Shown here piece by piece: positions 1 to 64,000 of a DNA stretch of 64,000 bases. The translations under genes were made by a program, and so were the position numbers. A model generated the notes under the pieces. That model saw nothing but the letters and a program-made list of their open reading frames with translations, did not search any database and had not been told where the DNA came from. Origin of the DNA: Halopseudomonas xinjiangensis (GTDB lineage: Bacteria; Pseudomonadota; Gammaproteobacteria; Pseudomonadales; Pseudomonadaceae); NCBI GenBank assembly GCA_011050525.1, contig DRFO01000017.1, positions 1 to 64,000 of the forward strand, read 5' to 3'. Position 1 is the stretch's first letter. Each line of letters opens with the position of its first letter.

Positions 1-81
1 GCGGCAATTGGCACCTGGCTGGCGAGATAGCGCGATGGCTTCGCGCTTGAATTCGGGGCTGTATCTTCTGCGTTTGGACAT
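1..81 (-). CDS. IS3-family transposase OrfA, N-terminal fragment
   Basis: Twenty-seven codons from an ATG at 81 back to the window edge read MSKRRRYSPEFKREAIAL and continue. This is the typical start of the helix-turn-helix OrfA of IS3-family elements (HTH_Tnp_1), which binds the element ends and is joined to the OrfB integrase by frameshifting. An AAAGGAG ribosome binding site sits 6 nt upstream of the ATG. The gene continues beyond the window, so intactness cannot be judged. Confidence 0.8.
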   Translation of the reverse strand, partial: MSKRRRYSPEFKREAIALSRQPGANCR

Positions 82-140
82 GAACACTCCTTTGGCACAT
101 TGTGCCTCTTTTCAAAAGTGTCCGCAGTAACGGGGTAGAA
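1..140 (-). mobile_element. End of an IS3-family insertion sequence (rest lies outside the window)
   Basis: The first bases encode, on the minus strand, the N-terminus of an IS3-type OrfA preceded by a good ribosome binding site (AAAGGAG) and a short non-coding end. A perfect 6-bp palindrome, GGCACA-T-TGTGCC, lies at 94-106. The outer boundary is placed between about 126 and 145 because coding sequence of a thioesterase stops resembling its family there. I cannot identify the terminal inverted repeat or a target duplication because only one end is present. Confidence 0.7.
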
Positions 141-274
141 CCCGATCGCCACCTTATCGCTAGTTCGACCTGACCAGGCGATGCGTCGAGCACCTCCAGA
201 TTCAACCAGTTATTGAAAGCGGCAAGTGCAGATATCTCTTGCAGGCGTGTTATCAATTCATTTGAATCAGACAT
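141..274 (-). pseudogene. Hotdog-fold thioesterase truncated by the IS
   Basis: An ATG at 274 opens a frame starting MSDSNELITRLQEISALAAF and continuing through a segment ending VELAIRWRS. This is the usual N-terminal helix and first strand of a PaaI/YbgC-type acyl-CoA thioesterase of roughly 140 residues. Family resemblance stops at about codon 45, where the IS end begins. The reading frame stays open into the IS but makes no hotdog sequence, and the HAG/HGG active-site segment is missing. The gene lies just downstream of the intact thioesterase at 305-760, in the same direction, so the two were probably co-transcribed before the insertion. Confidence 0.65.
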
Positions 275-304
275 ATGGCCATTACCCCGTTGTGTCAATT
301 AGTT

Positions 305-760
305 TTAATCGAATGGGTTAGGAGCATCTGAGATGGAAGCTTGATCTTGTCGGCTCATTAATCTGAAGACGCCGCTTGCGCGGGCGCAGATTTCACCTTC
401 AGCCAGGATCAATGCGTTGGCGAAGCAAAGGGACCTGCCGAGCTTCAAGGGCTCCGCCCGGATCTCGATCCACTGGCCTATCTGTGCGGTACCTAAGAAG
501 TCCATTGTGAGACTAACGGTGAGAAGGCCGGCTGCAGTTTTTATTTGCTGTGCACAAGCCAAGCCCATGGCGTTGTCTGCCAGCGCGGATAAAAGCCCGC
601 CGTGCACGAATCCTCGGCTGTTGGCGTGGACAGTCGCCGCTCGAATGCCTAGCCGGAAGTCATCAGATGTAATCTTGAAGTAGATAGGCTCCCACGGTTC
701 AGTCAGCCCGCTATGGCGAGAGTGAAGAGCGTACCCATCAGGGATATCAGTTACGGTCAT
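305..760 (-). CDS. PaaI-family hotdog acyl-CoA thioesterase
   Basis: A 151-residue protein of PaaI/4HBT type, expected to hydrolyse acyl-CoA thioesters in the cytoplasm as a homotetramer. The hallmark is the segment VHGGLLSALADNAMGLA near residues 52-68, containing the HGG turn and the acidic residue of the active site on the central helix, followed by strands TVSLTMDFL and EIRAEPLKLGRSL. An AGGAG ribosome binding site precedes the ATG at 760. It lies downstream of the TetR gene and upstream of a truncated second thioesterase; with the acyl-CoA ligase at 1671-3335 this suggests turnover of fatty or aromatic acyl-CoA. The substrate cannot be predicted. Confidence 0.8.
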   Translation of the reverse strand: MTVTDIPDGYALHSRHSGLTEPWEPIYFKITSDDFRLGIRAATVHANSRGFVHGGLLSALADNAMGLACAQQIKTAAGLLTVSLTMDFLGTAQIGQWIEIRAEPLKLGRSLCFANALILAEGEICARASGVFRLMSRQDQASISDAPNPFD

Positions 761-797
761 GCCGCATCTCCTAATTATCTATTGAAAGTGTGGTTTT

Positions 798-829
798 ATA
801 ATATATAGACCAGTCGCTATAATTTGCAA
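798..829 (-). promoter_or_regulatory. Candidate promoter and TetR operator upstream of the thioesterase
   Basis: On the minus strand a -35 TTGCAA (824-829) and a -10 TATATT (800-805) are separated by 18 bp. Inside that spacer lies TATAGACCAGTCGCTATA (804-821), whose ends TATAG/CTATA form an inverted repeat. A repressor bound there would occlude RNA polymerase. The TAGACC-GTC core resembles, from memory, boxes of LmrA/YxaF-type TetR repressors, which is also the clade suggested for the adjacent regulator. Confidence 0.5.
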
Positions 830-906
830 GATTTGGGGCGATGGAATAAGAAAACAATCGACTTGCAAGGTTGGGTTTTATGTGCGGAAAAGCAAAGGCG
901 AGGGTG

Positions 907-1491
907 TCAGGAGGGGCGAGCGCGAGCTTCCATCAGTAAGGCAACTTCTTCGATGGATTCCTTTAACGGGATGGGGCTGGCCTCCACTCGTGCCTGAATT
1001 AACGCGCCTTCAATAACCGCAACGGCAAGGTTGGCCAGACGACGGGCATCGTCTTCGCTGGTTCCGTCCGCAACCAGCAGGGATTCGAACTCAGCTCGCC
1101 ACAATCCGAACGCTTCCTTGCCAGCACTGGATATCCGAATTGATTGTGGAACAGTCTCCAGAATAGTGGTGGCGATGGGGCAGCCGTCTTTGAAACTTGA
1201 TTGTTCCATCCATCCCGAAAGCAAAGCGCCAAACGCGCGCAGCACTTCCGCCGCACTCTGGTGGTTGGCTCGAAGAGCGCGAAGGGTTTGTGCTGTAATA
1301 CTTCCGGCAAAGTGCACCGCCTCTTCTCCCAACTGCTCCTTTCCGGCGGGGAAGTAATGATAAAGCGATCCCTTGGGGGCGCCGCTTTCAGCGAGTATGT
1401 CGTTGAGCCCAGTGCTGGCGTATCCTTTCTTTCGAAAAAGTTTAACGGCAGCCAGGATGATACTTTTTCGGTGTTTTGATGCGGCGGTCAT
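907..1491 (-). CDS. TetR/AcrR-family transcriptional regulator (LmrA/YxaF-like)
   Basis: A 194-residue repressor-type protein. The N-terminal helix-turn-helix (about residues 8-55) contains the signature GAPKGSLYHYFPAGKEQL. The C-terminal ligand domain contains KDGCPIATTILE, typical of the LmrA/YxaF branch. It lies upstream of, and codirectional with, the two thioesterase genes, and a dyad in their promoter (804-821) is the most likely target. The acyl-CoA ligase at 1671-3335 is also codirectional and ends 179 nt before this start, so a fatty acyl or aromatic ligand is plausible but not shown. Confidence 0.85.
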   Translation of the reverse strand: MTAASKHRKSIILAAVKLFRKKGYASTGLNDILAESGAPKGSLYHYFPAGKEQLGEEAVHFAGSITAQTLRALRANHQSAAEVLRAFGALLSGWMEQSSFKDGCPIATTILETVPQSIRISSAGKEAFGLWRAEFESLLVADGTSEDDARRLANLAVAVIEGALIQARVEASPIPLKESIEEVALLMEARARPS

Positions 1492-1620
1492 TGACGTTCC
1501 TGCAAAATGGTTTCTTCAATCGACAACATCCTACAAGTTTACGTCTTTGCGACTGCATGGACCATGAACGTCTGGAGAGCTCCTGCTGTTAAAATGTCCG
1601 GCCTGCCCTGTTTCAACTGG

Positions 1621-1657
1621 GAAAAACTGAGAGCCTGGGGCCATACAACCCCGGCTC
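1621..1657 (-). terminator. Rho-independent terminator of the acyl-CoA ligase gene
   Basis: On the minus strand GAGCCGGGG and CCCCAGGCTC pair around a short loop and are followed within a few bases by TTTTT. It sits 14 nt after the stop of the ligase gene and separates it from the tetR gene. Confidence 0.75.
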
Positions 1658-1670
1658 GCGGGCACTGTTA

Positions 1671-3335
1671 CTAAGGGGCGCTCTTTTTCCACTCATCTTC
1701 CTGTAGTAGGCGCCACATGATCTTGCCAGTGGGAGACTTGGGTATACTGTCGCCAAATTCAACTACGACTGGGCATTTATAGGCAGCCATATTGTCCTGG
1801 CACCAGGTAATAATGGTTTCAGCTGTAGTGTCTTCATGACCAGCCGCCAACACAACTACGGCTTTGACGGTTTCTCCCCGACGTGGGTGTGGCGTGGATA
1901 TAACACAGACTTCGCGTATCGCAGGATGGGCGTACATCAAGGACTCAACCTCTGCAGGCCAGACTTTGTAGCCAGAGGCGTTGATCATTCTTTTTACCCG
2001 GTCCACCAAGAAAAAGTAGCCGTCCTCGTCGTAGTATCCCAGGTCGCCGGAACGGAAAAAGCGGTGACCGTCGAGCTCAATAAAGGCTTCGCTGGTAGCT
2101 TCGGGGCGATTCCAATAGCCTTGAAAGATCTGCTCGCCACGCATGATTATTTCGCCCGTCACGCCAGGCTCCAACTCTTTCAATGTCTCGACATCGATAA
2201 CTCTTGAGTCAACGCCGATGATTGGGATACCCAGACATTGCGGCTTACAAGCCTGTGGTGGGTTGACGTGGGTCGGCGCAATTGTTTCCGATAGACCGTA
2301 GCCTTCCATATAGGTCAGGCCCGTCTTGGCTGCTAGCTTGGCGGCCACTGCAGCTGGCATTGCAGCGCCGCCGCCACCGATGCTGCGGAGGGAGCTGATG
2401 TCGTACTGATCGATATCCGGATCAGACAACATGTCGACTACCATCGTGGAAATGTTTCGCCAGGTATTGACCTTGCAGCGTTGAATCAGCTCTGCAGCTA
2501 CCTTTCGGTCCCAGCGGGTCATGACTACCAAGGTGCCGCCAACAAACAAGGTGCTGTTCATGCAGGACTGCATCCCTGTAACGTGAAACATTGGCACTGA
2601 TACTAGATGCACGATGTCATGTTGCGCGTTGGTCCAGACCGCGCCGTAGATGGTGGTGGCAAGAACACTATGGTGAGTATGTACACAGCCCTTGGGATTG
2701 CCGGTAGTTCCAGAGCTGTAAGGAATGACGCACAGATCGTCGGGTCCGGCTGTCAACGGCCCTGGACCATAGCCCGCCGCCAGCGCGGCCTGCCAGGTGG
2801 TAAGGCCTGGTCCGGAATGGCGTTCCAGCGGAGCTAGCACCGCTTCAGGCAAGGCAAGGTCGGTCGGTGTTTTCAGGTACTCCGAATAAGCCGTGACAAT
2901 CACTTCGCGCAAGTATCCCTGGCCGGTGTGTACGGCAATATGTTCGAGCAGTTCCTGTGTACAAAGCGCAACGGGCGCTTGGGTGTCTTCAATCAGATAC
3001 TTGATTTCCGCAGCGCGGTTCATCGGATTGACCGGTACTACCACGGCGTTGGCTCGTAGTATTGCGAAGTAACCAATGATGTATTGGGGGCTGTTCTGCA
3101 TATACAGCAGTACGCGGTCGCCGGCTTTTACCCCGGCGTTTTGCAGGTAGCCTGCAATCGCTTCTGCTTGTTGCTGCAACTCCTGATAGGTAATGGTAGT
3201 GCCGTAGTAATAGATGGCGGCATGTTGCGGATACCGGAGCGCGGAAACGGTGATGTTATGAAACAGGCTCGTTGCCGGAAGCTCCAGTTGCTTAGGGACC
3301 TGCTCGGGCCATACTTTGTAGTGACGGTCGAACAT
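1671..3335 (-). CDS. Long-chain acyl-CoA synthetase (AMP-forming)
   Basis: A 554-residue member of the ANL superfamily that activates a carboxylic acid with ATP and loads it on CoA. The P-loop motif YSSGTTGNPKG (around residue 210) and the segments GYGLSE, SGDLGYYDEDGYFFLVDR and KVWPAEVE are all present, as is the C-terminal catalytic lysine region SPTGKIMWRLL. Length is normal for medium- or long-chain acyl ligases. AGGGGAAG precedes the ATG at 3335. It is monocistronic, ended by the hairpin at 1621-1657, and divergent from leuA. The 268-bp divergent region contains no gene; I see no convincing promoter for the ligase in it. Confidence 0.88.
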   Translation of the reverse strand: MFDRHYKVWPEQVPKQLELPATSLFHNITVSALRYPQHAAIYYYGTTITYQELQQQAEAIAGYLQNAGVKAGDRVLLYMQNSPQYIIGYFAILRANAVVVPVNPMNRAAEIKYLIEDTQAPVALCTQELLEHIAVHTGQGYLREVIVTAYSEYLKTPTDLALPEAVLAPLERHSGPGLTTWQAALAAGYGPGPLTAGPDDLCVIPYSSGTTGNPKGCVHTHHSVLATTIYGAVWTNAQHDIVHLVSVPMFHVTGMQSCMNSTLFVGGTLVVMTRWDRKVAAELIQRCKVNTWRNISTMVVDMLSDPDIDQYDISSLRSIGGGGAAMPAAVAAKLAAKTGLTYMEGYGLSETIAPTHVNPPQACKPQCLGIPIIGVDSRVIDVETLKELEPGVTGEIIMRGEQIFQGYWNRPEATSEAFIELDGHRFFRSGDLGYYDEDGYFFLVDRVKRMINASGYKVWPAEVESLMYAHPAIREVCVISTPHPRRGETVKAVVVLAAGHEDTTAETIITWCQDNMAAYKCPVVVEFGDSIPKSPTGKIMWRLLQEDEWKKSAP

Positions 3336-3603
3336 CTGCGGACTTCCCCTGCTTTTGTTGTTGTATAGGCGTAATTGTGCAATCCATAGGCTTGGCGCAA
3401 TCCGTATGGCAGCAAGCTTAGACCCACTCGAATCTTCTGGGAACAGTCAGTCACTGTGGTGTTAGTCACTCATAAACAGACTCGTGGTTCTATAGCTCGG
3501 CCTGCGTCTGGACATCCGGACTGAACGAATGCGGTATACTTTGAAAAGCAGTCGAAGCCAGCAATCGCTGGGTAATCTGGTCTCGAAGAAAGAGGACGAT
3601 GCC

Positions 3604-5148
3604 GTGAGCCACAATCGCGTTTTGATTTTCGATACCACCCTGCGCGATGGGGAGCAAAGCCCTGGCGCTTCGATGACTAAAGACGAAAAACTTCGCATAG
3701 CCAAAGCGCTGGAAAAACTGCAGGTGGATATTATCGAAGCGGGCTTTGCCATCGCCAGCCCAGGTGACTTCGAGGCGGTCAAAGCCATAGCTGATGGTAT
3801 TCAGAACAGTATTGTATGTAGCCTTTCGCGCGCAGTGGACGCAGATATTGATCGTGCCGCTGAAGCACTGGCGAACGCCAACGCCGGGCGCATCCACACT
3901 TTCATTGCTACCAGCCCCATCCATATGCAACACAAGCTGCGTTTGCAGCCGGACCAGGTTATGGATCAGGCTGTTCGAGCCATCCGGCGCGCACGCAATC
4001 TCTGCGCGGATGTGGAGTTCTCCTGCGAAGATGCGGGACGCTCGGACATAGATTTTCTGTGCCGCATTATCGAAGCTGCCATCGATGCGGGGGCCAGTAC
4101 GATCAATATTCCGGACACGGTTGGGTACGCGATTCCCCACCAATTTGGCGAAATGATCCGCCTGGTCATTGAACGTGTCCCGAATGCAGACAAGGCAGTG
4201 TTTTCCGTTCATTGCCACAACGACCTCGGGCTCGCTGTGGCCAACTCGCTCGCCGCGGTGGCGGCTGGTGCGAGACAAGTCGAATGCACCATAAATGGAC
4301 TTGGGGAGCGAGCAGGAAACGCGGCGCTGGAGGAGATCGTGATGGCGATCAAGACCCGTCAGGACGTGTTGGGCGTGCACACAGGAATCCTCACAGAAAA
4401 CATTCTCGGTGCATCCAGACTTGTGTCCGGCATAACGGGATTTCCAGTGCAGCCAAATAAAGCGATTGTCGGCGCCAATGCCTTTGCCCATGAGTCCGGC
4501 ATCCATCAGGACGGAGTGCTGAAACATCGTGAAACTTATGAAATCATGAGTGCCCAGTCGGTTGGCTGGCACACCAACCGTTTATCCCTGGGTAAGCTGT
4601 CGGGGCGCAGCGCTTTTCGCAGCCGTCTTGATGAACTGGGAATCGAACTGCCAGGGGAGGCGGAGCTCAACCTCGCCTTTGCGCGCTTCAAAGAACTCGC
4701 CGACAAAAAACAGGAAATTTTTGACGAGGACCTTCAGGCGCTCGTTTCCGACACGCTTACGGATGTGATTGAGCACGTTAAACTGGTTTTTCTGGATGTT
4801 GCTTCTCGCACAGGCGAGACGCCAGAAGCCCGAATAGTTCTGAGTATCGACGGGGAAGAGCGGCAGGCGTCTGCACAAGGTTCGGGGCCAGTAGACGCGA
4901 CGTTTCGAGCGATAGAAAAGGTCAGTCCGTCAGACTCTACGCTGCAGCTATATTCGGTAAATGCCATTACCAAGGGGACCGACTCCCAGGGGGAGGTGAC
5001 AGTCCGTCTGGAGAAAGGCGGGCGTATTGTCAATGGGAACGGGGCTGACACTGATATCGTGGTGGCTTCGGCAAAGGCGTACATTAATGCATTGAATCTG
5101 ATGCAGACTGGCGCGTACCGAGCGCACCCGCAAGCGGTAGGCGTGTGA
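3604..5148 (+). CDS. leuA: 2-isopropylmalate synthase (LeuA type 1)
   Basis: The first committed enzyme of leucine synthesis, condensing acetyl-CoA with 2-oxoisovalerate. The TIM-barrel start [14 protein letters not shown], the metal site segment [15 protein letters not shown] and the [11 protein letters not shown] motif are present, followed by a LeuA_dimer allosteric domain over roughly the last 140 residues. I chose the GTG at 3604, which gives 514 residues and follows AGAGGA by 8 nt; an upstream ATG at 3529 would add 25 residues without family resemblance. A possible -10 TATACT lies at 3535-3540. No leucine-rich leader peptide is evident. From memory many Pseudomonas carry a different, longer LeuA (type 2), so a second copy may exist. 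The stop overlaps the next start (TGATG). Confidence 0.85.
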
Positions 5149-5942
5149 TGCGTGAAGATGTGCGATTAAGCTATCTGGCCGCTATCGGCGTAACCAGTTG
5201 GGTGCCCAGGTTTGATCTGGCCAATGCTGCTACACGATTGCCGCCGAAGCTCCCTGCCGGCCAGTTGCCGGTTGAGCAGGCGAGCCGGTCAGCGCAATCG
5301 CCTGTAGCAGAAGAGTTTGAAAAGGTAGCTCCGTCCGGGGACGCTGCTCAGTTGCGGGCAATGGTCGTCATCAAGTCTGATCTGACTGCCAAGCCGCCCA
5401 ACGTAAGCCCGCCGGCAAATGAATCGGCCGCTACTAAGAGTCTGCCTCGCTCCGACATTCCCGTTGGACCATTCTATATGCAGCTCTGGCTGGCAGGCCC
5501 CTGCGCTCTGCTGATCGAAATGACTGAATCTGGGATGCAGACTTCTTCCGCGGAGTACCGGTTGCTAGGCGATATCCTGCGAGCGGCAGAACTGCCGACT
5601 CCGCCGCGGTTATTTGCCGATTTTCAGTGGCCTTTGATCAAGAATAGGCAATTGAATCATGGTGCTTCGGCAGCCAATGAGGGGCTGCAGTCGTTTATGC
5701 AGGCGCGGCTGGAAGGCCAGAATGTAAAATCAATCGGTTGCTTCGGCGGCCTTGCCACGCTGTTGGTGGAGTCGGACCCGGAAGCTTACGAACGCCTTGC
5801 TGGCCGGGAGGTAACGTCAGAACAGCTTGCGCCGGCCTGGTTCGCTCCAGATATGGAAACCCTGATGGCCGAGGCTGGGGAAAAGGCTCGGCTTTGGCAC
5901 TTGTTAAGGCGGGTACGATCCCGTTGGACTGAAAGTGAATGA
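5148..5942 (+). CDS. DNA polymerase III psi-subunit-like protein (HolD-like)
   Basis: A 264-residue protein lying directly upstream of rimI. This is the position of holD in enterobacteria and of the divergent psi subunit described in Pseudomonas aeruginosa (PA4679, next to rimI PA4678). The N-terminus, with YLAAIGVTSWVPR, resembles the short HolD N-terminal peptide that contacts the clamp loader. Residues about 25-105 form a Pro/Ala/Ser-rich low-complexity linker. The C-terminal 150 residues (FYMQLWLAGPCALLIEM onward) look folded and would bind the chi subunit. Identification depends mainly on context, because the family is highly divergent. It overlaps leuA (TGATG) and rimI (ATGA), so all three are translationally coupled. 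Confidence 0.65.
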   Translation: MREDVRLSYLAAIGVTSWVPRFDLANAATRLPPKLPAGQLPVEQASRSAQSPVAEEFEKVAPSGDAAQLRAMVVIKSDLTAKPPNVSPPANESAATKSLPRSDIPVGPFYMQLWLAGPCALLIEMTESGMQTSSAEYRLLGDILRAAELPTPPRLFADFQWPLIKNRQLNHGASAANEGLQSFMQARLEGQNVKSIGCFGGLATLLVESDPEAYERLAGREVTSEQLAPAWFAPDMETLMAEAGEKARLWHLLRRVRSRWTESE

Positions 5943-6391
5943 ATGAACTGAGTTTTCGCCCTATGCTGGAGGGCGACGTTGACGCGGTGTTGAAGATTGA
6001 GTTTTCTGCGTTCAGTCATCCCTGGACCAAAGGTATCTTTCTGGATTGCGTGCGCTCTGGCTACGAATGCTGGGTGCTCTTTCGAGGAGCGCAACAGGTG
6101 GGTCATGGGGTGCTATCTGCGGCAGGAGACGAGTCGCATTTGCTTAACCTTACGATCAAACCGGAGAACCAGCACCAGGGGCTGGGTTTGAAGATGCTGG
6201 AGCATCTCATGGCAAGAGCCAAGAGCCTGCACGCTGAAACAGCTTTTCTGGAGGTAAGGGCCTCCAACGGTCCAGCCACCCGTCTCTATGAACGCTTCGG
6301 TTTTAACGAGATCGGCCGTCGCCGGAATTATTACCCGGCGGTAGGCGGCAGGGAAGATGCGTTGATAATGGCCTATTCCCTTCTGGATTGA
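5939..6391 (+). CDS. rimI: Ribosomal protein S18-alanine N-acetyltransferase
   Basis: A 150-residue GNAT enzyme that transfers acetyl from acetyl-CoA to the N-terminal alanine of ribosomal protein S18. The acetyl-CoA loop NQHQGLGLKMLEHL (Q/R-x-x-G-x-G/A) and the C-terminal motif FLEVRASNGPATRLYERFGF followed by RRNYYP are classical for RimI. It overlaps the psi-like gene by 4 nt and is the last gene of that operon before a 63-nt gap. Confidence 0.92.
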   Translation: MNELSFRPMLEGDVDAVLKIEFSAFSHPWTKGIFLDCVRSGYECWVLFRGAQQVGHGVLSAAGDESHLLNLTIKPENQHQGLGLKMLEHLMARAKSLHAETAFLEVRASNGPATRLYERFGFNEIGRRRNYYPAVGGREDALIMAYSLLD

Positions 6392-6454
6392 GTTGACGCC
6401 TGAGGTGGGTATGACGCCCCACGCACAACATAACAGTCTGGAGCTGATACGAGC

Positions 6455-7090
6455 ATGTCCGATTTAAAGCAGTTATTCGCCAATAATCGTGAATGGGCCG
6501 AAGCCATAAAGCTTGAAGATCCGGATTTTTTCACCAAGCTGGATGGGCAGCAGGCTCCGCAATACTTATGGATTGGTTGTGCTGACTCCCGGGTTCCGGC
6601 CGACGAGATCGTGGGCCTGTTGCCGGGTGAGCTTTTTGTCCACAGGAACGTTGCCAATGTGGTTCTGCACACCGACCTGAACTGTTTGTCAGTCATGCAA
6701 TTTGCGGTGGATGTGTTGAAGGTCAAGCATATTATCGTGACCGGGCATCATGGTTGCGGTGGGGTGAAGGCGGCTATGAGTAACCAGCAACTGGGCCTCA
6801 GCGACGGCTGGCTGCACTCTATTCGCGATCTATATTACCAACAGCGAGAACGGCTCCGACTAATCGAAGATGACGAAGTGCGGCTGGACAGAATGTGCGA
6901 AATGAACGTTATGCGTCAGGTCGCCAACGTAAGCCATACCAGTATTGTGCAAAACGCCTGGCACAGGGGGCAGCCACTGTCCGTTCACGGCTTCATCTAT
7001 GGTATCAAGGACGGACATCTGAAGGATCTGGATGTGACCGTCACCGGACCTGAGCAGATACCGGAGCAGTACAGGCTCGGGCCGCCTTGA
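6455..7090 (+). CDS. can: Beta-class carbonic anhydrase
   Basis: A 211-residue zinc enzyme interconverting CO2 and bicarbonate in the cytoplasm. The zinc ligands and catalytic dyad lie in CADSRVPADEI (Cys, Asp, Arg), and in HHGCGG (His, Cys), with HRNVANVV between them. Length and motifs fit E. coli Can. The gene keeps the place of PA4676 relative to rimI in P. aeruginosa. Its stop codon overlaps a TTG that probably starts the next gene. Confidence 0.93.
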   Translation: MSDLKQLFANNREWAEAIKLEDPDFFTKLDGQQAPQYLWIGCADSRVPADEIVGLLPGELFVHRNVANVVLHTDLNCLSVMQFAVDVLKVKHIIVTGHHGCGGVKAAMSNQQLGLSDGWLHSIRDLYYQQRERLRLIEDDEVRLDRMCEMNVMRQVANVSHTSIVQNAWHRGQPLSVHGFIYGIKDGHLKDLDVTVTGPEQIPEQYRLGPP

Positions 7091-7983
7091 GCCAGCAAAC
7101 ACGCTACTGGGCGATGGCCGGCCTGGTGGTTTGTACTCTGGGCTGGGCTGGAAATGCGCTGATTGCCAGAGCGAGTGCTGGCGTTTTGCCGCCAATCGGC
7201 CTGTCCTTCTGGCGCTGGACTACAGCGCTGCTTCTTATCCTGCCATTTACAGCCAAAGGAATTTGGACCCACCGCAATGTGCTGCAAGCACACTGGAAAC
7301 AGTTGGTAGTGTTGGCAGGCTTGAGCATCACCTCATACAACACCCTGCTTTATCTTGCGGCTCAAAGCACGACGGCCATCAATATTACCCTCGTCAACAC
7401 CGGGCTACCGGTTGCAGCGTTCATCTGGTCCCTGTTGCTGTTGCATCAATGGCCAACACGGGCGAGCCTGTTTGGGGCGTTGCTTTCTTTTGTCGGTCTG
7501 ATAATAATTCTCAGCGCTGGCCAGCCTGAGCGGTTGAAGGCTTTGGAGTTCAACAACGGTGACTTGGTTATGGTGGTGGCCGTATTGACCTGGGGACTCT
7601 ACTCGGTGCTGCTTCGCTTGTGGCCATTGCCGGTGCCTGGGCTGATACTACTAGCTGCCATGCTGATCTGCGGAGTGCCGCTCCTGTTGCCGCTGTACTT
7701 GTGGGAATACAGCATTACCGGTCCCATACTCATCTCCAAGCAGACTGTTGGAGCCGTCGCCTATACGGCGGTAATAGCCTCGCTGGTGTCTTATCTTGCC
7801 TGGAACAATGGCGTGAAAGTGCTGGGACCCGCTACGGCCTCCTTATTCAGCTATCTCATGCCGGTATTCGCCGCCTTGCTGGGAGTGCTGCTCCTCGACG
7901 AGCGTCTACAATGGTTCCATCTTTTGGGCGGAGCGCTGACTTTTCTGGGGTTAATGTTGGCTACTCGTAGCGGCAGGGAATGA
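7087..7983 (+). CDS. DMT/EamA-family drug-metabolite transporter
   Basis: A 298-residue inner-membrane protein with about ten hydrophobic segments in two EamA repeats, the second ending PVFAALLGVLLLDERLQW, a typical EamA signature. It is probably an exporter of amino acids or other metabolites; the substrate cannot be read from sequence. The start is uncertain: TTG at 7087 overlaps the carbonic anhydrase stop (TTGA) and suggests coupling, while an ATG at 7114 would remove 9 residues but has no clear ribosome binding site. Confidence 0.82.
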   Translation: MSQQTRYWAMAGLVVCTLGWAGNALIARASAGVLPPIGLSFWRWTTALLLILPFTAKGIWTHRNVLQAHWKQLVVLAGLSITSYNTLLYLAAQSTTAINITLVNTGLPVAAFIWSLLLLHQWPTRASLFGALLSFVGLIIILSAGQPERLKALEFNNGDLVMVVAVLTWGLYSVLLRLWPLPVPGLILLAAMLICGVPLLLPLYLWEYSITGPILISKQTVGAVAYTAVIASLVSYLAWNNGVKVLGPATASLFSYLMPVFAALLGVLLLDERLQWFHLLGGALTFLGLMLATRSGRE

Positions 7984-8138
7984 TCAGCCTGTTATACCGG
8001 CAGCGCGGCCCCACCACGCGAACGATTGAGGCGGAGCGTGCTGTCATGGCTTCATCCTTGTAGTCATAAACCACGCGTTATTCTGTGGTTTAGGGCCGGT
8101 TGCCAGTAAACGCGGTAAACAATGGAGGACAATAGACA

Positions 8139-8172
8139 ATAAAAAAGGGCCTAGCCGAAGCTAAGCCCTTGA
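8139..8172 (-). terminator. Terminator of tRNA-Met
   Basis: On the minus strand AAGGGCTTAGC, a TTCG loop and GCTAGGCCCTT form a strong stem followed by TTTTTATT. It begins about 7 nt after the tRNA CCA end. The rest of the 7984-8138 gap holds nothing I recognise. Confidence 0.9.
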
Positions 8173-8178
8173 AAAGGT

Positions 8179-8255
8179 TGGTGGCTACACCTGGACTTGA
8201 ACCAGGGACCCCAGCATTATGAATGCTGTGCTCTAACCAACTGAGCTATGTAGCC
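8179..8255 (-). tRNA. tRNA-Met (CAT), elongator type
   Basis: A 77-nt cloverleaf including an encoded CCA. The acceptor strands GGCTACA and TGTAGCC pair with an A discriminator. The anticodon loop TTCATAA (plus 8217-8223) sits on a CAGCA/TGCTG stem, giving anticodon CAT. A paired first base and TAGCTCAGTTGG in the D arm fit elongator Met rather than initiator tRNA. Confidence 0.96.
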
Positions 8256-8269
8256 ATCCGAGGCTGCGC

Positions 8270-8298
8270 ATTATTCATGGGAGAGCAGGCAAAGTCAA
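8270..8298 (-). promoter_or_regulatory. Promoter of tRNA-Met
   Basis: On the minus strand TTGACT (8293-8298) and AATAAT (8270-8275) are separated by exactly 17 bp. Predicted transcription starts about 8 nt before the mature tRNA 5' end. The -35 element overlaps the end of the gap after the mscS-type gene. Confidence 0.7.
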
Positions 8299-8344
8299 GC
8301 GCTTAGAGAGATTTTTTCCTCTGACATTTCAATCGGTTAACCGC

Positions 8345-9490
8345 TTACCTTGCGACGTGCGCCGTACCACTGGAAGACGCATCCCGATTGGCCGCTGTGC
8401 CAGGCTGAGGCATGCCTTTCATAGAGAATTCCGGCGGGCTGCCGCCGATAAACTCTATGCTCCTGGTCGGGAACGCGAACTGTACATCCAGATCCTTGAC
8501 GCCCTGAAGCAACCCTAAATTAATCTCCTGCTGGATATCCATGTACTTGTTGTAATCGGAGGTCAGCACGATGTAAACCACTTCTAGCGTTAACTGGCTG
8601 TCGGCGAAGGCGGCGAAATGTGCGCGATCAAAGCGAGCGCCTTCGGCATCTTCGATTATCCGCTGAACCAGTAGGGTGACTTCTCGGACCTTGTCAGCCG
8701 AGGTGTTATAGGTCAGTCCGAACTGAAAGACAATTCGGCGCGTATTCATTCGTTTGTAGTTATGCAGAATCTTAGATAGCAAATCGGCATTGGCGCATAC
8801 AACCTGTTCCCCGCCCAGGCTGCGAATTCGCGTTGTCTTAAGCCCGATATGCTCAATGGTGCCTGCAACCTCTCCAAACACGACGAAATCGCCAATCTCA
8901 AAGGGTTTGTCCAGGCCAATTGCCAACGAAGCGAAAACATCACTTAGTAGCGTCTGTAGCGCCAGCGCGATGGCAATGCCGCCTACCCCCAAGCTGGCGA
9001 TCATGGCGGTGATATCAACGCCCAGGTTGGCCAGAATGGATAGCAGCATGATAGTCCACACCAGTATGCGGACTGAAATACCGATGATTATGGTGGTCAC
9101 CGGGTTGCGGGCTTTGCCGTCGCGCGTCAGGCTTTCCATCCACAACCGCACGCCCGTATCCAGCCATAACGCAATCTGGAAGGCTAATGCAATGAACCAA
9201 CCATGTGACATGGCAGATTCCCATCGATCCGGCATCTCCACCATTTTCAGGCCGATCAGCAGGGAAAAAGCCATGAGCAGGAGGCGGCTGGTATTTCTGA
9301 GTATTTTTGCGAGCAGAAAATATATTTTCGTGCCGGACTGGTGGCTGGCCAGGGTATCGAGCCTTCTGCTTATGATCCCGAGTATGGCGCGTAGCAGGCA
9401 ATAGCTTGCAAGCGCCACCGCCAGTAAAATCGCAAGGTCTATCCAGTATCCTTGATTCCATCCTTGATTCCAGAGCGCTTCCCAATTCAT
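8345..9490 (-). CDS. MscS-family mechanosensitive ion channel
   Basis: A 381-residue inner-membrane channel protein. Four to five hydrophobic segments lie in the first 160 residues. The pore helix ASLGVGGIAIALALQTLLSDVFASLAIGLDKPFEIGDFV then leads into the beta domain, and a cytoplasmic alpha/beta vestibule follows to about residue 355. The Gly/Ala-rich helix and the FxxGD turn are hallmarks of MscS, which opens on hypo-osmotic stress. It is monocistronic, convergent with nothing, and ends 46 nt before the tRNA-Met promoter region. Confidence 0.88.
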   Translation of the reverse strand: MNWEALWNQGWNQGYWIDLAILLAVALASYCLLRAILGIISRRLDTLASHQSGTKIYFLLAKILRNTSRLLLMAFSLLIGLKMVEMPDRWESAMSHGWFIALAFQIALWLDTGVRLWMESLTRDGKARNPVTTIIIGISVRILVWTIMLLSILANLGVDITAMIASLGVGGIAIALALQTLLSDVFASLAIGLDKPFEIGDFVVFGEVAGTIEHIGLKTTRIRSLGGEQVVCANADLLSKILHNYKRMNTRRIVFQFGLTYNTSADKVREVTLLVQRIIEDAEGARFDRAHFAAFADSQLTLEVVYIVLTSDYNKYMDIQQEINLGLLQGVKDLDVQFAFPTRSIEFIGGSPPEFSMKGMPQPGTAANRDASSSGTAHVAR

Positions 9491-9688
9491 CTACTCGACT
9501 CCCCTTGCGGCTAAAGGATCTGGCTGGTGCCCTGTTTCTCTGTCGATGTCTGGGTGAATAAGTTCCCCAGGATATGGCGTGCACCGCTGGGGTTGCCCTG
9601 ATTGTGAACTCAAGAAAGCAACCAGAAAATTCAACTTTTCCTAGGATGATAAGTCTCTATTAACAGGTCGCAAATTCAGGAGGTTTTT

Positions 9689-9901
9689 ATGCCGCACAAG
9701 TTCAAGAAGGGTGACCAGGTCAGGTGGAACTCAGAGGTCGGTCATGTCCAGGGAACAGTGGTCGAGATTCATACCGCGGATACCGAGTTCAAGGGGAAAC
9801 ACCGACGCGCCAGTTCCGATGAGCCTCAGTATGAGGTCAAAAGCGATAAGACTGGAGCTACCGCGATGCACAAGGAGGGCGCGCTCGAGAAGATCGGATA
9901 G
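9689..9901 (+). CDS. DUF2945 / hypervirulence-associated TUDOR-domain small protein
   Basis: A 70-residue basic protein starting MPHKFKKGDQVRWNSEVG and continuing with GTVVEIHTADTEFKGK, then YEVKSDKTGATAMHKEGAL. This is the HVA1/DUF2945 small beta-barrel fold. Its biochemical role is not known to me. A strong ribosome binding site (AGGAGG) lies 6 nt before the ATG. The 198-bp upstream region separates it from the divergent MscS gene and probably carries its promoter. Confidence 0.8.
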   Translation: MPHKFKKGDQVRWNSEVGHVQGTVVEIHTADTEFKGKHRRASSDEPQYEVKSDKTGATAMHKEGALEKIG

Positions 9902-9932
9902 CGAAGCTAGAAAGTGACTGGGTCCCACAAGG

Positions 9933-9968
9933 AAAACCGCCCGGCAAGGCAATGCTTGCAAGGGCGGT
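9933..9968 (-). terminator. Terminator of the ychF operon
   Basis: ACCGCCC at 9936-9942 pairs with GGGCGGT at 9962-9968, with a second inner stem GCAAG/CTTGC. On the minus strand the stem is followed by TTTT. It lies 17 nt past the ychF stop and may also stop transcription from the small gene on the plus strand. Confidence 0.8.
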
Positions 9969-9985
9969 CGGGCAGCGCAAGCGGA

Positions 9986-11086
9986 TTAAACGTTGAAGCG
10001 AAAATGCATGACGTCGCCATCCTTGACGATATATTCCTTTCCCTCAAGCCGCCATTTGCCGGCTTCTTTAGCGCCGTTCTCGCCCTTGAACTGAATGAAA
10101 TCGTCATAGGCCACGACTTCAGCACGAATGAAGCCCTTTTCGAAATCGGTATGGATAGCGGCAGCAGCCTGAGGGGCTGTAGCGCCGATCTTGACTGTCC
10201 ATGCGCGGACTTCCTTCACGCCAGCGGTGAAATAAGTCTGCAGGCCTAGCAGTTCGTATCCCGCACGTATCACCCGATTGAGGCCGGGCTCATCCAGACC
10301 CAGTGACTCGAGGAACATGTCCTTTTCCTCGCCATCGTCGAGTTCGGCGATCTCTGCTTCTATCTTGTTGCACACCGGCACGACTATCGCGCCTTCTTCG
10401 ATGGCTATGGCATTTACCACGTCCAGATGAGGGTTGCCTTCGAATCCGTCTTCAGCCACGTTGGCGATATACATCACTGGCTTGCTGGTAAGCAGGTGGA
10501 AGCTTTTGACCAGTTGCTTGTCCTCTGGACTCATGCCCTTGACCAGCGATCGTGCCGGCTTGCCTTCGCTGAAGTGGGGGATCAGTTTTTCCAGCAAGGC
10601 CTTCTGAGCCACTGCTTCCTTGTCGCCGCCCTTGGCGTTTCGGGTCACTCGCTGGAGCTGTTTTTCACAGCTGTCGAGGTCGGCAAATATCAATTCCAGA
10701 TCGATGATTTCTATGTCGCGCCGGGGGTCGACCGAATTTGACACGTGAATGACATTTTCATCTTCGAAGCAGCGCACCACGTGGGCGATGGCGTCGGTTT
10801 CGCGGATATTGGCCAAAAACTTGTTGCCCAATCCTTCACCTTTGGAGGCTCCGGCGACCAGTCCGGCGATATCGACGAACTCCATGGTCGTCGCCAACAC
10901 CTTCTGCGGCTTGACGATGGCTGCAAGGGCATCCAGGCGCGGATCGGGCATTGGAACTATGCCGCTGTTCGGTTCGATGGTGCAAAAGGGGAAATTTTCC
11001 GCACCAATACCGGCCTTGGTCAGCGCATTGAACAGCGTGGATTTCCCGACGTTGGGCAAACCGACAATACCGCAATTGAAACCCAT
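9986..11086 (-). CDS. ychF: Redox-regulated ATPase YchF (Obg-like, OLA1)
   Basis: A 366-residue TRAFAC-class P-loop ATPase that binds ribosomes and modulates stress responses. The G1 motif [15 protein letters not shown], the DIAGLV segment and a C-terminal TGS-like domain ending VMHFRFNV are present. I start at the ATG at 11086, preceded by AGAGGAC and matching the conserved [16 protein letters not shown]; an upstream in-frame extension to 11383 lies over pth and is not part of the family. It follows pth by 37 nt in the conserved pth-ychF pair. Confidence 0.95.
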
Positions 11087-11123
11087 ACTAGTGTCCTCTG
11101 CCGTGTAGGCGGCGAAAAATGAA

Positions 11124-11711
11124 TCAAGCCTTGAAGCTGTGCAATCGTCTGATAACGGCTGGCCAGTCACTGGCAACCATGCCTGGCAGCTCTCGAACGG
11201 CTTCGTCGATGCAGGCGTCAAGGAGCTCCTGCTCGGTTTTTGGAGCGCGCCCCAATACAAAGCCGGTGACCTGCGAGCTGTGCCCCGGATGACCAATGCC
11301 CAGGCGCAGGCGGTGGAAGCTGTTTTGATTGCCGAGGCAGGCGACGATATCCCGCAGACCGTTGTGACCGCCGTGACCGCCACCCTGCTTGCATTTGACT
11401 ATGCCAGGCGCGAGATCAAGTTCATCGTGGGCGACCAGTATCTCTTCAGGGGCAATGCGATAAAATCCAGCGACGGCGGAAACTGCCTGGCCACTGCGGT
11501 TCATGAATGTGGTGGGAATGAGTAATCGAAGATCCTGACCGTCTACGGTCAGGCGGCCTGTGAGGCCGAAAAATTTGCTCTCGTGGCGCAGCGGGATGTT
11601 GTGCTGAGCCGCCAGCCGCTCAATAAAAAGGGCGCCAGCGTTGTGGCGGGTCAGTTCATATTCAGGCCCGGGATTACCCAGGCCGACCATCAACTTGATT
11701 CCCTGCGTCAC
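11124..11711 (-). CDS. pth: Peptidyl-tRNA hydrolase
   Basis: A 195-residue enzyme that recycles tRNA from prematurely released peptidyl-tRNA. The motif [19 protein letters not shown] holds the Asn and catalytic His; FMNRSG, HDELDL and [12 protein letters not shown] complete the signature. The start is a GTG at 11711 after GGAGG, 10 nt upstream. The gene is followed by ychF and preceded by rplY (31-nt gap), the usual Pseudomonas order. Confidence 0.95.
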
Positions 11712-11742
11712 AACGGGCGCCCCTCCAGAAGATCAGCAGTAT

Positions 11743-12378
11743 TTATTCCGCTGATTCTTCGCCTGCATCGGCCTGATCGCCAGCGTCATCGGCAACGACG
11801 CGAGGTGCGTGCACGTTGGCAACGGGCAGATCATGATCGGCGCCCTGAGCAAGAGCAACCAGCTTGATGCCCTTGGGCAGCTTGAGGTCAGACAGGTGAA
11901 TGATGTCACCTACGTTGACCTTGGCCATATCCACTTCGATGAACTCGGGCAGATCCTTTGGCAGGCAGGTTACTTCGACTTCAGTCATGGTGTGGGAAAT
12001 AATCCCGCCACCTTGCTTGACGCCTACGCACGTTTCCTGGTTAAGGAAGTGCAGGGGAACCAGAACGGTAACTTCGTGACCCGCTACAACGCGCAGAAAA
12101 TCTGCGTGCATGACGCGTGGCTTGGAAGGGTGACGCTGTAGGGCCTTGAGCAGGACGTCTTCTTTCTTGCCATCAATGGAAAGCTTGATGATGTGAGAGT
12201 AGAAGGCTTCGTTTTCCAGGGCCTTGTTCAGCTCGCGAGTTTCCAGGGAAACGCTTTTTGGAGCCTTGTCGCCACCGTAAACGATAGCTGGTACCAGATC
12301 AGCGATACGACGCAGGCGGCGGCTCGCACCTTTCCCCAGGTCATTACGCTCTTTCGCATTCAAAGTGAAGTCGACCAT
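11743..12378 (-). CDS. rplY: 50S ribosomal protein L25/general stress protein Ctc
   Basis: A 211-residue, two-domain L25 (TL5/CTC type) that binds 5S rRNA. The N-terminal L25 domain starts [24 protein letters not shown]. The C-terminal TL5 beta domain runs from about residue 95 and ends in an acidic tail, [16 protein letters not shown]. The ATG at 12378 follows AAGGAG; a longer in-frame reading to 12741 overlaps prs and was discarded. It sits between prs and pth. Confidence 0.94.
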
Positions 12379-12436
12379 ATGTAGTCTCCTTGCTAAGCAC
12401 CCGGGCGTTTGCGACCAACGCGGCGGATGATTGATG

Positions 12437-12460
12437 AAAACCCGGCCATTATTGGCCAGG
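12437..12460 (-). terminator. Weak terminator or attenuator between prs and rplY
   Basis: On the minus strand CCTGGCC-AATAAT-GGCCGGG is followed by TTTTC. The stem is moderate and the U-tract short. It could give partial termination after prs while allowing read-through into rplY. Confidence 0.5.
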
Positions 12461-12482
12461 CTGTTTGTATCAGTGCGCGTCC

Positions 12483-13424
12483 CTAGCGGAACATCGCGCT
12501 GATGGATTCTTCGTTGCTGATGCGCCGCATAGCCTCGGCGATGATCGGTGCCATGTCCAACTGCCGGATGCGCTCGCAGTTTTCTGCGGCAGCTGACAGC
12601 GGGATGGTATTCGTCACCACCAGCTCGTCCAGCATGGAATTGCAGATATTGTCGATGGCCTTGCCCGACAGGATCGGGTGCGTGCAGTAGGCAAAGACCT
12701 TGGCTGCGCCGTGGTCTTTCAATGCCTTGGCCGCATGGCACAGGGTGCCGGCGGTATCGACCATGTCGTCCACCAGTATGCAGTTGCGGTTTTCGACATC
12801 ACCGATGATGTGCATAACTTCCGACTGGTTGGCCTTGGGCCGACGCTTGTCGATGATCGCCAGATCAACGCCGAGCTGCTTGGCGACGGCGCGAGCGCGC
12901 ACCACGCCACCAATGTCAGGGGAAACGATCATCAGATTGTCGTAACGCTGGCTGATCAAGTCGTCGACCAGAACCGGTGAGCCATAGATATTGTCCACCG
13001 GGATATCGAAAAAGCCCTGGATCTGGTCGGCATGCAGGTCAACCGTAAGCACCCGGTCAACACCTACCACGTCGAGCATGTCTGCAACTACCTTGGCGCT
13101 GATGGGCACCCGCGCGGAACGCGGTCGGCGATCCTGACGAGCGTATCCGAAGTAGGGAATTACTGCAGTGATGCGCGAGGCAGACGAACGACGCAGAGCG
13201 TCAGCCATCACTACCAGTTCCATCAGATTGTCATTAGTCGGTGCGCAGGTGGGCTGGATGATGAATACATCCTTGCCGCGCACGTTCTCATTGAGTTCGA
13301 CACTGACTTCACCGTCACTGAAGCGGCTAACCGAAGCATCGCCAAGGGGGATGTGCAACTGACGCACGACGCGCCGTGCCAGATCGGGGTTTGAGTTCCC
13401 CGTGAAAACCATCATCTTGGACAC
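12483..13424 (-). CDS. prs: Ribose-phosphate pyrophosphokinase
   Basis: A 313-residue enzyme making PRPP from ribose 5-phosphate and ATP for nucleotide, histidine and tryptophan synthesis. The motifs [11 protein letters not shown], the PRPP loop [11 protein letters not shown] and [10 protein letters not shown] are present. The start is a GTG at 13424; the resulting [18 protein letters not shown] matches the Pseudomonas protein I remember. The gene lies between tRNA-Gln and rplY. Elsewhere in the window upp, hpt and another phosphoribosyltransferase would use its product. Confidence 0.96.
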
Positions 13425-13545
13425 GCTGCATTACCTTTTTTGGGTAGTGGTCGATGCGAATGAGCCGACAACATAAGCCTTGCGGATGATAGCCGCATTT
13501 GGTCGTGTGATCGACTCAAGATGTAATGATTGCTGCCGGAGAAAA

Positions 13546-13620
13546 TGGCAGGGGCGGCTGGATTCGAACCAACGCATGGCAGGATCAAAACCTGCTGCCT
13601 TACCGCTTGGCTACGCCCCT
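13546..13620 (-). tRNA. tRNA-Gln (TTG)
   Basis: A 75-nt cloverleaf with encoded CCA. The acceptor strands AGGGGCG and CGCCCCT pair with a G discriminator, and the anticodon stem CAGGT/ATCCTG region presents TTG in the loop (TTTTGAT). Its place between ispE and prs is conserved in Pseudomonas. It may be processed from the lolB-ispE transcript. Confidence 0.95.
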
Positions 13621-13630
13621 GTAACTGTCC

Positions 13631-13648
13631 GGATGCACGGTTGCATCC
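13631..13648 (-). other. Hairpin between ispE and tRNA-Gln
   Basis: GGATGCA-CGGT-TGCATCC is a perfect 7-bp stem with a four-base loop, starting 4 nt after the ispE stop. No U-tract follows on either strand. It may be a processing or mRNA-stabilising structure that separates ispE mRNA from the tRNA. Confidence 0.4.
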
Positions 13649-13651
13649 TTC

Positions 13652-14503
13652 TTACGCTGCTTTGAAGAGCAATTGGTGTAACGGTGATCTGTTACATCCC
13701 TTTGCTACAAAGGTTTGCAGTGTGGCTGGCAACCGGGCGCGAACTTTATCAGCTTCGCGTTCGTTTGGGAAGGCCCCAAACAAGCAACTGCCAGTTCCGG
13801 TCATCTTAGCTTCACAATATTTGTTAAGCAAGATCAATGCGTTACGTATTGCAGGATAACGCGCTTCGACAACCGGCAAGCAGTCATTCCGACCACCGTG
13901 CTCATGGAAGGCCGCTAATGTAATGGGCGGGGTGTCACGCGTCAACCTCTGATCGGAAAAAATATCAGCTGTGCTGACCTGGCAAGGAGGAATGATTACC
14001 AGATACCAGGGTTCATCCAGTTCGACAGGTGTAAGTCTTTCTCCTACACCTTCAGCCCAGGCGGCCTGACCCTGCACGAATACGGGCACATCTGCGCCAA
14101 GACGCAGACCCAGCTCTGCAAGCTGCGGGAGGCTGAGCCCGGTTTTCCACAAATGGTTCAATCCAATCAAGGTCGTGGCGGCATCTGAGCTTCCGCCCCC
14201 AATTCCGCCGCCCATGGGGAGCCGCTTCTGCAGGCGAATGTCAGCACCCAGACTGCATCGCGTGGTTTTCTGAAGCAGGCGTGCAGCCCGGAGAATGAGA
14301 TTGTCGTCGCTAGATACGCCTGGCAGCTCCGGCGACAGGGTTATCTGGCCATCGCTAGTGCAGTAAAAATCAAGCGTGTCGCCGTGGTCGATAAACTGAA
14401 ACAGCGTCTGCAGGGTGTGATATCCGTCCGCTCTGCGGCCGGTGATGTGCAAGAAGAGATTCAGTTTGGCAGGGGCCGGCAGACCCAGCAGTTGGTCATT
14501 CAT
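13652..14503 (-). CDS. ispE: 4-diphosphocytidyl-2-C-methyl-D-erythritol kinase
   Basis: A 283-residue GHMP kinase of the MEP isoprenoid pathway that phosphorylates CDP-methylerythritol. The N-terminal [19 protein letters not shown] and the ATP loop [18 protein letters not shown] are diagnostic, as is [12 protein letters not shown] near the C-terminus. The ATG overlaps the lolB stop by 4 nt (ATGA), so the two are coupled. Confidence 0.95.
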
Positions 14504-15117
14504 TCGTTGATGCCCGGAGCCCAGCGGGTTACTACGAGAGTAAGTAGCACATCGTAGCCCGACAACTGCATGCGTTGTGGCAGCTCGAGATCACCAACGG
14601 TCTGGTAGCGGCTGTATTCAACGGTCCAGCCTGCCTGGGAAAGTCGGGCAAGGCGGCTTTCTGTATCCAGTTGCAAGCGGCTCGGGTTATCGGGTGCCGG
14701 TAGGCCTCGCACCCAGTACAAAAGATGGTCTACTGGTAGTCGCCAGCCAATCTGTTGCTCCAGTAGCTCCTCCGCAGACGCCGCCTGGACAGGGTCGCGG
14801 CCGGCCATTTCTAGCGTTACGGTCTGGTCGTCGCCCACTATCCGGGTTGCGCCTCGGCCAAGTGGGCCGGAAAGGCGAATGTCGTAATCACCCTCGCGCT
14901 GCAACCAGAACAGCGTGCCGCTACCGGACTCCTGTGGCGAGCGCATCCCTAACTTTCCTTGCAGCGTCCAGTTCTGCAGCGGCTCAATCGACTGGCGATG
15001 CGCTTGCCACGCTGCGGGGTCACCGCCAAAATCAAGCGTTTCGCGCTGGTGCAGATTGCTACAGGCGCTGATGGTGAGTATCAGGCCGATCAGGCAGAGC
15101 GAGCGAATCAAAGGCAT
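14500..15117 (-). CDS. lolB: Outer-membrane lipoprotein receptor LolB
   Basis: A 205-residue lipoprotein that accepts lipoproteins from LolA and inserts them in the outer membrane. A signal peptide with lipobox TISAC puts the mature Cys at about residue 19. The body shows the LolB pattern [34 protein letters not shown] and [16 protein letters not shown], the last being the membrane-facing hydrophobic region. It is followed by ispE and lies 3 nt after the TPR lipoprotein gene. Confidence 0.93.
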
Positions 15118-15120
15118 GGC

Positions 15121-16908
15121 TTAGCGTGCTTCCAGGCGTTGGCGGGTGGAGTCTATCAGGGGGCTGTCAGGCTCGTTTTCAGACGCTTCCTGCCATATGG
15201 TTCGAGCTTCCTCCTTGCGACCCTGATGCCAGAGCACTTCTCCGAGATGAGCCGCTACCTCCTGATCGGGGAAAGCCCTGTAAGCCTGGCGCAGGAGCTC
15301 CTCGGCCATCTCCAGATTACCCAGGCGATAATGTACCCATCCCAGGGAGTCGGTGATGGCTGGATCTTCAGGCTCCAGTGCATAGGCGCGCTCGATCAGT
15401 GCAAGTGCTTCTTCCAGGCGCTCGTTGCGGTCGGCCAGGGTGAATCCCAGGGCGTTCAATGCCATTGCGTTGTCTGGTTCACGCTCGATGATCAGCCTCA
15501 GGTCGCGTTCGAGTCCGTCGGGGTTGCCCAGTTGCTCGGCGAGCATCGCTCGGGTGTAGAGAAGGTTGGAGTCCAGCTCGAACTGCTCTAGTGCTTCGTT
15601 GGTGCGCGCCATGGCTAGCTCGGGATCTATCTCAATTAGGGTTTCGATCTCTATCATGTATAACTGCAGGGCATTGGACGGATAGTTGTTCCGGTCCGCA
15701 GCGAACATGGCGGCCAGCTCGTCAGTGCGTTGTTCGTCGATGAGTAGGCGGCTGATCTGCAGTCGGGACGTTAGGAACTCGTTGCTGTCTCCCACTTCTT
15801 GCCACGCTTGCAATGCGTCATCCGGTCGACCTGCCTCCTGGTAGGCCAAACCAAGATGATAGCTGGCGACACTGTTTTCCGGATCCAGGGTTGCGGCATG
15901 CTCCAGGTAGTCGACGGCGGCCTTTGCGTCGCCGCTTTCAAGGTTGACCAGGCCCAGGGTGAGAAGCAACTCCATATCGTCCGGATTCTGCTCGACAAGC
16001 TGCTTGAACTGAACCGCCGCCGCGTCGAAATCATCGTTGGCTATCAACATGCGGGCTAGCAACAAGCGCATGCGGGTATCGTCGGGAAAATCTCTCAAGC
16101 CCTGTTGCAGCATCGAGATGGCACGCTGGGTTTCGCCCTGGCTTACAAGCAACTGGCTATGCAGCATTATTGCGGCCTCGGCCGAATGCACCACCGGATT
16201 GGCATCAAGCAACGCCAGGGCTTCGTCCTCACGACCATCTTGCTGCAGAAGCAGGGCAGTGGCGAACACCAGTTGTGCATTGTCAGGGTACTGTTGCTGC
16301 AGTTGTTGCAGGCTTTGTAATACCGCCTGCCGCGTGGCCGCGTCGGTCTGGGCTGCGGCGAGTGTCAGGAAGTCAAAGTGTGTCTCGCCATGTTTCGCCA
16401 GGACTCCCTGCATCATCGCCATGGCCTGCTCGTGCTCTCCGGCCCGCGCCAGTTGCAGCGCAGCCGCTCGCAAGGCTTCAGGATCATCCGGCGCGACGTC
16501 AACCCAGAGAGTAGCCATCTCCAGGGCGGGCTGCCGCGCCCCGAGGAATTCCGACACCTGCAGCGCGCGGGCGATTATGCCCACATCCCGGGTGGCATGG
16601 GCCTGCTCGACGTAATTATTAAGCGCCATATCGAACCGGTTGCGCTGTCCAGCAATTTCCGCAGCCAGCAGCGCATACAGAGTATCCTTGCTGAACTGAC
16701 CGTATACTACCGGCGCCGGTTCAGGCACCTCCACTACGGGGCTGACCGCCGGACTGTCCGCGGACGGCTGAGCAGGGATCGGAGGCGTGCCGTGGACGGC
16801 GCATCCCGAGATCCAGAGGCCTATCACGGCGGCCAGAAGGGTACGCTTTGGTGAAGCCTTTATGGGCAATCTCATGGGTACTCGGATCTTTTCAGGCGGG
16901 GATTTCAT
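15121..16908 (-). CDS. TPR-repeat lipoprotein (PA4667-like)
   Basis: A 595-residue protein with a lipoprotein-type signal (IGLWISGC) and a Pro-rich linker, followed by about a dozen tetratricopeptide repeats from residue 70 to the end (for example AVDYLEHAATLDPENSVASYHLG and EEALALIERAYALEPEDP). It is probably tethered to the outer membrane as a scaffold, and its coupling to lolB (3-nt gap) suggests an envelope role. The ATG at 16908 is uncertain; an internal ATG at 16875 gives a more conventional signal peptide. The gene is divergent from hemA. Confidence 0.82.
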   Translation of the reverse strand: MKSPPEKIRVPMRLPIKASPKRTLLAAVIGLWISGCAVHGTPPIPAQPSADSPAVSPVVEVPEPAPVVYGQFSKDTLYALLAAEIAGQRNRFDMALNNYVEQAHATRDVGIIARALQVSEFLGARQPALEMATLWVDVAPDDPEALRAAALQLARAGEHEQAMAMMQGVLAKHGETHFDFLTLAAAQTDAATRQAVLQSLQQLQQQYPDNAQLVFATALLLQQDGREDEALALLDANPVVHSAEAAIMLHSQLLVSQGETQRAISMLQQGLRDFPDDTRMRLLLARMLIANDDFDAAAVQFKQLVEQNPDDMELLLTLGLVNLESGDAKAAVDYLEHAATLDPENSVASYHLGLAYQEAGRPDDALQAWQEVGDSNEFLTSRLQISRLLIDEQRTDELAAMFAADRNNYPSNALQLYMIEIETLIEIDPELAMARTNEALEQFELDSNLLYTRAMLAEQLGNPDGLERDLRLIIEREPDNAMALNALGFTLADRNERLEEALALIERAYALEPEDPAITDSLGWVHYRLGNLEMAEELLRQAYRAFPDQEVAAHLGEVLWHQGRKEEARTIWQEASENEPDSPLIDSTRQRLEAR

Positions 16909-17022
16909 GATGACACAAGATGTATGGCAAACCCAAAGGCTGCAAGTGGGGAATTGATTGGCGCCCGCTTAAATAGGACAATCTTATGTTTCAACCCGGT
17001 TTCTTCGGGTATATGAGGCGCC

Positions 17023-18297
17023 ATGGGCTTTCTCGCATTCGGGATCAATCATAAAACAGCCGCAGTCGACATGCGTGAACGGGTAGCGTTCGCGCCTGAA
17101 CGGCTGGCAGATGCCCTGCGGCAAATGCTTGATGAATCTCTGACCCAGGAAGTCGCCATTCTTTCCACCTGCAATCGTACCGAAATATATTGCTCCCAGG
17201 ACCATGTTGACGTCGAGCGGATCATTCAATGGATGGCCCGCTTTCATGGCATCACGCCAGAAGAACTGAGCCGGTGCAGCTATCTGCACCAGGACGCTGG
17301 CGCGGTGAAACATATGATGCGAGTCGCCGCCGGACTGGACTCCATGGTCCTGGGTGAGCCGCAGATCCTTGGGCAGATGAAGGATGCCTGGCAAGCGGCA
17401 CGGACGGCGGGCACGCTGGGGCCCTATCTGGACAGATTGTTCCAGAGTACCTTCAATACCGCCAAGCAGGTGCGTACCGACACAGCGATTGGCGAGAATC
17501 CCGTTTCCGTGGCGTTTGCGGCAGTCAGTTTGTCGCGGCAGATATTTTCCGACCTGCGCCGAAGCACCGCGTTGCTGATCGGGGCGGGAGAAACCATTGC
17601 GCTGGTGGCCAGACACCTGTTCGAGCAGGGAGTCAGTCGCATCATCGTGGCCAACCGCACACTTGAGCGGGCCCAACTGCTGAGCGAGCCGCTGGGTGGT
17701 CAGGCGATCATTCTCAACCAGATTCCCGACGTGCTGGCGCAATGCGACATCATTATCAGCTCCACCGCCAGTCCGCTGCCGATTCTAGGCAAGGGTGCAG
17801 TAGAGCGGGCGCTCAAGCAGCGCAAGCACAAGCCTATGTTCATGGTCGATATTGCGGTGCCACGGGATATCGAGCCGGAGGTGGGCAAGCTGTCGGATGT
17901 GTATCTCTATACTGTCGACGACCTGCATGAAGTTATCGAAGAGAATATGCGCTCCCGTCAGGGCGCTGCGGACGCTGCCGAACGCCTGATCGAGGCGGGG
18001 ACTGCTGAATTCATGCAGCGCTTGCGCGCGCTGGCCGCTGTTGATGTGCTGCGCCGCTATCGGCTCAAGGCCGAACACATGCGCGATCAGGAGCTGGCTA
18101 AGGCGCAGGCGCGGCTGGAGCGCGGCGCCGATCCGGTCACGGTTCTGGCCGAAATGGCTCGTGCGCTGACTAACAAGCTGTTGCATGACCCTAGCGTGCA
18201 ACTGAAACAAATGAGTGCCGAAGGGCGTGCGGAAGCATTGGCCCTGGCCCAGGAATTGTTTGCCCTGGATGAAGAGACGAATCCACCACAAGGTTAA
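17023..18297 (+). CDS. hemA: Glutamyl-tRNA reductase
   Basis: A 424-residue NADPH enzyme that converts Glu-tRNA to glutamate-1-semialdehyde, the first step of C5 haem synthesis. [18 protein letters not shown] and the nucleophile segment [10 protein letters not shown] are diagnostic; [12 protein letters not shown] and the Rossmann segment [17 protein letters not shown] follow. The gene is divergent from the TPR lipoprotein, with a 114-bp shared upstream region, and leads into prfA (2-nt gap). Confidence 0.96.
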
Positions 18298-18299
18298 TC

Positions 18300-19385
18300 A
18301 TGAAGGCATCACTGTTAAATCGGCTGGACATATTGACCGAGCGTTTCGAGGAGCTGTCAGCATTATTGAGTGATGCGGAAGTGATCAGCGATCAGACCCG
18401 TTTTCGCGCCTATTCCAAGGAATATTCTGACATCGAAGCGACGGTGAAGTGTTATGCCGACTGGCAGAAGGTCACGGCGGATCTGGCAGAGGCGCGCAGC
18501 TTGCTGAAAGACAGCGATGCAGATCTGCGCGAAATGGCCGAAGAGGACGCGCAGGGCTGCATCGAGCAACTGGATGTATTGGAGGTCGATCTCAACCGTC
18601 TGCTCCTGCCGAAGGATCCGAATGACGAGCGCAACGTGTTCCTCGAAGTGCGCGCCGGCACCGGTGGCGACGAGGCGGCGCTGTTCGCCGGTGATCTGTT
18701 CAGAATGTACTCGCGCTATGCAGAGCGTCAGGGCTGGAAGCTGGAAGTTCTGTCCGAGAATGCCGGTGAGCACGGCGGCTACAAGGAAGTGATCGCTCGG
18801 GTAGAAGGCCAGGCGGTGTATGCCAAGCTGAAATTCGAGTCGGGCGCGCATCGCGTACAGCGGGTGCCGGAGACCGAATCCCAGGGGCGAATTCATACCT
18901 CGGCCTGTACGGTAGCGATACTGCCGGAAATGGACGAGCAGGCGGCGGTCGAGGTTAACCCCGCCGATTTGCGGGTGGATACCTATCGCTCCTCCGGTGC
19001 GGGTGGGCAGCACGTCAACAAAACCGATTCGGCGATCCGGCTTACGCATTTGCCGACCGGCATAGTGGTTGAATGCCAGGAGGAGCGTTCCCAGCACAAG
19101 AACCGCGCCCGGGCCATGAGCCTGTTGCAGGCAAAGCTGGTGAACCGTCAGCGCGATGCGCAGGAAAAGGAAGTCTCCGACACCCGCCGGCAACTGGTCG
19201 GGTCTGGTGATCGTTCGGAACGCATTCGAACCTATAACTTCCCCCAGGGCCGCCTCACCGATCACCGGATCAATCTGACGCTCTACAGCCTGGATCATGT
19301 CATTCAGGGGGATCTGGACGGGGTTATCGAGCCGCTACGGCGCGAGTACCAGGCAGATCAGTTGGCGGCGCTGGATAACGCATGA
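18300..19385 (+). CDS. prfA: Peptide chain release factor 1
   Basis: A 361-residue class I release factor decoding UAA and UAG. The catalytic GGQ lies in [22 protein letters not shown], and [24 protein letters not shown] is the conserved middle segment. The codon-recognition tripeptide region is in domain 2 as usual. The 4-nt overlap with prmC fits the conserved prfA-prmC pair, whose product methylates this GGQ. Confidence 0.96.
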
Positions 19386-20215
19386 ACCTGAGCATCTCGG
19401 CTTTGCTGGCCAGCGCAGCCTTGCCGGAATCCGCTACCGCGAAACTGGATGCGGAGCTGCTGCTGGCCCATGCGCTGGGCAAGCCACGGACCTTTCTGCT
19501 CACCTGGCCGGAACATCAGCCGGAGCCCGAGCAGGCGGCAAGCTTCCTGGCCTTGCTGGCACGTCGGCAACGGGGCGAGCCCATCGCCTATCTGCTCGGG
19601 CAACGAGGTTTCTGGAATCTGGACCTGTCGGTCAGCCCGGCCACGCTGATTCCCCGGCCCGAGACCGAACGGCTGGTGGAGTTGGCCCTCGAACTTGAAA
19701 CTGGAGACAGCAAGCGCGTGCTTGACCTGGGTACAGGCACCGGCGCCATCGCGCTGGCCCTGGCAAGCGAACGCCGAGGCTGGCAAGTGACTGGCTCCGA
19801 CAGGGTGCTTGAAGCGGTGCAACTGGCGGAGGACAACCGAAAGCGCCTGGGCATTACCAATGCACGGTTTGTGTGCAGTGACTGGTTCGGCGCGCTTCAG
19901 GGCAGCACCTATTCATTGATCGTTTCAAACCCGCCCTATATTGCCCAGAATGATCCCCATCTGAGCGAAGGCGATGTTCGTTTCGAGCCATCTACGGCGC
20001 TGGTCAGTGGTGCCGCCGGGCTGGACGATCTGACCTGCATCGTTGCTGGCGCACCGGCCTTCCTTGAAACCGGGGGTTGGCTGTTGATGGAGCACGGGTG
20101 GCAGCAGGCGGAGTTTATTCGGGATCTGCTTGCCGAGCGTGGGTTTGGCCAGGTTCAGTCGTGGCTGGATCTGGCAGGACACGAGCGGGTCAGCGGAGGC
20201 CGTTGGAATGGATGA
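19382..20215 (+). CDS. prmC: Release factor glutamine N5-methyltransferase
   Basis: A 277-residue class I SAM methyltransferase that modifies the glutamine of the GGQ motif in RF1 and RF2. The SAM-binding [14 protein letters not shown], the catalytic NPPYI and the N-terminal helical substrate domain are visible. It overlaps prfA by 4 nt and moeB by 8 nt. Confidence 0.95.
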
Positions 20216-20966
20216 TCAGCAGCTTCTGCGTTACAGCCGCCAGATCCTTCTGCCGCAGATTGATCTCGAGGGACAGCGAAGGCTGCTCGCCAGCAGGGTG
20301 CTGATTGTCGGCCTGGGAGGGCTCGGCGCCCCCGTGGCGCTATATCTGGCAGCAGCGGGGGTGGGCCGGCTGGTGCTTGCCGACTTCGATCAGGTCGATC
20401 TGACCAATCTGCAGCGCCAGATAATTCACCAGACTAGCGATGTGGGGCGCTTGAAAGTGCAGTCCGCCGCTGACAGTGTGCAGGCAATCAATCCTGACAT
20501 TCAGCTTCAGCTCATCAATCAGGCGCTGGATGGCGATGCGCTTGTCCAGGCGGTGCAGAGCGTGGATCTGGTGCTTGATTGTTCCGACAACTTCGCGACT
20601 CGCCAGGCGGTAAACGCCGCCTGCGTGGCGCGGGGCAAGCCGCTGGTGTCAGGCGCGGCCATACGGTTGGAAGGTCAGCTGAGCGTGTTCGACTCGCGGC
20701 TGGAGCACAGTCCTTGTTACCAGTGCCTGTACGGTGAGGGCGACGAGGCGACCCTGAGCTGCAGCGAAGCTGGCGTGGCAGGGCCGCTGGTGGGAATGAT
20801 CGGCAGCCTGCAAGCGCTGGAGGCATTGAAACTGTTGGCTGGTTTTGGCGAGCCGTTGATAGGCCGTCTGTTGCTCGTCGACGGACTCACGAGCCGCTTC
20901 CGTGAAATGCGGGTAAAGCGTGATCCGGCATGCCGTTGTTGCCGGGCGCGGGGTAACGATGAGTAA
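20208..20966 (+). CDS. moeB: Molybdopterin-synthase adenylyltransferase
   Basis: A 252-residue E1-like enzyme that adenylates the C-terminus of MoaD in molybdenum-cofactor synthesis. [16 protein letters not shown], the nucleotide-binding [21 protein letters not shown] and two zinc CxxC pairs (CYQC and CRCC) are present. I start at the ATG at 20208, after GGAGG; this gives the normal MoeB length. It overlaps prmC and murI by 8 nt each. Confidence 0.94.
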
Positions 20967-21747
20967 TGCCCCCGTCGGCGTTTTCGATTCCGGAGTGGGC
21001 GGGTTATCTGTTCTCCAGGAGATCAGGCAACTGCTGCCCCTGGAAAGTCTCCTGTATGTTGCCGATAGCGGACACGTTCCCTACGGCGAAAAATCACCTG
21101 AATACATCCGTCAGCGCAGCCAGGCGATCGCAGGGTTTTTGCTGGAGCAGGGCGCCAAGTCGCTGGTGCTGGCATGCAATACCGCTACCGCCGCCGCGGT
21201 CAACGATCTTCGCGGCCGCTTTGACGTCCCCATTATTGGCATGGAGCCGGCGGTAAAGCCCGCCGCCCTGGCCACACGCAGCGGCGTGGTGGGCGTGCTG
21301 GCCACCACCGGTACGCTACAAAGCGCCAAGTTTGCCGCGCTGCTTGATCGATTTGCCGGATCGGTTCGGGTCATCACCCAGCCCTGTCCAGGTCTGGTGG
21401 AGTGCATTGAGCAGGGCGATCTGGACAGTCTGCATGTTCAGCAACTGTTGCGCCGCTACACGGAGCCGCTGCTGGAGTCAGGATGCGATACGCTGATCCT
21501 GGGGTGCACCCACTACCCGTTTCTGCGCGCCCAGTTGCAAGCGCTTCTGCCGGCTTCTGTCACGCTGGTAGACACTGGCGCAGCGGTCGCGCGTCAATTG
21601 AGCAGCCGATTGCACCATGCCGGAATGCTGGCCAGGGGGCCGGCACAAGACACCAGAATCTGGACCAGTGGCTATCCGGAAACGCTGCGTCGGGTACTGC
21701 CCATGCTCTGGAACGGGAACGCAGCGGTACGCATGTTGTCTGTGTGA
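20959..21747 (+). CDS. murI: Glutamate racemase
   Basis: A 262-residue cofactor-independent racemase supplying D-glutamate for peptidoglycan. The two catalytic cysteines lie in [10 protein letters not shown] and LGCTHYPFL, with [11 protein letters not shown] at the N-terminus. The ATG at 20959 gives the conserved start [12 protein letters not shown]; a longer reading from 20920 lies inside moeB. Confidence 0.95.
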
Positions 21748-21798
21748 TGCGAACGGGAATATTTCCGTCAGGATTCCAACCACGCAAGGAACAAATCC

Positions 21799-22329
21799 AT
21801 GAAGAGAAGCGGTCTGGTACTTGGATGTATGTTGTCGGCCTCTGGCATAGCTCCCTTGGCGCACGCGGTAGATGGGGTCAGCCTGGAAATAGGACAGAGT
21901 TCCGAGTCGACAATGACCTACAAGTTGGGTGCCCAGTTCGATTTCGGGCAGACCATATGGCAGAACCAGTCAGGCAATATCCGGCTTGGCGGTTTCTGGG
22001 ATGCAGGCGTTACACGCTGGAGTGGACTGGACGCTACCAGTTTCGCCGTGACCCCAACGTTCGTGCTTGAATTCGGGAGCGGTAACCGTCGGATGATCCC
22101 CTATATCGAAGCGGGCATAGGCGCAGCGTATTTTACCCGGAGTGAGTTTGAATCCGAAGACAGGGACCTTGGTTCCAGGCTTAACTTTGAAGATCGCATT
22201 GGAGCAGGGGTGCGTTTTAGCACTGGATCAGAGCTAGGCGTTCGTCTGTATCATTATTCCAACGCTGGTTTGGCCTCGCCTAACCAGGGTATTGAAACGG
22301 TGACGCTGCACTACCGTTTCGATATCTGA
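21799..22329 (+). CDS. pagL: Lipid A 3-O-deacylase PagL
   Basis: A 176-residue outer-membrane beta-barrel enzyme that removes the 3-O acyl chain from lipid A. A 23-residue signal peptide ends in AHA. The barrel ends in a C-terminal aromatic pattern, LHYRFDI. The active-site region reads YHYSNAGLASPNQGIE, containing the His, Ser and Glu of the PagL triad. AGGAAC precedes the ATG. Its place next to murI and upstream of the photolyase matches PA4661. Modification of lipid A would change outer-membrane properties and host sensing. Confidence 0.9.
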   Translation: MKRSGLVLGCMLSASGIAPLAHAVDGVSLEIGQSSESTMTYKLGAQFDFGQTIWQNQSGNIRLGGFWDAGVTRWSGLDATSFAVTPTFVLEFGSGNRRMIPYIEAGIGAAYFTRSEFESEDRDLGSRLNFEDRIGAGVRFSTGSELGVRLYHYSNAGLASPNQGIETVTLHYRFDI

Positions 22330-22339
22330 GCTGCTTGCC

Positions 22340-22356
22340 GCCCGGCGAAGCCGGGC
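22340..22356. terminator. GC-rich hairpin between pagL and the DUF2878 gene
   Basis: GCCCGGC-GAA-GCCGGGC is a perfect 7-bp stem in the 46-bp gap between two convergent genes. There is no clear U-run, so termination would be weak or factor-assisted. Confidence 0.5.
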
Positions 22357-22375
22357 ATTGCTGTATAGATCAAGC

Positions 22376-22888
22376 TCATTGCCGTAGTTGATATTGCTGC
22401 CGGTACAGGTGGGCAAAACCGTGGATCAATGGAAATACCACCGCCCAGATTGCTGCGAGTATCAGCAACGTGGTCTCCCGACCCATGGGCATACTGAGAT
22501 CCGCCAGCCATGCTTGCGCCAGGTAAACGAGTGCTCCGGTTCCGGCTCCGGTGGCGCTCGCCAGCCACCAGCGGCGACCGCTCCAGGCCAGCGAATGATT
22601 GATGGTGGTGCCCAGCAATGCCCAGAACAGCAGCAACCACAGCGGAACCAGGGTGGGCTCGCCAGGAAAGCCCAGCACGTTTATCTGGATAAGAAAGGAA
22701 TCCAGCGTTGCGCCTGCCAACATGACACTTGCCACCAGCTTGCCTTCTGCCGTCCAGGAGCTGACCCACTGGAAGTGGATCAGCAGCGCGGCAACTGGAA
22801 TCACCAGCCACCAGCTAGTGCCCCCCAGCAGGCAAGCGAGCCAGCCGATTGAAAACAATAGGGCGTTGATTATCAGCATTCCTGGCAT
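22376..22888 (-). CDS. DUF2878 membrane protein of the photolyase cluster
   Basis: A 170-residue inner-membrane protein with five or six hydrophobic segments and the DUF2878 pattern NALLFSIGWLACLLGGTSWW, then LDSFLIQINVLGF and TTINHSLAW. I start at the ATG at 22888 (MPGMLIINALLFS); a longer reading to 23101 overlaps phrB. Function unknown. DUF2878 genes are, from memory, frequent partners of photolyase, cyclopropane-fatty-acid synthase and flavin oxidoreductase genes in light-induced clusters. Here the gene lies 118 nt downstream of phrB in the same direction. Confidence 0.75.
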   Translation of the reverse strand: MPGMLIINALLFSIGWLACLLGGTSWWLVIPVAALLIHFQWVSSWTAEGKLVASVMLAGATLDSFLIQINVLGFPGEPTLVPLWLLLFWALLGTTINHSLAWSGRRWWLASATGAGTGALVYLAQAWLADLSMPMGRETTLLILAAIWAVVFPLIHGFAHLYRQQYQLRQ

Positions 22889-23006
22889 GACGGTCTCACA
22901 GCGCTTGCGAAGTGAACGGTCTTGACGCTGCCGGCGGATAGCCTTCCGAAAGGTGTGCTTGGTAATAGCAAAAGAGAAAATTCCCGACATCATTAAAGAG
23001 CCGCCA

Positions 23007-24425
23007 TTATAGTCCCTTGAACGCATCAAGCGCGCGGCGGCGGCTGTCGCCGAGGTCGACAATAGCGGCAGGGTACGAGGTAGCGGAGAAGAGGTCATCA
23101 ATCGGCGGCTGGTGTATCTGTTTGTTTGATAAATGTTCCAGCTCAGGCACCCATTGGCGAATGAAAAGGCCGTCGGGGTCGAACTTGCGCGACTGCGTCA
23201 CTGGATTGAAGATGCGGAAATAGGGTGCGGAATCGGTGCCGGTGGAAGAGCTCCATTGCCAGCCACCGTTGTTGGCGGCCAGGTCACCGTCGATCAGTTG
23301 GCGCATGAACCATCGTTCGCCTTCGCGCCAGTCGATCAGCAGATTCTTGCTCAGAAACATGGCGGTCAGCATGCGTAGCCGGTTATGCATCCAGCCCGTC
23401 GCCAGCAGTTGCCGCATCGCTGCATCGATAATGGGGATGCCGGTCTGCCCCTGTTTCCAGGCTTCGAGTGCCTTCGGGTCGTTGCGCCAGGGTAACTTTT
23501 CCATGTTCTCTCGGAACGCGCGGTGACGGGAGACGTGCGGATAGCAAACGAGGATGTGCTTGTAGAACTCGCGCCATAGAAGCTCGTTTATCCAGGTAGT
23601 AGCCCCGGCGTTGCCGGCATCGAATTCGCCCCTGTTAGCGGCTATCGCGGCATGCAGGCACTGGCGGGGTGATAGCACACCGGAAACCAGATAGGGCGAA
23701 AGCCGACTGGTTCCATCCTGGTCGGGCCGGTCGCGCGAGCGCTCGTAGTCGAGCAGGATGTTTTCGCTGAAATGGGCCAGGCGGTCAGCTGCCGCCTGCT
23801 CCCCGGCAGGCCAGAGACTTTGCTGATCCGTACCGGGCACGGCGAATCCTTCGACCGCGGCCGGTACCGAGTCAGATTCCAGATTCTGAACTGTTTGTTT
23901 GGGCGGAGCAGGAACGCACTCGGGCAACCATGTATGCAGGCGCTGATAGGCCACCTTGCGGAACTGGCTGTACACCTTGAACATGGTCCCGGCTTGGGTC
24001 AGCACGGAGCCAGGCTTGAACAGAATCTGATCGGTGAACCGCTGGCAGCCCAGCCCTGCATCGCTGAAGGCTCGGTCTACGGCGTCGTCTCGCTGCTGCT
24101 CATGTATGCCGTATTCATCGTTGAACCAGATGGTCTCTACGCCTAGCTGCCTGGCAAGGGTCAGCAGAGCGGAAGGGGCTTCAGACCATTCCGCGATCGT
24201 TGCGATCCGCAAGGGAATATTGCGCTGGCTGAGGGAGTGCTTGAGCGCCCTCAGATTGCGCATCCAGAAGTCGACCTTGATCGGTGAATCGTCATGGGCT
24301 TGCCAGGTGGCTGGAGAAATCAGGCACACCGCGACGACCGGGCCGCTTTGACTGGCATTCCACAAAGCCAGGTTGTCGTGGCAGCGCAAATCATTGCGTA
24401 GCCAGTAGAGCTGCGCGTTTTTCAT
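23007..24425 (-). CDS. phrB: Deoxyribodipyrimidine photo-lyase (CPD photolyase)
   Basis: A 472-residue flavoenzyme that splits cyclobutane pyrimidine dimers with blue light. The N-terminal antenna domain (LYWLRNDLRCHDNLAL) is followed by the FAD domain, with RDRPDQDGTSRLSPYLVSGVLSPRQC, the DNA-facing WMHNRLRMLTAMFLSKNLL and the C-terminal NGGWQWSSSTGTDSAPYFRIFNP. Length is normal for class I. The ATG overlaps the MerR regulator stop by 4 nt, so photolyase and regulator are co-translated. The gene is probably light- or stress-induced through the upstream dyads. Confidence 0.95.
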   Translation of the reverse strand: MKNAQLYWLRNDLRCHDNLALWNASQSGPVVAVCLISPATWQAHDDSPIKVDFWMRNLRALKHSLSQRNIPLRIATIAEWSEAPSALLTLARQLGVETIWFNDEYGIHEQQRDDAVDRAFSDAGLGCQRFTDQILFKPGSVLTQAGTMFKVYSQFRKVAYQRLHTWLPECVPAPPKQTVQNLESDSVPAAVEGFAVPGTDQQSLWPAGEQAAADRLAHFSENILLDYERSRDRPDQDGTSRLSPYLVSGVLSPRQCLHAAIAANRGEFDAGNAGATTWINELLWREFYKHILVCYPHVSRHRAFRENMEKLPWRNDPKALEAWKQGQTGIPIIDAAMRQLLATGWMHNRLRMLTAMFLSKNLLIDWREGERWFMRQLIDGDLAANNGGWQWSSSTGTDSAPYFRIFNPVTQSRKFDPDGLFIRQWVPELEHLSNKQIHQPPIDDLFSATSYPAAIVDLGDSRRRALDAFKGL

Positions 24426-25321
24426 GCTGAGATTCTCAACCGGTCCAGCAGTATCGAGTGAGCAAGTATAGTTTGTTCACTCAGGATACCGACCCCCATG
24501 GCTTGCCACTCCTGGGCGTGAATAACCGCTGCGTGTCCGGCCACGAAGATTCTCATCGAATGATTCTGAACCAGCTTGGGCAGGTGCCGGCGCAATTGAT
24601 GTGCAGGTACTGCCTGGCTGCTGAACAGCACAAGCGCCTGCGGGTTGGTCCGGTCAGCCAGTAGCGTCAGTTCGCTGGCAGGAACTTCCCATTCCAGCGT
24701 GTCGACTCGGTAGCTGTCGGCGCTGAGCATGGCTGCCAACAGCCACATGCCCGGTTCGCAATGCTCATTGGAAAGGCTGGCTATCACCACCGGTGGGGCG
24801 TTGAGATGGCAATTATTCTGGTAGATCCGGGTGGCCATCTTGGTGCGCAACCGGGTGTGAATGAACACCTCTTCAAGGTGGCTGCCGAACTGGCCTTGCC
24901 ATCTTTGCTGAAGTTGATCAAGCACCGGCTGGAGCAGTTGACTGCATACGGTAGCGGTGGGATAAGCTGCCATGCTCTGGTTATAAAGCTGGTCGAATCG
25001 AGCCGTATCGAACGACAAAAGCGCATCCATGAATTGGGCACGTGTCGCCCTCCATGGAGAATCTTCCTCGCTAACAGGCGTGTTGCTGGGTGAGTTCAGC
25101 AAGGCTTTTACCTGCCCTACCGCCACGCCCCGATTCAGCCAGCTGAGGATATGCTGTATCTGTGCAACGTTGTCTTGCGTGTAGAGTCTGTGACCCTTGG
25201 GCGTGCGATGGGGTTTTATCAAGCCATAGCGCCGTTCCCACGCGCGCAGGGTTACGGCGTTTACCCCGGTTACCCGTGATACGTCCCGAATGGGCAGCAT
25301 GTCGGTGGTAGAAAGACTCAT
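24422..25321 (-). CDS. MerR-type regulator with degenerate B12-binding domain (LitR/CarH-like)
   Basis: A 299-residue regulator. Residues 8-75 form a MerR helix-turn-helix with the signature GVNAVTLRAWERRYGLIKPHRT. The C-terminal half resembles the helical cap and Rossmann domain of cobalamin photoreceptors such as CarH and LitR. The usual E-x-H-x-x-G reads E186-H-C188-E-P-G191, so the lower-ligand histidine position is Cys, and the W-x9-EH cap motif reads W141-x9-EV. It is therefore unlikely to bind adenosylcobalamin canonically; light input could come from another protein. The gene lies in an operon with phrB (4-nt overlap) and the DUF523 gene (9-nt gap). Confidence 0.82.
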   Translation of the reverse strand: MSLSTTDMLPIRDVSRVTGVNAVTLRAWERRYGLIKPHRTPKGHRLYTQDNVAQIQHILSWLNRGVAVGQVKALLNSPSNTPVSEEDSPWRATRAQFMDALLSFDTARFDQLYNQSMAAYPTATVCSQLLQPVLDQLQQRWQGQFGSHLEEVFIHTRLRTKMATRIYQNNCHLNAPPVVIASLSNEHCEPGMWLLAAMLSADSYRVDTLEWEVPASELTLLADRTNPQALVLFSSQAVPAHQLRRHLPKLVQNHSMRIFVAGHAAVIHAQEWQAMGVGILSEQTILAHSILLDRLRISA

Positions 25322-25330
25322 CTAATTTCC

Positions 25331-26293
25331 CTAAATGGCATTGCGCAGGCTCAATTCGGCTGGATAAGGCTGCAGGTAGACTTGCCGGAGCAGGAAGGGG
25401 TCCGGGTGATTGAGCAGGTGATGTTTGAGCAAAGTAATAGGAACAATCAGCGGGATCATGCCGCTACGGTACTGGCCTATCAGCGTGCGCAGTTCGCTCC
25501 TTTCCGCTTTGCACAGAGCCCGTTTGAAGTGTCCGGCCAGATGTTCCAGCACGTTGCCGTGGGATCCGCGGCTGGCTCGGGTCCGCAAGGCTGCCATGAG
25601 TAACGAGGCGTACCGATCCGCCAGCTCTGTCAGGTCGGCTTGCTTCAGATTGGAAAGCAGTGCGCCCATGGCCCGGTAGTGTGCAGGATGGTGGGCGAGC
25701 AGCAGATATTTATGACGGGTATGGAAATCGAGAAGACCTTTGGTGCTGATCTCCTCGCTCGCCAGGTTTTTCCAGTCGGCATAGGCAATTACACGGGTCA
25801 CGAAGTTTTCTCTTATCACCGGGTCATGAAGACGGCCTTCTTCCTCAATCGGCAGCAATGGATTGCCGGCCATCAGTTCAGCGGCAAAAACACCGGTACC
25901 TGTGCCTGCCGCCGGGTTGCCGTTTTCGAGATAGACCTTCACCCGTTCCATCCCGCAACTGGGTGATTTCTGCATGAGGATAAAGCCGCACAGGTCCTTG
26001 CGGTCCGATGAGATCTGTTGTCCATAACGCTTGAGCGGTGCGGTCACGTCAAGTTGCAGATCCTTACTGCCAAGTACCTTCGGGGCAGCGGGAGCGCCAA
26101 CCAGGCGAATAGGGTCGCGGGGCGTTCCAAGCCCGATTGCTACCTCTGGACAGAACGGGATCAGTTCAAAATGCTCAGCCAGAACGTCGGTGCACAAAGA
26201 GGAACGCTTGTGACTGCCGTTGAAGCGCACGTGAGAGCCCAGCAAGCATTGACTGATGCCTATCGGAATGGGCGGATTCGCTGGCATGGACAT
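25331..26293 (-). CDS. DUF523-DUF1722 fusion protein (YbgA/TudS-related)
   Basis: A 320-residue two-domain protein. The N-terminal 150 residues are DUF523 with conserved cysteines at about 16 (SQCLLG), 48 (FCPE) and 113 (SPSCG). By analogy with the DUF523 thiouracil desulfurase TudS these would hold a 4Fe-4S cluster. The C-terminal half is DUF1722 (YbgA), with HTRHKYLLLAHHP and ITLLKHHLL. The substrate is unknown. GAGAGGG precedes the ATG at 26293. It is the first gene of the operon with merR and phrB, immediately downstream of two dyad elements. Confidence 0.82.
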   Translation of the reverse strand: MSMPANPPIPIGISQCLLGSHVRFNGSHKRSSLCTDVLAEHFELIPFCPEVAIGLGTPRDPIRLVGAPAAPKVLGSKDLQLDVTAPLKRYGQQISSDRKDLCGFILMQKSPSCGMERVKVYLENGNPAAGTGTGVFAAELMAGNPLLPIEEEGRLHDPVIRENFVTRVIAYADWKNLASEEISTKGLLDFHTRHKYLLLAHHPAHYRAMGALLSNLKQADLTELADRYASLLMAALRTRASRGSHGNVLEHLAGHFKRALCKAERSELRTLIGQYRSGMIPLIVPITLLKHHLLNHPDPFLLRQVYLQPYPAELSLRNAI

Positions 26294-26304
26294 GACGGCC
26301 CTCT

Positions 26305-26331
26305 CTTATACAAAGATCGGATTCTGTATAG
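26305..26331. promoter_or_regulatory. 27-bp dyad operator upstream of the DUF523-merR-phrB operon
   Basis: The plus strand reads CTTATACA-N10-TCTGTATAG. The same pattern with identical spacing occurs at 27641-27667. The core TRTACA-N12-TGTATA is an inverted repeat, as expected for a dimeric MerR-type regulator. On the minus strand the right end overlaps a possible -10 TATAAG, 17 bp after TTCTAT. It ends 11 nt before the ATG, very close to the ribosome binding site. Confidence 0.6.
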
Positions 26332-26338
26332 AAATAAG

Positions 26339-26363
26339 TGTACGTGAGTTATTTGGTTGTACA
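26339..26363. promoter_or_regulatory. Second, degenerate dyad and possible promoter
   Basis: TGTACG-N13-TGTACA lies 7 bp upstream of the better dyad. On the minus strand it contains TTGTAC and TACACT separated by 16 bp, a plausible -35/-10 pair for the DUF523-merR-phrB operon. Confidence 0.4.
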
Positions 26364-26384
26364 AAGTAATCGCGTGCAGAATCT

Positions 26385-26600
26385 TTATCGCCAGCCCAGT
26401 TTCCACACCCGGCTGTCTTTCAGTAGTCGCCACGGCAGACGCTGAATGCGCCGCGTCAGTATCGCCTCTAAATCCACAGCAACAGGGTTGTTTTGCTCGT
26501 CCAGATGACAGTCGATCACCATGAAATGTACTTCCTTGTTGGTCGGGAGCACCGCTGTCCATTTTGAATGCAATAGTTTGCGAGGATTGATCCGGTTCAC
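26385..26600 (-). CDS. TIGR02450-family Trp-rich small protein
   Basis: A 71-residue protein beginning MNRINPRKLLHSKWTAV with further Trp residues at RLPWRLLKDSRVWKLGW, the pattern of the TIGR02450 Trp-rich conserved hypotheticals. The function is unknown; the family is, from memory, often next to photolyase or renalase genes. The start is a GTG directly after the renalase stop codon, so translation is coupled. No separate ribosome binding site is obvious. Confidence 0.75.
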   Translation of the reverse strand: MNRINPRKLLHSKWTAVLPTNKEVHFMVIDCHLDEQNNPVAVDLEAILTRRIQRLPWRLLKDSRVWKLGWR

Positions 26601-27578
26601 TTACTGAACCGTCTTGGCTGCTTGCTGGCCGCTCAACCACGCATTTTCAAGGCGGCCACCGAGGCACCAGTCGCCGCAAACATAGATGCCCAGTTCTGGG
26701 GCGGCGAGCGCGCCCCAGTTGCATTGGTCGGTGGGCCGGGCATAGAGCCAGCGGTGCACATGCAGGGAGGCAGGGCTGGGTAGAGTCAGGCCAAGCACTT
26801 CACTTAACGCTTGCTGAAGATGGGTGGCGATGGTTTCGTGATCGGCGTCCAGGTGGTCGGCGGCCCAGCCCGGAGTCGACTGCACCACCCAGGTATCTCT
26901 TCCGCCACGGCCAGGCTTGGTGCTGTTGCGCGAGATCCAGTCCAGTGGTCCGCTCCGCACAAAGCATGCTTCAACTGGGGTCGGCAGGGACTGCTCAAAC
27001 GCCAGGGCCAGGGTCCAGCCTGCGTCCATGGTTGCCTGCGCTGCAGCCTGGGCCAGCAGCGGCGCTTGCTTCAGCAGCGCGACCGCCTGCGGGGCTGGGA
27101 CGGCTACGACGATTCGGTCAAAGGGGCCGTGCACTGCTCCGACATCATCGGAGAGCTGCCACTGGTTATCGTCGTCACGATGCACCTGGGCAATGCGTGT
27201 CTGGCTTTGAAATCGGAGGTCACCTATCAAGTGTCGAGACAGGGCGGACATGCGTGGAGTACCGACAAACCGCTGCTGCTGGTCAGCAGATTCATGCAAA
27301 CCTTGCTGGTCAAAACGGAAAAGTCTGGGCGTCCATTCAGCTACCCAGCCTTTATCCAGCCATTGCTGGAGCAACTGGCGAAAATGGCTGTCTCTGGCGG
27401 TGAAGTACTGAGCTCCCAGGTCCAGGTCGCCGACCTCGGTGCGCTTGCTACTCATCCGACCGCCGCTTCCGCGACTTTTGTCGAAAATCGTTACCATATG
27501 ATTAGCTTCGTTTAGGGCAGTGGCAGCACTGATGCCTGCCAGGCCTGCACCTATTACGGCTATACGAAGGGAGCTCAT
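26601..27578 (-). CDS. Renalase-like FAD-dependent oxidoreductase
   Basis: A 325-residue flavoprotein with the dinucleotide motif VIGAGLAGISAATAL and the family blocks FDKSRGSGGRMSSKR, LDLGAQYFTARD and HRWLYARP, then LGIYVCGDWCLGGRLENAWLSG. These match, from memory, the bacterial renalase of Pseudomonas savastanoi pv. phaseolicola, which oxidises mis-reduced 2- or 6-dihydro-NAD(P) back to NAD(P)+. This would repair nicotinamide cofactors in the cytosol. It is coupled to the Trp-rich small protein downstream and divergent from the TIGR01777 gene, sharing the dyad at 27641-27667. Confidence 0.85.
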   Translation of the reverse strand: MSSLRIAVIGAGLAGISAATALNEANHMVTIFDKSRGSGGRMSSKRTEVGDLDLGAQYFTARDSHFRQLLQQWLDKGWVAEWTPRLFRFDQQGLHESADQQQRFVGTPRMSALSRHLIGDLRFQSQTRIAQVHRDDDNQWQLSDDVGAVHGPFDRIVVAVPAPQAVALLKQAPLLAQAAAQATMDAGWTLALAFEQSLPTPVEACFVRSGPLDWISRNSTKPGRGGRDTWVVQSTPGWAADHLDADHETIATHLQQALSEVLGLTLPSPASLHVHRWLYARPTDQCNWGALAAPELGIYVCGDWCLGGRLENAWLSGQQAAKTVQ

Positions 27579-27640
27579 GGGTTTTCTTTCCTGTCGACTT
27601 GCTGCGGGTTGTCAGCGACGGTAGCAACGCTTTACCTGAC

Positions 27641-27667
27641 TTGTACATAATATAAAGTCTGTATAGC
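27641..27667. promoter_or_regulatory. 27-bp dyad operator between the renalase and TIGR01777 genes
   Basis: CTTGTACA-N10-TCTGTATAG matches the element at 26305-26331 at 16 of 17 conserved positions with the same spacing. It lies 63 bp from the renalase start and 106 bp from the epimerase start, so it could control both divergent units. The adjacent MerR-type protein is the obvious candidate ligand. Confidence 0.6.
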
Positions 27668-27773
27668 ATCTCCGATCTGAGAACTACCTGCAAGTCGAGC
27701 GTGATCTCAGCTGTTAAGCTTTGTGCTTGGGTTCCGAGCCATAGTTCCATCTGTACGATCACAGGGAGTCGCC

Positions 27774-28673
27774 ATGCACGTGCTTATCACTGGAGGAACA
27801 GGACTGATCGGGCGCGCATTGTGCGAGCGCCTGACGGTAGAAAAACACCGCGTGAGCGTCCTCAGTCGCACGCCTGATCGGGTCCAGTCATTATGCGGTT
27901 CGTCAGTCTCTGGGGTGGCTGAGCTGCACGAGCTTGACCACACCCACGTTGACGCGGTCATCAACCTGGCCGGGGCTCCCATAGCGAACAGGCTGTGGAC
28001 GGCAAAGCGCAAGGCTGAACTTTGGGCCAGCCGAGTCAGCTTGACCGAGCAGCTAGTCGACTGGATGGGCCGGCTGGCAAGCAAGCCCTCAGTGCTCATC
28101 AGCGGTTCGGCCGTTGGATGGTATGGTGACGGGGCGGATAACATCCTTACTGAAGCCGATTCAGCCCGGCCCGGTTACACCAACACGCTGTGCGATGCCT
28201 GGGAGTCCGCCGCCAAACGCGCAGCGTCTTACGGTATACGCGTATGCCTGGTTCGTACTGGGCTGGTTGTGGCGCCTGGAGCAGGATTTCTCCAGCGGAT
28301 GATCCTGCCGTTCAAATTCGGGCTGGGCGGCCCGATCGGCCCAGGCTCGCAATATATGCCCTGGGTCCATATAGATGACGAAGTCGGGATAATCATGCAT
28401 CTATTGAATCATCCGCAGTGCAAAGGTCCTTTCAATGCCACTGCGCCGAACCCGGTCACCAACAGGGAGTTCGCCAGATCCCTGGGTAAAGCCCTGAACA
28501 GACCAGCGGTGATCCCTGTGCCCGGATTGATACTCAGGGCAGGCCTGGGTGAAATGGCCGGACTTCTGCTGACGGGGCAGCGTGCCATGCCAGCCCAGGC
28601 GCTGGCTTCAGGATACAGGTTTCATTTTGAGCATCTGGATGTTGCGCTAGAAGATGTTCTCGGCAACCACTAA
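27774..28673 (+). CDS. TIGR01777-family SDR epimerase (YfcH-like)
   Basis: A 299-residue extended short-chain dehydrogenase with NAD(P)-binding [16 protein letters not shown], the [10 protein letters not shown] segment and a catalytic region [11 protein letters not shown], ending in the DUF1731 C-terminal domain ([19 protein letters not shown]). The substrate is unknown. I start at the ATG at 27774, after GGGAG; upstream in-frame codons are not family-like. It is divergent from renalase and 23 nt upstream of hemH, so it may drive hemH transcription. Confidence 0.87.
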
Positions 28674-28696
28674 TGCATGCATGGGAGAGGCAGTAC

Positions 28697-29719
28697 ATGT
28701 CGGATCGTGGGGTTTTACTGGTCAATCTGGGCTCGCCTGCCAGTACCGAGGTGGCAGATGTACGCCGCTATCTGAATCAATTTCTAATGGATCCATACGT
28801 CGTGGACCTGCCTTGGCCGTTGCGAAGGCTGCTGGTGGGGCTCATTTTGCTGCTGCGACCAAAGAAGTCAGCTGCAGCCTATGCGTCCATCTGGTGGAAG
28901 GAAGGCTCGCCGTTGGTCGCGATCAGCCGTAAAGTCCAGCAAGCCCTGCAGGCTCGGCTGGACATGCCGGTCGAGCTGGCCATGCGCTACGGGAAGCCTT
29001 CCATCAAGCGCGGCATTCTGGCGCTGGCCGCCAGGTCTGGCATCAAGGAAATCCTGTTCATTCCCCAGTATCCCCAGCATGCAGACAGCACCATTACCAC
29101 GTCCATCAAGGAAGCCGAGCGGGTGATCGCAGAACAGGGTTTGAACCTCAAGCTGACCATAGTGCCGGCATTTCACAGCAAGCCTGGTTACATGGATGCC
29201 CTGGTAGCCAGCGCTGCGCCGCACCTGGAACAGCGCTTTGATCATCTGCTGCTGAGTTACCACGGGTTGCCTGAAAGACATCTGCGCAAGGCTGATCCCA
29301 CCAATGCACACTGCCTGAATTATCCTGACTGCTGCGACCAGCCTTCCCCTGCACACGCCACCTGTTATCGCGCTCAGTGCGTCCTCGTCAGCAAGGAATT
29401 CACATCACGCATGGGCCTGCGGGACGATCAGTGGTCGATGTCGTTTCAGTCCCGTTTGGGCAGGGATAAATGGATTGAACCCTATACCGAACAGCGCGTT
29501 GACGAACTGGCCGCGCAGGGCGTCAAGCGCCTGGTGGTAATGTGTCCAGCCTTCGTGGCGGATTGTATCGAGACGCTGGAAGAAATCGGCGACCGGGCCA
29601 GGGAGCAGTTTATCGAGGCCGGGGGAGAGGAGCTGATTCTGGTGCCCTGCCTGAATGACCATCCGCAGTGGATCGATGCGCTCGAACAGTGGTGCAGGAC
29701 CGAGCCAGCGGTCGCCTGA
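28697..29719 (+). CDS. hemH: Ferrochelatase
   Basis: A 340-residue enzyme inserting Fe2+ into protoporphyrin IX, the last step of haem synthesis. [12 protein letters not shown] at the start, the catalytic histidine region [12 protein letters not shown] and the C-terminal [15 protein letters not shown] are diagnostic. The ATG at 28697 follows AGAGG; an ATG at 28673 would overlap the previous gene. Haem supply next to flavin photorepair genes is also seen in P. putida, from memory. Confidence 0.95.
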
Positions 29720-29735
29720 CGCCTGTGGGGAATGG

Positions 29736-30371
29736 CTAGGCGCCGCGCTTCAGCCATTCCGACAGGGCCAGATGCCCGCCCAGCCCGACCAGCACGCCTC
29801 CCATCAGACGATCAAACCAGTGCCCCATGCGCGCGAACGTGCTGCGTATTGTCGAGTGACTGAACAGCAGAGCCACCAGCACAAACCAGATACCCGTGGC
29901 GAACGCCAGGTATCCACCGTAGCCCGCCTGAATGGTCAAGGGGGTCTGAGGACTGATCACCACGGTAAACAGCGACAGGAAAAACAGCGTCGCCTTGGGG
30001 TTCAGGCCATTGGTTATGAAGCCGTGCAAAAAGGCCCTGCGGCTCGTCAGCTGCGCCGGGCCGAGCTCCGGTCCAGACAGATCTCTGGGCTTTGACTGCA
30101 GGGCCCGCAGACCGAGAAAAATCAGATACGCAGCTGCCATCCACTTCAGCAGATTGAACAGCCACACCGATTGCGAAACGATAAACCCGATGCCCAGCAG
30201 CGAATAGCCGACGTGAATCAAAATGCCGCAACCCACTCCAAAGGCTGTCCATAATCCTGCTTGTCGCCCGGCACTTACACTGTTGCGTATCACCACGGCG
30301 AAATCCGGCCCCGGGCTCATTACTGCAAGCAGGTGAACCAGTGCCACCATCAGGAATTCGTTCAGATACAT
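29736..30371 (-). CDS. LysE/RhtB-family exporter
   Basis: A 211-residue inner-membrane protein with five to six hydrophobic segments. The family motif SPGPDFAVVIRNSVSAGRQAGLWTAFGVG near the N-terminus is typical of amino-acid exporters of the LysE superfamily. The substrate is unknown. The stop lies 17 nt from that of hemH (convergent). Confidence 0.87.
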   Translation of the reverse strand: MYLNEFLMVALVHLLAVMSPGPDFAVVIRNSVSAGRQAGLWTAFGVGCGILIHVGYSLLGIGFIVSQSVWLFNLLKWMAAAYLIFLGLRALQSKPRDLSGPELGPAQLTSRRAFLHGFITNGLNPKATLFFLSLFTVVISPQTPLTIQAGYGGYLAFATGIWFVLVALLFSHSTIRSTFARMGHWFDRLMGGVLVGLGGHLALSEWLKRGA

Positions 30372-30438
30372 GATTGGACTACCCCGGCTAAAGTCGCCAT
30401 TCTAAACCCATGCCCCTTGCCTTGCAGGTACAGAAACC

Positions 30439-31401
30439 ATGAGCGAACGACTGACCGCTGTTTTTCTCGACCAGGCCTCTCTGGATAAGGATGACCTGGA
30501 CCTATCGCCGCTCAGCCAAGCGGCTGGGACCTTGACGCTTTACTCTGCTACGACGCCCGAACAAGTCGTCGACCGAATTGGCAATCACCAGGTTGCAGTT
30601 ACCAACAAGGTAGTGATTGACGAAGCCACCATGCAGGCCTGCCCATCGCTGCGCCTGATACTGATAGCGGCGACCGGCACCAACAATGTCGATCTGCAAG
30701 CGGCCCGCCGGCATGGCATCAGCGTTTGCAATTGTCAGGCCTATGGCACGCCCTCGGTAGCACAGCACACGATCATGCTCATGCTGGTGCTGATAACCCG
30801 TTTCGAATCCTATCGTCTGGCAGTGAACAGAGGCGACTGGCAGCGCAGCAGTCAATTCTGCCTGCTGGATTACCCCATCGGGGAGCTGGCCGGTCGCACG
30901 CTGGGTATCCTCGGCTACGGGGAGCTTGGTCAAGCGGTAGGCCGTTTGGCAGAAGCCTTTGGCATGACCGTTATGGTTGGTGCGCTGCCCGGACGAGAAC
31001 AGCCCGGCCGACCGTCGTTGGAAAATCTATTGCCCCAGGTCGATGTGCTTACCCTGCATTGTCCCCTGACCGACCTGACCCGTAACCTGATAGGTGAGCA
31101 GGAAATTGCCCGGATGAAGCCGGGCAGTCTGCTGATCAATGCCGGGCGAGGCGGGTTGATTGACGAGCTCGCACTGTTGAACGGCCTGCAGAGTGGTCAT
31201 CTTGGCGGCGCGGCCTTGGACGTATTGACTGAAGAACCCCCCGTCCACCGCAACCCACTACTGGAAGCTGATCTCCCGAATCTCGTGGTTACGCCCCATA
31301 GCGCCTGGGGTAGCCGCGAAGCAAGGCAGCGGATCGTCATCCAGCTGGCTGAGAATATTAAAGGATACGAGCGGGGCGCTCCGATCCGATCAGTGCTGTG
31401 A
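30439..31401 (+). CDS. D-isomer-specific 2-hydroxyacid dehydrogenase
   Basis: A 320-residue NAD(P)-dependent enzyme of the glycerate/hydroxypyruvate reductase type. The Rossmann segment GRTLGILGYGELGQAVGRLAEAFGM, catalytic Arg in LLINAGRGGLID, Glu in TEEPP and His in VTPHSAWGS are all present. It probably reduces a 2-oxoacid such as hydroxypyruvate. It is divergent from the LysE exporter and codirectional with the pil genes, but a 152-bp gap with its own promoter-like sequence separates them. Confidence 0.88.
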   Translation: MSERLTAVFLDQASLDKDDLDLSPLSQAAGTLTLYSATTPEQVVDRIGNHQVAVTNKVVIDEATMQACPSLRLILIAATGTNNVDLQAARRHGISVCNCQAYGTPSVAQHTIMLMLVLITRFESYRLAVNRGDWQRSSQFCLLDYPIGELAGRTLGILGYGELGQAVGRLAEAFGMTVMVGALPGREQPGRPSLENLLPQVDVLTLHCPLTDLTRNLIGEQEIARMKPGSLLINAGRGGLIDELALLNGLQSGHLGGAALDVLTEEPPVHRNPLLEADLPNLVVTPHSAWGSREARQRIVIQLAENIKGYERGAPIRSVL

Positions 31402-31440
31402 CGCGTGACGCAGTTATCAGAAATAGATGGATGAGACAGT

Positions 31441-31466
31441 TATACTTTGTGTCTCCCCTGATCAGG
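31441..31466 (+). promoter_or_regulatory. Possible pil operon promoter and palindrome
   Basis: A good -10 (TATACT at 31441-31446) is followed by a perfect palindrome CCTGATCAGG at 31457-31466, where transcription would begin. The -35 is poor (CAGAAA), suggesting activator dependence. This is the only promoter-like sequence I see upstream of pilV. Confidence 0.35.
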
Positions 31467-31553
31467 TGATAGTTCTGCGGTATCGGTAAGGGTAAATTCT
31501 GCGCACAAGGATGGACTGGCTAACCGCCGGCCCAAGCTTAAGGATGAGCGATC

Positions 31554-32036
31554 TTGTCGATAACCATTGATAATACGGGGTCCCTTTCGCGATCCTGCCT
31601 GCATCGACAGCACGGCGTCAGCCTTCTCGAAGTCATGGTCGCAGTGCTCGTTCTTGCCATTGGCGTGCTCGGTGCCGCCTCCTTGCAACTCAATGCGCTG
31701 CGCTTCAACGCCAGTGCGGCGCATTCAACTCAAGCCAGCTTCATCGCCTACGACATACTTGATCGCATGCGCGCGAACGCGGACCTGCTGGATTTCTATG
31801 CGACCTCGGTTGACGGCGGCTGCGATCCATCCATGGGAACGGGCTCGTCCATTCTGGAGCAGGACCTGATTGATTTCGCCCAGGCGGTAACCTGTCAGTT
31901 ACCCCAGGGCAGCGCCAGCATAACCGTCGCTGGCAGTCGCGCGACGGTAAGTGTGAGCTGGTCGGAAGATCGAATAGTCGCTGATGCGGAAGATACGCAG
32001 TTTGTCGTGTCGTCCATCGTGCGGAGTGATCCATGA
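31554..32036 (+). CDS. pilV: Type IV pilus minor pilin PilV
   Basis: A 160-residue minor pilin that helps initiate pilus assembly. The prepilin peptidase site HG-VSLLEVMVAVLVLAIG lies at about residue 20; cleavage after Gly would leave a Val N-terminus with Glu5. The start is uncertain: TTG at 31554 follows AAGGA and gives a 19-residue leader. The stop overlaps pilW by 4 nt. Confidence 0.85.
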   Translation: MSITIDNTGSLSRSCLHRQHGVSLLEVMVAVLVLAIGVLGAASLQLNALRFNASAAHSTQASFIAYDILDRMRANADLLDFYATSVDGGCDPSMGTGSSILEQDLIDFAQAVTCQLPQGSASITVAGSRATVSVSWSEDRIVADAEDTQFVVSSIVRSDP

Positions 32037-32800
32037 GCCGCCGCATCAGGGGCTTCAGCCTGGTTGAGCTGCTGATAGCGCTGGCGCTCGGGTTGATTCT
32101 GGTGCTGGGCGTGGTGCAGGTTTTTCTGGCCACCAAACAAAGTTTCGTCATCCAGCGCAGCGCGGCCAGCCTGCAGGAAAATGCTCGGTTTATTCTCAGC
32201 CGCATAGCCCAGGAGCTGCGCATGGTCAACATGTACGGCTGCCTGGACCTGGGTAGATTGCCGCAGAACATCCGTAACGAGATTCCCGTGGTGTTTGCTA
32301 CGCCCATCAGTTTTGCCTCCGGTACCTTGACCATCATCGTTGCCGATCCCAATGCCGAACGCTTTAGCAGCACGGTTACCAGAAGTGCCAGCGATTACGG
32401 CGCTAAATGGCTTATCGCTACGGACTGCCGCGACACAAGCGACCTGCGCATTACCGAAGCGGACCTTCAGGTGCGGCCGGGAGATCTGGTAATTCCTATA
32501 CGGCAGGTCGAGTACCGCCTGCAGGGAAATGCAATACAGGCTCGAAGCAATGGCGCAGGAAATTTCGAAACGCTCGTCGATGGTGTCCAGACGATGAATC
32601 TCGCCTTTGGGTTGGCCGATTCTGCCGGAGCACCGGTAGTGGTGGGCAACTATGCCGCCAATGTGGCGGCGGCGCATTCCGACCGGATTCGCAGCATAAG
32701 ACTTGCTCTCAGTTTCAGCGACGTCGGGTCCGGATCGCAAGGCGCGATGCGGGTTCAGCAATACACCTTGGTTGCAGCACTGCGCAACCGTATGAACTAG
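32033..32800 (+). CDS. pilW: Type IV pilus minor pilin PilW
   Basis: A 255-residue minor pilin. A very short leader (MSRRIRG) is followed by FSLVELLIALALGLILVLGV, with peptidase cleavage after Gly7 and Glu at position +5. The next segment, QRSAASLQENARFILSRIAQELRM, is characteristic of PilW. It probably joins PilV, PilX and PilE in the tip complex with PilY1. Confidence 0.9.
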   Translation: MSRRIRGFSLVELLIALALGLILVLGVVQVFLATKQSFVIQRSAASLQENARFILSRIAQELRMVNMYGCLDLGRLPQNIRNEIPVVFATPISFASGTLTIIVADPNAERFSSTVTRSASDYGAKWLIATDCRDTSDLRITEADLQVRPGDLVIPIRQVEYRLQGNAIQARSNGAGNFETLVDGVQTMNLAFGLADSAGAPVVVGNYAANVAAAHSDRIRSIRLALSFSDVGSGSQGAMRVQQYTLVAALRNRMN

Positions 32801-32816
32801 GGACCGGAGCATGTTT

Positions 32817-33314
32817 ATGGAAGGGATTCGGCTACTTCATCGACAGCAGGGAAGTGCACTGATTGTCAGTCTTGTGTTTCTCCTGCTGCTTACGTTGGCT
32901 AGCGTCTCGAGCATCAAGTCGTCAATCAATCAGGAGCGCATGGCTGCCAATGTGAAATTCAAGAATGACAGTTTTCAAGCCGCAGAAGCGGGCCTGCGAA
33001 TTGCTGAACAGTCGTTGCAAGCCAACGTAGCCAGTTATGCCAGTGTTTGCAGCGAGGAGGCATGCAATATAGATGATGCGGCACTCGACATAGAGCACCT
33101 TGCCTCGCCAGGCAGCGGCTGGGTTCAGATTCCCAGCTCCGAAGATTCCAACAACATGGTCGTCTGGTACTGGATCAGCAAGCTGGGGAGCACCCTTGCG
33201 CCAGCCAACACGACTACCCAAGGCCCCGGTACCTTGTACCGCATTGTTGTGGTCAGCTATCGCGGTACCACCCGCACGGTTCTGGAGAGCGTCTATGCCC
33301 TTACCATCGTCTGA
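32817..33314 (+). CDS. pilX: Type IV pilus minor pilin PilX
   Basis: A 165-residue minor pilin. The N-terminal hydrophobic helix QQGSALIVSLVFLLLLTLASV carries a Gly-Ser site and lacks the usual Glu5, as is common in PilX. The following QAAEAGLRIAEQSL is family-typical. I prefer the ATG at 32817 (GGAG 7 nt upstream) to the one at 32811. The 3' end overlaps pilY1 by 20 nt. Confidence 0.86.
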   Translation: MEGIRLLHRQQGSALIVSLVFLLLLTLASVSSIKSSINQERMAANVKFKNDSFQAAEAGLRIAEQSLQANVASYASVCSEEACNIDDAALDIEHLASPGSGWVQIPSSEDSNNMVVWYWISKLGSTLAPANTTTQGPGTLYRIVVVSYRGTTRTVLESVYALTIV

Positions 33315-36288
33315 GGCAGTTGTTGTTCGGAACGCATCCCACCGTCTGATCGCCGGGCTTGCCGGCGTGACCCTCGGATTGTTCAGCGCTCTGTCAGCTC
33401 ACGCTTTTGCGCCGCTGAGCGGTCCTGTTCTCGCCAGTACCGGTGTTCCGCCCAATGTGGTCATGCTCTTCGATAACTCGTCGAGCATGGTGCTTTACGA
33501 GATCGATGGGAAAACCCGTCTGGATATTGCCAGGGACGCGGCGAAGGATGTCATAGCGGCTAATCGAAACGTCAGATTCGGATTGTTCGTATTTCGAGAC
33601 ACCGTCGGGTCCCGGTGGAATCGTGACGCGCCTGGTGGCAGGCTGGAGCGTACAGTCGGGTCGATATCCTCCGAATCTGTCGAGGACAGGCAGCGATTCG
33701 ACGAACTCAATGCCGCCCTCGATGCGCTCGAGCCCAGCAGCAATCCAGCGAACTACACCTACACTCCGCTGGCCGAATCCTATTATGAAATTACTCGCTA
33801 CATGCGCGGACTGCGGGCGTTCTATCCCCAAGGCACCCTGACATCCAGCCGCATGCGCTTTACCAGCCCCATCGAGTACCGCTGCCAGAAGAATTCCGGC
33901 CTGATTCTTACCGATGGAATGCCTACCTATGACAACCAGTTTCCGTCCAGTTCAGCCGCCGAGCCTGATGGGGACAACTCCGGGGTGGTCGGTAATTTCA
34001 ATCTCCCTGATTGGGACGGCATTGCTACAGGGGATGTCAGCGACCCGACCCTGTCGGAGGAGGGCAGCACGTTCTATCTCGACGACATCGCCAGATTCGC
34101 CTATGACATCGACCTGCGTAGCAGTGGCGGTGAGGGTGCCGATACCGACGGTGCCGGGCAGAGTTGGGATGATCCAGCGTTTCCGGTTCAGAACATGCGA
34201 ACCTATACCGTCGGCTTTTCCGTGGATGACCCCAGACTGGAAAGCGTAGCGAATGCGGGAAACGGCAACTACTACACGGCTAGGGATAGTGCTGAGCTAA
34301 CGGACGCGCTCAATACGGCGCTGCAGGAGATCAACGCGGCATCTGGCTCAGGCGGTGGCGGCGTAAGCAGCCAGGACCAATTGCAGGACGGTACGCTCTT
34401 CTACCGCACTCGCTATGATCCGCAGGATTGGAGCGGAACAGTAGAGGCTTTGTACGTCACGTCCGAAGGGCGGGTAGGAGCGCCCGCCTGGAGCACTGAC
34501 ACCACCATCACCCCAGCCCGTCGGACGTCTGTCTATCAGACCTGGCGCCAGCCGGACGGCGCTGCACCTGGCTCCGTAGTTTCGCTGGATGGCAGCACCT
34601 TCAACAGCGCTCTCGGCGCTGAGCAACAGGCTGCTTTGAACCTCAGTGCTGCTGTCGCGGGACTGACCGGTCCGGAACGTGGTCAGCAATTGCTTGACTG
34701 GAGCCGCGGCGTTTCGATCAAGGGATTGCGCAGCCGCACCCGACTGCTCGGCGACATCGTCAACTCTCCGCTGCTACTGGCGAATCCGCAGGCCGTCCTG
34801 GCTACCGGTGGGTCTGGTTACAGTGATTATCGTCAGGCGAAACGCAGCCAGATGATCGCTTCGCTGGTAGCAGGCTCGAATGATGGGTTCCTGCATGTTA
34901 TCGCTGCGCGTGATGGGCAGGGCGCCGTGAGCGGCGAGCATCGGCTGGCCTATCTTCCCGCTGCCTTGCATGGCCGTATGGGGCGGAAGGCTCGTCCGGA
35001 TTACGGGACATCACACCAGTCAGGAGTAGACGGACCCATTACCCTTGCCGATGCTCAGTTGAACGGCGTCTGGTCGACTGTGGCCGTCGCCGGCCTCGGC
35101 GCGGGAGGCAAAGGCTTGCTGGCGGTTAGATTGTTCAACGCCACGGACGGTAATGCGGCACTGGGTGGGTTGTGGGAAGTGAGGCCAGCCGATCATGGCT
35201 GGGAGGATTTAGGCTATAGCTATGCTCGGCCTGCCATCGGCGAGCTGAATGGCAAGTGGGTCGCCATTGTCGGTAACGGCTATGGAAGCAGCAAAGGTCA
35301 GGCGGTGCTTTATGTGTTGGATTTGGCGACAGGCGCATTGATCAGGAGCATCTCTGCTGGCGAGGCAGGGGACAACGGATTGTCTTCACCGCAGGTCATT
35401 CTGGACAGCGAGGGCGCCATCGTGGGCGCCTATGCAGGCGATATCCAGGGGCGCATGTGGAAATTCGATTTGGCCGGTGACGCCTCAGATTGGGCCCTGG
35501 GTCTGGATGGGGACCCGCTATTTTCCGCGGAGCAAAACCAGCCGATCACGGTTCAGCCGCAACTGATCGGCCATCCCCAGGGCGGCCGTCTGGTGCTTTT
35601 CGGAACCGGCAAATTCCTGGAGGCCAAAGACCTCAGCGATAAATCCGAACAAGCCTTTTATGCAGTGTGGGATAAGCCCGGTGGCCATGCACTGCTAACC
35701 GCGGAAGACTTATTGGAACAATCCATCACTGACCAGATCAGCACCAACGGCACGGCTTACCGGATGGTCAGCCAGACCCGGATAGACTGGACCAGACATG
35801 CTGGCTGGACACTGCCCCTGATCTACGATGACAACGCGCAGGGCGAGCGGCTGTTTCGCCAGTTTGCCATCAGGGGTAGCAGGGTTATTTTCAACACCGG
35901 ATTGATAACTGAGCGCGGCAATGATCCCTGTGTGACGGAAGGGGATGGTTGGTTGATGGTCCTGAATATCTACTCCGGTGGGATGTTGCCCGCCGCAGCG
36001 CTCGATACCAATGGCGACAGGATAATTGACGGAGGGGATCAGCCCGGCGCCGGAGTTGACCTGGATGTTGGGTTGCCCGGCGATCTGAACATCGTCAGAC
36101 GCAACGAGCCGCCACCAGAATGCGAAGACGAAGAGCAATGCCGCTGCGACCCCGAGGATGACGACTGCGTGGAGGAGGATCCTTGCGGTGAGGAGTATTA
36201 CCTGACACCGGGCTCCGATGGCGTGGCCTCCATAGTCGGCATCAGCCGCTGCGTATTCAACCGCGTCATGTGGCGCCAATTGATGTAA
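33295..36288 (+). CDS. pilY1: Type IV pilus tip adhesin/assembly protein PilY1
   Basis: A 997-residue exported protein. A signal peptide ends at about SAHA. A von Willebrand A-like region with the MIDAS-type sequence MLFDNSSSM follows. The C-terminal half is the PilC/PilY beta-propeller ([49 protein letters not shown]). A calcium-loop sequence, [12 protein letters not shown], lies near residue 905, and the tail is unusually acidic and Cys-rich ([16 protein letters not shown]). PilY1 sits at the pilus tip and takes part in adhesion, twitching and surface sensing. The ATG at 33295 follows GGAG; an upstream extension from 33100 lies in pilX. Confidence 0.9.
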
Positions 36289-36299
36289 GGGAGGACCTC

Positions 36300-36704
36300 A
36301 TGCAGCGTTTGAAGCCGGTTGGCTTTACCCTGATAGAGCTGATGGTGGTAGTCGCTATCATCGGCATTCTGGCGGCGATAGCCTATCCGTCCTATCAGGA
36401 GCAGGTGCGTCAGACACACCGTGCGGAAGTGACCGGAGTGCTGTTGGAAAACGCGCAATTGCTTGAACGGCACTATACGCGTAACGGAGCCTACGATATA
36501 GGCGCTGTCGCCGGGCTGGCTTCCCAGAGCCCAGCGAATGGCAAGGCGTTATTCAATATCGCCGTGACCCGTACAGGGGAGGCCTATGTATTGACCGCCA
36601 CGGCGCAGGCTGGACGGATCATGGCTGGTGACGCCTGCGCCACTTACACGCTGAACCAGGTCGGGCAGCGCACGCCGATCAACCCGAAATGCTGGCGGCG
36701 CTGA
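36300..36704 (+). CDS. pilE: Type IV pilus minor pilin PilE
   Basis: A 134-residue pilin with a short leader MQRLKPVG, then [25 protein letters not shown], the class IVa prepilin signature. Two C-terminal cysteines (DACATYT and PKCWRR) fit the D-region disulfide. The ATG at 36300 is preceded by GGGAGGA. It ends the operon; no pilY2 lies between pilY1 and pilE (11-nt gap). Confidence 0.9.
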
Positions 36705-36713
36705 GACGCCGGC

Positions 36714-37961
36714 TCAGGCGGCGGGTACCTCGTCTGATTTCGGATTCGGCAATATCAGGTTCAATGCGATGGCTACTACCGCGCACAGGCTGATCCCCTG
36801 CAGATTGAAGCTATCACTGCCCACCACCAAGCCTCCGATACCGAAGACCAGCGTGACCGAGACGATACACAGGTTCCGCGCCTGGCCCAGATCCACCTGA
36901 TGACGAATCAGCGTATTCATGCCGACCACTGCAATAGAGCCGAATAGCAGACAGAGAATACCGCCCATGACCGGCACCGGCATGCTCAGCAGGGCCGCGC
37001 CAAATTTGCTGACGAATGCCAGGACCATGGCGAATACAGCCGCCCAGATCATCACGTTAGGATTGAAATTGCGGGTCAGCATCACGGCACCAGTGACTTC
37101 GGAATAGGTAGTATTCGGTGGCCCGCCCAGCATGGCCGCTGCCGAGGTGGCGATGCCGTCGCCCAGGAGGGTTCGCTGCAGACCAGGCTTGGTGATGTAA
37201 TCCTTGCCGGTGACCGAGCCGATCGCCAGCACATCGCCGATGTGTTCGATAGCCGGAGCGATGGCTACCGGAATCATGAAAAGCACGGCGGCCAGCTTGA
37301 ATTCGGGTGTCACGAAGCCAGGAACAGATACCCATGGGGCCGCTGCCACCGAGCTGAAATCCACCACGCCCAATATCCACGACAAGGAATAGCCGACCAG
37401 GACGCCAGCGAGGATGGGAACCAGCCTGAAGATTCCCCTGGCGAAAACTGCAACCAGGATGGTGGTCACCAGGGAAGCCATGGAGATGACAATGGCTGTC
37501 GAGTACTCGATCAGTTGAGCGCTGCCATCCCCCGCCTTACCCATGGCCATGTTCACCGCGACCGAGGATAGCCCCAGACCGATGACCATGATGACCGGGC
37601 CAACCACTACCGGCGGCAGCATTCGCCGAATGAAGCCGGGCCCACGCAACCGTATGAGCAGGCTCAGCAGAATATAAACCAGGCCCGCTGCCAACAGGCC
37701 ACCCAGCGTGGCTGGCAGTCCCCAGGTCTGGTTGCTGTACAGAATTGGCGCGATGAAGGCGAAGCTGGAGGCAAGGAACACCGGCACCTGGCGCTGCGTA
37801 GTGAACTGGAACATCAAGGTGCCGAGCCCAGCCGTAAATAACGCTACGCTGGGATTCATGCCGGTGATGAGCGGCATGAGCACCAGTGCTCCAAATGCAA
37901 CGAACAACATCTGTGAGCCTGCCAGCGCGGTACGCCAGCCGGTGGTTTCGACCGCCTGCAT
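36714..37961 (-). CDS. uraA: Uracil permease (NCS2 family)
   Basis: A 415-residue inner-membrane nucleobase:proton symporter with 12-14 hydrophobic segments. The segments IAPAIEHIGDVLAIG and GLGTLMFQF, then TYSEVTGAVMLTRNFNPNVM and PVPVMGGILCLLFGSIAVVG, are NCS2/UraA hallmarks. The ATG overlaps the upp stop by 1 nt (TAATG), so uracil uptake and phosphoribosylation are coupled. Confidence 0.93.
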   Translation of the reverse strand: MQAVETTGWRTALAGSQMLFVAFGALVLMPLITGMNPSVALFTAGLGTLMFQFTTQRQVPVFLASSFAFIAPILYSNQTWGLPATLGGLLAAGLVYILLSLLIRLRGPGFIRRMLPPVVVGPVIMVIGLGLSSVAVNMAMGKAGDGSAQLIEYSTAIVISMASLVTTILVAVFARGIFRLVPILAGVLVGYSLSWILGVVDFSSVAAAPWVSVPGFVTPEFKLAAVLFMIPVAIAPAIEHIGDVLAIGSVTGKDYITKPGLQRTLLGDGIATSAAAMLGGPPNTTYSEVTGAVMLTRNFNPNVMIWAAVFAMVLAFVSKFGAALLSMPVPVMGGILCLLFGSIAVVGMNTLIRHQVDLGQARNLCIVSVTLVFGIGGLVVGSDSFNLQGISLCAVVAIALNLILPNPKSDEVPAA

Positions 37962-38602
37962 TACTGGAGATCCTTCTGTTTGGTACCGAATATCTTGTCG
38001 CCTGCATCGCCCAGGCCGGGGATGATATAACCGAGTTCGTTCAGGCGTTCATCGATGGACGCGGTGTAGATCTGTACGTCCGGGTGCGCCTTGTTGACGC
38101 GCTCGATGCCTTCCGGGGCGGCGACCAGCACCAATGCACGTATTTCGCGCGCGCCTGCCCGCTTGAGTAGATCAATGGTGGCAACCATTGAACCACCAGT
38201 TGCCAACATGGGATCGATGATCAAGGCAGTGCGTTGGTCCATTTCGCCGACGAGTTTCTCCACGTAGGTGTGGGCTTCCAGCGTCTCTTCGTTCCTCGCC
38301 AGCCCGATCACGCTGACCTTGGCGCTGGGTATAAGGCTGAGCACGCCATCAAGCATGCCGAGCCCAGCTCTCAGGATGGGAACGACCGTGACTTTTTTGC
38401 CGGCCAGCTTCTCAACCGTGACTTCGCCACACCAGCCTTGAATGCTAGTCTCCTCTACGGGCATGTCCTGGGTAGCTTCATAGGTTAGTAAAGAAGCCAC
38501 TTCCTGGGCGAGCTCGCGAAAATTCTTTGTGCTGATTTCGGCACGGCGCATGAGGCCGAGTTTGTGGCGTATCAGCGGATGGCGGATTTCTTTGACGTTC
38601 AT
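37961..38602 (-). CDS. upp: Uracil phosphoribosyltransferase
   Basis: A 213-residue enzyme making UMP from uracil and [18 protein letters not shown] at the start, [14 protein letters not shown], the PRPP loop [12 protein letters not shown] and the uracil-binding [16 protein letters not shown] are present. I use the ATG at 38602 (MNVKEIRHP), preceded by GAGAGCAAG; an ATG 15 nt upstream is possible. It is divergent from hpt with 189 bp between them. Confidence 0.95.
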
Positions 38603-38791
38603 CAGGCTTGCTCTCATGCGGGGCGAGGAGTGAATCGCTTATAGCTTAGAGTTTTGCATCGGATAATTCCATGATCGCTTTAGGCCGCGGGTGTGCGGTA
38701 ATTCGTCGGGAAGCCCCGCAAGTGCTTGCCTTTGGCCGCCGGCATCAGTATTTTCTCGGCCCCTTCTATTAACCCTTTCCGGAGATTGTGC

Positions 38792-39349
38792 ATGTCCGTT
38801 GATCTCGAACACATCAAGCAAGTCATGGCCGAGGCCGACTGCCTGTTTACCGAGGCCGAGGTTCAAGCGGCCATGAACAAGATGGCAGCGGAAATGAATG
38901 AAGCGCTGGCGGACCGCAATCCGATTGTCTATAGCGTCATGAACGGCGGCCTGATCATCGCTGGCCAACTGGCGACGCGCCTCGATTTTCCCTTGGAACT
39001 CGGGTATCTGCATGCCACCCGGTACCGTAACAAGCTTACCGGTGGCGAGTTGTTCTGGAAGGCCCGTGCCGAGAATTCATTAGCTGATCGCACCGTCCTG
39101 ATTCTCGACGACATCCTCGATGAAGGGCACACGTTGGCGGCGATAGTCGAATATTGTCGTGACGCCGGGGCGAGCGAAGTGCTGACCGCCGTGCTATTGG
39201 ACAAGAAGCACGACCGCAAGGCCTATCCAGGCATGCGTGCTGATTTCACGGGTATGGAGGTTGAGGACCGCTATATCTTCGGTTTTGGGCTTGATTACAA
39301 GGGTTACTGGCGAAACGCTCCCGGCATCTTTGCACTCAAGGGCCATTAG
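38792..39349 (+). CDS. hpt: Hypoxanthine-guanine phosphoribosyltransferase
   Basis: A 185-residue purine-salvage enzyme forming IMP or GMP from base and PRPP. The PRPP loop VLILDDILDEGHTL and the flanking VMNGGLIIAG and LLDKKHDRK segments are typical of the Pseudomonas Hpt (PA4645-like). CGGAGA precedes the ATG at 38792; an in-frame extension to 38726 is not conserved. Together with upp/uraA it makes a salvage locus. Confidence 0.92.
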   Translation: MSVDLEHIKQVMAEADCLFTEAEVQAAMNKMAAEMNEALADRNPIVYSVMNGGLIIAGQLATRLDFPLELGYLHATRYRNKLTGGELFWKARAENSLADRTVLILDDILDEGHTLAAIVEYCRDAGASEVLTAVLLDKKHDRKAYPGMRADFTGMEVEDRYIFGFGLDYKGYWRNAPGIFALKGH

Positions 39350-39364
39350 GCGTGGGCTGGTTCG

Positions 39365-39400
39365 GCTGGCCATATCAGATAGAGGTTCCTGATGGCCAGC
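39365..39400 (+). other. Long intergenic hairpin after hpt
   Basis: GCTGGCCAT (39365-39373) pairs perfectly with ATGGCCAGC (39392-39400), and CAG/CTG extends the stem inside after a 2-nt bulge. It begins 15 nt after the hpt stop with no U-tract. It may act as a factor-dependent terminator or an mRNA 3'-end stabiliser. Confidence 0.45.
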
Positions 39401-39466
39401 TCTGGATGTATTGACAGCGTCGGGGTTGGGTGACACAACAGGTTTTTGACTGTTGCGGGTGAATTC

Positions 39467-39961
39467 ATGTCTGTCGACCGTAAAAGCCTAGTTGGCCTGT
39501 TTTTCGCCTTGCTGTGTACAGCATCAATGGCTGGTCCGGTCACGCTGGAGCACGACGAGTTCATGCCAGAGGATGTGTATGGCCTGCGCACCGACAAGCC
39601 TGACCAGATGCTCTTTCAGATCAGCAGCTATCGTCTCACCATAGGTAGCGAAGCACGTCCCGGTGGGCTGAACGACGCCTTGGCGGCGGGCGTCTGGCTG
39701 TTCGCCGAAGGACGATCACTGGCTGAAGGCAGTCCCGTTCGTCAGGCGCAGATCGAATTTCTGAACCCGGGCTCCCGACCGCGTCCGGCCCGGCTTGATC
39801 CTGCCACGCAGACCCTGTTCCTCTACTATCCGCTGGCTTACCTGGAAACGGTGTTGAGTCTGATAGACGCGCCAGGGCCTGCATATGTTCAGGCGCGCTT
39901 TTATGGCAACGGCACCATCTGGGCCGACCTGCATGCCGGCCCGATTGAGCTGAAGCGTTGA
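39467..39961 (+). CDS. Exported protein of unknown function
   Basis: A 164-residue protein with a signal peptide (KSLVGLFFALLCTASMAG) and a mature beta-rich domain with no motif I recognise. It contains one Cys only, in the leader, so it is periplasmic rather than a lipoprotein. I start at the ATG at 39467 after GGGTGA. Its stop lies about 70 nt before the PA4642-type gene. No function is proposed. Confidence 0.65.
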   Translation: MSVDRKSLVGLFFALLCTASMAGPVTLEHDEFMPEDVYGLRTDKPDQMLFQISSYRLTIGSEARPGGLNDALAAGVWLFAEGRSLAEGSPVRQAQIEFLNPGSRPRPARLDPATQTLFLYYPLAYLETVLSLIDAPGPAYVQARFYGNGTIWADLHAGPIELKR

Positions 39962-40032
39962 GGCTATGCTGGTGGCAGTCGGCCGAGGTGGTTACAATCT
40001 GCGGTCTGAAAATGCATTCCAGTGAGGTCATC

Positions 40033-40323
40033 GTGCGCAAAGACAAGCAAAAGGTTGTTGGGGAGCCCATTACCAACGAGCAGATCGCCGCGTTTCTGCA
40101 GGCGCGGCCCTACAGCGACGAGTCCGTCGATCAGCATATTCTGGTGCGCGCCTATCGCGGTTTGCGGGCAGAGGACTTTCAGGTCTTTCTGGAGATGTTC
40201 GTGGCGCAGGGCTACGACCTCAACGCGCTTGATGCCGATGGCAAGACGCTGCTGAGTGTCGTACGAACTCATGCCCAGTCAGAAGACTACGTGGCTGCCC
40301 TGGAAGCGGCTGGCGCGCGGTAG
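40033..40323 (+). CDS. PA4642-family small protein
   Basis: A 96-residue acidic protein. The pattern ITNEQIAAFLQARP, HILVRAYRGLRAEDFQVFLEMFVAQGYDLNALDADGKTLL resembles, from memory, the PA4642 family restricted to Pseudomonas relatives; the NALDADGKTLL turn is ankyrin-like. I choose the GTG at 40033, preceded by GAGG. A longer reading from 39958 overlaps the previous gene. The role is unknown. Confidence 0.65.
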   Translation: MRKDKQKVVGEPITNEQIAAFLQARPYSDESVDQHILVRAYRGLRAEDFQVFLEMFVAQGYDLNALDADGKTLLSVVRTHAQSEDYVAALEAAGAR

Positions 40324-40443
40324 CTCCGGCTTACAGACTGGGGCGGCTGGTTTAATCGGGACTATGCTGTGCAGTGGTTGCTGGGGAAATTGCCAAGGCA
40401 ACGCTTAATGTTGATTCATTCGTTCTTTCAGGAGTGGCGTGAC

Positions 40444-41028
40444 ATGTCGAATCGTGTGGGTATGCTGATTGTTGCCGCAATGGCCTTGGTTTTGGTGGGT
40501 TGCGCCCACAGTCCACAGCAGCTGAATGTTCAGCCCAAGGTGCAGGTGCCCTTGAATCCCGTCGCGCGCAATCAGCCGGTAACCGTTACGGTGCAGGACA
40601 CCCGCTCGTCCAAGGTAATGGGCACACGCGGGGGTATCTACCCCGACTCCAGCAGTCTCACCATCACTGATCAATCGATCCCGGCGATTCGTCTGCAGGT
40701 TGAACAATCTCTGCGTCAGCTCGGTTTTGTCGTGGTGGCGGAGGGCACTCCCAATGCGAACAATCTGACGGTCAACCTCGCCGAGCTGAGCTACAGCTCA
40801 CCAGCTGATGGCGCCTATGTAACCCAGGCTGACATCGGTGCGACCTTTGCCGCAGAAGCGCGCTCGATGAACCAGAGATACAACGGTCGTTACAGTGCCT
40901 CGGCCCAGCACCGTTTTGGCTACGCTCCCAACCAGGCAACCAACACCAAGCTGGTGACAGAAGTCATGAGCGATGCGCTTACCCGGGTGTTCCGCGATCC
41001 TTCCATTGTTCAGATCCTTCAGCAGTAA
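40444..41028 (+). CDS. YajG-family lipoprotein
   Basis: A 194-residue lipoprotein with lipobox LVGC at residue 19-20 of MSNRVGMLIVAAMALVLVGC. The mature part follows the YajG pattern: VTVTVQDTRSSKVMGTRGG, AIRLQVEQSLRQLGF and TVNLAELSYS. It is probably anchored in the outer membrane; the molecular role is unknown. AGGAG lies 10 nt before the ATG at 40444. Confidence 0.85.
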   Translation: MSNRVGMLIVAAMALVLVGCAHSPQQLNVQPKVQVPLNPVARNQPVTVTVQDTRSSKVMGTRGGIYPDSSSLTITDQSIPAIRLQVEQSLRQLGFVVVAEGTPNANNLTVNLAELSYSSPADGAYVTQADIGATFAAEARSMNQRYNGRYSASAQHRFGYAPNQATNTKLVTEVMSDALTRVFRDPSIVQILQQ

Positions 41029-41040
41029 CAGCCCCCAAGT

Positions 41041-41071
41041 AAAAAGGCCTGCCGGTTGGCAGGCCTTTTAG
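41041..41071 (+). terminator. Bidirectional terminator between yajG and betT
   Basis: AAAAGGCCTGCC-GGTT-GGCAGGCCTTTT is a perfect stem flanked by A and T runs. It lies 12 nt after the yajG stop and 46 nt from the end of the convergent betT, and can serve both. Confidence 0.92.
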
Positions 41072-41116
41072 CTCGCTACCGCTGAGTTATAGCCGGTAGC
41101 CAGTTTGCCCTCTGCA

Positions 41117-43177
41117 TCATGACGGGTTGGCGTCCGGACGGGGGCCATGCAGCATCTCGTCGTGCTCGGCCATGTTCCACGGCAAAACGCCTGGAGATAT
41201 GTGCAGGAAGTGCAGATATTTCTCGAAGTGATCCAGAATGTCACCTATCAGTTCGTGCTCTTCATAGCCGTACACGTCATAGGTCTGTCCACCCCTGCGC
41301 AGGAATACCTCGGCCCGGTAATACTGAGCGTCGCCGTCCCGATTGCGGTCCTGTGCGGGAAACGCGTAGTTGGGGCGAGCGTACTCTCGCAGACGGACTT
41401 CATAGATAAAATCTGTCTGATCGGGTTTTACCACCTCGATATAGGCGCGCACCAGTTCCGGATCGTAACGCGCCTCTGCGGGCCATCCTTGCTCGACAAG
41501 GTTGCGGGCAAGGCGCTCCATGCTCTGGGTGGCCGTCACGGAGATGAACTCCGCCACCTCAACCCGTGCCGGGAAATTGAGAATCCCTGTGATGCGCTTC
41601 TTCCACAACGCGGAAGAGCTGCCGCTTCCGTGGCGACCCGCCTGCATATGATGTAGCAGACTGGTGTTCCGGTGACCTTCGATGACCAAGGCCCGCCACA
41701 TGCCTACCGCCGCGACCAGCATGATGATTGCAAACGGCAAGGCACTGGCGATGGTCATTGTCTGCAATGCGCTGAGTCCGCCAGCCAATAGCAGTACCGA
41801 GGCTACGGCGCCCTCCAATATCGCCCAGAAAGCACGTTGCCAGGCCGGGGTGGCCATGGTGCCGCCGGACGCCAGCGAATCAATTACCAGAGAGCCTGAG
41901 TCGGACGAGGTAACAAAGAAAGTAATAATCAATATGACCGTAATGAATGAAACGATTGAGGTGAAAGGCAGACGCTCATACAACTTGAACAGAGCAATAG
42001 CTGTGTCGTTCTGCACCTCGTTGATCAGCGCGGTGTAGCCCTCGTTCATGATCAGATGCAGGGCAGTGTCGCCAAAGATGGAAAACCACAGAAAGGTAAA
42101 GATCGTCGGTACCAACATGACACCCATTACGAACTGACGAATCGTCCGGCCGCGGCTGATCTTGGCGATGAAAAGCCCCACAAAAGGCGCCCAGGCTATC
42201 GTCCAGCCAAAAATGAACAGCGTCCAGTTGCCTATCCAGTCACTGCGGGTATAGGCCTGAAGGTTGAAGGTTCGCTCGATGATATTGTTCAGATAGCTGC
42301 CGGTGTTCTGCAGGAACGCTTCCAGGATCAGGATTGACGGCCCGACCAGGAAGACGAAAACCATCAGTGCAACGGCAAGCACCATGTTCAGTATCGACAG
42401 GTTCTTCACGCCCTTATCCAGTCCCGCTACCACCGAGATGAGCGCCAGCCCAGTTATCACCGCAATGGCTATGATCTGCACCATGGTGCTGACGGGGATC
42501 TGCGGCCACAGATAATTAAGCCCGGCATTGATCTGCGCTACCGACAGACCCAGCGTAGTGGCAATTCCAAACAGGGTGCCGAGGATCGCGAAAACGTCGA
42601 CGGTATGCCCGATGGGTCCGTAGATACGGTCACCGATCAGAGGATAAAGAGCGGAGCGAATCGACAGAGGCAAGCCGTGGCGGAAGGCGAAATAGGCCAA
42701 CACCAGGCCCACCAGCCCGTAGATCGCCCAGATATGAAAGCCCCAGTGGAAAAAGGCGATCTGCATAGCCTGCTTGGCCGAGTCCACCGTTTCAGCCGCC
42801 CCGGCAGGCGGTGCAGCATAGTGAAGTACCGGCTCGGCTACACCGAAAAACAGTAGGGCAATACCGTAACCTGCCGAGAAGAGCATGGCGAACCAGGCTG
42901 GAAAGCTGTATTGCGGCTCTGAATGATCAGGACCCAGTTTGATCTGCCCCCATTTGCTGAACGCTATCAGCACGATGAATACCAGAAATATCGCAACCGC
43001 CAGCATGTAGAACCAGCCAAACGTCTTGGTGATATAGGCGAGAGTGGAGGAAAACACTTGCCCCGCTAGTTCAGGACTGCTGACGGTTCCTATCACCAGC
43101 AATAGCGTTACGATTACGGCCGGTGCGAATACCGGTACCAGAATGGTCGACTTCCATGCAGGATTTTTAGCCGTCAT
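41117..43177 (-). CDS. betT: BCCT-family choline/betaine transporter (BetT-like)
   Basis: A 686-residue inner-membrane symporter with 12 hydrophobic segments. The BCCT signature WTIAWAPFVGLFIAKISRGRTIRQF and the substrate-path segment FFHWGFHIWAIYGLVGL are present. A hydrophilic cytoplasmic tail of about 150 residues (from ARVEVAEF to the end) is typical of BetT, where it tunes osmotic activation. I start at the ATG at 43177, after AAGGAA; a longer reading to 43282 is not family-like. The likely substrate is choline, but betaine or carnitine is possible. No bet genes are adjacent. Confidence 0.87.
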   Translation of the reverse strand: MTAKNPAWKSTILVPVFAPAVIVTLLLVIGTVSSPELAGQVFSSTLAYITKTFGWFYMLAVAIFLVFIVLIAFSKWGQIKLGPDHSEPQYSFPAWFAMLFSAGYGIALLFFGVAEPVLHYAAPPAGAAETVDSAKQAMQIAFFHWGFHIWAIYGLVGLVLAYFAFRHGLPLSIRSALYPLIGDRIYGPIGHTVDVFAILGTLFGIATTLGLSVAQINAGLNYLWPQIPVSTMVQIIAIAVITGLALISVVAGLDKGVKNLSILNMVLAVALMVFVFLVGPSILILEAFLQNTGSYLNNIIERTFNLQAYTRSDWIGNWTLFIFGWTIAWAPFVGLFIAKISRGRTIRQFVMGVMLVPTIFTFLWFSIFGDTALHLIMNEGYTALINEVQNDTAIALFKLYERLPFTSIVSFITVILIITFFVTSSDSGSLVIDSLASGGTMATPAWQRAFWAILEGAVASVLLLAGGLSALQTMTIASALPFAIIMLVAAVGMWRALVIEGHRNTSLLHHMQAGRHGSGSSSALWKKRITGILNFPARVEVAEFISVTATQSMERLARNLVEQGWPAEARYDPELVRAYIEVVKPDQTDFIYEVRLREYARPNYAFPAQDRNRDGDAQYYRAEVFLRRGGQTYDVYGYEEHELIGDILDHFEKYLHFLHISPGVLPWNMAEHDEMLHGPRPDANPS

Positions 43178-43371
43178 TGAAGATTCCTTATGGTCTGTTT
43201 TATCAGGAGGTGGCGATCTTCCTTTTGAATGTTGCCGGTCCGGCTCTTGCCTGGCGGCGCTTGCGCTTAAGCGTTGGAACACAGTATAGCGGCTCTGTCG
43301 CAGTGGGGGCCCGAACGGGAAGAATAGCTCGGTGATATGCGAAAGGGCGGGCGGTGATGCTGAGCCAATGG

Positions 43372-43391
43372 ATTCCCGCCTTCGCGGGAAT
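43372..43391. repeat. Dispersed palindromic repeat (VIPAKAGIH type)
   Basis: ATTCCCGC-CTTC-GCGGGAAT is a perfect 8-bp inverted repeat inside the common gamma-proteobacterial sequence GGATTCCCGCCTTCGCGGG. Read on the minus strand it encodes the artefactual peptide VIPAKAGIH found in many genomes. It sits in the 555-bp gap between betT and rlpA, which otherwise contains only the tandem array. Confidence 0.8.
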
Positions 43392-43442
43392 GACGAGGCT
43401 GGGAGGTGCTAAACCCAGCACGGAGGGTTAGTGACGGGCATT

Positions 43443-43711
43443 GCGGATTAGTGGTTGGAATGATGATAGCGACAGGTATGGCGGGTTAGTGGCTGGAATG
43501 ATGATAGTGACGGGTATGGCGGATTAGTGGTTGGAATGATGGCTGTGGCGGGCACGGGAGCAAGTGACTGGAATGATAGCTGGATGTCGTGTCGGTCCTG
43601 GCGGGTTAAATGGTTGGGAGGATGTAGCGGGAATGGCGAGTTAGTGTCGAGTAATAAGTGGGTGGCGGGAATGGCGGATTAATCGCGGGATAACGAGCTA
43701 ATCGCGAGAAC
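43443..43711. repeat. Degenerate tandem array with a 38-bp period
   Basis: Three adjacent units at 43443-43480, 43481-43518 and 43519-43556 are each exactly 38 bp and begin GCGGRTTAGTGGYTGGAATG. They are followed by decayed units starting at 43557, 43601, 43636 and 43674 (lengths 44, 35, 38 and about 38). The GGAATGA core resembles the arm of the neighbouring palindromic repeat, which may be its origin. It has no spacers, so it is not a CRISPR array. It separates betT from rlpA. Confidence 0.8.
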
Positions 43712-43732
43712 GAGGGGCAGTCCCACCCACCG

Positions 43733-44140
43733 TCAGGAGTCTTCCTCGCAGGCCCGCACTCTGACCCTGACGCTTCCGGAATTGATCATGCCGATTTCCT
43801 GCGCTGCGCGCCGCGAGAGATCAATGATGCGGCCACCGGTAAAGGGGCCGCGATCGTTGATCTCAACCATCACGCTGCGCTGGTTGCGCATATTGGTTAC
43901 GCACACCAGCGTGCCGAAGGGCAAGTCTGGATGTGCGGCGGTCAAGGCCGTCTGATCGTACTTCTGTCCGCTCGCAGTCTGCCTGCCATGCAATCGCGAG
44001 GAATAGAACGAAGCCTTGCCTTCCTCATTGCGAACTTCCGGTTCGGAGTTGGATGACGCCTCGTTGCTGCAAGCTGCAACAAGGGCCATGAGCAGCACGG
44101 CGGCGCTTGCGCGTCGTCCCTTGCCATGTTCCGACGTCAA
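43733..44140 (-). CDS. RlpA-like septal ring lytic transglycosylase family lipoprotein
   Basis: A 135-residue lipoprotein with lipobox LVAAC and a double-psi beta-barrel domain: [50 protein letters not shown]. The His and Asp (AAH, NDRGP) implicated in RlpA glycan cleavage are present. It lacks the C-terminal SPOR domain of canonical RlpA, so denuded-glycan targeting would be absent. The ATG overlaps the gatB stop by 4 nt. Confidence 0.85.
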
Positions 44141-45582
44141 TCTTCGAGTTTCCTGCGCAGCAGCTCATTGACCTGTTGCGGGTTGGCCTTGCCCTTTGAG
44201 GCTTTCATGGCCTGCCCGACGAAGAATCCGAACATTTTCCCGCGCTTGGCCTCATCGCTGTCGCGGTATTGCTGCACCTGCCCGGCGTTGGCAGCGAGCA
44301 CCTCATCCAGCATGTTCTCGATGGCGTTGCTGTCAGTAACCTGTTCAAGTCCCTGGGATTTGATGATCGCATCCGCATCGCCTTTTCCGGCTGCCATCGC
44401 TTCGAACACCATTTTGGCGATCTTGCCCGAGATCGTATTGTCCTTGATACGCAGAAGCATCTTACCGAGCTGGCTGCCGCTGACAGGTGATTGTTCGATA
44501 TCCAGGCCTTCCTTGTTGAGCAGGCTCGACAGCTCGCCCATTACCCAGTTGGCGGCCAGCTTGGCGTCAGTGCAGACCTTCTGCACCTCCTCGAAGTAAT
44601 CGGCCATTTCCCGGCTAGCGGAAAGGACACTGGCATCGTATACGGAAAGCCCGAATTCGCGTTGGAAACGCTCACGCTTTTGCTGCGGAAGCTCTGGTAG
44701 CTCACCGCGCACTTCTTCGATGAAAGCTGCCTCGATGATGATAGGCAGCAGGTCGGGATCAGGGAAGTAGCGATAGTCGTTGGCTTCCTCCTTGCTCCGC
44801 ATGGATCGTGTTTCGTCCTTGTTGGGATCGTACAGCCGGGTTTCCTGAACCACCTTGCCGCCGTCTTCGATGAGTTCGATCTGGCGCTGGACTTCGGTAT
44901 TGATGGCTTTTTCGATGAAGCGGAACGAGTTGACGTTCTTGATTTCGCAACGGGTACCGAATTCTTCCTGACCCTTGGGACGAATCGACACGTTGCAATC
45001 GCAGCGCAGGGAGCCTTCGGCCATGTTGCCGTCGCAGATGCCCAGGTAGCGTACCAGCGAATGTATGGTCTTGGCGTAGGCCACGGCTTCCTTGGCGCTG
45101 CGCATGTCCGGTTCGGAAACGATTTCCAGCAGCGGAGTGCCGGCGCGGTTGAGATCGATGCCGCTCATGCCATGGAAGTCTTCATGCAGGCTTTTGCCGG
45201 CGTCTTCCTCCAGGTGAGCCCGCGTGACCCCGACGCGCTTGATACTGCCGTCATCCAGCGTGATATCAATAAACCCCTTGCCGACGATCGGCAAGTCCAT
45301 CTGGCTGATCTGATAACCCTTGGGCAAGTCCGGGTAGAAATAATTTTTCCGGGCGAACACGTTGGTTGTGCCGATCTGGGCATCGATGGCCAGACCGAAT
45401 TTCACGGCATTGCGCACCGCCTGTTTGTTCAGTACCGGCAAGGTGCCGGGCATGCCCAGGTCAATCAGACTGGCCTGGATATTGGGCTCTGCGCCAAAGG
45501 TGGTTGCGCTGCCGGAAAAAATCTTCGAGGCGGTTGTGAGCTGGGCGTGGATTTCCAGCCCGATAACGATTTCCCATTGCAT
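44137..45582 (-). CDS. gatB: Asp-tRNA(Asn)/Glu-tRNA(Gln) amidotransferase subunit B
   Basis: A 481-residue subunit that binds and phosphorylates misacylated tRNA in the GatCAB transamidosome. [12 protein letters not shown] at the N-terminus, [10 protein letters not shown], the [18 protein letters not shown]-like block and the C-terminal YqeY domain are present. It is third in gatC-gatA-gatB with an 18-nt gap to gatA. Confidence 0.96.
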
Positions 45583-45600
45583 AATCTGTCCTCAGTCCTC

Positions 45601-47052
45601 TCAGTAACCGGCCGGGGCGCGGTGATGCCAGTCGGTAACCTGCTGGTACTGGTGCGCGATGTTCAACAGGCGAGCTTCGCTGAAATAGGGGCCGAGCAGT
45701 TGCATGCCCAGCGGCAAACCCTGGGCAAAGCCAGCGGGCAATGCGATGCCGGGCACGCCGGCAAGGTTGGCGGTGATGGTGTAGATGTCGGTCAGGTAAA
45801 GGCTGACCGGATCATCGATCTTTTCGCCAATCTTGAACGGCGGAGTAGGCGAGGTAGGGCAAAGAATCACATCAACCTGCTCGTAGGCCGCCAGGAAATC
45901 GTTCTTGATCAGGCGGCGAATCTTCTGAGCCTGCAGATAGTAGGCGTCGTAATAACCGGCCGACAACGCGTAGGCACCGACCATGATGCGGCGCTTTACC
46001 TCATCGCCGAAGCCCTCACCGCGGGAGCGCTTGTACAGATCGGTCAGATCAGACGGATTCTCGCAACGATAACCGAAACGTACACCGTCGAAACGCGACA
46101 GGTTGGAGGACGCTTCGGCTGGCGCGATCACGTAATAGGCCGGAATCGCCAACTCGGCGTTCGGCAGGCTTATTTCTTTTATCTCCGCACCCAGCGTCTG
46201 GAACTGCTTGACCGCGGCGTGAATCGCATCAGCGGTAGCGGCGTCCAGACCGCTGGCGAAATATTCCTTTGGCAAACCGATGCGCAAGCCTTTCAACGGT
46301 GCGTTGAGTTCTGCTGTGTAGTTGCTAACCGGCTCGTCCACGCTGGTCGAGTCCTTGGCATCGAAGCCGGCCATTACCTGCATCATGATTGCACAGTCTT
46401 CAGCCGTGCGCGCCATGGGACCGCCCTGGTCCAGGCTCGAGGCGTAGGCAATCATGCCCCAACGCGATACCCGGCCGTAGGTTGGCTTGAGACCGGTCAG
46501 GGCAGTGAAACCTGCCGGTTGACGTATCGAGCCGCCGGTATCCGTGCCGGTGGCACCCGCGCACAGACGAGCGGCCACAGCGGCGGCAGAACCGCCGGAT
46601 GAACCACCCGGCACCCGCTCGGTGTCCCAGGGATTGCGCGTTGGGCCATAGAAGCTCGACTCGGTGGAGGAGCCCATGGCGAATTCATCCAGGTTGGTCT
46701 TGCCCAGGGTGACAGCCCCTGCTTCGATGAACCGGGCGGTGACGGTCGATTCGTAGGGCGCTATGAAGTTGTCGAGCATCTTCGAGCCGCAACTGGTGCG
46801 CACGCCCTGGGTGCAGAACAGGTCTTTGTGGGCCAGCGGTATGCCGGTGAGAGGGGTCGCGCTGCCTGCTGCGATGCGTGCATCGGCAGCCTTTGCCTGC
46901 TCAAGCGCCAGATCAGCGGTCACAGTGATGTAGCTGTTCAGCGTCTGGTCGAACTGTTCTATGCGCTGGAGATAGTGCTGGGTCAACTCGACACTGGAAA
47001 TCGTTTTGCTCTGCAGAGCCTGGGACAATGCGGCCAGGGTTTTATCATGCAT
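45601..47052 (-). CDS. gatA: Asp-tRNA(Asn)/Glu-tRNA(Gln) amidotransferase subunit A
   Basis: A 483-residue amidase that supplies ammonia from glutamine. The amidase signature [31 protein letters not shown] carries the catalytic Ser-cisSer, with Lys in PLAHKDLF. I start at the ATG at 47052 ([10 protein letters not shown]), preceded by AGAGAC; a 12-residue upstream extension is not conserved. The gap to gatC is 28 nt. Confidence 0.95.
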
Positions 47053-47080
47053 GGTGATGTCTCTTGTCGGTACGCAGCGG

Positions 47081-47368
47081 TTATTCAATCACCTGAGGAA
47101 CCAGATACAGGCCCTCTTGGGTGGCGGGAGCAATAGCCTGAAAGGCTTCACGCTGATTCGACTCTGTCACCAGATCGTCGCGCAGGCGTTGAGTGGTTTC
47201 CAGAGGGTGCGCCAGCGGAACGATTCCCTGGGTATCGACAGCCTGCATCTTATCGATCAACTCCAGGATTCCGGACAGTTTGGCCGTGGTGGCTGCGATG
47301 TCCTCATCATTTATGGCGATACGGGCCAGATGAGCTATGTTTTCCACATCTGTGCGGTTTAAGGCCAT
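47081..47368 (-). CDS. gatC: Asp-tRNA(Asn)/Glu-tRNA(Gln) amidotransferase subunit C
   Basis: A 95-residue subunit that clamps GatA to Gat[19 protein letters not shown] at the start and the VPQVIE tail fit GatC. GGAG lies 8 nt before the ATG. It is the first gene of the operon and divergent from mreB. Confidence 0.93.
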
Positions 47369-48714
<1,346 letters not shown>

Positions 48715-48857
48715 GTCGCTTGCTGTCGCATGGTATCCCCGGAGGCCACCGCCCCGGGGTGCATGGAGCCTCGCTTGTTGCAATTGTGTTGCAGGCGCGG
48801 CTCATTGGAATCGCCTCTCGGCACTTTTGAGTAGCAAGGGTTTGTGAGGAGCACGCC

Positions 48858-49814
48858 ATCAAACCGCTTTTTATCAAAGGCCCTTCACTGGGTGTTCGGC
48901 TCGTGGCGCTGACCGTGGTATCCGTAGCGTTCATGGTAGTAGACGCCCGACTTTCCGTTTTGCAGCCCCTGCGTGCCCAGCTGGGGATGTTCCTGATGCC
49001 CATCTATTATGTTGCCGAATTGCCGGTTCGTACCTGGGGCACGGTACATACACAGCTCACAAGCCGCGCAGAGCTGATTAATGAAAACGAGCGGCTGCGT
49101 GCAGAATCGCTGTTGATCAAGCGCAAACTGCAAAAGCTGGCCACGCTGACCGAGCAGAACGTTCGCCTGCGTGAACTGCTCAACTCCTCTTCGTTGGTCG
49201 ACGAGAGAGTGCTGGTAGCGGAGCTGATTGGCGTCGACCCCAATCCATTTACCCAGCGCATCATGATAAACAAGGGCGAGCATGACGGGGTATTCCTCGG
49301 TCAGCCCGTCCTTGATGCGACCGGCCTGATGGGCCAGATCGTCGAAGTAATGCCATTCAATGCCCGCGTCTTGCTGCTGACCGATGTTTCCCACAGCCTG
49401 CCTGTTCAGGTCAATCGTAATGGTTTGAGGGCGATTGCCGCCGGTACTGGCAACAACGAGTGGCTGGAGCTCCGCCATGTTGGCGATACTGCCGACATCC
49501 GGGTGGACGACATACTGGTCAGCTCCGGCCTGGGTCAGCGTTTTCCGGCAGGTTATCCGGTAGGTCGGGTGGTTTCCATTGAACAGGACCCGGCGCAACC
49601 CTTTGCCGAGGTGAAAGTGGCGCCCACGGCTCAGCTCAACCGCAGTCGTTACCTGCTGCTGGTTTTCAGTCCCGAAAGTGGCTATGGCGACTTGCTGCCA
49701 GCATTGAGCCTGGAAGCTGATCAGGACGCGGCGCCGATTGTCCAGACGCCAGCCGTCAGCAATGAAACAGATGAAGCCCAGGCACCGGTAGGAGGGCAGC
49801 CAGATGCGCAGTAG
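48858..49814 (+). CDS. mreC: Cell shape-determining protein MreC (apparent ATC start)
   Basis: A periplasmic, membrane-anchored scaffold of the elongasome. One N-terminal membrane helix, a coiled coil (about residues 60-100, NENERLRAESLLIKRKLQKL) and a beta-rich C-terminal domain (GHD-like KGEHDGVFLGQPVLDATGLMGQIVEV) are seen. The conserved N-terminus IKPLFIKGPSLGVRL is encoded upstream of the first standard start (GTG 48903). It begins at ATC 48858, exactly 6 nt after AGGAG, and no ATG, GTG or TTG lies in frame between. I therefore annotate ATC as start (318 residues). The acidic C-tail is variable. It overlaps mreD by 11 nt. Confidence 0.85.
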   Translation: MKPLFIKGPSLGVRLVALTVVSVAFMVVDARLSVLQPLRAQLGMFLMPIYYVAELPVRTWGTVHTQLTSRAELINENERLRAESLLIKRKLQKLATLTEQNVRLRELLNSSSLVDERVLVAELIGVDPNPFTQRIMINKGEHDGVFLGQPVLDATGLMGQIVEVMPFNARVLLLTDVSHSLPVQVNRNGLRAIAAGTGNNEWLELRHVGDTADIRVDDILVSSGLGQRFPAGYPVGRVVSIEQDPAQPFAEVKVAPTAQLNRSRYLLLVFSPESGYGDLLPALSLEADQDAAPIVQTPAVSNETDEAQAPVGGQPDAQ

Positions 49815-50277
49815 CCTGATTATCGGCCTGACATTTCTGGTTGCCCTGCTGCTCAGCGTGATGCCCATGCCTTCGCCGGTCGACCTCGGACGGCCCATGT
49901 GGCTGGCGATGGTCGTGGCTTTCTGGGTTATGGTTATGCCGCATCGTGTGGGCTTGCTGTGCGCCTGGTTTGCCGGGCTGGCAACGGATGTGCTGTACGG
50001 CGAGCTGATTGGCCAGCACGCATTGGTCATGACCCTGGTGGCCTGGCTGATGTTGTTGCTCTATCAGCGCATCCGGCGTTTTCCATTGTGGCAGCAGAGC
50101 CTGGTGATGCTGCCCGTGCTGGGTTTGGCTCAGTTGCTGTTGTTATGGCTCAACAGCCTGGCGGGGAGTCGTCCGCCAATTCTTATGTTTCTCCTGCCCG
50201 CAGCTGTCAGTGCTGTGCTCTGGCCTTGGGTGTTCTCCATTCTGAGCGCTGTAAAGCGCCGCTTCCATGTCTTCTGA
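49804..50277 (+). CDS. mreD: Rod shape-determining protein MreD
   Basis: A 157-residue inner-membrane protein with five to six hydrophobic segments, [23 protein letters not shown] and [21 protein letters not shown] being family-typical. It works with MreC and RodA/PBP2 in elongation. It overlaps mreC and maf by 11 nt each. Confidence 0.92.
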
Positions 50278-50878
50278 CGGTATCGTCGGACCTCATTCGA
50301 TGGTGGTGGGTCTGGCATCGGCATCACCACGCCGGAGGGCCTTGCTCGAACAGGTAGGAATCCGCGCTACCGTAATCAAGAGCAGCGTTGACGAAACCGC
50401 ACACCCTGGCGAACTGCCCAGGGAATACGTCGAGAGAATTGCCTGTAGCAAGGTACGGGCGGGTTTGGCAGCCGCGGATGGACAGACAGTTGTGCTGGCG
50501 GCTGATACAGCCGTCGTAATGGACGGTCAAATCCTGGGTAAACCAGTTGATCGGCAAGAAGGGCTGTCGATGCTCCGGCTGCTCTCAGGGCGAACCCATA
50601 GCGTACTCACGGCCATTGCCGTCGCCGATGGTAATCACCTTCGACAATGCACTGTGGAAACCCGCGTCTGGTTTCGTATTCTGTCCGAGCAGGAGATGCT
50701 TGCCTACTGGAACACGGGGGAGCCGGCGGACAAGGCCGGCGGCTACGGCATTCAGGGGCTGGCAGCGGTATTCGTGGAACGAATCGAGGGAAGTTACAGT
50801 GCAGTGGTCGGGTTGCCCCTGATGGAAACGGCCAGACTGCTGAATGAATTTGGAGTGCCCTGCTGGCAAGCGCCCTGA
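50267..50878 (+). CDS. maf: Maf-family nucleotide pyrophosphatase (dTTP/UTP type)
   Basis: A 203-residue house-cleaning enzyme that hydrolyses dTTP, UTP and modified pyrimidine nucleotides. [36 protein letters not shown] and [31 protein letters not shown] are diagnostic. The ATG at 50267 overlaps mreD by 11 nt; an ATG at 50300 would remove 11 residues and is also plausible. Confidence 0.93.
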
Positions 50879-50930
50879 CATCGGATCCTGAAGACCGTAT
50901 TCTGACGGTCTGACCTAAATGGAATAGCCC

Positions 50931-52388
50931 ATGAGCGAAGAAATCCTGATCAATATCACGCCGATGGAAACCCGGGTCGCCCTGGTGGAAAATGGTGTTT
51001 TGCAAGAGGTGCATATCGAACGCACCCTGCGCCGGGGCATAGTTGGCAATATCTACAAGGGCAAGGTGGTGCGGGTGCTTCCCGGCATGCAGGCAGCTTT
51101 TGTCGACGTGGGGCTGGAGCGTGCGGCGTTTATTCACGCCTCGGAAATATCGGATCGGGAAGGGGCTTCGGTAGAGCCCATCAACGCGCTGGTTCATGAG
51201 GGCCAATCGCTGGTAGTGCAGGTGACCAAAGACCCGATTGGCACCAAAGGCGCGCGGCTTACCACCCATCTGTCTGTTCCGTCACGTTATCTGGTTTATA
51301 TGCCGCGAACCCCCCATGTGGGCATTTCGCTGAAAATAGAAGAAGAGGGTGAGCGCGAGCGTCTCAAGCAGATCGTGGCGACCTGCGTGGCCGGCGAAGC
51401 GATCGACGAGCCAGGCGGCTTCATTCTCAGGACGGCTGCCGAAGCTGCAAGGGAAGAGGATATTTTGATCGATATCCGTTATGTCAGGCGTCTCTGGCAG
51501 CAGATTTCCCAGCAGATGAAGCAGACCGCGGCCCCGGCGGTCATCTATGAGGACTTGCCCCTCGCATTGAGGACCTTGCGTGACCTGGCCAATCCGCGTA
51601 TTGAAAAAATCCGTATAGACTCCCGCGAAACGTTTCAGAAGGTCGAATTGTTCGTTCGCGAGCTTATGCCGGGAGTCGAGGACAAGCTGGAGCACTATCC
51701 CGGCGAGCGTCCCATTTTTGACCTCTATGGCGTCGAGGACGAGATTCAGAAGGCCATGGAGCGCAAGGTCATGCTCAAGTCCGGCGGCCATCTGGTGATC
51801 GATCAGACCGAGGCCATGACCACGATCGACGTCAACACGGGCGCCTTCGTCGGGCACCGCAACCTTGAAGAAACCATTTTCAAGACCAATCTCGAATCGG
51901 CCACAGCCATAGCCCGGCAGCTCAGGTTGCGTAATCTGGGCGGCATCATCATTATCGACTTCATCGATATGGAAGACGAAGAGCATCAGCGTCAGGTGTT
52001 GCGCACGCTGGAAAAACAGCTGGAACGCGACCACGCGAAAACCAATATTATCGGCATCACCGAGCTGGGTCTGGTGCAGATGACGCGCAAGCGTACCCGC
52101 GAAAGTCTTGAGCAGATTCTCTGCGAACCCTGCCCCTGCTGTTCCGGTCGGGGCATCCAGAAAACACCTGAAAGTGTCTGTTACGAGATTTTCCGCGAAA
52201 TTCTCCGGGAAGCCCGGGCGTATCAGGCCGGAGCCTATATGGTATTGGCCTCCCAGTCGGTGATTGATCGGTTGCTGGACGAGGAGTCCGGTAACGTTGC
52301 CGATCTGGAAATTTTCATCGAGCGACCCATCAGGTTCCAGGTTGAAACCGTGTATACGCAGGAACAGTATGATGTGGTGCTGATGTAA
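50931..52388 (+). CDS. rng: Ribonuclease G
   Basis: A 485-residue endoribonuclease for 16S rRNA 5' maturation and mRNA decay. The S1 domain (RGIVGNIYKGKVVRVLPGMQAAFVDVGLERAAF) is followed by the catalytic region with DQTEAMTTIDVNTGAFVG and IIIIDFIDMEDEEH (metal-binding Asp residues) and the Zn-link PCPCCSGRG. There is no RNase E-like scaffold tail. It is conserved between maf and yhdP. Confidence 0.95.
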   Translation: MSEEILINITPMETRVALVENGVLQEVHIERTLRRGIVGNIYKGKVVRVLPGMQAAFVDVGLERAAFIHASEISDREGASVEPINALVHEGQSLVVQVTKDPIGTKGARLTTHLSVPSRYLVYMPRTPHVGISLKIEEEGERERLKQIVATCVAGEAIDEPGGFILRTAAEAAREEDILIDIRYVRRLWQQISQQMKQTAAPAVIYEDLPLALRTLRDLANPRIEKIRIDSRETFQKVELFVRELMPGVEDKLEHYPGERPIFDLYGVEDEIQKAMERKVMLKSGGHLVIDQTEAMTTIDVNTGAFVGHRNLEETIFKTNLESATAIARQLRLRNLGGIIIIDFIDMEDEEHQRQVLRTLEKQLERDHAKTNIIGITELGLVQMTRKRTRESLEQILCEPCPCCSGRGIQKTPESVCYEIFREILREARAYQAGAYMVLASQSVIDRLLDEESGNVADLEIFIERPIRFQVETVYTQEQYDVVLM

Positions 52389-52403
52389 TGAATCGATAAC
52401 GCC

Positions 52404-55400
52404 ATGGTCAGAACAGCTTGGTTACGACGAGCGCTTGATATCCTCATACTGGGTCTGGTGACCTGGCTGCTGGTTGCGGCTGCGTATGTCACGCTGGGAC
52501 GCCAATTCGTACCGGCAGTGGCCGACTATCAAGCCGAGCTGGTGGCCAAGGTCGAGGAGATTACCGGTCGAGCCATTGTGCTGGACAGCCTTGCGGGCGA
52601 GATGCAGGGCGCCATGCCGGTGTTTACCCTGCGTGGGTTGCAGGTGCATGCCGAGGCCGATCCGGATAGCCCGATACTCTTTGCCCTGGACCACGTGACT
52701 GCGCGGGTCGATGTCTTTGCCAGCCTGTGGCAGCGCCAACCGGTAATGGACGCTTTGCAGATCGAGGGCCTCGAGCTGGAGGTCATTGAGCAGGCTGACG
52801 GCCAATGGGTGCTGCAGGGACTAGGGACCCGCGAGAGGCTCGAAAGGTCCGCAGAGGAGATGCTCGACAGATTGCTCAGCCAGCGTCGAATAACACTTCT
52901 TGATACGCGTATTCTCATCAGACCTTTCGATTTGCCCGAGTGGGTTTTCAGCGAGGGCGACCTGACGCTGCTCAATGGTCAGGCCCGGCATCGCCTCGAT
53001 GGTCAGCTCAGTTTGCCCAATGGCGAGCTTATGCGGGTGAAAGTGAACAGCTCGGGTGGCCGAGACCTAGCCGACATGTCCTATGAATTCTTCGCTGATC
53101 TGCCTTCTCTTGAATGGAGCAGATGGGTGCCCGCTCAATGGCTGGATCGCGCGCGGCTCAACCAGTTGGTGGGTGGCGGAAACTTCTGGGGAAAGTGGCA
53201 TGACGGAGCCCTGCGGCAGTTGCAGGGTGACATCATCGTAAAGATGCTGGATGTACAGTCGGAGCGCCCTGTGGCACCCATCTCCGACCTGCGAGCCCGC
53301 TTCGATCTGGCGATGCAGGAGGGTGAACAGCGGTTACGGATGGACGAGCTGACGCTAAAGGTGGGCGAAGCAGTCTGGCCTGAGACTCGCTTGTCGGCAA
53401 CCCGGAACGTGGAGAGCGGCGATTGGGACGTGCGGCTTGATCGTCTGCCCCTTGCGCCACTTGCTGCGTGGATACCCGGCCAGATCGCGCCCGACCGAAT
53501 CGCCGAGGCGTTGACGACCATGGCCCCTGGAGGCTTGCTGCGGGGGGTGCATATCCGCGGAGCCTTTCCCTTCGTACCTGAGGAGGTCGAGGTCAAGGCA
53601 GCATTGGACAACGTCAGTATTCAGCCCTGGCAGGGTGTGCCGGGCATCAGCAGCATCAGTGGAACCCTGGCAGGCACCCCGGCCGCTGGCGAGTTGAAGG
53701 TCGATAGTGGCCAATGGGGCATGCATTTGCCGCGACTGTTCCCCCAGGCCTGGCGCTATGATCAACTGCTGGGCAAGATGAACTGGACCTGGTCCCAACA
53801 GGCGGGTCTGACCTTGAATGCGCCCGGCATGCTGGTGGCAGGGGAGGAGGGGCGCGCCGCTGTGGAACTGTCATTGGCCGTTCCGCGCCCGCCAGAGGTG
53901 CCCTCAATGCACCTGCGCGTTGCCCTGAGCGACAGTCAGGCGCATTTTCATCAGCGTTATCTTCCTACCCTGGCGCCAGCTTTCAGCCCCGCTCTGGCCG
54001 AGTGGTTTGAATCGGCGCAGATCACCGGTACCGTGCCCCTGGCTATTCTCAGTTACGACGGGCCTGTGAAAAAGGACCTCGACCCAGAGCAGCGCCAGTT
54101 GCAACTCTATGCTCAATTGTTGCAAGGCAGTCTGATCTTCCAGCCTGGCTGGCCAGCACTGCAAGAAGTGCAAGGCACCCTGCGCCTGCACAACAACTCC
54201 GTGCTGATAAATCAGGGCAGCGCCCGGCTGTGGAGCAGCGAGGCCCGGTCGGTCACTGTTGCGACAGACCGAGAGAATGCCGACGAGCCCTTGCGGCTGC
54301 TGATTGCCGGAAACGTGACAGGCCCTGTGGAGGATGCCCTACGCTTGATGCAGGACACGCCACTGGCAGATCTGACCGACCAGGCGGTGTCCGGCTGGAC
54401 GGGAAGTGGCCAGCTTGACGGTGAGTTTGAGCTGGCAATATCGGTGCAGCAACAACCAGCGCGGTCTGACCCGGAACTCAGATTGGCCGGGCGAGCCGAT
54501 GCTGCCGAGCTCTCCATCCCTCAATTCCAGGCGCCCATCACCGATCTCAGCGGCCATTTTGAGTACCTGCACGGCAAAGGCCTTACCAGTGACGAGCTGG
54601 AATTCAAGTTTCTGGGTGGCGATATCGCGGCCCAGATCGATGTCGTAGACGCAGCCCAAATCATTCAGATGAGCGGCAATCACACTGTGGAGTCCTTGCG
54701 CAGATGGCCCCTGCTGGAGGGTGTGCCACTGGATATGGCGTCGGGTCAAAGCGCCTGGCAGGCTGAAATTGCCATCGCACCGGGACGGCAGACCGTCGAA
54801 CTCGAAACCGCGCTGACAGGCCTTGAACTGGATCTACCGCCGCCGTTCGCCAAGGAGGCTGGAACGTCATTGCCCAGCTCCCTGACTCTTGATCTGTCCG
54901 AGGGGTCGCAGCGCTGGGCCTTCTTGCTGGGCGAGGAAATTGATGGCGCCATTCTCGCTGCCAATGACCGGCTCAGGGGAGAGGTGCGCTTCCGACGGGG
55001 CGCTGCCGCGGTACCCGAGCGGGAGGGGTTGTTGCTTAGTGGTAGCTTCGAGGAAATCGACTGGGACGCCTGGCAACGCTGGATGGATGAACGGGTGGTT
55101 GGTCCGGATTCGGATGCGCAGCGCATTGCTCCGGAAGTAGCCTCTAATATCACCTTGCGCAAGGTGGACGTCGATATCCGTCGATTCCTCGGGTTCGGTC
55201 GCGAGCTTGAACAACTATCTGTCCGCGGCGAGCACGCTGACCAGGCGTGGACGGTGCATGTCGAGCAGGCCGATATTCTAGGCCGGGTTATCGTTCCCGA
55301 AGGGGACGCACCGGTGGTGGTTGACCTTGAACGGCTGCGACTGGAAAGAACCTCGGCTGGCCCTGAGGTCGATGCACTGGTCGAGCCGCTCGTCCCGGAT

Positions 55401-56264
55401 GATCCCCTGGCTGACATCGATCCAGCCACTCTGCCCGCCGTCGACCTGGCCATTCGGAACCTGTTTTGGGGCGATGACCGTGTCGGCGCAACCAGTTTTC
55501 GTCTGCGTCCGATTAGCCAGGGGGTAGCGATTTCTGATATCGAGTTTGGATTGCGTGGTGGAATGACGCTCGCTGGGGCCCTTGAATGGGGCGGCGAAAA
55601 CACCCATACGCGCTTCACCGGCAATCTGCAGGCGCAAGACATTGGCGAGGTGCTTACTGCGTGGGGTTACGCGCCAACGCTTACCAGCAGCCAGTTCGGC
55701 GCCGATGCCGTGCTTGAGTGGCCGGGCTCGCCAGCGTTCTTCGCGCTGAAACGCAGTTCCGGTGAGCTCCAGCTCGCAGCGGAGGACGGTGTGCTGCAAA
55801 GCGGCGAGGGCTCGGCAGATGCTCTGCGTGTTTTTGGCCTGCTGAACTTCAATGCCCTGACGCGCCGTTTGCGGCTGGATTTTTCCGATCTGTTTGGCAA
55901 GGGAACTACTTACGATACCCTGCGCGGGGACCTTCGCTTTACCGACGGCGTCATGCGGACTCGCGAGCCGCTGGTCATGGACGGGCCAAGCGCCAAAATT
56001 CAACTCGACGGTACGGTCAATCTGCCGCAGAGCAGTATCGATCTGGGCATGCTCGTTACGTTGCCCCTGACCAACAACCTGCCCCTGGCTGCCGTCATCG
56101 TCGGTGCGCCTTATGTGGGCGGCGCTCTGTTTATCGTCGATAAGCTTTTGGGGGACCGGATGGCTCGGTTTGCGTCGGTCAAATACAAGGTCAGCGGCGA
56201 CTGGCAGCAGCCGACCGTCGAATTCGACCGGGCCTTCGATAACAAAGCAGCGCTGGAGGAATAG
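52404..56264 (+). CDS. YhdP-family AsmA-like envelope protein
   Basis: A 1286-residue protein with one N-terminal membrane helix (ILILGLVTWLLVAAAYVTLG) and a very long periplasmic beta-rich body, ending in the conserved AsmA-like C-terminus (SSIDLGMLVTLPLTNNLPLAAVIVGAPYVGGALFIVDKLLG). YhdP, TamB and YdbH are thought to form a hydrophobic groove moving phospholipids to the outer membrane. The gene keeps its usual place between rng and the nitrilase gene; the gaps are 15 and 4 nt. Confidence 0.92.
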   Translation: MVRTAWLRRALDILILGLVTWLLVAAAYVTLGRQFVPAVADYQAELVAKVEEITGRAIVLDSLAGEMQGAMPVFTLRGLQVHAEADPDSPILFALDHVTARVDVFASLWQRQPVMDALQIEGLELEVIEQADGQWVLQGLGTRERLERSAEEMLDRLLSQRRITLLDTRILIRPFDLPEWVFSEGDLTLLNGQARHRLDGQLSLPNGELMRVKVNSSGGRDLADMSYEFFADLPSLEWSRWVPAQWLDRARLNQLVGGGNFWGKWHDGALRQLQGDIIVKMLDVQSERPVAPISDLRARFDLAMQEGEQRLRMDELTLKVGEAVWPETRLSATRNVESGDWDVRLDRLPLAPLAAWIPGQIAPDRIAEALTTMAPGGLLRGVHIRGAFPFVPEEVEVKAALDNVSIQPWQGVPGISSISGTLAGTPAAGELKVDSGQWGMHLPRLFPQAWRYDQLLGKMNWTWSQQAGLTLNAPGMLVAGEEGRAAVELSLAVPRPPEVPSMHLRVALSDSQAHFHQRYLPTLAPAFSPALAEWFESAQITGTVPLAILSYDGPVKKDLDPEQRQLQLYAQLLQGSLIFQPGWPALQEVQGTLRLHNNSVLINQGSARLWSSEARSVTVATDRENADEPLRLLIAGNVTGPVEDALRLMQDTPLADLTDQAVSGWTGSGQLDGEFELAISVQQQPARSDPELRLAGRADAAELSIPQFQAPITDLSGHFEYLHGKGLTSDELEFKFLGGDIAAQIDVVDAAQIIQMSGNHTVESLRRWPLLEGVPLDMASGQSAWQAEIAIAPGRQTVELETALTGLELDLPPPFAKEAGTSLPSSLTLDLSEGSQRWAFLLGEEIDGAILAANDRLRGEVRFRRGAAAVPEREGLLLSGSFEEIDWDAWQRWMDERVVGPDSDAQRIAPEVASNITLRKVDVDIRRFLGFGRELEQLSVRGEHADQAWTVHVEQADILGRVIVPEGDAPVVVDLERLRLERTSAGPEVDALVEPLVPDDPLADIDPATLPAVDLAIRNLFWGDDRVGATSFRLRPISQGVAISDIEFGLRGGMTLAGALEWGGENTHTRFTGNLQAQDIGEVLTAWGYAPTLTSSQFGADAVLEWPGSPAFFALKRSSGELQLAAEDGVLQSGEGSADALRVFGLLNFNALTRRLRLDFSDLFGKGTTYDTLRGDLRFTDGVMRTREPLVMDGPSAKIQLDGTVNLPQSSIDLGMLVTLPLTNNLPLAAVIVGAPYVGGALFIVDKLLGDRMARFASVKYKVSGDWQQPTVEFDRAFDNKAALEE

Positions 56265-56268
56265 CTCG

Positions 56269-57129
56269 ATGAACAAGATCGCCGCCATCCAGATGATCAG
56301 CGGACCTGAAGTAAAAGCGAACCTGAAGCAGGCAGCAGCGCTCATCGCCGAAGCCGCAGATAAAGGCGCGAAGCTGGTACTGTTGCCAGAGTGCTTTGCC
56401 GTTTTCGGCAATCCTTCGCTGCGGCAGACAGGTGCAGAAGAGTATTCCGGATGCGGCCCAATTCGGCAGTTTCTGATCGAGCAGGCGACCCGGCATGGCA
56501 TCTGGATAATCGGCGGCAGCATCCCGCTTCCGTCCACAGAGGGCGGCAAGCCTATGGCCTCCTGCCTGGTGGTTGACGACCAGGGCCAGGAAGTTGCCCG
56601 CTACGACAAGCTGCATCTGTTTGATGTTGAGGTCGCCGATGGCACTCGCAGTTACCGGGAATCCCGGGACTATGGCTACGGTGACCGTTTTGTCTGTCTG
56701 GATACGCCAGTCGGCAGGGTAGGTCTGAGCATCTGTTATGATCTGCGCTTTGCCGAGTTATATGGCGCGCTGCGTCGTGCCGGTGCCGAGTTGATCGTGG
56801 TGCCCTCAGCCTTTACGGCGGTTACCGGCGCCGCTCACTGGGAAGTGTTGTTGCGGGCACGGGCCATCGAAACCCAGTGTTACATACTGGCCGCCAATCA
56901 GGGTGGGACACACCCCGGTGGCCGTGAGACCTTTGGTCACAGCTGTGTGATAGATCCCTGGGGCGATATCATGGCGTCGTTGCCCGCAGGGGAAGGGGTC
57001 GTCTGCCAGGCAATCGATCTTGAACACCTGAAGAATATTCGCGCACGTATGCCGGTCGAAGGGCATCGTCGTTTTGCGACCTGTGACAATGTTGTCGTGG
57101 CCGCCGAGGAGTCAGAAAAGAATGAGTAA
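56269..57129 (+). CDS. Carbon-nitrogen hydrolase (Nit-type omega-amidase/deaminated glutathione amidase)
   Basis: A 286-residue nitrilase-superfamily enzyme. The Glu-Lys-Cys triad lies in [19 protein letters not shown] and [11 protein letters not shown]. The pattern fits Nit1-type enzymes that hydrolyse deaminated glutathione. I start at the ATG at 56269 after GGAGG; an upstream extension lies in yhdP. It overlaps tldD by 8 nt. Confidence 0.9.
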
Positions 57130-58564
57130 CTTGCTAGCCAACGTTGAAAGCCGCTTGCTGATGCCCGCCGACCTGGACCCGGATCGTATTGCCGGCGTCC
57201 TAGGACTACTGGTCTCAGCCCCCGGAGTTGACGCCGCTGACCTGTATTTCCAGCACCAGATCAGCGAATCCTGGGTGCTTGAGGACGGCATCGTAAAAGA
57301 TGGTAGCTTCAATGTTGACCAGGGCGTAGGCGTCCGGGCGCAATCCAGTGAAAAAACCGGTTTCGCCTACAGTAACGACATTCGTTTGCCGGCCCTGAGT
57401 CAGGCGGTAGGCGCGGCGCGGTCCATCGCCCGGGCGGGGCAGAGCGGCAGTGTGCAGGCCTGGAAGCGGGGCAGCAACGAGGCGCTCTATTCGGCAGAAA
57501 ACCCGCTGGACGTCATTCCGCAGGCAGACAAGGCTGCTTTCCTGCAGCGGCTCGACGCCTACACGCGCAGCCTGGATTCGCGTATCACGCAGGTCACGGT
57601 CAGTTTGGGCGGGGTTCACGATACGATTCTGGTCGCCTCCAGCGACGGCACCTGGGCTGGCGACATCCGGCCACTGGTGCGCCTCAATATCAGCGTCATC
57701 ATTGAGCATAACGGCCGCCGCGAGCGGGGTAGCTTCGGCGGCGGCGGTCGCACCGATTATCTGTTCTTTGAAGCCGAAGAACGCGCCATGGGTTACGCCC
57801 GCGAAGCTGTTCGACAGGCGACGGTGAATCTGGACGCTATCCCGGCTCCGGCGGGCAGCATGCCCGTGGTCATGGGCCCCGGCTGGTCCGGTGTACTGCT
57901 CCATGAAGCTGTCGGACACGGGCTTGAAGGTGATTTCAACCGTAAAGGCAGCTCGGCCTATAGCGGCCGAGTGGGCGAAAAGGTGGCGTCAAACCTGTGC
58001 ACCATCGTGGATGACGGAACGCTGCCCGGCCGTAGAGGTTCCCTGAGCGTCGATGACGAGGGCAATCGGACCCAGTGCACCACGCTGATCGAAAACGGCA
58101 TCCTCAAAGGTTATATCCAGGACAAGCTCAATGCGCGTCTCATGGGAGTGGCCGCGACCGGCAATGGCCGTCGTGAGTCCTACGCTCATCTGCCCATGCC
58201 ACGCATGACCAACACCTACATGCTGGCCGGTGAAAGTGACCCCGAAGAGATCGTCGCGTCGGTAAAAAAGGGGATTTATTGCGCCAATCTGGGTGGCGGG
58301 CAGGTCGACATAACCAGCGGCAAGTTCGTGTTTTCAACCAGTGAAGCCTACCTGATCGAGAACGGCCGCATTACCGCGCCGGTGAAGGGCGCTACCCTGA
58401 TCGGCAACGGCCCGGAGATCATGAATCGCGTGTCCATGGTCGGCCGTGATCTGCAGCTGGATAGCGGCGTCGGTACTTGTGGAAAGGACGGCCAGTCCCT
58501 GCCAGTGGGGGTAGGGCAGCCTACGCTGAAGATTGATCAGATCACCGTGGGCGGCACCGGCTGA
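57122..58564 (+). CDS. tldD: Metalloprotease TldD
   Basis: A 480-residue zinc protease subunit that with TldE/PmbA processes small modified peptides and antitoxins. The HExxxH motif is [18 protein letters not shown], and [19 protein letters not shown] near the C-terminus is conserved. I use the ATG at 57122 ([10 protein letters not shown]). TldE is not in this window. It is convergent with the asparaginase gene, 27 nt apart. Confidence 0.95.
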
Positions 58565-58591
58565 TCGAGCCGCCGATATCGTTGACGATCA

Positions 58592-59077
58592 TCAGTTGTT
58601 CGCTTCGAAGCGCCCAGCCAACCGGTTCTTGCGTACCTGATCCACCGGAAACACCCTCCCGCTCATGGCGATATAGACCCCATGGCCCAAGGTGTTCAGC
58701 GCGCCGATTGCCAGCCCCAGATTGAACAGCGCATCCGAGTCGCGAAAGCGCGCTGGCTGCATGGCGCCGGTCAGCACTATGACCTTTCCGTCGATATCTG
58801 CCAGACCTGCGCCGGTAACGGTCATGGTGTCGGTGCCGTGGGTTAGCAGGATGTGTTCATGCGGACAGGCGCTCACTTTGGCGTGAATCAGGTCGCGGTC
58901 GGTGTCATCCAGGTCCAGGCTATCCTTCTTGACCAGCGATTCCACGGCAAATTCGAAGCCCATCCGCGCCTGGGAAAGCAGTTCTCCCGCAATCGGTTCA
59001 CCGATCTGGTATTCACTTAGGGCATCGAAATACACCTTGTCGATAGTGCCGCCGGTGCTGAAAATCTGTATAAACAT
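58592..59077 (-). CDS. Single-domain asparaginase-like protein
   Basis: A 161-residue protein corresponding only to the N-terminal domain of L-asparaginase. It has both catalytic motifs, FSTGGTIDK (nucleophilic Thr) and THGTDTM (Thr-Asp), and continues through [25 protein letters not shown]. The C-terminal domain of full-length enzymes (about 330 residues) is absent, although the sequence ends cleanly. This may be a distinct short family. The ATG at 59077 follows GGGAGA; it is divergent from the GIY-YIG gene with 18 bp between starts. Confidence 0.8.
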
Positions 59078-59095
59078 GGCTGTCTCCCGCAGGTA

Positions 59096-59485
59096 ATGAT
59101 CGCCAGTATGCTCTCGGATTTGCCACAAAGCAGCCCTGCCTCTCCTGCAAAGCCTTGGTGGGTTTACATGGTACGTGCCGAAAACGGTCATCTGTACACG
59201 GGTATCAGCACCGACCCGTTGCGTCGCTTTCAGCAGCATGTAAAAGGCAAAGGTGCGCGATTCTTCAACCGCAGCCCGGCAATAGCGCTGGTCTGGCACG
59301 AGGCGTGTCAGAATCATTCAGACGCGCTGCGACGAGAGCATGCGATAAAAGCGTTGGGCAAGGCGGCCAAGGAGCGACTGATCAGTCAGTTCAATGACGC
59401 AGTATCAATCGGTAAAGGTGACTGTGCAGCAGTGCCATCAAGGGCTAAGCTGGACGGATACTTAACGGAGATCGACGATGACTGA
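59096..59485 (+). CDS. GIY-YIG nuclease family protein (YhbQ-like)
   Basis: A 129-residue protein with a single GIY-YIG domain: [20 protein letters not shown] supplies the V-Y and Y-T-G-I elements, then [15 protein letters not shown] and Arg/Glu in [17 protein letters not shown]. YhbQ-type proteins nick branched or supercoiled DNA; specificity is unknown. The ATG at 59096 is uncertain; an ATG at 59108 is the alternative. The 3' end overlaps the GST-like gene by 8 nt. Confidence 0.83.
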
Positions 59486-60413
59486 CTTGATTCTGCACCA
59501 CTATCCCCAATCACCCTTTGCTGAAAAAGCCCGCCTGATGCTGGGCTTCAAAGGCTTGTCCTGGCATTCCGTGATGATCCCGGCGGTGATGCCAAAACCT
59601 GATCTGACCGCGTTGACAGGCGGTTACCGGCGTACCCCGGTGTTGCAGATCGGTGCAGATATCTATTGTGACACCGCTCTGATGGCACGCCGACTGGAGC
59701 GCGAGAAGGCTACGCCTGCGCTGTTCCCCGAGGGGCGCGAAGCGGTTGCGGCATCTCTGGCCCAGTTCGCCGATCAGGTTCTGTTTCAACATGGCGTGGC
59801 AATCAATTTCCAGCCCAAGGGGCTCGCATCACGATTCGCCGGCATGCCGGAAGCGGTGGTGAAGGGATTTATTGCTGATCGCCAAGCGCTTTTTTCCGGT
59901 GGTGCGGCAAGCCGTCTGGATACCAGCGTAGCGCTGTCCCAGTGGCCGGCGCTGATGGGGCGTCTGGAAACGCAGTTGCAGCGTAACGGTGAGTTTTTGC
60001 TGGGTGATCAGCCAAGTATTGCTGATCTTGCGCATTACCACCCGCTGTGGTTCGTAGCGAGCAACAAGGCAGTCGCGGACGCGCTGGATAATTATCCGGC
60101 TATCAAGGCCTGGATGGGTCGAATAACGGATCTTGGTCACGGTTCATCTACCGCCATGGAGCCTGCAGAGGCTATACGGATAGCCCGCGAAGCGACACCC
60201 GAAGCGATGGTGAAAGCCAGTTTCAAAAGCCCTGGCGGCCTGACCTCCGGGCAGGCAGTGACCGTGAGCGCCGTGGACTATGGCACAGAGGCGGTGGCCG
60301 GTACGCTGGTGAGTGAAGATAGCGAAGAGCTGGTCATTGCGCGGGAGGACGAGCGCGCCGGACTGGTGCATGTCCATTTCCCCCGCTTCGGATTCAAGAT
60401 CGAAGCAGTGTAA
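59478..60413 (+). CDS. Glutathione S-transferase family protein with extra C-terminal domain
   Basis: A 311-residue protein. The first 80 residues are a thioredoxin-fold GST N-domain ([35 protein letters not shown]). A helical C-domain runs to about residue 230 ([14 protein letters not shown]). About 75 residues then form a Gly/Val-rich probably all-beta module ([25 protein letters not shown] to the end), not found in ordinary GSTs of about 210 residues. Substrate unknown. Confidence 0.83.
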
Positions 60414-60642
60414 TAATCGCGTCGAGTCCAGGCCGGGCATTCTGCATGCCGGCCTGGATCCCGCTTTCTACCCATACCGCCGCTTGTAATTCTGCCCTGA
60501 GGTATTACCATCTGCCACAGCCTGGTGGCGTTGGGTTGCAGGCTTCCAGCACTGCTGCCTGCTTTCGCTTATGCATTTCCTGCAGGTTACGTGAAGTACC
60601 GCATCTGCAGCCTCTGGCTGTGCGGCATCGAAAACGAGGAAC

Positions 60643-61191
60643 ATGGGCTTGATGATTGGCAACCTGCATGGGTTGGTTGGATTACTGTTGATCAGCGGCA
60701 TGTTTCTGGTGCCCTCCGTTTCAGGCAGAACCCTTCCAGCGTCAGATGGAAAACGGGTCGATGCCCAGAAAGTCTGCGTCGGGCCATTGTCAGGGTTTGC
60801 CGACCGGGTGGCTGACACCCGCGCCCTGGACGAAAGTCTCAAGGCTTCATTCATCGATATTGTTTCAGCCTGCAAGTCGGTATATCTGGCTGAGTTGGCC
60901 GCAATTGAAGACGATTTCTCACGGTTGCCGCAACAGTCGCACTGTCGCGAGTTAAGCGGCGAGTTTCGTCAGACGCTGGAGAATTTGAACCAGCTGCAAG
61001 AGGCTGCCCACCAGTTGCCCATCGAGACGGAGCGCGAAAAAAAATCTGCGCTCTCCTTTTTCAGCATGGCAGGCCCTGGCTTGACCAGAGCAGTCAACGA
61101 TCTGTTTTTGCTTCGCTACGGCATCTGCCGCGAAGAAGCCGCTACCTTGGTCGGCATCGAACAGGCTCAATACGGTTATAGTGTGCCCTGA
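60643..61191 (+). CDS. Exported protein of unknown function
   Basis: A 182-residue protein with a signal peptide (LHGLVGLLLISGMFLVPSVSG) and a helical mature domain with four cysteines (KVCVG, SACKS, SHCRE, YGICRE) that could form two disulfides. No family is recognised. GAGGAAC directly precedes the ATG at 60643. The preceding 229 bp hold nothing I can name. It lies 27 nt upstream of the ABC exporter genes, so it may be co-transcribed with them. Confidence 0.6.
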   Translation: MGLMIGNLHGLVGLLLISGMFLVPSVSGRTLPASDGKRVDAQKVCVGPLSGFADRVADTRALDESLKASFIDIVSACKSVYLAELAAIEDDFSRLPQQSHCRELSGEFRQTLENLNQLQEAAHQLPIETEREKKSALSFFSMAGPGLTRAVNDLFLLRYGICREEAATLVGIEQAQYGYSVP

Positions 61192-61218
61192 CCAGTCAGT
61201 TCCTCATTCGGGGGTGTT

Positions 61219-62196
61219 GTGGATCCAATTATCACTGTAAGCAATCTGAACAAAACCTACGCATCCGGATTTCAAGCGCTCAAAAGCATTGATCTAACCA
61301 TCCAGCGCGGGGAAATATTCGCTCTGCTTGGCCCTAACGGCGCAGGCAAGACGACCTTGATAAGCATCATCTGTGGCATCGTCAATGCCACCCAGGGCCA
61401 GGTTACGGTTGATGGTTACGATATCATTCGTGATTATCGAGCAGCCCGGAAAACCATCGGCCTGGTGCCCCAGGAACTGACCAATAACATGTTCGATACC
61501 ATCTGGGCGACCATGAAGCTCAGCCGGGGCCTATTCGGCAAACCGCAGGATGACGCTCACCTGGAAAAGGTGCTGCGCGAGCTTTCACTCTGGGACAAGC
61601 GTAATGAAAAGATCATGACGTTGTCCGGCGGCATGAAGCGCCGCGTGTTGATTGCCAAGGCGCTATCCCACGAGCCCGACGTGCTGTTTCTCGATGAGCC
61701 GACAGCGGGAGTTGACGTGGAATTGCGTCGCGATATGTGGGAAATGGTCAGGAAGCTTCGCGCCAGTGGCGTCACCATCATCCTTACGACCCATTACATC
61801 GAGGAGGCGGAAGAGATGGCTGATCGGATTGGAGTGATCAGCCGGGGTGAAATAATTCTGGTAGACGACAAGGCCGCACTGATGCGCAAGCTGGGTACCA
61901 AACAATTGAGCGTTCATCTACAGCATCAGCTGGAAGCCGTCCCGCCAAGTCTTGCTTATTTGCCCCTCGCGCTGAGCGACGACGGTTTTGCGCTCATTTA
62001 TACCTACGATGCGCTCAAAGAGCAGAACGGTATTGCCGATCTGCTGCGAATACTGGTTCAGGAAAATATCGAATTCAAAGACCTGCATTCCAGCCAGAGT
62101 TCTCTGGAGGACATCTTCGTGGATCTGGTGAATACCAGCGCGCGGCCATCCACTGCGGTGACTGGAACCGCCGCCGCAGTGGAGAGCACGCTATGA
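61219..62196 (+). CDS. ABC-2 exporter ATP-binding subunit
   Basis: A 325-residue ATPase with Walker [11 protein letters not shown], signature [17 protein letters not shown], Walker [14 protein letters not shown] and the H-loop [11 protein letters not shown]. The last 90 residues form the C-terminal extension seen in NodI/DrrA/YadG-type exporters. The start is a GTG at 61219. It overlaps the permease by 4 nt; the substrate is unknown. Confidence 0.92.
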
Positions 62197-62954
62197 ACCT
62201 CTACGGTGTAAAAGCGATCTATCTGTTTGAGTTGTCCCGCCTCAGGCGCACCCTGCTGCAGAGCATCGCCTCTCCAGTCATTTCCACGTCACTTTATTTC
62301 GTCGTGTTCGGTGCTGCCATCGGTTCGCGTATGACCGAGATCGATGGTGTCAGCTACGGGGCCTTTATCATTCCTGGCCTTATCATGCTGATGCTGCTCA
62401 ACGAAAGCATTTCCAATGCGTCGTTTGGGATCTACATGCCACGGTTCACGGGAACCATCTATGAAGTCCTTTCAGCCCCGGTTTCGCCCGCGGAAATCGT
62501 CATTGGGTATGTTGGCGCGGCTGCGACCAAATCGGTAATTCTCGGCCTGCTGATTCTGCTAACCGCGCGCCTGTTCGTGGTCTACGACATTGCGCACCCG
62601 GTCTGGATGCTGGCGTTTCTCACCCTGACTGCCGTGACCTTCAGCCTGTTCGGCTTCATCATCGGCGTATGGGCTGATGGCTTTGAAAAGCTCCAGATCA
62701 TTCCAATGATGATCGTCACGCCACTGGCTTTTTTGGGGGGCAGCTTCTACTCCATCAACATGCTCCCGCCAGTCTGGCAAACGGTAACGTTGTTCAATCC
62801 CGTGGTTTATCTGATAAGCGGCTTCCGCTGGAGTTTTTACGGGGTAGCGGACGTGCATATAGGGATCAGCCTGGCGATGACTCTGGTCTTTCTGGCGGTC
62901 TGCCTTGCCATCGTCTGGTGGATTTTCAGGACGGGCTACAAACTCAAGGACTGA
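62193..62954 (+). CDS. ABC-2 exporter permease subunit
   Basis: A 253-residue inner-membrane protein with six hydrophobic segments. The ABC-2 signature is seen at [42 protein letters not shown]. It pairs with the upstream ATPase (YadG/YadH-like architecture). A 118-bp gap follows. Confidence 0.9.
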
Positions 62955-63072
62955 TCGCTCGTCGCCAAGATTGCCCAACTATTGAACGGCAGGCCAAACC
63001 CCCGGTCTGTTTTACTGAAATGCTCGTTTTAGAGCGTCAGCCATAGTGGGGCAGTTATGAGACAGGTGGATC

Positions 63073-63702
63073 ATGCACTTTCGTGACCGTGCAGCAGCAG
63101 GACAGGAGCTAGCGCAGGCTCTTTCAGAGTTTGCCGGGCGACGGGATGTTGTGCTGATGGCCCTGCCGCGTGGCGGTGTTCCAGTGGCTGCTGAAGTGGC
63201 GCGCGCCCTGGCCCTGCGGCTGGACGTGATCCCAGTGCGCAAGCTAGGCGTACCCGGCCATGAAGAGTGTGCCATGGGGGCCATTGCCCAAGGTGACCTG
63301 TATTTTCTCGATCAGCAGGTCGTGTCCGAGCAGGAGTTGACCGAAACGCAGGTGGACCACGTTATGGCTCAGGAGCAGGCCGAACTGCAACGCCGCTGTC
63401 GCCTTTACCGGTCACAGCGCTCCATACCTGACCTCAGCCGACATACCGTCGTCGTCATAGATGATGGGCTTGCCACCGGCACCACAATGCGGGTCGCCGT
63501 AGCGGCCCTCGAGCAGGCTCACTCCCACGAGATAGTTGTCGCAGTACCTGTGGGCGAAACGGAGACCTGTCGCGAAATCGAAACTATCGTGGGACGGTTA
63601 ATATGTCCCCATCAGCTGTCGCCGTTTTACAGCGTTGGGAGTTGGTACGATGATTTCTCACAGGTGACCGACGCCGAAGTGGTGAAAATGCTGCACCGTT
63701 AA
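63073..63702 (+). CDS. Phosphoribosyltransferase-domain protein
   Basis: A 209-residue type I PRTase-fold protein. The PRPP loop is VVVIDDGLATGTTMRVAV, with an N-terminal ALPRGGVPVAAEVARALALRLDV segment. It differs from upp/hpt by the conserved RKLGVPGHEECAMGAIA block seen in a widespread family commonly adjacent or fused to erythromycin-esterase-like or dienelactone-hydrolase domains. Substrate unknown. Confidence 0.85.
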   Translation: MHFRDRAAAGQELAQALSEFAGRRDVVLMALPRGGVPVAAEVARALALRLDVIPVRKLGVPGHEECAMGAIAQGDLYFLDQQVVSEQELTETQVDHVMAQEQAELQRRCRLYRSQRSIPDLSRHTVVVIDDGLATGTTMRVAVAALEQAHSHEIVVAVPVGETETCREIETIVGRLICPHQLSPFYSVGSWYDDFSQVTDAEVVKMLHR

Positions 63703-63804
63703 CGGCGAAAAGGGGCTTCCCATGGTTGCCGAGCTCTTTAATATCCGGCTACGGGAAAAGAGTCTGCCAGGCTTCTGCATAGCTGACGCGGAGAAGGTAC
63801 ATTC

Positions 63805-64000
63805 ATGAGCGACACAGACGAACGCATTATTCAGGCGATCAACGATTGCGCCATTCCGTTGCAGGGCGACTCCACCGATTACGACCGGATTGTCGAGGCG
63901 TCTCGTGGCAAGAGCTTTGTATTGATTGGCGAGGCCTCCCACGGCACCGAGGATTTCTATAGGCACCGTGCGCTGATCACTCGGCGACTGATCGAGGAGC
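63805..64000 (+). CDS. Erythromycin esterase-like protein, N-terminal part (cut by window end)
   Basis: The ATG at 63805 (GGAGAAGG upstream) opens a frame reading on to FVLIGEASHGTEDFYRHR, the conserved GEASHGT motif of the Ere/succinoglycan-biosynthesis-like family. Full proteins are about 420 residues; only 65 are visible. It follows the phosphoribosyltransferase gene, a frequent pairing. Macrolide hydrolysis cannot be assumed; many members are uncharacterised. Confidence 0.75.
   Translation, partial: MSDTDERIIQAINDCAIPLQGDSTDYDRIVEASRGKSFVLIGEASHGTEDFYRHRALITRRLIEE

Follow-up and report, generated by a model that had tools for sequence, protein, structure and literature searches.

The closest described relatives of the locus studied here are the light regulons of Pseudomonas mendocina and P. 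putida. In P. mendocina (PMC9758184, Maruyama et al. 2022), region 1 has the arrangement photolyase-pmlR1-SDR-FAD-oxidoreductase, and region 2 contains PmlR2, a short LOV protein, and folM-folE-folX. PmlR2 is a repressor that is removed by the illuminated LOV protein, and this anti-repression was shown in vitro. Light induced phrB and ufaM 25- to 33-fold in P. mendocina, and folM was also light-induced. The operator consensus given for P. putida PplR1 is matched by the PmlR2 footprint (PMC9758184). For P. putida, Sumi et al. (2020) tabulated 19 genes, according to papers that cite their work. TudS-DUF1722 proteins (RudS) strip 4-thiouridine (s4U) from tRNA and lessen the UVA growth delay in E. 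coli, and operons with PhrB, LitR, and RudS were already noted in the same 2024 paper (PMC11417400).

We analysed a stretch of 64,000 nucleotides from Halopseudomonas xinjiangensis (contig DRFO01000017.1, positions 1 to 64,000; hereafter, the window), together with the rest of the genome and related genomes. We found that a gene cluster in the window is very probably the Halopseudomonas form of a class II LitR/short-LOV blue-light regulon. A preliminary description of the window had proposed a light regulon acting through a shared dyad; this idea agrees with what has been published for the matching P. putida and P. mendocina loci (PMC9758184), and it is broadly correct but not new. The features are listed in Table 1.

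Table 1. Genes and predicted operators of the light cluster and of the litR2/short LOV region. Coordinates refer to the window, except those marked L039, a stretch of the same contig that starts at contig base 64001.
Feature	Position	Strand	Basis or remark
DUF2878 protein	22376..22990	-	PF11086, E 3.7e-31
phrB, deoxyribodipyrimidine photolyase	23007..24425	-	NCBIfam PRK10674.1, 538 bits (cut-off 506)
litR1, class II LitR/CarH-type MerR regulator	24422..25321	-	Pfam domains, CarH-like alignment
rudS (DUF523-DUF1722), tRNA 4-thiouridine desulfidase by family	25331..26293	-	PF04463 + PF08349
Operator 1, CTTATACAAAGATCGGATTCTGTATAG	26305-26331		Predicted site, 11 bases upstream of rudS start codon
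TIGR02450/DUF2389, small tryptophan-rich protein	26385..26600	-	PF09493, E 2.7e-17
Flavin amine-oxidase-type oxidoreductase	26601..27578	-	PF01593 (Amino_oxidase), E 2.8e-23
Operator 2, CTTGTACATAATATAAAGTCTGTATAG	27640-27666		Predicted site, between divergent flavoprotein and TIGR01777 genes
TIGR01777 short-chain dehydrogenase-type oxidoreductase	27774..28673	+	TIGR01777, 343 bits (cut-off 207)
hemH, ferrochelatase	28697..29719	+	TIGR00109, 248.6 bits (cut-off 124.6)
litR2	L039:13207-14169		LitR regulator beside short LOV
HD-GYP-type protein	L039:14420-15667		DUF3391 + HD domains, HD-GYP motifs
Short LOV protein	L039:15692-16174		Likely light sensor, some 54 kb downstream of litR1

Family searches confirmed six of the seven genes named in the preliminary description, with 2-thiouracil-desulfurase and DUF1722 families for the DUF523-DUF1722 gene. 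The seventh, the flavin amine-oxidase-type gene, had been called renalase-like and credited with NAD(P)H repair. This assignment found no support, because its Pfam matches are general flavoprotein families (Amino_oxidase being the best) and, in a comparison by families alone, no renalase-specific family occurred in Pfam or among the best 25 of 48 NCBIfam matches, none of which reached its cut-off. The start codon of the DUF2878 gene is uncertain, since the open frame reaches back to a TTG at 23101.

The open reading frames of phrB and litR1 overlap by 4 bases, and the TIGR02450 gene starts with GTG at 26600, directly after the flavoprotein stop codon. These junctions and the operator positions suggest two minus-strand transcripts, flavoprotein-TIGR02450 and rudS-litR1-phrB-DUF2878. 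The TIGR02450/DUF2389 protein is present in many light clusters of the genus. On the plus strand, TIGR01777 and hemH perhaps share one transcript, judging from their positions; hemH follows TIGR01777 in 18 of the 19 genus stretches with TIGR01777, and the remaining stretch ends at a contig end. Ferrochelatase consumes protoporphyrin, a photosensitiser; thus, co-induction of hemH by light would make sense.

Both copies of the 27-bp sequence that had been described in two upstream regions were found. The position given for the first was exact, and that for the second (27641-27667) was one base off. The two copies, at the promoters of the cluster, match the class II LitR operator T(G/A)TACA-N12-TGTA(C/T)A, and an additional half-site, TGTACA, lies near operator 1 at 26358. 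Dinucleotide shuffling of the window (100 rounds) gave an expectation of 0.00 for the pattern TRTACA-N12-TGTATA. In the whole genome (3,969,536 bases), T[AG]TACA-N12-TGTA[CT]A is matched exactly at three places, against none for the reversed pattern, and two of the three fall within the photolyase cluster; the motif, whose frequency the preliminary description had singled out for checking, is thus rare. When one mismatch was allowed, eight places were found, against 11 in the reversed control. As this signal is not separable from the control, only exact matches are informative. By eye, TTGTAC-N16-TACACT could be a promoter before rudS; an automatic scan of 26250-27850 returned no sigma-70-like promoter.

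We then surveyed 37 genomes of Halopseudomonas, 24 of which together contain 58 exact sites; the control pattern gave six places. Exact sites occur in 24 of the 30 genomes with a LitR and in none of the seven without (P 1.7e-4, relatedness not corrected), where "without" means no match or a match to the HTH only, and two of these seven genomes are about 92% complete. The other six LitR-bearing genomes have no exact site. According to our own classification of the neighbouring genes, the two photolyase-cluster promoters account for 33 of the 58 sites. Six belong to three genomes that have LOV, a PAS-PAS chemoreceptor, an EAL protein, and rudS side by side, two are at litR2/LOV/fol, and one precedes a photolyase-family gene pair. 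The remaining 16 comprise four before a 4HB chemoreceptor, four between GGDEF and DUF6436 genes, two before protoglobin-PAS-GGDEF-EAL genes, three (L092, L093, and L105) with neighbours of no clear role, and three (G011, G031, and G032) with the sequence TATACATGCATGCTGGCATGTATA. We disregarded this last sequence, a palindrome that probably belongs to another regulator; it is identical in the three stretches (L095, L108, and L050) and lies beside glutamine-synthetase-type genes (by Pfam in G011 and G031, and by a similar frame in G032). Stretches L098 and L103 contain pairs of protoglobin-PAS-GGDEF-EAL genes whose two members are separated by an exact LitR-type site.

Of the 45 genomes sampled from Pseudomonas sensu lato, 44 contain exact sites, against five control places. 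We hand-picked 40 stretches among the matches listed, so that the following figures are counts and not rates: 13 are photolyase clusters, four LOV/litR2 or DUF2878-type clusters, and three folE; two each concern a DPRP gene and a CHASE3 chemoreceptor, and one concerns a GGDEF-EAL gene. The other 15 are either within long frames or could not be assigned clearly.

The likely sensor of the system is encoded on the same contig, where a second region (on L039) contains folX-folE-folM, litR2, an HD-GYP-type gene, and a short LOV gene. The LOV protein, which we found by reading the open reading frames of this stretch, resembles Pseudomonas short LOVs of known structure (E 3e-66), and its Cys lies within QDCRFLQ. 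Among 20 genus stretches with LitR2, LOV stands beside it in 19, and the remaining one is cut by a contig end. A DNA pattern for GxNCRFLQ found matches in 0 of 1 and 4 of 37 genomes; it was unsuited, since Pseudomonas short LOVs read QDCRFLQ, and therefore these counts say nothing about the absence of LOV. The HD-GYP-type gene, which sits between litR2 and LOV, may encode a c-di-GMP phosphodiesterase linked to the photoreceptor. The preliminary description had recommended looking for the motif at genes such as folE2, cfa, and cryB. A folE gene does occur in the LitR2-LOV cluster, but no exact site accompanies it; the closest match in the folM-litR2 region has two mismatches. Likewise, no site with at most one mismatch was found in the fetched loci of the cfa-type genes (C43 and C31) and the DPRP (photolyase-related) gene (C20) of this genome.

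The photolyase had been regarded as the only member of the cluster with a firmly known role, which overlooks the published role of RudS (PMC11417400). The window protein is a TudS-DUF1722 fusion and has all seven residues that were reported as essential for RudS_KT, namely three cluster Cys, Glu, two Ser, and Arg. In five genus stretches (G011, G020, G027, G023, and G031), rudS was not found between the site and litR1; thus, RudS is not an obligate member.

The MerR-type protein of the cluster, proposed earlier as the regulator, is of the LitR type. LitR1 has MerR and B12-binding_2 domains above the Pfam cut-offs as well as a weak B12-binding match (26.8 bits, cut-off 32.1), and it aligns with CarH across its whole length. 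These features would suit a LitR1 that is itself the photoreceptor, binding adenosylcobalamin and leaving the DNA when light breaks the cobalt-carbon bond. We consider this extremely improbable. In CarH, the His after W-x9-E and a second His are the B12 ligands; in LitR1, the first position is Val and the second column is Cys. In 23 aligned LitR1 rows (our own, 17 from genus stretches, and five from named loci, with L129 and L130 duplicating genus genomes), none of the 23 has the first His and only one has His in the second column. Moreover, the CarH equivalog profile scores 99.6 bits, far under its cut-off of 400, and the P. putida response was reported to be independent of B12 (PMC9758184). 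The absence of the ligand histidines fits a class II LitR, and the sensing of light most probably falls to the separate short LOV protein rather than to LitR1. Because the published footprint was made with the second LitR, PmlR2 (PMC9758184), LitR1 need not be the only protein that binds the sites of the cluster. A response of the cluster to redox or general stress instead of light is also very unlikely. It would agree with the rise of P. putida PP_0738-PP_0742 when the bacterium was co-cultured with a cyanobacterium at the same illumination, which the authors attributed to a different stress situation (PMC11014904), but the strong induction of phrB and ufaM by light in P. mendocina and the anti-repression of LitR by LOV in vitro (PMC9758184) argue for light.

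The assignment to the class II LitR/short-LOV regulon is based on an operator consensus identical to the published one and on the same gene neighbourhood (PMC9758184). It is further based on the concentration of exact sites in the cluster, both in this genome and across the genus, on the co-occurrence of sites with LitR, and on the presence of LitR2, a short LOV, and folMEX in the same genome, with LOV regularly beside LitR2 in the genus. It is weakened by the six LitR genomes that have no exact site, the folM gene of this genome without an exact site, the stretches in which no rudS was found between site and litR1, and the empty promoter scan. Sites, gene content, conservation, and site-LitR co-occurrence were observed here in Halopseudomonas itself. 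The LitR2 footprint, LOV anti-repression in vitro, and light induction come from relatives (PMC9758184), as does RudS activity (PMC11417400), and we infer that they hold in this organism too, as well as which LitR binds which site and the chemoreceptor link described below.

In the regulon so assigned, LitR would sit on T[AG]TACA-N12-TGTA[CT]A in the dark and block the promoters of rudS-litR1-phrB(-DUF2878), flavoprotein-TIGR02450, and TIGR01777(-hemH). Blue light would convert the short LOV protein to its active form, which would bind LitR and take it off the DNA. The release would allow the synthesis of the photolyase for DNA, of RudS, which would remove the near-UV-sensitive s4U of tRNA, and of the flavoproteins. 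The third exact site of the genome would place a 4HB chemoreceptor gene under the same LitR/LOV control.

This third site (G000:C24:86805-86828) ends 65 bases before a gene for a 548-residue 4HB-MCP. Orthologues with at least 54% identity were found in 13 genomes, 12 of which had a readable upstream region. Seven of these 12, including our own, have the site with at most one mismatch: it is exact in four (G000, which is our own, G023, G011, and G019) and has one mismatch in three (G012, G001, and G029). By eye, a further three (G028, G030, and G015) have TGTACA-N13-TGTATA, and two (G003 and G013) have no site upstream. Pairwise identity among the ten site-bearing upstream stretches is 38-71%, and the dyad is by eye their best-kept block. 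Exact sites also precede PAS-PAS chemoreceptors in three genomes and CHASE3 chemoreceptors in two (L210 and L237, both Pseudomonas sensu lato); an EAL gene lies behind the latter receptor in L237, and the 4HB and CHASE3 proteins are 33% identical over 461 residues. A GGDEF cyclase of our genome (L246, GGEEF motif intact) has a one-mismatch site at G000:C14:91975-91998, ending 167 bases before the gene. Close relatives of this protein occur in 32 of the 37 genomes, and in the 30 upstream regions read, four sites are exact and three, including our own, have one mismatch; each of the seven begins 183-196 bases upstream of the start codon. The other 23 regions have no site with at most one mismatch. 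Six of the seven sites are nearer to where a divergent DUF6436 gene is estimated to start; our own genome shows no such gene there. The case for the cyclase is weaker than that for the chemoreceptor.

From the positions of these sites, the same switch may plausibly extend to the 4HB chemoreceptor. A broader proposal, to which we give an even chance, is that the LitR/short-LOV switch governs behaviour as well as repair in Halopseudomonas and its relatives: the operator stands before 4HB, PAS-PAS, and CHASE3 chemoreceptors, apparently recruited separately, and beside GGDEF, EAL, and protoglobin-GGDEF-EAL genes, and an HD-GYP gene is beside LOV. That the chemoreceptor and cyclase sites are chance occurrences or promoter hexamers, and that the regulon consists of repair genes only, is a serious alternative, to which we give somewhat less than an even chance. 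The half-sites TTGTACA and TGTATAAT look like -35 and -10 hexamers, the targets were chosen after the sites had been seen, and the orthologues with N13 spacing or no site, the many cyclase regions without one, and the nearness of DUF6436 all agree with it. However, seven exact or one-mismatch sites are kept before the chemoreceptor in upstream stretches of rather low identity, the dyad of G012 and G001 is by eye placed elsewhere relative to the likely -10, and exact sites precede two other types of chemoreceptor.

If the switch does govern behaviour, blue light would reset taxis and the motile-sessile choice by altering the set of receptors that the cell makes, and not by way of a receptor that senses light itself. 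A real link to the chemoreceptor would mean that a repair regulon also reaches movement, a testable route by which non-phototrophs could leave or settle in sunlit places. The link is possibly new: among the matches listed for literature searches on LitR with chemotaxis or c-di-GMP, short LOV regulons, and PplR1/PmlR2, a scope outside of which the P. putida gene list of 2020 falls, no report of it was found.

The published photo-repair regulon was thus recovered from raw sequence, with operator and regulator co-occurring across a genus. The locus shares the MerR HTH and the overall domain layout of its regulator with CarH and class I LitR and differs from them in that the ligand histidines are not conserved. 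With the RudS tRNA 4-thiouridine desulfidases (PMC11417400) it shares the TudS-DUF1722 fusion and the seven essential residues, whereas Tyr25 is Phe in the window protein, and Ser243 and Arg244 are not at the same offset. Compared with the P. mendocina PmlR1/PmlR2-PmSB-LOV system (PMC9758184), ufaM is not in the cluster, folM has no exact site, and a chemoreceptor site is present, for which a term search of that paper turned up no counterpart. The operator consensus and both gene regions of P. mendocina are also found here, and P. putida PplR1-3 (Sumi et al. 2020, via citing papers) has the same consensus, with phrB, LitR1, and RudS in one cluster. The cluster is a well-supported Halopseudomonas example of a system that has already been described.
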